A stretch of DNA of 30,459 bases from a virus, in the IMG/VR virus record IMGVR_UViG_3300030328_002792, positions 1-30,459 of that record; one strand, given 5' to 3'. The position numbers were made by a program, and so were the translations under genes. The notes under the pieces were generated by a model, which did not search any database, was not told the origin of the DNA, and saw only the letters and a list, made by a program, of their open reading frames with translations. Below are positions 1 through 30,459 of this stretch, in pieces. Each line of letters opens with the position of its first letter. Positions within the stretch are counted from its first letter, which is position 1.

Positions 1-548
1 ATGGAATTAAACAAGGACAAAATCACAAAGGAATTTGTTTCGCAGGTCAATCTTATATTCACAAAGAAAAGAAATGGGATAATGAAATTCCATCAAAAGA
101 ATATTTTGATCAATTATTTCGTGTGTCAAAAAATCAAGTAATTTGGGGAGGTAATTATTTTATTGATCACTTATTCAATACACGTTGTATGTTAGTATGG
201 GATAAAATGAATGGCACAAATCGAATATCTGATTGTGAATTAGCATGGACTTCTTTTAATACATCGGTTCGGCGATTTCAATGGCATCATTTCAGCGGAA
301 CAAATGATGATGAAAAATATAATCGTATCCATCCAACACAAAAACCGGTTGCATTATACGCATGGATATTAAATAACTACGCAAAAGAAGGTGATAAAAT
401 ATTAGATACATATCTTGGATCCGGATCCATAGCCATCGCATGTCATAACCTTGGATTTGATTTGGATGGATATGAATTGGATGTGGATTATTATGAAGCA
501 GCATCCAAGAGATTGAAAGAACACCAACGCCAATTGAAACTATTTTGA
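1..548 (+). CDS. DNA adenine methyltransferase, beta class (5'-partial)
   Basis: The frame is open from the first base of the window, so this is the C-terminal ~180 residues of a longer protein. The first full codons read GIKQGQ, and in the next gene the equivalent GI follows the catalytic DPPY motif, so the cut falls just after where motif IV should be. Visible parts are the WGGNYF segment, a variable target-recognition stretch, HPTQKP (motif X region) and the AdoMet-binding DTYLGSGS (motif I). Motif IV before motif I is the beta-class order of N6-adenine or N4-cytosine methyltransferases. A GTG at 123 could be mistaken for the start, but homology to the next gene runs upstream of it. The specificity is unknown; it probably protects phage DNA from restriction. 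Confidence 0.85.
   Translation, partial: GIKQGQNHKGICFAGQSYIHKEKKWDNEIPSKEYFDQLFRVSKNQVIWGGNYFIDHLFNTRCMLVWDKMNGTNRISDCELAWTSFNTSVRRFQWHHFSGTNDDEKYNRIHPTQKPVALYAWILNNYAKEGDKILDTYLGSGSIAIACHNLGFDLDGYELDVDYYEAASKRLKEHQRQLKLF
330..548 (+). repeat. Direct repeat copy 1: shared 3' end of tandem methyltransferases
   Basis: This 219-base segment encodes HPTQKP through the stop and is nearly identical, without gaps, to 998-1216. I see only about a dozen to fifteen substitutions, mostly at third codon positions. Confidence 0.85.
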
Positions 549-562
549 TGGAGGAAATAACA

Positions 563-1216
563 ATGATAAATCTATACAACCAAGATTGTTTGGAAGCGAT
601 GAAAAAGATGGATGATAATAGTTATAATTTGGCTATTGTAGATCCACCTTATGGAATCAACATGGATGGCGGTAAAATTGGAAAAGGAAAAAAAATGGAA
701 AAAAAAAATTGGGATAATCAAACACCAACAAAGGAATATTTTAATCAATTATTTCGTGTATCAAGAAATCAAATCATTTGGGGCGGAAATTATTTTACTG
801 ATAAATTATTAGTGACAAAATCTTGGTTATATTGGGATAAAATGCAAGATGGTTTTGGTAAAACATTTTCGAGTGGTGAACTGGCATGGACCTCTTTTGA
901 TTATGTAATGAAACAAATTCGTTATAAATGGCAGGGAAATTATTGTGGTTTTGAAAAAAATATCACTATAAAAACCTCTTTTCATTATAAGAAAATACAT
1001 CCAACACAAAAACCGGTTGCATTATACGCATGGATATTAAATAACTATGCGAAGGAAGGCGATAAAATATTGGATACACATCTTGGATCCGGATCCATAG
1101 CCATCGCATGTCATAATCTTGGATTTGATTTGGATGGATATGAATTGGATGTGGATTATTATGAAGCAGCATCCAAGCGATTGAAAGAACACCAACGCCA
1201 ATTAAGATTATTTTGA
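563..1216 (+). CDS. DNA adenine methyltransferase, beta class
   Basis: A 217-residue methyltransferase that transfers a methyl group from AdoMet to a DNA base, probably adenine N6. DPPYG (catalytic motif IV) lies near residue 30, WGGNYF near 70, a variable target-recognition part at about 80-140, then HPTQKP and DTHLGSGS (AdoMet motif I). I chose the ATG at 563 because GGAGG lies 7 bases upstream; TTG 545 and ATG 548 overlap the previous stop without such a site. It follows the previous methyltransferase in the same operon. The last 219 bases are nearly identical in the two genes while the middle differs, so they may recognise different sites with a shared catalytic back half. Family certain; specificity unknown. 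Confidence 0.9.
   Translation: MINLYNQDCLEAMKKMDDNSYNLAIVDPPYGINMDGGKIGKGKKMEKKNWDNQTPTKEYFNQLFRVSRNQIIWGGNYFTDKLLVTKSWLYWDKMQDGFGKTFSSGELAWTSFDYVMKQIRYKWQGNYCGFEKNITIKTSFHYKKIHPTQKPVALYAWILNNYAKEGDKILDTHLGSGSIAIACHNLGFDLDGYELDVDYYEAASKRLKEHQRQLRLF
998..1216 (+). repeat. Direct repeat copy 2: shared 3' end of tandem methyltransferases
   Basis: Partner of 330-548, same length, ungapped alignment. The preceding parts of the two genes have diverged far more, so this looks like a duplication kept similar by gene conversion, or a recent domain swap. Confidence 0.85.
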
Positions 1217-1299
1217 AATATAGATTATAGTTTATAATTCTATGCATAAATGAATAATATGTTGATAATTACATACAAATATAAACTATAATCTATATT
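1217..1299. repeat. Perfect 20-bp inverted repeat between convergent genes
   Basis: The arms at 1217-1236 and 1280-1299 are exact reverse complements (AT-rich) around a 43-base loop. The repeat begins right after the methyltransferase stop, and its right arm overlaps by two bases the stop codon of the convergent gene ending at 1298. It could act as a bidirectional terminator or mRNA 3'-end protector. It lacks the GC-rich stem and T-run of the other terminators here, so a cruciform or recombination role is also possible. Confidence 0.7.
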
Positions 1300-1645
1300 A
1301 TTTTGATGGTTTGATGGTCCGTGTTTGTTGTAAATAAGCGATTCCAAGCGCTGTTGGACTAGTAACCACTTCACCCATAATTCCATTGTTTATTTGGGTT
1401 GTTTTAGGAGTACGATTTTTTTTCATATTCTTTTGGACCATACGCGCGGCGATCGCTGCAGCTCCACGGGCTACCTTAACACTGAAAAAGTTTCCGGCCG
1501 GATCCAATTGGCCAGCGCTACCCATTCTAATGGCGGCGGCGGTGGCTCTTTTTTTACTATAACCAAGATCACGCATCAACCGCGGAATTGCTTGTTGGAT
1601 GGCTCGGTTTGTTGGACGGTCTGTGATGATGATTCGTTGTGGCAT
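1298..1645 (-). CDS. Small basic hypothetical protein
   Basis: 115 residues, not recognised. It is rich in Arg and Lys, with an Ala-rich helical middle (residues 34-72) that might bind nucleic acid. I see no signal peptide or membrane segment. The ATG at 1645 lacks a clear Shine-Dalgarno and lies only 17 bases downstream of the terminator of the gene behind it. A TG-T-TAGAAT sequence, resembling an extended -10 box, sits directly before the ATG, so a very short leader or leaderless message is possible. The stop abuts the inverted repeat at 1217-1299. Length and codon pattern look like a real gene, but function is unknown. Confidence 0.55.
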   Translation of the reverse strand: MPQRIIITDRPTNRAIQQAIPRLMRDLGYSKKRATAAAIRMGSAGQLDPAGNFFSVKVARGAAAIAARMVQKNMKKNRTPKTTQINNGIMGEVVTSPTALGIAYLQQTRTIKPSK

Positions 1646-1661
1646 ATCTACATTCTAACAT

Positions 1662-1690
1662 AAAAAAAAACCATCCGTGGATGGATGGTT
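1662..1690 (-). terminator. Rho-independent terminator (aaccatcc stem)
   Basis: On the minus strand an 8-bp stem (1683-1690 with 1669-1676) closes a 6-base loop and is followed by a U-run. It lies just downstream of the gene ending at 1713. The same stem recurs at 2096-2117, 23341-23363 and 24037-24059. Confidence 0.85.
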
Positions 1691-1712
1691 GATTGTTGGA
1701 AGGTTGTTTGGA

Positions 1713-1988
1713 TTATTTTTTGATTGTGTTGAAATATGCGAAACATCCAATATATCCATCGTCATCATTAACTACTTCACAAGATTGATAAACACCAATT
1801 TTTGAATCTTGGATATAATTTATTATTTTCCACATTTCTTTTTCATCACGTGATGGATAATTTTCATCACATAGTGAGATAGAAAAATTTGTTTCACTTA
1901 TATAGGTGAAATCAAAATCATCACATTTGATATTTAATTCTTTTGTGAGTAATTGAATAATTTTATTTTCTATTTGTTTGATAGTCAT
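1713..1988 (-). CDS. Small acidic hypothetical protein in a self-contained cassette
   Basis: 91 residues, acidic, no recognised domain; a helical N-terminus (MTIKQIENKIIQLL) is followed by mixed sequence. The ATG at 1988 is preceded by AAAGGAAAA; the open frame extends 16 codons upstream but without a site. The gene has its own promoter (2021-2049) and its own terminator (1662-1690), forming a one-gene cassette that closely matches the neighbouring one at 2140-2400 in everything but the coding part. This is the usual build of a phage accessory or early gene (moron-like). Function unknown. Confidence 0.65.
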   Translation of the reverse strand: MTIKQIENKIIQLLTKELNIKCDDFDFTYISETNFSISLCDENYPSRDEKEMWKIINYIQDSKIGVYQSCEVVNDDDGYIGCFAYFNTIKK

Positions 1989-2020
1989 TGTTTTTTTCCT
2001 TTGTTGATTGGTTATAAGTA

Positions 2021-2049
2021 TATATATAATACTCAAATCTAAGTGTCAA
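2021..2049 (-). promoter_or_regulatory. Sigma70 promoter for the gene at 1713-1988
   Basis: On the minus strand TTGACA (2049-2044) is separated by 17 bases from TATATA (2026-2021). Upstream of -35 lies a long A/T-tract region (about 2050-2095) that resembles an UP element, the binding site of the RNA polymerase alpha C-terminal domain. Confidence 0.85.
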
Positions 2050-2088
2050 GTAAATCTTTACATTTATTTAAAAAAGATTAAAAAGACT

Positions 2089-2117
2089 AAAAAAAAACCA
2101 TCCGTGGATGGATGGTT
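2089..2117 (-). terminator. Rho-independent terminator (aaccatcc stem)
   Basis: Stem 2110-2117 with 2096-2103, same 6-base loop as the terminator at 1662-1690, followed on the minus strand by a U-run. It ends the cassette whose gene stops at 2140. Confidence 0.85.
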
Positions 2118-2139
2118 GATTGTTATTAGGTTGTTTGGA

Positions 2140-2337
2140 TTATTTTTCTTCGTACCACTCACCATTATCAATTAATAGCTTTTTTACACCGGTTTGATCA
2201 CTAACAATTAAAACACTCACATGCTTATTATAAACTCGACCTAGCCATTCATTAACCTCTTGTAAATTATTTAGATGCTCTTTATGAGATAAAGAACCAT
2301 TTGAAACATTGATTTTGTAAACTGTGTAAGTATGCAT
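2140..2337 (-). CDS. Small hypothetical protein in a self-contained cassette
   Basis: 65 residues starting MHTYTVYKI; not recognised. The start at 2337 is supported by AAGGGG 6 bases upstream; the longer frame to 2400 overlaps the promoter and is not a plausible start. The sequence alternates strand-like stretches (YTVYKINV, VSVLIV) with a short helix and looks like a compact alpha/beta fold. It has its own promoter and terminator and shares its leader with the cassette at 1713-2049. Function unknown, possibly an early host-takeover gene. Confidence 0.65.
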   Translation of the reverse strand: MHTYTVYKINVSNGSLSHKEHLNNLQEVNEWLGRVYNKHVSVLIVSDQTGVKKLLIDNGEWYEEK

Positions 2338-2371
2338 TTGAAACCCCTTTTTGGTTGATTGGTTATAAGTA

Positions 2372-2400
2372 TATATACAATACTCAAATCTATGTGTCAA
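2372..2400 (-). promoter_or_regulatory. Sigma70 promoter for the gene at 2140-2337
   Basis: On the minus strand TTGACA (2400-2395), 17-bp spacer, TATATA (2377-2372). From about 2350 to 2435 it is nearly identical to the promoter region of the neighbouring cassette, including the AT-rich upstream part. A 12-bp palindrome, GTAAATCTTTAC, lies immediately upstream of -35 in both. Confidence 0.85.
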
Positions 2401-2486
2401 GTAAATCTTTACATTTATTTAAAAAAGATTAAAAAAAATAATTATATGTAAACAAAAACGTAATTATTTGATACATTAGTCTTGTT

Positions 2487-2951
2487 ATGTCAATAAATCA
2501 TCGATTACTTATCATTAAAACAATGACTCCACAATATGTTGAAATTGCTTTGGATGGTTGTTCCTATCGTATATTGATGCGATATGGAAAACCACGGATG
2601 ATTTTTGATGTATTTAATCACCAATTTGTGATGGTTCCACGTGGATTTGATATCATATCATTATTAAACTATAAGATATTTAAGCTTGTATTGGAAGGAC
2701 TGATGGAAAAACCGGATGAAAAATTTGTGTATGTTGTAAAGACTACACCCGAAGATGGGAAACTGAATTGGCATGCTGATTGTCTTGATTTTGTAGAATA
2801 TGTATATGGATATCCAATAAAATATTGTAAAAAAACCGATCAATATTATATCGTAGCCGATGAAGATTTGGAAATTACAACGGTGCGAAATGATGATGGA
2901 ATTGTGGCCACGTTACATTTGGACGTGGATAACAACATTGAATTGGATTAG
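2487..2951 (+). CDS. Hypothetical protein
   Basis: 154 residues on the plus strand between minus-strand genes; not recognised. It looks like a mixed alpha/beta soluble protein with no signal peptide, membrane segment or metal motif. The ATG at 2487 has no convincing Shine-Dalgarno; a second ATG at codon 13 also lacks one, so the start is uncertain. The 3' end overlaps the convergent HNH gene by four bases. The upstream 86 bases are AT-rich without a clear consensus promoter. Confidence 0.6.
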   Translation: MSINHRLLIIKTMTPQYVEIALDGCSYRILMRYGKPRMIFDVFNHQFVMVPRGFDIISLLNYKIFKLVLEGLMEKPDEKFVYVVKTTPEDGKLNWHADCLDFVEYVYGYPIKYCKKTDQYYIVADEDLEITTVRNDDGIVATLHLDVDNNIELD

Positions 2952-3670
2952 GATTGACTATGGAATTTTTGATGGCATGGTTCACAAAGAACAATCAAAT
3001 CATCATCACGTTCACGGCCCAAACGTTCATAATTGTTATGATGGACATTCAATGGTTTATCGGTACAGGCGCACAATTGACATTTAAAATTTGACTTTTC
3101 CCTCATTTCACGCGCTCGTGTTTTCCAAGCATGTGACGATAAATAACTGGCATAATTTACCGGTGAATTCATCGGTGTAGATGTCCAACTATTCATCCAG
3201 GTTTCATGTTCTTTTCGGATTTTCAACGCATCACATGATGAACATGTTGTGGATGGTTTTTCATTTCGTGAACGTATGGTGGACACAAATTGACGGTTAC
3301 ATGTATCACATTGGATTTGAACGGGTAATGGTCCAGCAATACCATAAACGCGTTCTTTGTTTACATCAATCAATGAACCAATATCCGATGGTGACATGTC
3401 CGTTTTCCAATATAGATATCTAACAAGATCATTTCGTTCAGGTTCATCGGCTTCCACAATGAAATCGGATATCGTATCATCCAATTGTTTTTGGCTACCA
3501 TCCAACATTGTTTTGGCAAATTCCATTTGATGTTTGGCGGTTTCCATCAAAAATAATGTATTGGTTATTTGATATCGTAAACCGTCCAAATTTGCTTGTT
3601 TTTGCTGTTCATATGGCTTGTATAACTCTTTACAATCACAGGGATCACTAAAACACTTATCACACTTCAT
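2948..3670 (-). CDS. HNH endonuclease with zinc-finger and HTH segments
   Basis: 240 residues. N-terminal CDKC...CDC cysteines (residues 3-13) are followed by a helical region, then a helix-turn-helix-like stretch (about 80-112), a CDTC...CSSC zinc ribbon (121-146) and a C-terminal HNH nuclease (190-240). In the last, CQLC, LNVHH and LCEPCHQKFH give the metal-binding Cys/His set and catalytic His. Such nucleases cut DNA with a divalent metal; in phages they serve in packaging, homing or host DNA degradation. It is the last gene of the replication operon rather than next to terminase, so homing or DNA metabolism is more likely. I chose ATG 3670 over the TTG at 3676. Confidence 0.85.
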   Translation of the reverse strand: MKCDKCFSDPCDCKELYKPYEQQKQANLDGLRYQITNTLFLMETAKHQMEFAKTMLDGSQKQLDDTISDFIVEADEPERNDLVRYLYWKTDMSPSDIGSLIDVNKERVYGIAGPLPVQIQCDTCNRQFVSTIRSRNEKPSTTCSSCDALKIRKEHETWMNSWTSTPMNSPVNYASYLSSHAWKTRAREMREKSNFKCQLCACTDKPLNVHHNNYERLGRERDDDLIVLCEPCHQKFHSQS

Positions 3671-3935
3671 TATCAAATTCCGTTGGTTTGTCGTTGGGAA
3701 TGAGCGCCAAACCTTCCAACAATGTTTGGTTCAAATCCTCATCTAGTATATCACAACATTTTCGGATCGATTTAACGAAAAAACGAAGTGATGGAAGATC
3801 GGAACCATTACAATATCGGTTCATAATCCCGTGAGATATTCCAAGATAGTGACAAGCGCGTTTTTGGCTATTGTACGCGCTTGTGATCTTGGTTCGATAC
3901 CAAAAAGCAAATTTGCGATATGGAAAAAACTTCAT
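3660..3935 (-). CDS. Small HTH-like DNA-binding protein
   Basis: 91 residues, basic. Residues 18-70 (SAYNSQKRACHYLGIS through the following helices) fit the pattern of a phage Cro/C1-type helix-turn-helix: helix, short turn, recognition helix, supporting helices. It resembles in build the two paralogous proteins at 24465-24961 and the XRE protein at 5916-6167. It starts right after the stop of the previous gene (TAA then ATG) and overlaps the HNH gene by 11 bases, so all are translated from one message. Probable transcription regulator; target unknown. Confidence 0.6.
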   Translation of the reverse strand: MKFFPYRKFAFWYRTKITSAYNSQKRACHYLGISHGIMNRYCNGSDLPSLRFFVKSIRKCCDILDEDLNQTLLEGLALIPNDKPTEFDNEV

Positions 3936-4832
3936 TTATGTTTCATGTTTGTATTCACGGCCAAATTTATCACGAAATAAGTATATACGATTTGTTTCAA
4001 AATTCATAGAATCAAAATAGGTTTCCATGTCTATTTCTACAATTTCTTTTTCATTTGGATCTTTATTGGTGTTTTCACGTTCTTCGATCTTCTTTTGTAG
4101 TGCTTCAATTGCTTCCAGGTGTTTCTTTTTCGCTTCCAAACGATCGCGGATCAATGATTGGTGTTCCATCGTCTTTTTGGGTATTTCTTCAATATCTTGT
4201 GTTAGATAATGAATTGGCGGTTGTTCACCTTTATATGTTTGTATCCAAATATATCTATTTTCCTCTATTATTCTAATACCATTTGACGTCCGTATTTTAC
4301 ATTTAACCGGCTTATTTATTACTCTTGATGTCCTTACACCTTCTTGATCTTCAAAATAGAATATTTCATTATTTTCAATCCTTCGAATCAAATCATATTC
4401 CGCAATCATATTTTTGATTTTCGTTTTTCTAGATTTTCCCTTTTCACAATCGGAACATGCCGCGTTGGTTTCATATTTGGTTGATGGTCCAGTGTGATTT
4501 TTCAACCAAAACACCATTCGTTTCAATCCATCACTACATCGAGCGCATGATTCAATGGAAGCGGTTCTAAGGGATGCCGTCCCCATGTATTCTTTCATTT
4601 GTTGGATTATTTTTCCTTGGGATGGTGGAAAATCATCGACGTTTGTTTGGATAACATGGCCAGCTGCTTTTTTTATGGATACCGGCGCCCAATTCTTAAA
4701 TGATGCAATCATCATCTTTTTCATTTGGCTTTTCCAATGGAAGGTATCATGACGGCCCCAATTGACTATGAATAATCCAATCGAAAAATCGATGGCTGTG
4801 TGTATTGGGTTTTGTGGTTCTTGATCGTACAT
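3936..4832 (-). CDS. Zinc-finger protein of the replication operon, unknown function
   Basis: 298 residues, not recognised. A CARC...CSDC pair (about residues 96-132) could form one zinc finger, preceded by a helical N-terminus and followed by basic and beta-rich parts. Around 225-265 there is a Glu/Lys-rich stretch predicted to be helical or coiled coil. The start is well supported (AGGAG 8 bases upstream of ATG 4832). It lies directly downstream of the putative replication initiator, where many phages carry a helicase loader or primosome protein. No Walker motif is visible, so this is only a positional suggestion. Confidence 0.65.
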   Translation of the reverse strand: MYDQEPQNPIHTAIDFSIGLFIVNWGRHDTFHWKSQMKKMMIASFKNWAPVSIKKAAGHVIQTNVDDFPPSQGKIIQQMKEYMGTASLRTASIESCARCSDGLKRMVFWLKNHTGPSTKYETNAACSDCEKGKSRKTKIKNMIAEYDLIRRIENNEIFYFEDQEGVRTSRVINKPVKCKIRTSNGIRIIEENRYIWIQTYKGEQPPIHYLTQDIEEIPKKTMEHQSLIRDRLEAKKKHLEAIEALQKKIEERENTNKDPNEKEIVEIDMETYFDSMNFETNRIYLFRDKFGREYKHET

Positions 4833-4843
4833 TTTTTATTCTC

Positions 4844-5377
4844 CTAGTCGTTCAAAAAATCCCATTCGGAATTATCATATGTATTGTTATTTATTGTATT
4901 ATTATTGTTATATATTGTTTGTGCTTTGGATTTCCGGTCACTTAGTGTCTTGGATTTCCGGTCACTTAGTGTACTGGATTCCAGTGCTTTAGGTGTATTG
5001 GATCCTAGGGCACTGTATTTCAGGATTTTGGGTGTGGTTAATTCATAAATCGCCGGATTTCCTAATCGCTGTTTTACTGTTAATAATCCAAGATCTTTTA
5101 ATTCTTTGATTCCGGATTGAATAACAGATCTTGATTTTTCCAAAATGTTTTCAAACGTCTTTTGGGAAATGTTATTTTTTTCCGTTCCAGTTTTACGTAT
5201 CAACACCTTTTGATCTTGATATGTAATTCTTGCATGAAACACCATCCAACAATATATTTTGATGGATATTTGACGTTTCATTCGATTAAATTGTAGTAAG
5301 TCAAAATCAAACAATCTCGCATGTTGATATGATTTGTTTGATTTATTGGTTGATTGTGATATATTGTCTTTGTGCAT
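4844..5377 (-). CDS. Replication initiator-like protein with internal iterons
   Basis: 177 residues. Residues about 23-115 fit a winged-helix fold of phage replisome-organiser/initiator type: a hydrophobic first helix (QISIKIYCWMVFHARI), a helix pair over 69-98 and the wing (LGLLTVKQRLGNPAIYEL). Residues 128-152 contain tandem 8-residue units (TLSDRKSK twice, with degenerate copies) encoded by 24-bp DNA repeats. The tail is Asn-rich, then acidic. In lambda-like phages the initiator gene carries the origin iterons inside it and the protein binds them; the same arrangement here suggests this is the phage origin. RusA and the alphaCTD gene lie upstream. The start lacks a strong Shine-Dalgarno. 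Confidence 0.6.
   Translation of the reverse strand: MHKDNISQSTNKSNKSYQHARLFDFDLLQFNRMKRQISIKIYCWMVFHARITYQDQKVLIRKTGTEKNNISQKTFENILEKSRSVIQSGIKELKDLGLLTVKQRLGNPAIYELTTPKILKYSALGSNTPKALESSTLSDRKSKTLSDRKSKAQTIYNNNNTINNNTYDNSEWDFLND
4926..5020. repeat. 24-bp direct repeats inside the initiator gene (putative origin iterons)
   Basis: Two perfect 23-base copies start at 4926 and 4950. A diverged copy starts at 4974 and a weaker one at 4998, all at exact 24-bp spacing; a further partial match begins near 5021. The shared core starts tTGGATTtCC. The DNA conservation is stronger than the 8-residue protein repeat requires only in the two perfect copies. Position within a winged-helix replication gene matches lambda O-type origins. 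Confidence 0.6.
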
Positions 5378-5446
5378 GTTTTTCTCGCTTTATATGCATA
5401 CATTTTTTTATTTGTTTTTTATATGTTATTGGATAATTTCCATGTT

Positions 5447-5487
5447 GATGGCTCCACTTGTTGATTGATGGAGCCATCTTTTTTTTT
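5447..5487 (+). terminator. Strong hairpin plus T-run, oriented on the plus strand
   Basis: A perfect 10-bp stem (5447-5456 with 5469-5478), 12-base loop, then nine T on the plus strand. The surrounding genes are all on the minus strand, where the hairpin follows the RusA stop without a U-run. It may stop antisense transcription coming from the origin region, or act as an intercistronic hairpin in the minus transcript. The 108 bases 5378-5485 hold no other recognisable gene. Confidence 0.65.
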
Positions 5488-5926
5488 ACCAAACAAGTGT
5501 GATTTTAATGTGTGAATATTCATAACTACCATCATCCAATCGATTACAATATTCTTTCTTTGCGCGTACCTCATACACCAAATTATCATCACGATATATT
5601 TGTGCATCACTCAAACCATCCATCAACGCTTTTAAACAATTATCCAAATCCGGTTTGGATGCATGTATCAATCCCTTGGATGGAATTTCACGGTGTTGTA
5701 ATCGTTGCGGACGTGGAAAAATAAATTGGGCCCGTAATGATATAGGACGCTCGACGGTTTGGAAGTTTTCCGATTGTTCCGATAACTGAATAACTGTCGA
5801 TTGAATAAAACGCTTTTTCCATTCCACATAATCTTTTGGCATAAATGAATGGCCCGATTTGGTTACGCGTGGACGTGGACATGATTTTGGTTCCATCAAA
5901 TAGTAAAATTGTAGCTTATTTTTCAT
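5486..5926 (-). CDS. rusA: RusA-like Holliday junction resolvase
   Basis: 146 residues, close to the family's usual ~120-140. RusA homodimers cut four-way DNA junctions with Mg2+, resolving recombination and replication intermediates before packaging. The protein shows the family hallmarks: PRPRVTK near residue 17, and DLDNCLKALMDGL (93-105) plus YRDDNLV (111-117), which carry the acidic catalytic residues D93, D95 and D113/D114. ATG 5926 is chosen for the GGAGG 9 bases upstream; the ORF could extend nine codons further. It overlaps the HTH gene upstream by 11 bases. Confidence 0.9.
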   Translation of the reverse strand: MKNKLQFYYLMEPKSCPRPRVTKSGHSFMPKDYVEWKKRFIQSTVIQLSEQSENFQTVERPISLRAQFIFPRPQRLQHREIPSKGLIHASKPDLDNCLKALMDGLSDAQIYRDDNLVYEVRAKKEYCNRLDDGSYEYSHIKITLVW

Positions 5927-6167
5927 TGGTTTTTTCCTCCATTTGTGTTTCAAATATCAAGATCCAAAACTGGCGTGCAATTTGGATTTTTTCATCATCA
6001 TCATCGGATAACAATTCGGCGATTTTCATGACATATCCAAATGTTGGGATATGGGTTCCACGTATCCAATTATAGTATGTTTGGCGTGATACACCGATAT
6101 CAACACACAAATCCGTTTTCGTTTTCTGCTTCATAAATAGCAATTTCATTATATAGTGTTCTAACAT
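5916..6167 (-). CDS. XRE-family helix-turn-helix regulator
   Basis: 83 residues. Residues 14-55 form a typical Cro/C1 HTH: KTKTDLCVDIGVSRQTYYNW with the conserved G-V-S turn and recognition helix, then IPTFGYVMKIAELL. The C-terminus is acidic then helical. The ATG overlaps the stop of the alphaCTD gene (TAATG), with GGGGGAA upstream as ribosome site, so the two proteins are translationally coupled. It is the best candidate in the window to bind the operators in the divergent control region at 6608-6682, but this is inference from position. Confidence 0.8.
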   Translation of the reverse strand: MLEHYIMKLLFMKQKTKTDLCVDIGVSRQTYYNWIRGTHIPTFGYVMKIAELLSDDDDEKIQIARQFWILIFETQMEEKTNEK

Positions 6168-6577
6168 TATTTTAATTCCCCCAATTCAGCGCCATATTTG
6201 ACTTTTAATATTTCTTTGATTTCATTTAATGATTTTCTGCCCATGTTCTTCATTTTCAATAAATCGGTTTGTGTTAGTTTCAATAATTGATGAAGATATT
6301 CAATATTTGAATTGTGCAAACAATTTGCCGTTCTAACTGATAATTGTAGATCTTCAACCTTATCTAACAATGGAACCGGCGCGCGTTTGATTTCGTCAAC
6401 GTTCCACCATTCATTGAATTTTGTAATCAATTGATCATGTTGATGTTCACCGATTTGGATGGAATGTTGGCCAATAACGATCCAACATTGATTTTTTACA
6501 TCCTTCATAACCAATGATATTTGATCGGTTTTGATGTGATGGTATGAACCATCTAATGATTGTATTTTAATAAACAT
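6167..6577 (-). CDS. RNA polymerase alpha C-terminal-domain fusion protein
   Basis: 136 residues. The C-terminal half (about 68-132) matches the alphaCTD of bacterial RNA polymerase. It has VEDLQLSVRTANCL at 74-87, then NIEYLHQLL, then MGRKSLNEIKEIL at 112-124. The DNA-contact residues known from E. coli alpha are present: R265 is R82, N268 is N85, C269 is C86, G296 is G113, K298 is K115, S299 is S116 and E302 is E119. The sigma-contact E261 is Gln (Q78). Residues 1-57 are an unrelated beta-rich domain replacing alphaNTD, so it cannot assemble polymerase. First gene of the minus operon, with GGAGG before the ATG. Likely a transcription regulator or decoy acting at UP elements. Confidence 0.85.
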   Translation of the reverse strand: MFIKIQSLDGSYHHIKTDQISLVMKDVKNQCWIVIGQHSIQIGEHQHDQLITKFNEWWNVDEIKRAPVPLLDKVEDLQLSVRTANCLHNSNIEYLHQLLKLTQTDLLKMKNMGRKSLNEIKEILKVKYGAELGELK

Positions 6578-6607
6578 AATTATTTTCCTCCTTTTTGAAA
6601 ATAAATC

Positions 6608-6636
6608 TTGACGTGTAAAGTATTTATATGTATATT
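6608..6636 (+). promoter_or_regulatory. Plus-strand promoter of the divergent control region
   Basis: TTGACG (6608-6613), 17 bases, TATATT (6631-6636). It drives the membrane protein/exonuclease operon starting at 6701. A TGTAAAGT motif starts one base after -35, and a 15-base palindrome (TATATTG-T-CAATATA, 6631-6645) covers the -10 box. Confidence 0.75.
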
Positions 6637-6676
6637 GTCAATATACACTTTACAGTATAATAAAATAAACTTTACA
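6614..6676. promoter_or_regulatory. Operator-like sites between divergent promoters
   Basis: Three exact copies of TGTAAAGT: 6614-6621 on plus, 6647-6654 and 6669-6676 on minus. Their spacing (33 and 22 bp) is close to whole helical turns, so a repressor could sit on one DNA face. They touch the -35/-10 elements of both promoters. With the HTH gene downstream this has the build of a genetic switch. Confidence 0.55.
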
Positions 6677-6682
6677 TTGCAA
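6654..6682 (-). promoter_or_regulatory. Minus-strand promoter of the divergent control region
   Basis: On the minus strand TTGCAA (6682-6677), 17 bases, TATACT (6659-6654). It drives the alphaCTD-to-HNH operon. The spacing is optimal and the -10 strong; -35 is only fair. Confidence 0.7.
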
Positions 6683-6700
6683 ATAAAAAAGGAGAAAAAA

Positions 6701-6838
6701 ATGATTGAGTATGCATGGATGATACATGGATTTATTGACAATTTCCGTCCACTTTTCCATATTTATGGTTCATTGATTACGTTATTTATTTTAGTATTGA
6801 TGTTACTAGAATGGGGAAATGTTGATGATGATGAATAA
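6701..6838 (+). CDS. Small single-span membrane protein
   Basis: 45 residues, MIEYAWMIHG..., with one strongly hydrophobic segment (about residues 19-38, YGSLITLFILVLMLLEW) and an acidic C-terminus (DDDE). The start is supported by AAGGAG 7 bases upstream and by the promoter at 6608-6636. The exonuclease gene starts inside its 3' end. Small early membrane proteins in phages can be exclusion factors or inhibitors of host functions; here the role is unknown. Confidence 0.65.
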   Translation: MIEYAWMIHGFIDNFRPLFHIYGSLITLFILVLMLLEWGNVDDDE

Positions 6839-7409
6839 AAATAAGATTGTTATAGATTGTGAAACATCCGGATTGGATCCACAAAAACATCAAATCATTG
6901 AAATATGTATAGCTACATTGGATGATAAGAATGAAATTGTGGACATTTGGACATCACGCGTCCAATTTGAATATAAACGGGCAAATCAAACCGCTTTAAA
7001 AATCAATGGATATGAAAATGAACGTGAATTGTGGAATAACGCCATTACACAATTGGAAATGTGTTTGGAATTGCGAAATAGATTGCAAGGAAAAACCATC
7101 ATTGGACATAATCCAAAATTTGATATTGATTTCATATTGGAAGCATGGCGCGTAAATGGTGTATCAAGACCAAAATATGACCATCGTTTGATTGATACGA
7201 TGGTTCTATGTCACTATCATCTTGATTTCCTTGGAATGTCTTTGTCATTGGATACCATCCGAAAATTCTTTGGATGGTCTTTGGATGGTTCACACACCGC
7301 TACAAAAGATGTTCATGATACCGCTAAATTGTATCGTAAACTTATGAAGGCCGGTCGGATCCATCGAATAAAATGGGTTATTTTCTATTTGATTCGACTA
7401 TCAATTTGA
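6825..7409 (+). CDS. DnaQ-like 3'-5' exonuclease (DEDDh)
   Basis: 194 residues. The three exonuclease motifs are clear: DCETSGLDP near residue 11 (Exo I, D and E), GHNPKFDIDF near 95 (Exo II) and HTATKDVHDTAKLY near 165 (Exo III with its His and Asp). These bind two metal ions and remove nucleotides from 3' ends. There is no polymerase domain, so it acts as a free nuclease, perhaps for DNA end processing or editing. Several ATGs (6819, 6825, 6828, 6831) are possible; 6825 has GGGGAA at a good distance. It overlaps the membrane protein gene upstream and the convergent lysis gene by 32 bases. Confidence 0.88.
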   Translation: MMMNKNKIVIDCETSGLDPQKHQIIEICIATLDDKNEIVDIWTSRVQFEYKRANQTALKINGYENERELWNNAITQLEMCLELRNRLQGKTIIGHNPKFDIDFILEAWRVNGVSRPKYDHRLIDTMVLCHYHLDFLGMSLSLDTIRKFFGWSLDGSHTATKDVHDTAKLYRKLMKAGRIHRIKWVIFYLIRLSI

Positions 7410-7827
7410 GGCCTGATATTTGACCGTCCAATTGATTCACCTTTTGTTCCAAAACCGTGATCCGTGTTGATATATCACCGACTTTTCCCGTGATGGTTGT
7501 TAATTTGTCGGTGATGTTTTCCATTTTGGACGTTGTTTGATCCAATTTGGATGATATTTGATTGGTGATGTTTTTTCGTTCTCCATCGAGTTTTCCAACC
7601 ACTTCATCATATTTTGTCCGTAGTTTTTCCTCACGTTCTTCAAACTTCAATAATTGTTGATTTTCACTTTCAACATTCATTCGTGTGATTTCATCAATCT
7701 TAACCAAAAACCGATGATTCATTTCATCCATTCTTTTTTCATTTTTATTGTCTCTATATACAAGATACGCCGCAAATAAACCCATCGCGCCGTTTTGTAG
7801 TAGTAGATCAATAAAAGTCATTTCCAC
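7378..7827 (-). CDS. Holin-like membrane protein with long coiled coil
   Basis: 149 residues. A short hydrophobic segment near the N-terminus (FIDLLLQNGAMGLFAAYLVY) is followed by charged RDNKNEKRMDEM and then about 100 residues of Lys/Glu-rich coiled coil. The first 40 residues resemble BhlA/UviB-type holin-like proteins, which sit in the inner membrane and help release the lysin. The long coiled-coil tail is unusual for them and could instead suggest a spanin-like or tail role. It is the last gene of the late operon, two genes after the putative lysin. Start GTG 7827 or ATG 7821. Confidence 0.6.
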   Translation of the reverse strand: MEMTFIDLLLQNGAMGLFAAYLVYRDNKNEKRMDEMNHRFLVKIDEITRMNVESENQQLLKFEEREEKLRTKYDEVVGKLDGERKNITNQISSKLDQTTSKMENITDKLTTITGKVGDISTRITVLEQKVNQLDGQISGLKLIVESNRK

Positions 7828-7828
7828 A

Positions 7829-8029
7829 TCAAATTCCGTTCTTCTTTAAAAATGCTTGGGTGATTGGAACAATCAATTCAACCACGTTTTCCGCAATAAT
7901 ATCTTTAATTTCCTCTCGATCAACTTTTGAATCATCGGTTCGAGCTTCTTTTACATCTTCCACAATTTTTTCCAATTGTGCTTGGAATATCACAATCAAT
8001 TCCATCCAAGGTATTTTAATTTTCTTCAT
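7829..8029 (-). CDS. Small protein of the lysis cassette
   Basis: 66 residues, MKKIKIPWMELIV..., with amphipathic and weakly hydrophobic helices but no long membrane span; the middle is acidic and charged. AGGAAAA upstream of ATG 8029 supports the start. It overlaps the putative lysin gene by 14 bases and is followed directly by the holin-like gene, so it is probably a lysis accessory protein. Function not recognised. Confidence 0.6.
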   Translation of the reverse strand: MKKIKIPWMELIVIFQAQLEKIVEDVKEARTDDSKVDREEIKDIIAENVVELIVPITQAFLKKNGI

Positions 8030-8612
8030 TATATTTTCCTGTTAAAAGTGTATATGTGAATGTTGGCCATCCACGAAATTCAATTTGTTTTCTACATAAT
8101 AACATAAAATGATCGAATTCAATAGGTGACGCGAACACTTGACATCCTGCGCTGTATTTATCCACAAAAACGGATTCACGCGTTGGATTGGAACGATGGA
8201 TATTTATTCCAAAAATACCTTGATCAACAACCTGTGTTTCCTCGGCTACCTCATCGCGATCCGAATCACGCCATACGCGAACCGGTAAACGCTGACATAA
8301 TGCATCATATTTTCCACGGTGTTTTCCAATTTGCCATCCGCCTCTAACTTGCTGAGGACTACATAAAACTGCCGTTCCCTTTTTCCTTCCATTCAACAAC
8401 CAGTATTTCCCTGGTTCGGTTGTAATCTTATACTTGTGATGTTTCCATTGGCCATGTTCTTTATAGACTAGATGCATCATATCATCAAATTTGTTAGGAA
8501 CAGCGGCACCCAATGGAGTACGCACACCAATAATATTCAAGTTATAATCACCATTTTCAAAAACTCGAAAACCGGCGGATTCAACAATATCAAGAATATG
8601 GGGCCGTGTCAT
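8016..8612 (-). CDS. Putative peptidoglycan-active enzyme (SxGC motif, YkuD-like)
   Basis: 198 residues. The C-terminal part has INIHRS (H139) followed by KYSAGCQVF (S154, C157). His and a Ser-x-Gly-Cys arranged this way are the active-site signature of YkuD-type L,D-transpeptidase/cysteine peptidase folds, which act on the peptide stems of peptidoglycan. Position supports a lysin: directly after the tail genes and before a holin-like gene. The N-terminal half (about 1-110) shows no known cell-wall binding domain. No signal peptide is visible. ATG 8612 overlaps the previous stop (ATGA), with CGGAG upstream. The enzyme family is an inference from the short motif. Confidence 0.55.
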   Translation of the reverse strand: MTRPHILDIVESAGFRVFENGDYNLNIIGVRTPLGAAVPNKFDDMMHLVYKEHGQWKHHKYKITTEPGKYWLLNGRKKGTAVLCSPQQVRGGWQIGKHRGKYDALCQRLPVRVWRDSDRDEVAEETQVVDQGIFGINIHRSNPTRESVFVDKYSAGCQVFASPIEFDHFMLLCRKQIEFRGWPTFTYTLLTGKYNEEN

Positions 8613-10246
8613 AATATACTCCGGTTGTTTGTTATTGGATTATCTTCAATCATCAAACTGTAATTCCATTGTTTATCCTGATATTCCTTTGAGATGATTT
8701 GACATTTGATTTGATTGAAACCGTGGATGGATGAAGTAAGGGAAACCACATCGCCCAAATAAAGATAACCATACTCAAAATCCGCTTGGATATCTACGAT
8801 GTAATAACCCAATGCCCGTTGACGTAATATATTTGCGCCAATCCTTTGAACGGTGGAATAATCCGTAACAAATTCCAATTCGATTTCCTGTTTTCGTACT
8901 CCATAACGATTTTTTGAAATGGTTGTATATTGGCTATCTTTTACTGTGTAATATCCCAAATACTTATCAAAAAATCCACTATATCCATATTTTAGTGTTA
9001 CCTCATTGATGATTTCATCCGATTGAATGGATGGTGATATTGGCGATGTAAGACGGCAATTTTCATCTACTTCGAAATCAAACAATGGTGTTGTATTGTT
9101 GCGAAATATCATTGGTATAATAGGCCGTAACCCATTGGGACCGTTCACAATCTCCAATGGAAGGAAGGGAATCATATTTGATTGGATGAATTGTTGAACG
9201 GTTATATCTGTGTTTATGTATCCCGTGAATTTGAATACATTGAGATATTCACGGATGGCATCAAAGGAAGGAAAATCAATATTGGCTTTAGTCAACATCA
9301 ACAAATAAAGAAGTAGATCACCGGCTTTTTCCAATGGACCATCACCAAATGGATTTGGGAAACCACCGCCATTTGTCCATCGTATCCAATAATATGGATT
9401 TCCAGCGTTTTCGGATGTGCTTTGATTTCCTTCAATCGCTGTTGTAACGGTCAAAACACTGATTTCATTTCCAAGTAGATCAAATGATTGTGATACATTG
9501 ATGGATTGGGTATTGTGTGCAAAATCAACCACTTCCACCGAAGCAGCTACAACCGGATGACCGGCAATCATTAATTCAAAAACACCACCAACGGAATTTT
9601 GTTCATTGTTTAAATATGCCGGCGTACAATAGATATCACTGTTAAAGATTCCACCGGTTGATGTGGTTTGTGGTATGTCATGACCTGGTGAACCAATAAT
9701 GAATGGGTAGACCTTACCAATCGCCGTTGAATCATTTGGATCCACAAATGTTTCATATGATATTTTTTTTTCCGGTCCTACAATTTGAATGATTTGATCA
9801 TCCGTTTCATTCTCGATGGAAAACGCCACATAACCAACCGGTTGATCAATATGTCCAAACACGGATTGTTTGATTTTTCCCTTCATTATCACAATTCGTT
9901 GTTCGTATACTTGCACGGGTTGAAAATCTTGTATCAGTATATATGATACTTCAACCGTGGATTCATCCAATATATTTCCTTGGAATATCTGTTGTGATAC
10001 GTTGATATTATCAAAATATACTTCCATTGGAATACTATTTGATTCAGCGTTGAAACCTAATATGGAGGATTCCAAGCGAAATGATGGATCATCAATGGCA
10101 CCGTGAAATGATATAACCTCACCACCATCCGTTTCAATGTCAATTGGCATTGTGGAAAAATTGAACAATGATCCATTCCAATCGATTTCCATTAGAAAAA
10201 CAATATCGGATCCAAGCAATTCAATATAAGATGATGACAATTTCAT
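8609..10246 (-). CDS. Tail tip / tail hub protein
   Basis: 545 residues, beta-rich. The C-terminal part (about 480-535), with ADFEYGYLYLGDVVSLTS and a final strand pair, resembles the conserved end of phage tail-hub proteins, where a 'GDvV' segment is typical. It is downstream of the tape measure and the large tail protein and upstream of lysis, as expected for a baseplate or tail-tip component. It starts at a TAATG overlap with the upstream gene and ends in an ATGA overlap with the lysin gene. The exact role (hub, tip wall or receptor binding) is not certain. Confidence 0.6.
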   Translation of the reverse strand: MKLSSSYIELLGSDIVFLMEIDWNGSLFNFSTMPIDIETDGGEVISFHGAIDDPSFRLESSILGFNAESNSIPMEVYFDNINVSQQIFQGNILDESTVEVSYILIQDFQPVQVYEQRIVIMKGKIKQSVFGHIDQPVGYVAFSIENETDDQIIQIVGPEKKISYETFVDPNDSTAIGKVYPFIIGSPGHDIPQTTSTGGIFNSDIYCTPAYLNNEQNSVGGVFELMIAGHPVVAASVEVVDFAHNTQSINVSQSFDLLGNEISVLTVTTAIEGNQSTSENAGNPYYWIRWTNGGGFPNPFGDGPLEKAGDLLLYLLMLTKANIDFPSFDAIREYLNVFKFTGYINTDITVQQFIQSNMIPFLPLEIVNGPNGLRPIIPMIFRNNTTPLFDFEVDENCRLTSPISPSIQSDEIINEVTLKYGYSGFFDKYLGYYTVKDSQYTTISKNRYGVRKQEIELEFVTDYSTVQRIGANILRQRALGYYIVDIQADFEYGYLYLGDVVSLTSSIHGFNQIKCQIISKEYQDKQWNYSLMIEDNPITNNRSIL

Positions 10247-13200
10247 TATGTTATTTCTCGTATCTCAATTTGCGATATTCTGAAACATTCATCATCATTT
10301 TCATCACCAATAACATGATCAATGGAAATATCCGATGTTGTAATTCCATAAATGAAATCTTGATATCGGTTAAATTTTCGGGATGTGGAACCGGCTTCAA
10401 TCGCTGGTAGATAAACAACCGGTTTTCCGGCTCCATCCAAATATGTATATAATCCCATCAAACTATATGGAACATCCCCAAAATTAGCAATATCATAAAC
10501 CGATGTATTATTCAATGTGTTGTATACATCACCGGTGAATGATGCATCAAATAATGATGTTTGATCAACTGGATCGGACCATGTTATTCTTGCGGTTCTA
10601 TGTCCAACACTTCTAACACGTGTTTTGATTTGATTGTCCGGTGTTTCAATAATATCCGTGTTTGATTGATAGGTTATCGATCTACCTCTACCATATTGAG
10701 GCGCAAAAATGAACATCGAACCGTGAATGATTTGACCTATTTCAAAATATTGTTCTACGGTATCTTGTGCCGGAATTGTAATTCTCCATCTTGATGAAGA
10801 TAAAACGGAATGTATGATTGTAAAATTCTTAGAAAAAACTTTGAATGTTCCGGTGGTTGGTTCCGTGTTATCAATCCCATCCAACACAAACACGGCCGGT
10901 TTTCCATCCGCGGATCCCATCACACCGGATGAATTTGATATTATTTTTCTCACTTTGTTTGTAGCGCCGGAATTCAATAAACACATACATCCTTCAAATT
11001 CATTTTCAAATGCATAAAAATAGCCACCGCCAGCCGTTTGACTTCTAACCGTGGAACCGGCCCGTGATAAATTACAAACCAATCCATCGGATAAATCCAT
11101 TGTACCCAATGAAACAAATGAGCCATATTGCTCATATTCCAATGTAAATGATTGGAAGTTACATCCAAGTAGTGTAACGGCGCCCATGTTATTTGTAGCT
11201 ACATCGGTCACTGTATCATTTCCATATGTAAACCATACAATGGTTTGTGATGTTGTATTGGTTGACCTCCATTTGATTCTTGGTGATGTATTGACATCAA
11301 ATATAACGCGTTCCAATGGATGATCATATTGTTTGATAATTTGGTATTTGTCACCAATTCGCGCTGGGCCATCGATGGTTGATATACTACATCCACCGTT
11401 CACGTATTGTTTTAAACCGTTTGATGGATATGGATAACCAATCAATGGTGGAATCGTTGAAAATCCATCGGTAATAATACCAACATGGAATTCATACCAT
11501 TTTGATGTTATGGATGATGTGGCTGTTGTTATATGTCCCCATTTTATCGTATTTTCTGCACCGGTTGACGCTACACTTGTTACGGATGATTCAACAATTT
11601 TATTCCAGTTTTTCCGGTTACGATACACATCATAATTGATCCAAACAATGATATTTGAACCGGTGTATGATATCAACATTTCAAATTGTTGTGATGAATG
11701 ACCGGATGAATTACCCAATGATGAAGATCCACCGACATCAAAAACATCAATTGCGTTTGTATCAATCCGGATTTCAACAACATAACGATTTGAACCACTA
11801 TCATATATCAATTCCACACCACGTTCCGTTGATGCATTGGAACCGCCCAAAACCGGTTTGACGCGGAAACGGATGATGGATGTGGATCCAAAATTGGTAT
11901 CGGTATAATAAACTTTTGATCCGGTGTTTCCGGTAATTGTATATTCACCGTCTTGAATTATATCCGTTACGGATCCACTAGCGGTTCGTGTATATAATCC
12001 GGTGTTATGTGGTTCATCAAATGGGAACCATGTATTCCTAAATGATTGGATATCAAATTGATTTGTTTTAATACCAGTATCCGTTTTTACTTCCAATGAT
12101 ACCGTGGAAGCGGTATTATAATATATTACATGAACACTATTATCATCGGGGCCGGGGTTGGCTATATGACTTGAAAATAATCCACTTCTACCATCAACAT
12201 AACGCGCATGAATATCAATCAATGAGGTTTGTGTATCTTGATGATCTATCAAATATGATTGTGTAGCTTGTTGAAAATTATCCAACTCACCATCCACGGA
12301 AAAATAAATGATTGTAGATAATATTGTGGTTCCACTTGTCACGCGTAATCTTGATAAAACATGTTTTTCACCATTTGGCATTTCATACGATGTACATTCA
12401 CCGTTTTGTAATAAATTGGAAACCAAACGACATGTGGCCAATGCTGAAGATCCACCGCCTGAATAATCAATAACATTGTGATAATCATTTCCGGATATTT
12501 GATCAATGATGGATGATCCACCATCGGAAAATGAAAGAATGGAAACAAAATCCGGATCACGGATCCACGTAAAAATGAAATCTCCATTGATATCGGTGTA
12601 TAAATCAGGTTGATATATATATTCATCACTGGATGTCGATTCATCAATCAATGAAAAGGACATTCCACCATTGATTGAAAGATATTGTTGGATACGATTC
12701 CGGTTTGTTTCAAGTGATGAATGCCAATAATACGAAAGAATCAAAATCAATTGTCCACGTGAATATGACATTCTTATTTTCTGCGGTAATTTTTCCAAAA
12801 CATTGATTTTTTGTGGTAGCGCTCCAACACTCACCAAATCCCAATCTTCACCATCATCCGTTGATCGATACAATGATATGTTGTAAAAATCATTATCATC
12901 GTATTGTATAACCGCCAATAAGATGGAACGATCATCCATTAAAACCATCGATGGACAAATGATTTCCGTAGATGCTACACTGTTTGATATTTCCACGGTT
13001 AATTTATTTGTCCACGTGGATGTGGTGTCATTGTTCAAACACTTATCAACCAATAAAAATTTGTTATTGGATCCGGAATATCTTTGATATGCTACAAGTT
13101 TATCACCGGTTTCCAATGGAAGGAAATATGGATCATTATATTGTTCCGTTGCTTCCGCGGCTATCATTTCAAATCCGGATAATCCATTTCTACCAAATTG

Positions 13201-13476
13201 GGCATATTGGATCGATTCACCGGTTTGGTAAAATTTGAACATCGGCGGATTGGAAACATTGCCAGGTGTTCCACCGCGGATTGATTCAATGGTGATATCT
13301 TCAAAATCATTTTGATCACCAAATGCAGATATTGACATATCATTTGATGTTAGATTTTTCGGGCTTCCACACCTTCCACCGGATTGTGTGGCGGTTGTGG
13401 ATGTGGAATCAATTGATGATGGTTGAAATGGTGACGGCACCAAAAAACCACGGAAATATTCTTGTGTTTTCAATCC
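10246..13476 (-). CDS. Large tail-tip protein with sialidase-like Asp-box and lectin-like parts
   Basis: About 1076 residues, the longest gene. The first ~450 residues contain STDDGEDW, a good Asp-box (S-x-D-x-G-x-x-W), and SINGGMSF and related degenerate copies, suggesting a BNR/sialidase-type beta-propeller. Around 550-680 a stretch with FRVKPVLGG..., ELIYDSGSNRYVVEIRID and MLISYTGSNIIVWINYD looks like a concanavalin A/laminin-G fold. Both suggest sugar or receptor binding at the tail tip. I start at ATG 13476, which follows the tape-measure stop by 4 bases with AGG upstream; ATG 13530 would overlap it by 50 bases and lacks a ribosome site. Confidence 0.65.
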   Translation of the reverse strand, partial: GLKTQEYFRGFLVPSPFQPSSIDSTSTTATQSGGRCGSPKNLTSNDMSISAFGDQNDFEDITIESIRGGTPGNVSNPPMFKFYQTGESIQYAQFGRNGLSGFEMIAAEATEQYNDPYFLPLETGDKLVAYQRYSGSNNKFLLVDKCLNNDTTSTWTNKLTVEISNSVASTEIICPSMVLMDDRSILLAVIQYDDNDFYNISLYRSTDDGEDWDLVSVGALPQKINVLEKLPQKIRMSYSRGQLILILSYYWHSSLETNRNRIQQYLSINGGMSFSLIDESTSSDEYIYQPDLYTDINGDFIFTWIRDPDFVSILSFSDGGSSIIDQISGNDYHNVIDYSGGGSSALATCRLVSNLLQNGECTSYEMPNGEKHVLSRLRVTSGTTILSTIIYFSVDGELDNFQQATQSYLIDHQDTQTSLIDIHARYVDGRSGLFSSHIANPGPDDNSVHVIYYNTASTVSLEVKTDTGIKTNQFDIQSFRNTWFPFDEPHNTGLYTRTASGSVTDIIQDGEYTITGNTGSKVYYTDTNFGSTSIIRFRVKPVLGGSNASTERGVELIYDSGSNRYVVEIRIDTNAIDVFDVGGSSSLGNSSGHSSQQFEMLISYTGSNIIVWINYDVYRNRKNWNKIVESSVTSVASTGAENTIKWGHITTATSSITSKWYEFHVGIITDGFSTIPPLIGYPYPSNGLKQYVNGGCSISTIDGPARIGDKYQIIKQYDHPLERVIFDVNTSPRIKWRSTNTTSQTIVWFTYGNDTVTDVATNNMGAVTLLGCNFQSFTLEYEQYGSFVSLGTMDLSDGLVCNLSRAGSTVRSQTAGGGYFYAFENEFEGCMCLLNSGATNKVRKIISNSSGVMGSADGKPAVFVLDGIDNTEPTTGTFKVFSKNFTIIHSVLSSSRWRITIPAQDTVEQYFEIGQIIHGSMFIFAPQYGRGRSITYQSNTDIIETPDNQIKTRVRSVGHRTARITWSDPVDQTSLFDASFTGDVYNTLNNTSVYDIANFGDVPYSLMGLYTYLDGAGKPVVYLPAIEAGSTSRKFNRYQDFIYGITTSDISIDHVIGDENDDECFRISQIEIREIT

Positions 13477-13480
13477 CATG

Positions 13481-15706
13481 TTAATACCTACCTGATGCGC
13501 GTTTGGATCCAAAACGACCACGTTTTTCATTCGCTGATAAGAAACGATCGAAATGTTTGAATGGTTGAATCACTACAACATTTGATTGTGATGTGTTTTG
13601 TAAATCTCTGATACCCTGTTCCCCCCCCAATCTTTGTACGGTTGAACGGTCCAAAACCGCTTCTCCTGACAATAATTGCGCTTGGGTTTGATCCGGCGCC
13701 AATGGATCTGATTGTCCAACCATACCACCAACATCAAATTTTGGCGGTGGTTGTGATTGTACGGCCGCCAATTCCAATCCGGCTTTTCCGGCTGCCAATG
13801 CCGCAATCCCAACCGAAGCGGGAAAAGGGAAATCAGCAAAGGCGCGCGCGCTCGCTTGGGACATATCCATCAATATCGCCGCTACGGATGCCGCTTGTTT
13901 CATTCGAAACGCTTTCATCATTTGGTTTTGGATACTGGTTTGATATGCCTTTTCTATATCTTCTCGACGTTTGGCGGATTCCTCGGCGGTGATGGTTCCG
14001 GCTTTTTCCAATTTCATAATGTTTTCAATAGCTGCATCACGATTTTGGACAAAATGATTCACAGTTTGATCTTGGATTTCCATAAATGCCGATGATATTC
14101 CACCAACCAATGATGTAACTTCATTGAAATAGTTTTGAATACTTTCCATCCGTTTGGCGGCCATTTCATCAATCGCTTGACTATCAATTTCTACAATATC
14201 ACGTTGTAATTTCTTTTCGGATTGGAAACGGGCCTCATTGGCGTTTTCAATGGTTTGTTGGAATTCATGCAACATACCAACACGGCGTTGGTTATATTCT
14301 TCCTCGTTGATGGTTCCATCATCCAACGCTTGTTTCAATTCTTTGGATCGTTCCATTCTTGATTTTTGTTCAGCCAAAACTATTTCATCAATCATATTCA
14401 ATCGTTTTTGATGATTTTGTTTCACTACTTCAATATCATCCAATTCACCTTGGAATAATTCAATGGACATTTCGCGTAATTTGGATTGTGCAAAAAACAT
14501 TTGTTGTAATACATCCAAATCATCCTTTCGAACTTCCATTAATTGTTTGATTTGTTTGATTTTTTCATCATTTTCTTTTGATTGTCTTTTGTGATTCCGT
14601 GTTTGGCTTTTTGAATCATCATCATTTTGATTTCGTATAAGATTTCGGGCCCGTCTCAATGATGATAATTCTTCCTCTACATCATCAATAATATGTACAA
14701 AATTGGAAATCACATCACCGGCCGCAATGAATGATTGATGGATTTCATCACCGGCGCCGGAAAAATCACCGGACAACGCCAAATGAATCGCGTTAATTTG
14801 ATGAATCAATCCTTTGATGGGTAATGATAGTGCTTCAAATGTTGCAATGAATATATGTTTGAATGATATGATAAATCCGGTTGTTTCATCAATGGCGGAT
14901 GTTAATCCATTGGTTCCAGTAATGGACATTAATATATCTTCCATGGCACCGGTTCCAACCGTACCCAAATCAGCCATCGCCCGTTGAAAATCCGCCGCTT
15001 GTTTTACGGCCTCCGGTCCTACATCCACACCAAATTCACGTCCTAATGAAACAAATTCATCCAAGGCACCAACCGCACCGGATTGGGCAAATATCGCGCC
15101 CGATTCCCCAAACATTTTCATCAATAGACTATTTCTTTCCAAATCGGATTCCATATCACCCAATGATGACATCATTTCCCTAAATACTGTATCGGCATCT
15201 TTCAAATTGCCATTGGTATCATTGATTTGAACGCCCATCTTATCAAACAATTCAATTGCGTTTTTATTTTGATTATTTGCTTCCACCATAAAGAATTGTA
15301 GTTTTTGCAATGGACCAATAAATTGTTCAAATGCCAATCCGGATCCTTCAGCGGCTATTTTCAAACCTTGTAGTGTTTCCGCGGCGATTCCGGTTTTGGT
15401 GGATGTGTCCACCAAATCATTGGTGGCATCGGCTACTTGTTGACCAAATGCCAATAATGCAACACCGGCGCCGGCTATCGCCATTCCAGCATTTTGGGCG
15501 CCTTTTGCCATTCCGGAAAACTTTTGTTGGAATGATTTTGCGCTTTTTGTACTTGCTTTTTCAAACTGTTTTAATTCTTTTTCTACCTCATTTATGGCTT
15601 TTTTCATTTGATCTTCAGTGATACCCGGAATACGTTTCAAAGCACGTTCCAACGCGCCGATATTCGCTGTATAACTTATTTCAATCGTCTTGTTTACGTC
15701 AGCCAT
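13481..15706 (-). CDS. Tape measure protein
   Basis: 741 residues. The tape measure sets tail length and helps DNA ejection. Visible hallmarks are an N-terminal coiled coil (about 20-60), a small hydrophobic block AGAGVALLAFGQQVADA (about 77-93), long alpha-helical and coiled-coil regions (350-600) and the typical C-terminus: Ala/Gly-rich helix, FDVGGMV, then LLSGEAVLDRSTVQRLGG. At about 1.5 angstrom per residue the tail would be near 110 nm. AGGAGG precedes ATG 15706. It follows the frameshifted tail chaperones and precedes the tail-tip genes. Confidence 0.9.
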   Translation of the reverse strand: MADVNKTIEISYTANIGALERALKRIPGITEDQMKKAINEVEKELKQFEKASTKSAKSFQQKFSGMAKGAQNAGMAIAGAGVALLAFGQQVADATNDLVDTSTKTGIAAETLQGLKIAAEGSGLAFEQFIGPLQKLQFFMVEANNQNKNAIELFDKMGVQINDTNGNLKDADTVFREMMSSLGDMESDLERNSLLMKMFGESGAIFAQSGAVGALDEFVSLGREFGVDVGPEAVKQAADFQRAMADLGTVGTGAMEDILMSITGTNGLTSAIDETTGFIISFKHIFIATFEALSLPIKGLIHQINAIHLALSGDFSGAGDEIHQSFIAAGDVISNFVHIIDDVEEELSSLRRARNLIRNQNDDDSKSQTRNHKRQSKENDEKIKQIKQLMEVRKDDLDVLQQMFFAQSKLREMSIELFQGELDDIEVVKQNHQKRLNMIDEIVLAEQKSRMERSKELKQALDDGTINEEEYNQRRVGMLHEFQQTIENANEARFQSEKKLQRDIVEIDSQAIDEMAAKRMESIQNYFNEVTSLVGGISSAFMEIQDQTVNHFVQNRDAAIENIMKLEKAGTITAEESAKRREDIEKAYQTSIQNQMMKAFRMKQAASVAAILMDMSQASARAFADFPFPASVGIAALAAGKAGLELAAVQSQPPPKFDVGGMVGQSDPLAPDQTQAQLLSGEAVLDRSTVQRLGGEQGIRDLQNTSQSNVVVIQPFKHFDRFLSANEKRGRFGSKRASGRY

Positions 15707-16182
15707 TACGCAATCCTCCTAACGATTTTCAAATATTCATTGGCCATTTTTTCCGCAACATTTTGCGCTTGTTTTTTCATTGGATCAAATAAGAGTTTTG
15801 AAAAAGCATGTTGACCTTGTCCCAATGGAACCAAACGATTATCCTTTGTTTCGGATAAAAATTCTTTTGATGTTCGAATCATAAAAACATATTGTGCATT
15901 GTTATTAATACTGACTTTCAATCCAATATTTCCACCGGTGATAACCTTCTTTGATTGAATAAAGAACATGTCACGTGAATGTGGTTTGTTGGCGATTGAT
16001 TTGGATCTTCGATGGTTGTATGGCCAATTGCGTTTTGTGTTGTTTAAAATCGGAACCAACGCCATTTTCATTTCGATTTCCAACGGTCTTAACAAATCAT
16101 TCAAACCATCTTCAAATATTTCCAATGCTGCGGAATTTGATTTGATGGTGTGATCGGATGATGTTTTGATTTCAAATCCCAT
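15706..16182 (-). CDS. Minor tail/neck protein, HK97 gp10-like
   Basis: 158 residues. A helical N-terminus (about 15-50) is followed by NWPYNHRRSKS and then beta strands around GLKVSINNNAQYVFMIR, and a C-terminal helix. This build is similar to the HK97 gp10-like family of tail completion or neck proteins, although that family usually sits upstream of the tail tube. It overlaps the chaperone extension frame by 11 bases and the tape-measure ATG by one base. AAAGGG before the ATG supports the start. The assignment is tentative. Confidence 0.55.
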   Translation of the reverse strand: MGFEIKTSSDHTIKSNSAALEIFEDGLNDLLRPLEIEMKMALVPILNNTKRNWPYNHRRSKSIANKPHSRDMFFIQSKKVITGGNIGLKVSINNNAQYVFMIRTSKEFLSETKDNRLVPLGQGQHAFSKLLFDPMKKQAQNVAEKMANEYLKIVRRIA

Positions 16183-16414
16183 TGGATCCCTTTCTAATGT
16201 ATTTTTCGCGTTTTTTCAAAAATCGTTCTTTTTTCAATCGGTTTTTTCTTTTCTGAATATTCTTTGGATCCATTCTTGACAATCGATAATGGGCTATCAA
16301 ATCTATTTGTATTTCTTTATCTTGATTTATAAACCATCCCGGCGTTTTATTCCAATCCTTTTCAATGTCCAATATTATTCTTTGGATGGATCCACGGGAT
16401 CCGATGAAAAATTT
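16172..16414 (-). CDS. Tail chaperone extension made by -1 frameshift (T part of GT)
   Basis: In the -1 frame relative to the chaperone gene, the reading is open from the slippery site to the stop at 16172, giving about 78 extra residues after F117 and a fusion of about 195 residues. The extension starts FIGSRGS and includes LDIEKDWNKTPGWF and a very basic C-terminus. As a separate ORF its only starts would be a TTG at 16372 without a ribosome site, which argues that it is made by frameshifting. The longer product is normally the minor one and contacts the tape measure. Confidence 0.7.
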   Translation of the reverse strand, partial: KFFIGSRGSIQRIILDIEKDWNKTPGWFINQDKEIQIDLIAHYRLSRMDPKNIQKRKNRLKKERFLKKREKYIRKGSNGI

Positions 16415-16758
16415 TCCCTTTCTTCGACCTCATCATTGGATGGTATTTTGGAACCGGCTAAAACCAAACATTTGGAACCGGCTGTGATTATATCACCCAA
16501 TGGAACATTGTTTTGAAGTAGCCAATCTTGCATGGTGGCTCCATACATCATTGGATCACAATCTAGTGATGAATATTTTGGTGGATGGATTGATGGACAT
16601 AAAACACCGATTGACGCCGCCGCCAATCTTCCAAATCGCGCACGATTGCCATTTGTGGATGATTGTTCAAACACAATATCCAATAATATGGAAATGCTTT
16701 TTGGATATTCAATGTCCACCATTCCGAATTTTCCGAGTTTAATTTGTTGTTCTTGCAT
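16375..16758 (-). CDS. Tail assembly chaperone (upstream, zero-frame product)
   Basis: 127 residues, between the tail tube and tape-measure genes, where tailed phages place the G/GT chaperones. These bind the tape measure and recruit tube subunits during tail building. The sequence has no catalytic motif and ends in an acidic tail (NDEVEEREN...). Near its end is a canonical -1 slippery heptamer (A AAT TTT, codons 116-117), so a minority of ribosomes should continue into the extension frame below. AGGAGG precedes ATG 16758. Confidence 0.75.
   Translation of the reverse strand: MQEQQIKLGKFGMVDIEYPKSISILLDIVFEQSSTNGNRARFGRLAAASIGVLCPSIHPPKYSSLDCDPMMYGATMQDWLLQNNVPLGDIITAGSKCLVLAGSKIPSNDEVEERENFSSDPVDPSKE
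16388..16414 (-). promoter_or_regulatory. Programmed -1 frameshift signal
   Basis: Slippery heptamer AAATTTT (16414-16408) in phase A AAT TTT, 5-base spacer, then a hairpin GGATCC-CGT-GGATCC (16402-16397 with 16393-16388). This is the classic layout of slippery site, short spacer and stimulatory stem, here in the expected gene pair. Confidence 0.75.
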
Positions 16759-16785
16759 GTTTCCTCCTTTGCAAGTTAGATATTA

Positions 16786-17289
16786 TTACGGTGTATAGGT
16801 AGATCTAACAATACCACCATAACATTCACCTGTTAGACTGATTGAATCCGGATCACCTTCTGAAACTTGATATGTTAGTAAACATTTGGATAATGTGGCA
16901 CGATGTCCAACAACTTCGGCACCAACTGAAGTTTTATCCACATCAAAATCAATATCAACCAAATATTGTTCATATCCATTTCCACCGGTTGAAACATAAG
17001 CGGCGGCGTTTCCGGTTCTCATGATGAAATCAATGATGGAATCCGATGACGCGTTGGTTAATTCTCGTAGATGAACAGTAAATGAAAATGATAAAACTGG
17101 ATCATCGGCACGGCGCAAACCAACAATGGTTCCACGGTCACGAATTACCACACGGTCGGCTTTTTCTTCGGTATAAGTGAAATCGCCATTCTCATATGCG
17201 ACTACATACGCGTTTGGTGTTGGTGTTGTTCCATCTTTGATATATATTTTTCCATCGCGCCTAACCGCGACACTGGTAGATTCAGCCAT
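16786..17289 (-). CDS. Major tail tube protein
   Basis: 167 residues, beta-rich, no signal or membrane segment. The size and fold type suit siphovirus tube proteins, which form stacked rings around the tape measure. It lies between the tail terminator candidate and the tail chaperones, the standard position. AAGGAG lies 7 bases before ATG 17289. The central part (RGTIVGLRRADDPVLSFSFTVHL) reads like the long beta hairpin segment of tube proteins. I am confident from gene order more than from motifs. Confidence 0.75.
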   Translation of the reverse strand: MAESTSVAVRRDGKIYIKDGTTPTPNAYVVAYENGDFTYTEEKADRVVIRDRGTIVGLRRADDPVLSFSFTVHLRELTNASSDSIIDFIMRTGNAAAYVSTGGNGYEQYLVDIDFDVDKTSVGAEVVGHRATLSKCLLTYQVSEGDPDSISLTGECYGGIVRSTYTP

Positions 17290-17299
17290 GTTTGACTCC

Positions 17300-17749
17300 T
17301 TAATTTATTGGTAGATAATGATATGCATCGTAAAACGATGATGAAAAATAGTATTCGCCACTGTCCGAAATTTCGCGTTGTGCATTGATAAATCGGAAAT
17401 GGGTATTGTTATATAGATCCGTGTCGGTACGGTCCAAAATTGCTTTGATTATGGATTGTTCTTTGTTCAAAAGGTTATCATAATCGGCATTTTGTGACAA
17501 CGGCCTAACACGATACGAAAAACGGACTTCAATTTGTGTTGTACATTCCACACCTTCCAATGGTCGTTGACGACCTGACATGGCGGATGTAGCATTGGCA
17601 CCAACCGCAAACGCCAAATGAGCCACGGTTTGTTGTGTTTTTCCAAACATCAAAATTGGAAATGTAGAACGACGAAAACCACCGCCGGATATTCCGGTTA
17701 CGGCATCGGCTACATTATCCTGTATATTTGAAACACTGATTGTTGACAT
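17300..17749 (-). CDS. Tail terminator / tail completion protein
   Basis: 149 residues, mixed alpha/beta. It sits between the connector and the tail tube gene, the usual place for the tail terminator that caps the tube and joins it to the head. A beta-strand pair around TTQIEVRFSYRVRPL and a following helix (DYDNLLNKEQSIIKAILD) fit the terminator fold in outline. AGGATGAG precedes the ATG, which overlaps the previous stop (TAATG). Role inferred from order. Confidence 0.6.
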   Translation of the reverse strand: MSTISVSNIQDNVADAVTGISGGGFRRSTFPILMFGKTQQTVAHLAFAVGANATSAMSGRQRPLEGVECTTQIEVRFSYRVRPLSQNADYDNLLNKEQSIIKAILDRTDTDLYNNTHFRFINAQREISDSGEYYFSSSFYDAYHYLPIN

Positions 17750-18516
17750 TATCTCATCCTACGACGATAAAACGCCCGTGGTGGATCGGATAAATAGATT
17801 TGTGAAACACCACCGGTTCGATCATATGGATCATCCATAACGCCATCCTCATCTTCATCATAACGAAAATTCATTGATGAAAATGATCTTTCAAACGCTC
17901 GTTCATGTTCACGTGCCAAATCCAAATAACGTCCTTCACTTTGTCCCAATGCGGAATGAAGCGCCCGCCAAATAATCGACAAACAAAGGTTCAAATGTGG
18001 TTCACGTAGAGCATGGGGATCCATAATCAAATATGGTAATCGTCCAGCTATTCGAATTCTATTCAACACTTGAAACCAAGATTCGTCAATCCACTTTTGC
18101 CAGGATGTTTCCGTGGTTGGAAGCAAATTAGCCAAATCCGGATATAATGTTGTCAGATCAATATCCGATATTACTGGATATATCGGTGATAAACAAATAT
18201 AAGCGGGCCGTTTAAAAGTGTATTGTGTTGAACCAATTGTGATTTTCCACGTTTCCATCCATCCTTCGGATAATGTTGTGGTTTCGGGTACCTGTGACGC
18301 TGCTATGGTGTATTGTGCCGAACTACTAACCTTATTCACCAATACATCTTGTAAAATGTATTTTCCGGTTTGATCTTGTAGAGAATACAAACCGGATGTG
18401 AAATCAATCTTTGCACCATCACGGTACACATCCAAGGAAACCAATTGTGTTTTGGCTCTTTGGATCAATTGTGGCGCTCTGATACGTGGCGCGTATGGTG
18501 TTGATAATTCGGGCAT
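17749..18516 (-). CDS. Head-tail connector (adaptor) protein
   Basis: 255 residues in two parts. The N-terminal ~105 residues are beta-rich. The C-terminal part (about 125-225) is helical, starting DLTTLYPDLANLLP and continuing through helices typical of connector/adaptor proteins that bind the portal ring. An acidic segment DEDEDGVMDD follows. It lies between head genes and the tail terminator. GGATGA precedes ATG 18516. The beta-rich N-terminal domain would be an addition to the usual helical connector. Confidence 0.6.
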   Translation of the reverse strand: MPELSTPYAPRIRAPQLIQRAKTQLVSLDVYRDGAKIDFTSGLYSLQDQTGKYILQDVLVNKVSSSAQYTIAASQVPETTTLSEGWMETWKITIGSTQYTFKRPAYICLSPIYPVISDIDLTTLYPDLANLLPTTETSWQKWIDESWFQVLNRIRIAGRLPYLIMDPHALREPHLNLCLSIIWRALHSALGQSEGRYLDLAREHERAFERSFSSMNFRYDEDEDGVMDDPYDRTGGVSQIYLSDPPRAFYRRRMR

Positions 18517-18527
18517 GATTCATCCAA

Positions 18528-18866
18528 TTACGCTTTGATAACTACAAACCAATTTGAACCATCGGAAACACACAAACATCCTTCACCGGCGGCGGCTAAT
18601 GTTGTTTTGGTGGCTCCATTGTGATCGTTCACATTACAATCCTGTGATGATGCTGCATCGGTTGATATCGCGAAATATGCGCCGTCTTTTGGAGATGGTA
18701 ATTTTACCGTCCTAGCCGATACACCGTTGGATGTTATGATTTGATACATTGAATCTTTATATGTCAAATCTTTATTGGTTGATGTTAATGTTTCAACATT
18801 CACACCATTTTTGTATTGAAAATGTCTAGCGACTTTAAAAGCTTGACTTGAATTATAACTGGCCAT
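18528..18866 (-). CDS. Small beta-rich structural protein, possibly capsid decoration
   Basis: 112 residues, rich in Ser, Thr, Ala and Gly, likely all beta: short strands with ARTVKLPSPKDGAYFAIST and CLCVSDGSNWFVVIKA at the end. Such sequences are common in head decoration or fibre-attachment proteins. It lies in the late operon between head and connector genes. AGGATATAG precedes the ATG. No specific family recognised. Confidence 0.55.
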   Translation of the reverse strand: MASYNSSQAFKVARHFQYKNGVNVETLTSTNKDLTYKDSMYQIITSNGVSARTVKLPSPKDGAYFAISTDAASSQDCNVNDHNGATKTTLAAAGEGCLCVSDGSNWFVVIKA

Positions 18867-18898
18867 TACTATATCCTGGGTTTGTGGGTAGATATTCT

Positions 18899-19045
18899 CT
18901 ATTTCTTTTTAGAGTCATGACGATTGGCGATTTTTTCCGCGGTTTGTCTTGCCTCCGAATAATTGATTTTTGGATTTTGTTTGATAATACGTTTGGCCAT
19001 ATTTTGAACGGCTTGATATTTTTTATCATATTCTGTTTTTTTCAT
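18899..19045 (-). CDS. Small basic hypothetical protein (48 residues)
   Basis: Reads MKKTEYDKKYQAVQNMAKRI... and ends in HDSKKK. Highly charged and helical, with an N-terminal Lys-rich part. It is coupled to the upstream gene by an ATGA overlap (19042-19045), strong evidence of real translation. About 30 bases separate it from the next gene. Function unknown; it may bind nucleic acid or a head protein. Confidence 0.6.
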   Translation of the reverse strand: MKKTEYDKKYQAVQNMAKRIIKQNPKINYSEARQTAEKIANRHDSKKK

Positions 19046-19677
19046 GCTTTCTTCTTCGTTGTTTTGGAAACGGGTTTTTTCTTATTATACAACATGTCTT
19101 TCGCTTTTTTCATGTTTTCCAATTTCTTTTCCTCTATTTCGATTTGTTTTTGGACATGTGGAATGTGTCCACGTTGCGCGTTTCGTTCTATTCTTCTCTC
19201 TTGACGATCAATAAACACATCCAACACATCCACATCCGGTTGTGGAAGGACACCATCATCCAATAATTGTTTCCTCCATTCATCAAACGCGACGTGATCA
19301 AAATTCCATATGACACGATTTCCAATCACTTTTGGCATAGCCCAAATTTCCTTGTAAATAAATCCACCAAATCGAGATGGAAACCTTTGTTGATATCCAA
19401 ATTCAAGATCCAATATTTCAAATCCATTATCCATCATTTGAACACGGGCCATTGTACTATCCGCGCCACGTCCGTTTTGAACCATTCTAACGGCATTACA
19501 GCCCGCCAAATCCTTCAATTGACGAAACGTTGGTAACCAATAATATTCACCATCCGCCATCAAAACACATTCCCAACATGACATTGGATGATGCATCAAC
19601 CAAAACGGATGATTTGGTTTTTCGGGTATTGCGGTTTGTTTGGTGGCTTGGTAGCCGGTCCATGGTTGATTTTGCAT
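19042..19677 (-). CDS. Hypothetical head-module protein
   Basis: 211 residues; ATG 19677 has AAGGAGG 5 bases upstream, better than the longer frame to 19692. An N-terminal region with CWECVLMADGEYYWLPTF and a middle part rich in aromatic residues are followed by a Lys/Glu-rich C-terminus (about 160-211) that looks like a coiled coil and ends KKKPVSKTTKKKA. It lies just downstream of the major capsid gene, so a minor capsid or assembly role is possible. Not recognised. Confidence 0.55.
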   Translation of the reverse strand: MQNQPWTGYQATKQTAIPEKPNHPFWLMHHPMSCWECVLMADGEYYWLPTFRQLKDLAGCNAVRMVQNGRGADSTMARVQMMDNGFEILDLEFGYQQRFPSRFGGFIYKEIWAMPKVIGNRVIWNFDHVAFDEWRKQLLDDGVLPQPDVDVLDVFIDRQERRIERNAQRGHIPHVQKQIEIEEKKLENMKKAKDMLYNKKKPVSKTTKKKA

Positions 19678-19700
19678 GTTTCCTCCTTGCAAAAGTTAAA

Positions 19701-19775
19701 AATAAATAAATCGGATAGGCCCCAACCATAAAAAGATGGCTGGGGAAAAGGAGGATATCCCCCAACCGATCCGAT
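19701..19775 (-). terminator. Structured RNA after the capsid gene (partial terminator/attenuator)
   Basis: On the minus strand an outer 7-bp stem (19775-19769 with 19716-19710) encloses a 10-bp hairpin (19745-19736 with 19729-19720, one G-U pair), followed by a broken U-rich run. The CCCCAGCC element can also pair with the GGTTGGGG just upstream, so two alternative folds exist. It likely lowers read-through into downstream genes or protects the capsid message. Confidence 0.5.
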
Positions 19776-19788
19776 AAAATATCAGATA

Positions 19789-20718
19789 TTACGCGTCTGT
19801 TTCAATAAGAACACCACGCGCCTGTTCTACGATACCAGCGCCACAATAAGCGGTTCCAATAATCTCAGTTAGACCTTTAGAAGCGTCACGTTGATATTCA
19901 ACAACAATTGGTGTTCCCGCCGGTCTAACTTCACCGCCAGCGCCAACCATTGGCGCCGGTGTTCCGATTGCGTATGCAATTGCACCACTTGAGAACATCG
20001 CACCTTGTTTGTTTCCACCGGCCTCAACAACATAAGACGATTTATGTATTTGAACACCTAGGAAATCACCAATATATCCTTGTCCTAGCATTTTCAACAT
20101 GTCATGTGATGCCGGATTGAAAGCGATGGCGTTGGCTGCCTCATTTCGAATACTTGCTTGTAAATCAGCCACCTGACGGGGATGTAGTACAGCAAATATT
20201 TGGTTTGGGTTATTTGCCAATTCCAATTGAAAAACTGCGTCTAGAAAATCATCAATGGACATATCAACACCGGTTGATCCAACACTGGTTGTAAATGAAC
20301 CAAATGTAGCTGTTGTCAATTCCATAAAACGCGCCTCAAACGCTCCAACCATCGATTCCGCTAATCTAAACGGTGAGATATCCGCGCCAAGGCCGGACAA
20401 ATTCGCCAAATCGGTCATATCATATCGTAGTGCTTGACGTGCTACGGTGATTGTAGCGGTTGATGCTTCTAATTGTGATGCGCCTACTTCGGCACCATCG
20501 GAAGCGTTGGCCATCGCTGCGTAACCATCCAAACCGGCAAAACGTAATGTGATCGCATCGGATCCAATGGAAGCAACATCACCGGCAAACAATAAAGCAC
20601 CGGATTGTCTAATTGATGCATTGTCGGCCAAAAGTGCGCGTACTTCCGCCTCTATCATAGCAGCCAAACGGAGTCCGGAGGTTTCCAAACCGGAATAATC
20701 TAAATCTATAAGAGCCAT
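19789..20718 (-). CDS. Major capsid protein
   Basis: 309 residues, Ala/Gly-rich. An N-terminal helical arm (about 1-35) is followed by HK97-like segments. The body includes NPNQIFAVLHPRQVADLQASIR (near 175-195) and IGDFLGVQIHKS (near 225), typical of the P-domain/A-domain of HK97-fold capsid proteins, and the C-terminal strands with TEIIGTAYCGAG. It forms the icosahedral shell around the scaffold. GAGG before ATG 20718. The gene starts a late transcription unit, separated from scaffold and portal by a plus-strand block. Confidence 0.85.
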   Translation of the reverse strand: MALIDLDYSGLETSGLRLAAMIEAEVRALLADNASIRQSGALLFAGDVASIGSDAITLRFAGLDGYAAMANASDGAEVGASQLEASTATITVARQALRYDMTDLANLSGLGADISPFRLAESMVGAFEARFMELTTATFGSFTTSVGSTGVDMSIDDFLDAVFQLELANNPNQIFAVLHPRQVADLQASIRNEAANAIAFNPASHDMLKMLGQGYIGDFLGVQIHKSSYVVEAGGNKQGAMFSSGAIAYAIGTPAPMVGAGGEVRPAGTPIVVEYQRDASKGLTEIIGTAYCGAGIVEQARGVLIETDA

Positions 20719-20882
20719 TTTTTTTATACCTCAAAATGTAAAATGTGAAAAAGTGAAAAAATAAATCCGTGGTTTTCACTGTTAACCGGTGTGACCGTGT
20801 CCACATATATAATATATTATGATATATTACCACAATATGATATCATGATATCAAAAAAATAACCCATTACAAAGGAAAAAAA
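20719..20882. promoter_or_regulatory. Divergent intergenic region, capsid and fibre operons
   Basis: AT-rich 164 bases between divergent genes, so it must hold promoters for both. Candidates: on minus TTGTGG (20835-20830), 17 bases, TTATAT; on plus TATAAT at 20808-20813 without a good -35. A perfect 14-bp palindrome GATATCATGATATC lies at 20839-20852. The weak -35 boxes suggest activator-dependent late promoters. Confidence 0.45.
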
Positions 20883-21182
20883 ATGGCTACAAATCTAACA
20901 TCCGCAAATTCATTTCCATATATCTATGTTGTTTCCGTTGGAACTACCTGGAACGAAATCCAACTTCCAACGGGCGCCAAACGTGTCACCATCGGCGCAT
21001 CGGCTGCTTTATATGTTGGGCAAAATGGCGCTTCTGATTCCGGTGCGGTTGGTACACACAAAGCGTTTGTGACATCCAATAATTATTTGGAATTGGAATT
21101 GAAAAACGATACACAAAGAGCCACATCAATTTTTGTAGCTGCCCAAACTGGAACCGCCAGTGTATCCATAATATTAGAATAG
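20883..21182 (+). CDS. Small beta-rich structural protein
   Basis: 99 residues, Ser/Thr/Ala-rich, predicted all beta: VVSVGTTWNEIQLPTGAKRVTIG and GTASVSIILE at the end. It resembles small head-decoration or fibre-associated proteins but no family is recognised. AAAGGAAAA precedes the ATG. It is the first gene of the plus-strand fibre operon, followed after 31 bases by the next. Confidence 0.55.
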   Translation: MATNLTSANSFPYIYVVSVGTTWNEIQLPTGAKRVTIGASAALYVGQNGASDSGAVGTHKAFVTSNNYLELELKNDTQRATSIFVAAQTGTASVSIILE

Positions 21183-21213
21183 ATATAACATTTCATAGCG
21201 TTAAGGAGGAACC

Positions 21214-21459
21214 ATGGCGCGGTTATTATATTCTGATGGAATTTCGGAATTAAAACAACTTGACATATCAAACCAAATTGATGGAAACACTTCCACATTC
21301 ACAACTACCGAATCGATTGAACAATCATCAATACGTGTATACTATAACGGAATCAGACAAAGTCCAAATGACATATCATTCAATTCATCAACATCGTTTA
21401 ATCTTTCATTCACGCCACAAATCGGTGATTTTCTATTTATTGATTATGTGGTTGGATAA
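21214..21459 (+). CDS. Tail-fibre-related beta domain protein
   Basis: 81 residues. The second half (SIRVYYNGIRQSPNDIS... FNLSFTPQIGDFLFIDYVVG) aligns in pattern with the C-terminal end of the neighbouring tail fibre (VNGVMVYKNG...LSFGAALADSDSILIWYLT). The two seem to share a small beta module, often found at the end of phage adhesins. AAGGAGG precedes ATG 21214. It may be a free-standing fibre tip or attachment domain. Confidence 0.55.
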   Translation: MARLLYSDGISELKQLDISNQIDGNTSTFTTTESIEQSSIRVYYNGIRQSPNDISFNSSTSFNLSFTPQIGDFLFIDYVVG

Positions 21460-21493
21460 TCTTTTTTCTTTCCCTCAAAAATAGGAGTCTTAA

Positions 21494-23311
21494 ATGGCTG
21501 TTCAAATTACCGGATCGCAAATTAAAAATAGCGAAATCGGAACATCAAAATTACAAGATAATTGTGTTACATCGCAAAAAATTCTTGATTCAAATATAAC
21601 ATCGGCAAAAATTGCATCAAGTGCGATTACATCGGCAAAAATCGCAAATGGCGCCATCGATGCAGCGGCAAAATTGGCGGATAATGTTGTCACATCGGCA
21701 AAAATTGATTTGACTGGAACATTCAATTTTGGGCCGGGTACCTTACAAGCGGGTAACCCATCAAACGCTTCTGATGTTGCTACAAAAAATTATGTTGATT
21801 CTGCGGTTTCATCGGATATATATTGGAAAGAACCATGCCGTGTTGCTTCCACGGCTAATATCAACCTTTCAAGCGCACCGGCTGCCATTGATGGCGTCAC
21901 ACTCGCAAACAACGATCGTGTATTGGTTAAAGATCAGTCTACGGCATCACAAAACGGTGTTTATGTTTTTGCTTCCGCTTCTAGTGCTATGACAAGAGCC
22001 ACCGATGCTGACAGCGCCGCGGAAATCAACGGTGCGGCTGTATTCATCAAAGAAGGTTCGACAAGTGCGGATCAAGGTTTTAATATGAATGCCGAGGTTG
22101 TGAATTTTGGCACCGATGCAATTACATGGGTACAATTCACCGGGTTGGGCCAAATAACAGCTGGAAATGGATTAACCAAAACAGGAAATCAATTGGATGT
22201 TGCTGTTGGAAATGGTATCCAAATATCAAGTGATGCCGTGGCATTTCGCGCCGGTGCCGCTTTGGATTTTGCCGGTGGTGATGTTGATGTTCAAGTTGAT
22301 GATTCATCCATCGAAATCAATGGATCCGGAAATCTTCAAGTTAAGGCAAACGGTATAACATCCGCCATGATCGGCACAAATCAAGTAACTGGAAGTGAAA
22401 TAGCAGCGTTGGCCGTAGCCACGGCAAACCTAGCCGATTCAGCCGTGACATCCGCCAAATTAGGCGCTTCAAGTGTTTCAGCGGTTAAGATTGCTTCAAA
22501 TGCGGTTACATCGGACAAAATCCAATCAAACGCGGTTACGGAAGCAAAAATAGCTACATCGGTTGCTGGTGATGGTTTATCCGGTGGTAATGGTTCACCA
22601 TTGGCCGTTTCCGTTGATGATTCTGGTATTGAAATTGCATCGGATACATTACAATTGAAAAATCTTGGGGTTTCAACGGCAAAACTAGCCGATAATTCCG
22701 TGACATCGGCAAAAATTCTTAACGCAAATGTGACCGGTCCAAAATTAGCCGCAACCGTTGCCGGAAATGGTTTGATCCAAAATGGATCTGGAAATCTTGA
22801 TATATCCGCCGGTGATGGATTGGAATTTTCCGGTGTTAATATCCAAGTTAAATTGGGCGCCGGTCTTGAAATTCAAGGCGGAGCGGTTGATATAGAAGTT
22901 GATGATTCTACTTTAGAAGTCAATGTAAGTAATAATGAATTGCAGGTTAAAAACCTTGGGATTACATCCGGAAAATTAGCAAATGCAAGTGTTCAAACCG
23001 CCAAAATTGGCGATGATCAAGTGACTTTTGCAAAGGTTGGATGGCGTATGTATCAACAACTTTCAACAATATCCGGTGGATCTACAACCACGATTGATTT
23101 GGCCCGCGCTTTAGATGCTAATGCTGTAAACGGTGTAATGGTTTATAAAAACGGTTTGGCTTTGTTAAATCAAACCGCTTTGAGCGGATCACCTGGAAAC
23201 AGTGATGAATTTAGTGTTTCACCTGATGGTGGTGCTGGATCCGTGGCACGTTTGAGTTTTGGCGCTGCCTTGGCTGATTCGGATTCCATTTTGATTTGGT
23301 ATTTGACATAA
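21494..23311 (+). CDS. Tail fibre protein with VTSAKI-type repeats
   Basis: 605 residues. The N-terminus has tandem degenerate repeats of about 10 residues (ITSAKI, VTSAKI, ...), which recur in clusters to about residue 510 and are typical of fibrous trimeric phage fibre shafts. At about 98-215 lies a globular insertion (NASDVATKNYVDSAV ... NNDRVLVKDQS ... QNGVYVF). Other parts carry repeated GNGL / VDDSxxEI beta units. The C-terminal ~85 residues form the module shared with the previous gene. It probably makes the receptor-binding fibre. AGGAG precedes the ATG; a terminator follows. Confidence 0.8.
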   Translation: MAVQITGSQIKNSEIGTSKLQDNCVTSQKILDSNITSAKIASSAITSAKIANGAIDAAAKLADNVVTSAKIDLTGTFNFGPGTLQAGNPSNASDVATKNYVDSAVSSDIYWKEPCRVASTANINLSSAPAAIDGVTLANNDRVLVKDQSTASQNGVYVFASASSAMTRATDADSAAEINGAAVFIKEGSTSADQGFNMNAEVVNFGTDAITWVQFTGLGQITAGNGLTKTGNQLDVAVGNGIQISSDAVAFRAGAALDFAGGDVDVQVDDSSIEINGSGNLQVKANGITSAMIGTNQVTGSEIAALAVATANLADSAVTSAKLGASSVSAVKIASNAVTSDKIQSNAVTEAKIATSVAGDGLSGGNGSPLAVSVDDSGIEIASDTLQLKNLGVSTAKLADNSVTSAKILNANVTGPKLAATVAGNGLIQNGSGNLDISAGDGLEFSGVNIQVKLGAGLEIQGGAVDIEVDDSTLEVNVSNNELQVKNLGITSGKLANASVQTAKIGDDQVTFAKVGWRMYQQLSTISGGSTTTIDLARALDANAVNGVMVYKNGLALLNQTALSGSPGNSDEFSVSPDGGAGSVARLSFGAALADSDSILIWYLT

Positions 23312-23340
23312 TAAAAATTATTTCAAAATAGTAAAATTAA

Positions 23341-23369
23341 AACCATCCAATCATCGGATGGTTTTTTTT
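23341..23369 (+). terminator. Rho-independent terminator after the tail fibre gene
   Basis: 8-bp stem aaccatcc / ggatggtt (23341-23348 with 23356-23363), then a T-run. The stem is the same as in the two minus-strand cassettes; the loop differs. Between this and the promoter at 23512 (about 140 bases) I see no gene. Confidence 0.88.
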
Positions 23370-23511
23370 ATTGGTGATGTATGCAAAAATTAAAAAAAGG
23401 ATTTTGTTGGATCTTGTTAATGATCTTGTTTTTGTTGATTGTTAAATCATTGTGATATCGGTTGTTTTTTTATTGGTGTCAAATAAATCTTATTATATTG
23501 TAAAAAAATAC

Positions 23512-23540
23512 TTGACACATCAAAAGATAATGGATAATAT
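23512..23540 (+). promoter_or_regulatory. Sigma70 promoter for the small genes at 23574-24013
   Basis: TTGACA (23512-23517), 17 bases, TAATAT (23535-23540). The upstream region is A/T-tract rich. The leader (ataaccaatcaac) matches those of the cassettes at 1988 and 2337, on the opposite strand. Confidence 0.88.
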
Positions 23541-23573
23541 ATTTATATAACCAATCAACAAAAGGAAAAAACA

Positions 23574-23777
23574 ATGACTAACCAACAAAAAATTGAAATC
23601 GCTAACTGGATACAAGATCAAAACATAGCTGGATGTTACACTGATGGAAAAATCGAGTGTTTCAATTGGAATCAATTTGATCAAGTAGATTGTATTCTTA
23701 CAGATATGGGATGTGAATTTGACTATCAAGAACACAATATTGGTGGCGAATTTTGGATCATCATAACAATCAAATAA
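23574..23777 (+). CDS. Small hypothetical protein in a promoter/terminator cassette
   Basis: 67 residues, acidic, MTNQQKIEIANWIQDQ..., no known domain; an N-terminal helix followed by beta-like stretches ending GGEFWIIITIK. AAAGGAAAA precedes ATG 23574, and the promoter and leader are of the same kind as at 2021-2049 and 2372-2400. A hairpin and a second small gene follow. Probably an early accessory protein; function unknown. Confidence 0.65.
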   Translation: MTNQQKIEIANWIQDQNIAGCYTDGKIECFNWNQFDQVDCILTDMGCEFDYQEHNIGGEFWIIITIK

Positions 23778-23793
23778 TAATCTAACTAACACC

Positions 23794-23811
23794 GGCGGTT
23801 GAAAAACCGCC
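23794..23811 (+). other. Intercistronic hairpin with GAAA tetraloop
   Basis: Perfect 7-bp stem GGCGGTT / AACCGCC with a GAAA (GNRA) loop and no T-run, between two small genes of one transcript. Such hairpins often protect mRNA ends or serve as processing sites. Confidence 0.6.
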
Positions 23812-23851
23812 ACAATCTAATCAATCAACATTTCCAAAGGAGGAAATAACA

Positions 23852-24013
23852 ATGACTACACAAAACATTGAAAAAAAATATATTCTCATTCACTTCTATA
23901 ACGCCAATACAATCATCTTGATGAACAATGATTTCGCATTGGATTACATCATTACACATTCACACGAAATTGAATCAATGGAATATATTGATCTTGTTAT
24001 TCCAACCGAATAA
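23852..24013 (+). CDS. Small hypothetical protein (53 residues)
   Basis: Starts MTTQNIEKKYILIHF and ends IDLVIPTE. A strong AAAGGAGG 8 bases before the ATG supports translation. Alternating hydrophobic strands (YILIHFY, IDLVI) suggest a compact alpha/beta fold. It is the last gene of the plus-strand unit and is followed at once by a terminator. Function unknown. Confidence 0.6.
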   Translation: MTTQNIEKKYILIHFYNANTIILMNNDFALDYIITHSHEIESMEYIDLVIPTE

Positions 24014-24036
24014 CATTCCACCAAATCAAACAAATC

Positions 24037-24066
24037 AACCATCCAATCATCGGATGGTTTTTTTTG
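24037..24066 (+). terminator. Rho-independent terminator
   Basis: Same stem and loop as at 23341 (24037-24044 with 24052-24059) followed by a T-run. On the minus strand the same hairpin is followed by a partly U-rich stretch, so it might also help end the convergent operon. Confidence 0.88.
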
Positions 24067-24193
24067 TGGATAAACCTGTGGATAACTTTTATAACCTGTG
24101 GATAAGTCTGTGGATAAACCTGTGGATAACTTTTATAACCTGTGGATAAGTCTGTGGATAAACCTGTGGATAACTTTTATAACCTGTGGATAA
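24065..24193. repeat. Array of nine DnaA boxes
   Basis: The 9-mer TGTGGATAA, reverse complement of the consensus DnaA box TTATCCACA, occurs exactly nine times. Starts are 24065, 24077, 24097, 24109, 24121, 24141, 24153, 24165 and 24185. All point the same way, spaced 12-20-12-12-20-12-12-20, so a 44-bp unit of three boxes is repeated. The 20-bp gaps hold AT-rich acttttataacc. It lies in non-coding DNA between convergent operons and may be a DnaA-dependent origin or a DnaA-titrating site. Confidence 0.85.
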
Positions 24194-24418
24194 CTATTCA
24201 TCAATTGGATTTGATCCCATTGTATCTTCATTCAATTGGTTGTCTACCTCTTTCCATTGTCGTAGTAACTCACCATAAACACGGTCCTTTGAATAGCCCA
24301 AATTACGCGCGAAAACAATAGCTATAAATATACCCATCATAAAAATATTGGATGCCGGTTCACCCTGTTGATCAAGATCGTAGGCATACCACAATAATTT
24401 TTTTATATTCGCTTCCAT
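24194..24418 (-). CDS. Small hypothetical protein
   Basis: 74 residues. A central hydrophobic stretch (NIFMMGIFIAIVFARNLGY) could be a membrane segment or a buried helix; the C-terminus is acidic. It is the last gene of the terminase-to-scaffold operon, its stop directly adjoining the DnaA-box array. The ATG lies 2 bases after the stop of a 13-codon Lys-rich ORF, suggesting coupled translation. Ribosome site weak. Function unknown. Confidence 0.5.
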   Translation of the reverse strand: MEANIKKLLWYAYDLDQQGEPASNIFMMGIFIAIVFARNLGYSKDRVYGELLRQWKEVDNQLNEDTMGSNPIDE

Positions 24419-24420
24419 AA

Positions 24421-24462
24421 CTATTTCCGTTTTTTCGTGGTTTTCTTTTTCTTTTTTGGCAT
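24421..24462 (-). CDS. Possible 13-residue Lys-rich peptide
   Basis: Reads MPKKKKKTTKKRK. It starts 2 bases after the stop of the upstream HTH gene and stops 2 bases before the ATG of the next gene, filling the gap exactly. No strong Shine-Dalgarno. It may be a coupling peptide, a tiny nucleic acid-binding peptide, or the tail of a longer product reached by frameshift. Confidence 0.3.
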   Translation of the reverse strand: MPKKKKKTTKKRK

Positions 24463-24464
24463 CG

Positions 24465-24749
24465 TTACGGATTGTTTTCTTGGTTTTCCTGGTTTTCCTG
24501 ATTTTCCGATGGTGGATTTTTTATAAGATTTTTGCATGGTATACCTTCAATTGATGAAATCGCTTCCATCATTATATCACCAAATTCCAAATCCCAATAT
24601 GAAGAAACTTCATGACAAAGTTTCCACAATCGTTTGGGCCGTGGATTGGATGGCGTATATTTCCAACGGCACAATGTCCCGTGATGATATCCAAGATCAT
24701 GAAAATGTTTCCAACAACCTGACATATAAATATCAAAAAATTCTTTCAT
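24465..24749 (-). CDS. Small HTH-like protein, paralog B
   Basis: 94 residues. Residues 1-65 align throughout with the next gene upstream (24746-24961): shared F-x-x-x-YxSG, RWKY or KWKY, an L-C/CR pair, then LEF/LDF-xDxxxEA. The pattern fits a helix-turn-helix with the recognition helix around GTLCRWKY. The C-terminal tail repeats ENQ three times, encoded by 9-bp DNA repeats. The ATG overlaps the paralog's stop (ATGA). Probable DNA-binding regulator in the head operon. Confidence 0.6.
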   Translation of the reverse strand: MKEFFDIYMSGCWKHFHDLGYHHGTLCRWKYTPSNPRPKRLWKLCHEVSSYWDLEFGDIMMEAISSIEGIPCKNLIKNPPSENQENQENQENNP

Positions 24750-24961
24750 CCGTTCACAATTTCATCCATTGCTTCCAAAATAACATCGCGAAAATCCAAT
24801 TTATATTTGGATGCTACGGCCCGACATACACAAATCAACAAATACATATCCGGATCATTGATTTTGTATTTCCATTTCCGGATGGTGTGACCGGCTACAC
24901 CGCTACGTCTTGAAATGATATGTATTTTACCACTGAAATATTTATTATGAAACCTTTCCAT
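24746..24961 (-). CDS. Small HTH-like protein, paralog A
   Basis: 71 residues, basic N-terminus. RRSGVAGHTIRKWKY reads like the HTH turn and recognition helix of small phage regulators, followed by ICVCRAVASKYKLDFRDVILEAM. It is a clear paralog of the next gene and similar in layout to the protein at 3660-3935. ATG 24961 overlaps the scaffold stop (TGATG), so it is translated with the scaffold. A regulator, or a structural protein of unusual type, are both possible. Confidence 0.6.
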   Translation of the reverse strand: MERFHNKYFSGKIHIISRRSGVAGHTIRKWKYKINDPDMYLLICVCRAVASKYKLDFRDVILEAMDEIVNG

Positions 24962-25602
24962 CAATATTTGGTGGTTGGTTTGGATCCGGATTGTTTAAAC
25001 CATGCTTGACGGATGGCATCACGATTTTGTTTGTAAAAATCCGGATCATTTAAACCACGGGATAAGATATCCTTTTGTGTCTCGGTATTATTTGATTGTA
25101 CGGTTTTAGCGTTGGTTTTTGGCGGTGTTTTTGGTTGTGGTGTCTCTTTGGTAGTCTCCACATTTTCAACCGGTGTATTTTCCATTTTTGGCGGTTCATT
25201 GGTTTGGAAATGTGAACGAAGGAATGATGGCGCATTTTCCGGATTTTCTTTCAATCCCTTCATCCAATCACCAAATGATTCATCGGTGTTTGATCTTTGA
25301 TATTGCCATTCTAACGCGTCACGAACATCCGCATCTTGTATACCTAATTCAGCAATTGCCGCATGTCGTTCATACTTCGTATTGGCGTTTGATAATTCTT
25401 CTTTCAAAGTGTATATTTGTTCAGTTAGATTATCAACCGTTTTTAATTTTTCACCGGCTTGAATCAAATGTTCGTTCATTTCTTCAACTTTGGTTTCCGC
25501 TTCGCGCGCTCGTTTGGCATATTTGGATATCTTCTCTTGAATCAATCCATCAACATTTTCTTTAGCGATGTATTCAACACCATCAATCATTTTGGTTTCC
25601 AT
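24961..25602 (-). CDS. Scaffold protein
   Basis: 213 residues. N-terminal coiled coil (about 18-80, Lys/Glu-rich), an acidic/aromatic mid-part, a Pro/Thr/Lys-rich linker (about 140-180) and a short basic C-terminal helix (YKQNRDAIRQAWFKQ) that would bind the capsid protein. Scaffold proteins guide shell assembly around the portal and leave before DNA enters. Position after portal is standard. AAGGAGG lies 5 bases before ATG 25602. Confidence 0.75.
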   Translation of the reverse strand: METKMIDGVEYIAKENVDGLIQEKISKYAKRAREAETKVEEMNEHLIQAGEKLKTVDNLTEQIYTLKEELSNANTKYERHAAIAELGIQDADVRDALEWQYQRSNTDESFGDWMKGLKENPENAPSFLRSHFQTNEPPKMENTPVENVETTKETPQPKTPPKTNAKTVQSNNTETQKDILSRGLNDPDFYKQNRDAIRQAWFKQSGSKPTTKY

Positions 25603-25620
25603 GTTTCCTCCTTGGAATAG

Positions 25621-27066
25621 TTAAATTAAAAATAATGCCTTTTGACGTTGGATTTCACGGATTTTTTCCGCTGCTTCTTCTTCATTCAAATCTGGATATA
25701 ATTCCATCATTGCATCAATAGGAGCGATTAAATTGGTGGCTAGTTTTTCCTTTATGTCGGCGCGTTGTTCTCTTTTTTCTTCCACCGATAAACCGATTCT
25801 AGCATAACGTATTTTATAACCGGATTCAGGCAAATTGTAACCCAAAAACCGATTGGCCATCATTGCAGCTAATGACAATGTCATTTGATCGCCACGTTCA
25901 AATGATGGTTTATATCTTGCTTGCGCTTCTCTCATCGATTCTTTTGATACGGCTATGGCGTAACCGGAACGTGGATCCCCTGAAAGTCTTTCGATATCAC
26001 CGGGATTGATTCCAGCCATTTGGGCCACTTTTCGTTCATATTGTATAACCGCTTCTAATACCGATGATGGATCACCACCTGGTTGGAATTGTCCAATCAT
26101 CGGTTGTCCAACATTATCAGGATCTTGGGTAAATACTAGAATAGAAGCGGGATCCGTGGAAATTGCGGCACGTTTGGCGGCGGTGTCCGTGTCTCTTATA
26201 TTCAATCCTGCCAATTGTAAACCGGCAATGTACCGTTGAGGGAATCCCGTGTCACGCGTCAAATGCAGCCAGTAGGTATATAGAGCGGCGGCTGTGAGGG
26301 AACCATAAACAACCTCAGCATTTTCAAAACTATTAAATAATTTACCCGTGATTTCAGCATGATAAATCGAGTAGGGAATAACCGGTAAACCATCATCAAA
26401 TCGGAATGGGTAATTATCACCATCCATTTCATTTTCCAAATATTCCGTGGTCCAATCCTCACCAAATCCGCCATCGTTTTTTATTTCCATTATTTTCATT
26501 TTTGGATTTTTCATATCACGTAGATCAAATACATCCGCGGTCCAAATCACCTCTTTGGATTCCGGATGGTGTCTTAACCTCAATTCATATAGGAATCGAA
26601 GATGGTTTGGATCACCGGATGATGATTCACAATAAATCAAATCAGGTGTTACGGGCCTGAATAACAATCCATTGGAATCACTGATATCAACCCGCATGAA
26701 CATTTCACGACATCCAATCGTAAACATTTGGAATGATTGCATCATCGCCCAAAGACCTGATTTATAAATCAATCCATCATCGCCCAAAAATCCTTCCATT
26801 TCTTGACGTGATGCATCTACACCAATCATTGGTGGTTCATTATACAATGCCGATAATGATTTGGATGTGGCTTTGAATACATTGGATGACATATCACTAA
26901 CGCCCCATGCTGCCCGTCGTTCTCTTGATACGTGGCGCGCTAATTCCGATTCCAAATCATCTTGCCATTGTCCCCTTAACATTCGAACACGTAGAGCGTT
27001 ATGTTCCCAACGTTCATTGGTTTCCATAGAAGGAGCGGCGGGTTTTGGATTAAAATCTAACATCAT
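25621..27066 (-). CDS. Portal protein
   Basis: 481 residues, typical length. The dodecameric portal is the DNA gate of the capsid. Characteristic parts are the helical N-terminal region with RRAAWGVSDMSSNVFKATSKSLSALYNEPP, the central LTAAALYTYWLHLTRDTGFPQRYIAG, and IERLSGDPRSGYAIAVSKESMREAQARYKPSFE near the crown/stem region. It lies between the large terminase and the scaffold, the expected order. AAGGAAA precedes the ATGs at 27066/27063. Confidence 0.88.
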   Translation of the reverse strand: MMLDFNPKPAAPSMETNERWEHNALRVRMLRGQWQDDLESELARHVSRERRAAWGVSDMSSNVFKATSKSLSALYNEPPMIGVDASRQEMEGFLGDDGLIYKSGLWAMMQSFQMFTIGCREMFMRVDISDSNGLLFRPVTPDLIYCESSSGDPNHLRFLYELRLRHHPESKEVIWTADVFDLRDMKNPKMKIMEIKNDGGFGEDWTTEYLENEMDGDNYPFRFDDGLPVIPYSIYHAEITGKLFNSFENAEVVYGSLTAAALYTYWLHLTRDTGFPQRYIAGLQLAGLNIRDTDTAAKRAAISTDPASILVFTQDPDNVGQPMIGQFQPGGDPSSVLEAVIQYERKVAQMAGINPGDIERLSGDPRSGYAIAVSKESMREAQARYKPSFERGDQMTLSLAAMMANRFLGYNLPESGYKIRYARIGLSVEEKREQRADIKEKLATNLIAPIDAMMELYPDLNEEEAAEKIREIQRQKALFLI

Positions 27067-27077
27067 AATAATTTCCT

Positions 27078-28511
27078 TTATCCTATTCTAAATGATCCGT
27101 GTATTGGTGTTTGATATTTGATATCTATGATTGGTACGACTGCATAACGCAAACTATCAAGCGCATGTTTGTGTTCACTTCTCGCATCCATACTACCACT
27201 TTTTTTCAATGTCCACCGACGAAAAGACCGAATCAACGTTTCACATCGTGGATGTACCGTAAAACGCTTTTTCATCATTCTATCATGTAATAACTGACAT
27301 CCATAATAAACACTCCACCGTGGTTTGTGTGCGGTGTGAATTCTGAATGGCATGGTTCCCTGTGGATATTCCAACACATGTTCCAATGCACTTCTTAACA
27401 TCGCATTTGACATTCTACCGCCATGTCTACCTCCCCGGTGTGCAATATCACCGGTCCATCGTGTAATCATGTTTGGTGTCAATCCATTACGTGATAACAT
27501 CCGCAAAATTGCACGGGCATGTGTCTCAGCCATTGACCGTTCGTTTTGATTTCCACCGCTGTAATATTCATCAAGTACATATACATGTGGATTATCTGAT
27601 TCTGTCATGTCGATGGCACATAAAATAACCGCTTGGGCACCGGGTAATGAACCGTGATCAATGCCAATTGAAAATCTATAATCACCATCATTTGGACATG
27701 GTTTATCTGATATCATTTCCTCGGAAAAACATTCAAACACCAATCCATCCGGCCGGCCGGCTTCCCAACTGCCTTCTAGACGGGCTTGACGGTCTAATGG
27801 TAGATATGTATCGGCTATGCGGTCAATATCGGATTGTTGTAGCAATGAACGACACCCCAATGGCGTTACGTTTTCCACTGTAAGCGCCGCCACAATATCT
27901 TGGATTTTTCCATCGTCCACCATTTGTTTCAAATATCCACAATCTTGGCCAATCGGCGTCATTGTCATGACCATCCTTCCACGTTTCCGAAGTAACCGAG
28001 CGGCTAATTCACCAAAGATTGAAACGGGCGGTGGTTCATCGATCCAAACCATGTCAACGGTTCCACTAGCTACACCCAATGTTCCTTGGTTGGTTGTTTT
28101 GATGCGCACCAAAGAACCATTTTTGAATGAAATAATCGGTGTTTTCCCTTTGAAACCTTTTCCAGGTACATACTCACAACCATCCGCCAATTCAGCCGGT
28201 GGAATCAAATCATATATTTTTCCTTGCACGGTTTTTGATTGTTCCCAGCTATGAACAATCACCCAAATTTCCTTGGGCCCATCCGGTATATTTTTGTATG
28301 GATGTCGATTCAATGCGTAAAAAATCATTTCTGCGGCGCCGGCTGCCGTTTTTCCCAATTGATTTCCAGCTCTAAATAGTGTTATCGGTGCTGTCGATTG
28401 TAAAAACGCCAATTGTGGTTTGGTAGGTGTGAACCATGCCAATGGATCCGCGGTTGTAACATCGCGCATTTTCAATAATGTTTTGGTAATACTGGCGATA
28501 TTAATGTTCAT
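27078..28511 (-). CDS. terL: Terminase large subunit
   Basis: 477 residues. ATPase: GNQLGKT (49-55, Walker A), WIDEPP (156-161, Walker B with catalytic E159) and MTMTP (motif III, 182-186). Nuclease: SIGIDHG (D285) and HALDSLRY near the C-terminus, the acidic metal-binding residues of the RNase H-like fold. It pumps DNA into the prohead and cuts it. Its ATG overlaps the stop of the small gene upstream (ATGA), and the portal follows after 11 bases. Confidence 0.95.
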   Translation of the reverse strand: MNINIASITKTLLKMRDVTTADPLAWFTPTKPQLAFLQSTAPITLFRAGNQLGKTAAGAAEMIFYALNRHPYKNIPDGPKEIWVIVHSWEQSKTVQGKIYDLIPPAELADGCEYVPGKGFKGKTPIISFKNGSLVRIKTTNQGTLGVASGTVDMVWIDEPPPVSIFGELAARLLRKRGRMVMTMTPIGQDCGYLKQMVDDGKIQDIVAALTVENVTPLGCRSLLQQSDIDRIADTYLPLDRQARLEGSWEAGRPDGLVFECFSEEMISDKPCPNDGDYRFSIGIDHGSLPGAQAVILCAIDMTESDNPHVYVLDEYYSGGNQNERSMAETHARAILRMLSRNGLTPNMITRWTGDIAHRGGRHGGRMSNAMLRSALEHVLEYPQGTMPFRIHTAHKPRWSVYYGCQLLHDRMMKKRFTVHPRCETLIRSFRRWTLKKSGSMDARSEHKHALDSLRYAVVPIIDIKYQTPIHGSFRIG

Positions 28512-28675
28512 TTTCCATATTCATTTTTTATATTTTGCGGAATGTCTTTTGAATCAATATTGATTTCATATCCTTGTTTGAGACATAGAACCATTGCGAA
28601 TTTTTTATCTACATATACATAATGATATGATCCATCATTTAATTCTAATCTACACCAAATTTTTTTGTTTTCCAT
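28508..28675 (-). CDS. Small hypothetical protein (55 residues)
   Basis: Reads MENKKIWCRLELNDGSYHYVY..., small mixed alpha/beta protein. It begins 3 bases after the methyltransferase stop and overlaps the terL ATG (ATGA), so it is clearly part of the operon. GTGGTGA is a weak ribosome site; translation is likely coupled. Function unknown. Confidence 0.65.
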   Translation of the reverse strand: MENKKIWCRLELNDGSYHYVYVDKKFAMVLCLKQGYEINIDSKDIPQNIKNEYGK

Positions 28676-28678
28676 AAA

Positions 28679-29644
28679 TCACCACGGGATATTGTACATT
28701 TCTTTTTGAATTTTTCTATATTCTTCTATATCGTCAAGTATACCACTTTTCATGATATACCGGCCTATGGTTTCACTACATTGGGGGACAATGGCATTTC
28801 CTAGGGCTTTAAATCTGTCCACCCGATTGGAAATCCCATCATCCATTCTACAAAGCGGGGATTCAATCGGTGTTGTGTTCCAATAGTTTCTTTTGTGTAT
28901 CCTTCCATTTTCGCCGCTTCTATATTCAAACTGTTTTTTCTTTTCCACTGTGACATCGTGCAAGGATTGTTTTTCGCTTCGTTCGTGGATGGTGTTGGAA
29001 GGTTCACACCTTGTTCCATCATCAATTGGATTTGAATTCCAAGATCTATTGGAATATTCCCTTTTGTGTTGTATTTCTTTTGATATTTTTCGTTCCTCTT
29101 TTTCCACAATTCCAAATTTCTTAATTGTGTACATTTTAACGGGGTACGCAACAAAAAAGATCCTTTCTCTTTGATGCGGCGCGCCTTCATCCGATGCACG
29201 TACATCGATCCATTCCACATCATACCCGATTTTGGATAGCGATGAGATGACGATATCCATTCCTCGTTCTTTTTGAGTGATTGCTGTGACATTTTCAGCG
29301 ATTGCGATTCGTGGTCGTACCATATTAATGATTCGTAACATTTCAAACCAAAGACCGGACCGCGCACCATTGGCGATTCCTTTTCGTTTTCCGGCTTGAC
29401 TGATATCTTGACATGGGAAGCCTCCGCAAATAATGTCCACAATGTCAATTGTTCCATGTTTGATCTCCTTTATATCATCATAGATTGGAACATCCGTCCA
29501 ATGTTTTTTCAATACCTTTTGGGCAAATGCGTTTTGTTCACACTGCCAAATGGTTTTTGAATTTGGAATTGCACGTTCCAAACCTAATTCAAAACCACCG
29601 ATTCCGGAAAATAATGATCCAATTGTTATTTGTTTATTCATCAT
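28679..29644 (-). CDS. DNA cytosine-5 methyltransferase
   Basis: 321 residues. Motif I LFSGIGGFELGLE (11-23), motif IV GGFPCQDIS (74-82, catalytic C78), motif VI ENVTA (117-121), motif VIII QRERIFFVA (158-166), and near the C-terminus motif X ALGNAIVPQCSETIG. The target-recognition region between VIII and X is short and of unknown specificity. The enzyme adds a methyl group to cytosine C5, probably for anti-restriction. It lies between terminase genes. A second gene in the +1 frame covers most of it (see 28801-29457); all motifs here are in one intact frame. Confidence 0.93.
   Translation of the reverse strand: MMNKQITIGSLFSGIGGFELGLERAIPNSKTIWQCEQNAFAQKVLKKHWTDVPIYDDIKEIKHGTIDIVDIICGGFPCQDISQAGKRKGIANGARSGLWFEMLRIINMVRPRIAIAENVTAITQKERGMDIVISSLSKIGYDVEWIDVRASDEGAPHQRERIFFVAYPVKMYTIKKFGIVEKEERKISKEIQHKREYSNRSWNSNPIDDGTRCEPSNTIHERSEKQSLHDVTVEKKKQFEYRSGENGRIHKRNYWNTTPIESPLCRMDDGISNRVDRFKALGNAIVPQCSETIGRYIMKSGILDDIEEYRKIQKEMYNIPW
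28801..29457 (-). CDS. Overlapping gene nested in the cytosine methyltransferase, +1 frame
   Basis: 218 residues entirely inside the methyltransferase gene on the same strand, +1 frame. The ATG has a textbook AAAGGAG (29471-29465) 7 bases upstream, which does not lie at any methyltransferase start. The protein carries YPKSGMMWNG (74-83), LPTPSTNEAKNN (153-164) and LNPRFVEWMMGFPIGWTDL (198-216). As I remember, such motifs recur in phage proteins found with cytosine methyltransferases, which suggests a conserved overlapping family; I could not search. Both frames keep conserved motifs over the last ~60 bases, a strong sign of dual coding. Function unknown, perhaps linked to target recognition. 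Confidence 0.7.
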   Translation of the reverse strand: MEQLTLWTLFAEASHVKISVKPENEKESPMVRGPVFGLKCYESLIWYDHESQSLKMSQQSLKKNEEWISSSHRYPKSGMMWNGSMYVHRMKARRIKEKGSFLLRTPLKCTQLRNLELWKKRNEKYQKKYNTKGNIPIDLGIQIQLMMEQGVNLPTPSTNEAKNNPCTMSQWKRKNSLNIEAAKMEGYTKETIGTQHRLNPRFVEWMMGFPIGWTDLKP

Positions 29645-29876
29645 TTAACATATCCAACATATCATGAACAATTGGAAAAAATTTTTTATATTGATTACCA
29701 ATAATATTATATGATACATGATCCATTGCTTCCTCATATGTCAAACCTAATTGAATAAATCCATCAATTAACAATTCATAATCATATAACCAAGATTGAT
29801 ATACCAAATGATATCCAACTATACATGAATCAAATATATCTTTTGGTTTAATATGCATTGTATTATCATTTATCAT
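29634..29876 (-). CDS. Small hypothetical protein (80 residues)
   Basis: Acidic, rich in Tyr, Ile and Asp, helical overall, no known motif. It overlaps the small terminase gene by 11 bases at its start and the methyltransferase by 11 bases at its end, so it belongs to the operon. AGG 10 bases before the ATG is a weak site. Function unknown. Confidence 0.6.
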   Translation of the reverse strand: MINDNTMHIKPKDIFDSCIVGYHLVYQSWLYDYELLIDGFIQLGLTYEEAMDHVSYNIIGNQYKKFFPIVHDMLDMLNDE

Positions 29877-30393
29877 TTGTATTTAACCTGATAACGTTTC
29901 CACTTTCATGTGCTTCAATCACTTCTAATAATTCGTGTCTGATGATTGGTGGTAAATTGACAAATGCATCAATCAAAAGGCGTTTGTGTTCATCCATTGA
30001 CATTTCGCGTAACTCATCGCCGGCCGCTTCAATGTATTCCAACATTTCATTGTGTACTTGTATTTGTAATTTGTGGAATGATGGAAGGGAATGAACAACA
30101 CGCTCAACACGGGCCGTTTCAATATCGTTTGATATCTCCATCAATTTCATTCTACGAAAAAGAATTGGATCGTCCGGAATATTAGACGATGTTATTTGAT
30201 TTGGATTGGAATTTTGAACATTGGATGTTTTTTCCAGGTCTTTCTTTTTTCCACTTTTGATTGTTCGCGAAATGGTGGATTTAGAAACACCATATTTTTT
30301 TGAAAGCGCATCCATCGAAATATCATTGGTTTGATATTCATGAAGGATTGCGATTTTTTCCGCTGGCGTTAATTGGCGTTTCATTTTAGTCAT
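29866..30393 (-). CDS. terS: Terminase small subunit
   Basis: 175 residues from ATG 30393. An N-terminal helix-turn-helix (about 8-40: TPAEKIAILHEYQT ... LSKKYGVSKSTISRTIKSG) recognises the packaging site. It is followed by a basic linker and a helical oligomerisation region (about 75-150), the usual plan of phage TerS rings. It lies upstream of terL, with three genes between. The frame could start at 30417, but the -10 box at 30426-30421 would put that ATG at or before the transcription start, so I prefer 30393. Confidence 0.75.
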   Translation of the reverse strand: MTKMKRQLTPAEKIAILHEYQTNDISMDALSKKYGVSKSTISRTIKSGKKKDLEKTSNVQNSNPNQITSSNIPDDPILFRRMKLMEISNDIETARVERVVHSLPSFHKLQIQVHNEMLEYIEAAGDELREMSMDEHKRLLIDAFVNLPPIIRHELLEVIEAHESGNVIRLNTNDK

Positions 30394-30420
30394 GCAACAT
30401 CCCATATATTGTTCCATTTC

Positions 30421-30429
30421 ATTATAACA
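30421..30429 (-). promoter_or_regulatory. Extended -10 promoter of the terminase operon
   Basis: On the minus strand TG-T-TATAAT, a perfect extended -10 (TATAAT at 30426-30421). A TTGACC at 30454-30449 is 22 bases away, too far for a normal -35, so the extended -10 probably carries the promoter. Confidence 0.6.
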
Positions 30430-30459
30430 TACCGAGAGAAAATGTGGCGGTCAACAATA

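Follow-up and report, generated by a model that had tools for sequence, protein, structure and literature searches.

The array of nine perfect DnaA boxes described here, located at 24065–24193 on the minus strand of a stretch of phage DNA of 30,459 nucleotides (positions 1 to 30,459 of IMG/VR record IMGVR_UViG_3300030328_002792, hereafter the window), is an optional, exchangeable cassette that is present in some members of a group of close relatives, absent from others, and dispensable. On the evidence of its sequence, the array is tentatively read as an accessory cassette for the capture of host DnaA, the initiator of bacterial chromosome replication, and would then probably serve as a titrating decoy. 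Capture is argued for by the perfection of the consensus, the DnaA-like spacing, the retention of the boxes while the spacers differ, and the dispensability of the block.

The box array and its junction

Eleven exact copies of TTATCCACA are found in the window, where 0.82 are expected (standard deviation 0.81) and where none of 100 shuffles reached 11. Nine of these copies form the array, and the other two, at 8158–8166 and 16934–16942 (both plus strand), are isolated perfect boxes in coding regions, at chance level. The minus-strand boxes start at 24065, 24077, 24097, 24109, 24121, 24141, 24153, 24165, and 24185, corresponding to start-to-start distances of 12, 20, 12, 12, 20, 12, 12, and 20. 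All nine point in one direction and together span 129 bp on a lattice of 11–12 bp, and Tandem Repeats Finder reports a period of 44 with 2.9 copies at 100% identity over 24065–24193. Read on the minus strand, the 12-bp modules consist of a box followed by GGT or GAC, and the 20-bp module consists of a box, GG, and TTATAAAAG. Five of the eight gaps between neighbouring boxes therefore measure 3 bp, and the remaining three measure 11 bp and carry TTAT 2 bp after the box. An earlier, sequence-only reading of this DNA had described nine exact same-direction boxes on the minus strand, a 44-bp period with 12/12/20 spacing, and a position in the gap between convergent operons. Exact matching confirms the first of these, the tandem-repeat analysis and the start distances confirm the second, and the third agrees with a plus-strand ORF ending at 24013 and a minus-strand ORF at 24194–24418.

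The window is the contig of a tailed phage, with terminase, portal, capsid, and tape-measure genes. Its IMG/VR record is classed as linear, the contig is possibly incomplete, and no terminal repeat was found in it. The array is flanked by two converging operons, a plus-strand operon at about 20883–24013 and the minus-strand terminase-portal operon. The former ends in a 53-aa ORF (23852–24013, plus strand) with homologues in relatives L009 and L017 only, and the latter ends in a 74-aa ORF (24194–24418, minus strand), the stop codon of which abuts the first box and which is 75–99% identical in eight relatives, array-bearing or array-less. At the opposite end, the array adjoins a hairpin terminator predicted for both strands (24037–24059; stem AACCATCC/GGATGGTT; terminator score z about −4 on each strand), whose plus-side T-run runs into the first box. 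The neighbours of the array are small ORFs without known family, followed by portal and terminase, with no dnaA, dnaN, rep, or other replication gene among them, and a comparison with Rfam gave no match.

Presence and absence among related phages

The relatives considered are 16 IMG/VR loci whose terminase is 94–97% identical to that of the window. Twelve of them reach the junction, giving 13 phages together with the window, and neither alignment-based scans nor scans with the O gene recovered further relatives beyond this first set. The array is present in three of the 13 phages, with nine boxes in the window (12/20 spacing), six in L013 (12/20), and ten in L018 (12/21), and it is absent in the other ten, including the nearest relative, L017 (92% nucleotide identity). 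Six of the array-less phages (L005, L007, L009, L010, L011, and L017) read GAATAAAAAAA(A)CCATCC across the junction, that is, the block is missing to the base, and L014, L015, L016, and L019 carry other, unrelated short sequence at this place. In the three related arrays, all 25 box copies are perfect, and the spacers differ, the long ones reading GGTTATAAAAG, GGTTATTTGAG, and GGGTTATATAAG.

On a well-supported tree built from the neighbouring 4.3 kb, with the array excluded, the state of the array requires three changes, whether gains or losses, and the carriers do not form one clade (AU p about 1e-100). Since the window and L013 have the junction GATGAATAG-TTATCCACAG in common, exchange by recombination is plausible.

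Further variation is found around the junction and elsewhere in the contig. At the end of the plus-strand operon (window 23574–24064, compared with L005, L009, L010, and L017), the small ORFs and terminator hairpins differ from relative to relative, and this end of the operon, beside the array, appears to be a spot of frequent gene exchange. The terminator loop at 24037–24059 (CCATCCGATGATTGGATGG) is shared with the more distant L011 and not with the window's own clade, seemingly a further sign of recombination at the junction. Two adjacent DNA methylase genes at 3–548 and 545–1216 (plus strand) have nearly identical C-terminal halves and look like a recent tandem duplication; neither was found in the relatives examined. 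A C5 methylase gene lies at 28679–29644.

The replication of the phage probably starts elsewhere than at the array, most likely at repeats and AT-rich DNA within a gene for an O-like, HTH_36-type replication initiation protein (4844–5377, minus strand; phrog_428, 4e-7; phrog_678, annotated as 'replication initiation O-like', 3.2e-6). This gene contains 3.2 tandem copies of a 24-bp iteron (4926–5003, minus strand), beside which an AT-rich segment at 4870–4920, which ranks third among the least stable 50-mers of the window, is a candidate unwinding element. The region 4870–5018 is accordingly laid out as a candidate phage origin of the lambda type, with iterons inside the initiator gene and then AT-rich DNA, a likeness that belongs to this region and not to the array. 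The array-less relative L005 retains the O-like gene (92% at the amino acid level) and its repeats, and 60 bp spanning the AT-rich segment are unchanged there; these 60 bp are likewise identical in L156. The least stable 50-mers beside the array stand only at the 78th–92nd percentile of the window, compared with the 99th or above for the segment in the O-like gene; by this measure of stability in the window, no strongly unstable AT-rich unwinding DNA was found beside the array. The array and the O-like gene are about 19 kb apart. The sequence-only reading had also called for an analysis of GC skew, in which the cumulative skew follows gene direction and the array is not singled out.

The view of the array as an essential origin is weakened by its absence in ten of 13 phages, by the lack of adjacent strongly unstable DNA, and by the iteron origin candidate in an array-less relative, and the three changes needed on the tree make such an origin unlikely. 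A tie between the array and one replication module can be rejected, as array-bearing L018 has no O-like gene and possesses instead a VapE-like helicase (PF05272, 5.8e-56), preceded by a protein that has no Pfam match and is read as a putative primase. The array thus co-occurs with either module, the O-like one in the window and the VapE-type helicase with its putative primase in L018. Among close relatives these modules are swapped, the O-like gene with iterons being found in the window and L157, and the VapE-like helicase with the putative primase in L158 (10706–12924; the contig of L018).

Comparable arrays and the predicted binder

A scan of IMG/VR for three perfect boxes in the same direction within about 90 bp returned at least 120 viral stretches, compared with nine for a reversed 9-mer control. 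In a sample of 121 viral arrays (L021–L141), 110 are intergenic, with genes called by a simple ORF rule, and only two contain nine or more perfect boxes. The commonest gaps, in counts that include related phages, are 2 and 3 bp, followed by 12–13 and 24 bp. Spacers of 10–14 bp show a TTAT half-site two bases after the box (1.81 of four letters matched, compared with 0.98 in shuffles), and because they often hide such a degenerate box, the arrays are longer than exact matching shows. For 76 intergenic arrays both neighbouring genes are visible, and ten of these lie between convergent genes. An apparent enrichment of arrays beside terminase genes was rejected, since randomly chosen ORFs from these loci gave an equal frequency.

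Matching arrays also occur in cultured phages, including Lactococcus 949-like, T5-like, Vibrio schizoT4, and T7-like phages as well as microviruses. In a microvirus, such an array stands directly behind the replication initiator gene. The claim that an array of this sort is unusual for a phage accordingly holds for its size, nine or more boxes being rare in the sample, and fails for same-direction arrays as such, which are frequent. In T5-like phages, Klebsiella phages ZK1 and 175002, Arthrobacter phage Seahorse, and Streptomyces phage Moab, arrays are situated near the record ends, and arrays so placed might enter the cell early. The closest non-viral matches are an Epulopiscium contig, in which the array directly follows an ORF that reads as DnaA at its end, a Formicincola plasmid, with the array beside the rep (initiator) gene, and the Buchnera plasmid pTrp, which has no annotated rep gene.

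Several known systems resemble the present array in part. The Epulopiscium oriC region, the Formicincola plasmid, and Buchnera pTrp share its box, flanks, and 12/20 spacing, whereas the phage array has no adjacent dnaA or rep gene and no strongly AT-rich unwinding DNA, and is dispensable among close relatives. The T5-like phages (Demerecviridae) have clustered consensus DnaA boxes in non-coding DNA, including pairs with a 3-bp gap; however, there are fewer of these boxes, they are interspersed with large repeats, and they are placed in the long terminal repeat, whereas the present nine perfect boxes form an unmixed tandem array where two operons meet. The T5 injection stop signal itself occupies first-step-transfer DNA of a terminal repeat and is accompanied by large repeats and inverted repeats. 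The Lactococcus 949-like, Vibrio schizoT4, and T7-like phages and the microviruses have same-direction, perfect or near-perfect intergenic boxes, although these phages are unrelated and their boxes are mostly spaced at 20–21 bp (Lactococcus, Klebsiella ZK1), less numerous, or mismatched. Likeness to datA and other E. coli loci for DnaA titration or reactivation lies in a non-coding box cluster that could hold DnaA away from oriC. While datA has two consensus boxes and four with one misfit and acts with IHF (PMC5835720), the nine boxes of the present array are all perfect, same-direction, and periodic. In the open-access literature, no publication was found that treats the DnaA-box arrays of phage genomes as a class. 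The kind of array is already known at least in T5, because the injection stop signal of T5 has been described as including DnaA boxes (PMC13250531), and the size, purity, and cassette behaviour of the present array are the new part.

Host DnaA is likely to bind the array, given that the spacing, 3 bp or 2 bp plus a TTAT half-site, is that preferred by E. coli DnaA. ChIP-seq in E. coli has shown that DnaA binding is found mainly at paired boxes separated by 2 or 3 bp, and a base inserted into a 3-bp gap strongly lowers binding (PMC11317965). The array fits this preference published for E. coli DnaA. No phage-encoded DnaA was found in the window or in 50 array-bearing viral records, none of the 50, many of them fragments, encoding a DnaA C-terminal domain. 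The binder would hence be the DnaA of the host. The same result, with the same proportion of fragments, counters the possibility that the viral arrays are contamination with bacterial oriC. The sequence-only reading had proposed that the phage recruits host DnaA for its own origin or titrates it to stop host initiation. A platform for host DnaA is well supported at the sequence level by the perfect consensus, the spacing, and the missing DnaA domains, and titration is compatible with the data, whereas the part concerning an origin of its own has been weakened.

Proposed DnaA capture and competing explanations

Under the preferred explanation, capture by a titrating decoy, host DnaA would load onto the block in a cooperative manner, forming a series of dimers or a short filament. 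As copies of the phage DNA accumulate, their boxes would draw DnaA away from oriC and from the promoters that it regulates, so that new rounds of host replication would be held back and the phage would have the shared replication machinery to itself. In E. coli, it is established that boxes carried on plasmids titrate DnaA (PMC5835720). Against capture, a strongly useful titration might predict the array in more than three of 13 relatives, and the closest arrays of other replicons are found at, or next to, origins that are either known or likely. A wider version of the same idea, that phages of many lineages carry interchangeable DNA-only decoys, in the form of short perfect-box cassettes that come and go at operon ends and would block new host initiation by titration without any phage protein, is rather unlikely.

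The array could alternatively be an accessory or conditional origin, at which bound host DnaA would open nearby DNA and load the host helicase, thereby providing a second start site. We regard this as unlikely, and it is to be reckoned with because the closest non-viral arrays are at or beside origins. Similar arrays adjoin replication genes (the dnaA-like ORF of Epulopiscium, the plasmid rep gene, the microvirus initiator) or sit on the rep-less pTrp, and all boxes point one way, as in an oligomer-nucleating array. However, the array is absent in ten of 13 phages, including the nearest relative of the window; the O-like gene, its iterons and AT-rich DNA included, persists in a relative without the array; the DNA flanking the array is less unstable (78th–92nd percentile) than the segment in the O-like gene (at least the 99th); and that gene is about 19 kb away. 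Quite doubtful is a role as a transcription roadblock or insulator, in which array-bound DnaA would back up a weak bidirectional terminator and separate the convergent operons. The block does stand exactly between the stop codon and the bidirectional terminator in all three carriers, and DnaA reportedly ends transcription by acting as an obstacle to RNA polymerase (PMC11317965). This common position, however, may represent one insertion spread by recombination, relatives manage with the hairpin alone, and a convergent setting is not general, as it applies to only ten of the 76 intergenic viral arrays whose neighbours on both sides can be seen.

A neutral or selfish minisatellite, grown by slippage at an insertion-tolerant spot and without effect on the phage, would be in keeping with the identical 44-bp units, the dispensability of the array, and the unrelated short sequence at the same spot in L014, L015, L016, and L019. 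Such an origin of the block is improbable, given that the boxes stay perfect while the spacers change between arrays, that the spacing follows the preference of DnaA, and that arrays of the reversed 9-mer are at most one thirteenth as frequent (nine compared with at least 120). As has been proposed for phage T5, whose injection stop signal is described as containing DnaA boxes (PMC13250531), the array might also mark DNA entry or packaging, and several cultured phages carry matching arrays near their genome ends. The present array lies mid-contig, however, in a contig that is possibly incomplete, and terminase genes are no commoner beside viral arrays than among the other ORFs of the loci. We regard this explanation as highly improbable.

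If the decoy reading is true, the phage would control initiation of the host chromosome by DNA alone, and pairs with and without the array, such as the window and L017, which are 92% identical, would constitute a ready-made natural test. Even if it is false, the survey shows that tandem arrays with DnaA-like spacing occur commonly in the intergenic DNA of phages, where they have apparently received little study, and for at least this phage group it would be wrong to take every such array for an origin.

Regarding the host, searches with the portal and a tail protein gave no relative among cultured phages, and relatives of the terminase and the M15 peptidase are scattered over many hosts. A phage protein of 136 aa (window 6167–6577, minus strand), 100% identical at the amino acid level in L157, ends in an RNA polymerase alpha C-terminal domain (PF03118, 2.8e-22), and its nearest PDB chains are 9zum and 7ye1, which we take to be alphaproteobacterial. 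This protein alone gives a hint of an alphaproteobacterial host, the transcription of which it may redirect.

Follow-up and report, generated by a model that had tools for sequence, protein, structure and literature searches.

A conserved gene nested in the +1 frame of a phage C5-cytosine methyltransferase gene very probably encodes the beta subunit of the enzyme

One phage methyltransferase appears to be encoded twice over in a single stretch of DNA, as a catalytic half and, in a shifted frame, a recognition half, and the arrangement was found to be conserved across very diverse phages. The window (the whole stretch analysed here, 30,459 nucleotides of the IMG/VR record IMGVR_UViG_3300030328_002792) contains a 321-residue methyltransferase ORF (alpha), and a 218-codon ORF in its +1 frame (beta) was originally predicted to be a real dual-coded protein, perhaps modulating or partnering the methyltransferase. 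Based on sequence comparison, structure models and analogy, we consider that the two frames very probably encode a two-polypeptide C5-cytosine methyltransferase of the M.EcoHK31I kind, with the nested gene as its beta subunit. The two ORFs and the putative start sites of beta are as follows.

28679..29644, minus strand: alpha, C5-cytosine methyltransferase of 321 residues with motifs I–VIII and X and without motif IX (Pfam DNA_methylase, alignment)
28801..29457, minus strand: beta, nested ORF in the +1 frame of alpha, 218 residues from the ATG at 29457 (ORF listing, homologs; PHROG 1008 at 3e-18)
28801..29370, minus strand: beta from its second start (M30), 189 residues, the start favoured by conservation (homologs align from M..xVFGGKC)
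29465..29471, minus strand: AAAGGAG, putative ribosome-binding site of the first beta ATG (7-base spacer)
29378..29384, minus strand: AAAAGGA, putative ribosome-binding site of the second beta ATG (7-base spacer; conserved in the relatives L007, L010 and L011)

The predicted ORF is intact and begins with an ATG, and the minus-strand sequence around this start (TATAAAGGAGATCAAACATGG) consists of AAAGGAG, a 7-base spacer and the ATG, as had been claimed. Both SD–ATG pairs (29457 and 29370) are kept in the three closest relatives (L007, L010 and L011), in which the SD of the first ATG is AAAGGAG (L010 and L007) or TAAGGAG (L011). Residues 1–29 of beta exhibit no frame-specific constraint. Conservation among the beta homologs begins at around the second ATG, and the DNA between the two ATGs, which encodes alpha residues 63–91, diverges in the pattern of a methyltransferase-only region, so that the true start of beta may be the second SD-preceded ATG, a choice that these sequences favour rather than prove.

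The alpha frame contains the catalytic part of the enzyme. It matches Pfam DNA_methylase at 8.7e-48, aligned only up to profile position 252 of 324, and its phmmer match to M.HhaI is confined to residues 10–168, ending after motif VIII. Motif IX in the catalytic frame, the mark of a monomeric canonical C5 methyltransferase, is absent from alpha by alignment, motif scan and Pfam. In the AlphaFold model of alpha, residues 1–170 are well ordered, residues 201–281 are disordered and residues 287–300 form a helix (the motif X helix); Foldseek matched this model to HhaI and HaeIII over about 170 columns, and as modelled alpha is without a folded small domain. The elements of the two frames that bear on this point are the following.

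29408..29416, minus strand: alpha catalytic motif IV, PCQ (invariant in the alignment)
28781..28816, minus strand: alpha motif X (RFKALGNAIVPQ), in the alpha frame and overlapping the end of beta (alignment)
28802..29044, minus strand: alpha residues 201–281, disordered in the model (pLDDT <50), the same DNA encoding the putative target-recognition region and motif IX of beta (beta-coding divergence pattern in homologous DNA)
28810..28869, minus strand: putative beta motif IX, RLNPRFVEWMMGFPIGWTDL (hhalign to canonical C5-MTase motif IX)
28987..29001, minus strand: beta LPTPS motif, putative target-recognition region (single-chain homologs have the same LPTP segments in-frame, after motif VIII and before motif IX)

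In the transcribed direction, the methyltransferase gene directly precedes the large terminase (27078–28511) and portal (25621–27066) genes. No restriction gene was seen among the ten other scanned ORFs of the window. A second methyltransferase-like ORF, whose best PHROG is phrog_67 ('DNA methyltransferase', 3e-47), lies at 545–1216 on the plus strand, at the opposite end of the record, and a 605-residue tail-fibre or head-decoration-like ORF lies at 21494–23311, also on the plus strand, with nearby head, portal and terminase genes on the minus strand.

Beta contains all three of the peptides that had been picked out in it (YPKSGMMWNG, LPTPS and FVEWMMGFPIGWTDL), and CRMDDGISNRVDRFKALGN in the methyltransferase frame overlaps FVEWMMGFPIGWTDL in the other, the same DNA being read twice as claimed. 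Using hhalign, the nested motif RLNPRFVEWMMGFPIGW was aligned to C5-methyltransferase motif IX (E 1.9e-4), with RxLTPREC.RLQGFPD as the partner segment, and beta as a whole aligned with the VIII–X segment of the single-chain relative L208 (E 3.6e-9). In single-chain relatives such as L208, L240 and L195 the beta-type motif IX lies in-frame between motifs VIII and X, preceded by LPTP segments in L208 and L240. Since beta matches motif IX, which alpha lacks, and the segment is found in relatives either in-frame or on split chains, the best reading of beta is that it is the enzyme's small domain, detached from the rest. That it carries the target-recognition region in addition to motif IX is the best explanation of the frame-of-selection evidence given below. 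The partner role first proposed for the nested protein is thereby supported and made specific, since the nested frame would hold the motif that the host frame lacks.

Beta could instead be a real protein that is no subunit, such as an overprinted regulator, an inhibitor or an unrelated methyltransferase partner. Its AlphaFold model is poor (mean pLDDT 61.5, pTM 0.30), too poor for a fold search; no family was found for it in Pfam or NCBIfam, and searches of solved structures with the single sequence and with a profile gave nothing meaningful. The poor model and the lack of a Pfam family would be compatible with such a protein. This reading is nonetheless improbable, given the putative motif IX of beta and the relatives in which the same segment is fused in-frame to the catalytic domain or is located on a split chain that also bears motif X (L165, L170, L183 and L216). 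PHROG 1008 was matched by all 41 of the aligned nested proteins, and thus the nested family is already catalogued, though usually unannotated.

Similarity alone is no proof of a nested gene, because the conserved motifs of the methyltransferase are echoed, as a shadow, in the +1 frame. On this ground the ORF could be an untranslated by-product, kept open and conserved-looking by the conserved codons of the methyltransferase; the beta profile does, in its N-terminal half, pick up weak +1-frame hits in canonical methyltransferases, and to judge from these hits the similarity in that half is partly such a shadow. An open run of at least 222 codons in the +1 frame was obtained in 0.02% of 5000 trials in which synonymous codons were re-drawn, with codon usage taken from three other genes of the window and the methyltransferase protein kept, and in none of 5000 in which the methyltransferase's own codons were permuted, so that the length of the open frame exceeds what chance would give. 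Canonical enzymes frequently have +1 stops at columns where the nested enzymes have almost none, which argues against a by-product.

The four-fold degenerate sites of the methyltransferase frame were then compared at 67 viral loci, with the +1 frame unconditioned, as information over the expected base composition. This information starts at 0.12 bits ahead of the overlap, rises to 0.64 in the catalytic part of the overlap and to 1.49 in the motif-IX window, and returns to 0.12 after the beta stop; in the canonical controls it is 0.19 in the catalytic stretch. The third positions of alpha codons are around 95% fixed in the motif-IX window and free directly past the beta stop. The test was rerun on loci selected by alpha, and beta-selected loci were left out because the search pattern FVEWMMGF would make it circular. 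Freely varying synonymous sites that break the +1 frame would have spoken against the original prediction of dual coding, and the result is the opposite, with strong constraint on synonymous sites in the parts in which the nested frame shows conservation.

Divergence by codon position gives a corresponding picture. Several hundred related pairs, beta-selected loci included, were compared; these pairs are non-independent, and the figures are effect sizes and not p-values. Outside the overlap, differences at alpha codon positions 1, 2 and 3 are 0.245, 0.145 and 0.558 before it and 0.230, 0.126 and 0.561 after the beta stop, the pattern of an ordinary gene. Between motifs VIII and IX they are 0.464, 0.266 and 0.211, and in motif IX 0.395, 0.166 and 0.183, which is the pattern of a gene in the +1 frame. 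At motif IX the same switch is seen when the window is compared with its three closest relatives, while in their VIII–IX region all positions diverge alike. DNA that encoded alpha only would be expected to show the opposite of this excess at position 1 and deficit at position 3, and together with the fixed third positions that are freed directly past the beta stop, this makes an untranslated by-product exceedingly improbable. Both frames are under selection, each within its own part of the overlap.

Homologs of beta are abundant in phages, the opposite of the absence that would have told against the nested gene. The search for them yielded 116 records from named phages (at E up to 1) and 124 confirmed homologs in IMG/VR contigs, of which 80 were kept. 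In 86 of 86 beta-selected loci the beta homolog overlaps a methyltransferase ORF at the same +1 offset, and the spacing between motifs IX and X varies from 47 to 86 nt with a constant frame relation. A single-protein scan of bacterial genomes gave no match, and a subsequent search with the alpha alignment recovered many loci. E. coli genomes were also searched for a locus resembling that of EcoHK31I, with a Salmonella phage relative as the query, and four chromosomal matches annotated as DNA cytosine methyltransferase were obtained.

A second set of 159 loci was found by the methyltransferase frame alone. An alignment of nested-type enzymes was used to find it, and prevalence in this set is therefore that among their relatives and not among all C5 methyltransferases. 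Of these loci, 86 are clearly nested and keep motif X in alpha; a further 20 have a +1 beta that overlaps alpha, but their motif X is unassigned (including the split forms L165, L166 and L215); in 20, frame 0 itself contains a canonical motif IX; and the remainder are single-chain, split or unassigned. As classed, none of the 159 loci combines a motif IX in frame 0 with one in a +1 beta, the classes of L185 and L190 being doubtful as they are based on weak beta hits. In a tree of the catalytic part, the nested enzymes are separate from the canonical ones with one exception (L185), and the single-chain and split forms, which are rarer than the nested form among these relatives, fall within the nested group, mostly in one actinobacterial branch.

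The single-chain relatives with beta-type motif IX in frame 0 (L160, L178, L182, L189, L195, L208, L220 and L240) are mostly actinobacterial. In the split relatives (L165, L166, L183, L216 and L170) the catalytic ORF stops after motif VIII, and motif IX is found on a second ORF that overlaps it or lies downstream. L079 and L144 have two genes of nested or beta type side by side on one contig. The adjacent CDSs gp5 and gp6 of Mycobacterium phage Bora (L087), both annotated 'DNA methylase' and overlapping by 26 bases, look like a split pair of catalytic and recognition chains.

Single-chain relatives with the same segment in-frame after motif VIII are also what would be expected if programmed frameshifting from alpha produced one fused chain instead of a separately initiated beta. 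Such a chain would end at the beta stop, without motif X, which stays in alpha, and close relatives have kept both of the SD-preceded ATGs; frameshifting is therefore very unlikely.

We thus return to two separately initiated subunits. Frame 0 would provide the AdoMet-binding catalytic domain (motifs I–VIII) together with motif X, and the nested +1 frame the small domain missing from alpha, comprising motif IX and the target-recognition region. Ribosomes would initiate beta internally, at a site of its own, and the two chains would assemble, like those of M.EcoHK31I, to form a single active orphan modification enzyme, whose methylation would probably shield the phage DNA from host restriction. 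We also lean slightly towards a broader proposal, namely that across this large phage clade the whole target-recognition region, and not motif IX alone, is written in the nested frame, alpha's own reading there being an unstructured passenger, so that selection would pass from frame 0 to +1 and back to 0 within one gene. If so, few same-strand overlaps in phages would be as widespread and as deeply conserved as this one.

Annotation often keeps the catalytic frame alone (six further phage records that share this nested layout, read for their features, annotate nothing there but the methyltransferase frame), and the recognition half of many phage methyltransferases thus goes unlisted. Cloning what is annotated would bring beta along, but beta would be destroyed in a recoded or synthetic gene, and a specificity predicted from the alpha frame would be a reading of the wrong frame. 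Since single-chain, split and nested versions of one enzyme are present in this set, how a long dual-coding overlap originated can be tested directly.

A literature search limited to open-licence papers found no paper on nested phage methyltransferase subunits. In Paenibacillus phage Shelly, gp56 ('g55 internal gene') likewise occupies the corresponding place as a CDS annotated inside that of a C5 methyltransferase, but it is given as a hypothetical protein with its role not stated. The PHROG 1008 label, 'DNA methyltransferase', comes from annotation, whereas those of its members that were matched here are nested chains devoid of catalytic motifs. Lee, Kam and Shaw are reported to have described in 1995, for one bacterial enzyme and as the first such description, that the beta chain of M.EcoHK31I is read from another frame inside alpha. 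Its chain sizes are similar to those in the window.

M.EcoHK31I (YGGCCR) is a two-polypeptide C5 methyltransferase with motifs I–VIII and X in the large chain and motif IX in the small chain (PMC3404938), the same layout as in the window, the two being likened by motif layout. Its predicted target-recognition domain is placed in the large chain (PMC3404938), whereas here the frame of selection puts the region in the nested chain; a wholly nested recognition region would thus revise the published M.EcoHK31I assignment, provided that the enzymes are related. It is also a bacterial enzyme, in contrast to the present phage enzyme, for which no restriction gene was seen among the ten ORFs scanned. 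M.AquI (CYCGRG) similarly has motifs I–VIII on one chain and the distal recognition region plus motif IX on another, but its motif X is on the small chain, whereas that of the window is in the alpha frame. The M.AquI layout, absent from the window, is present in the relatives L165, L183 and L216.
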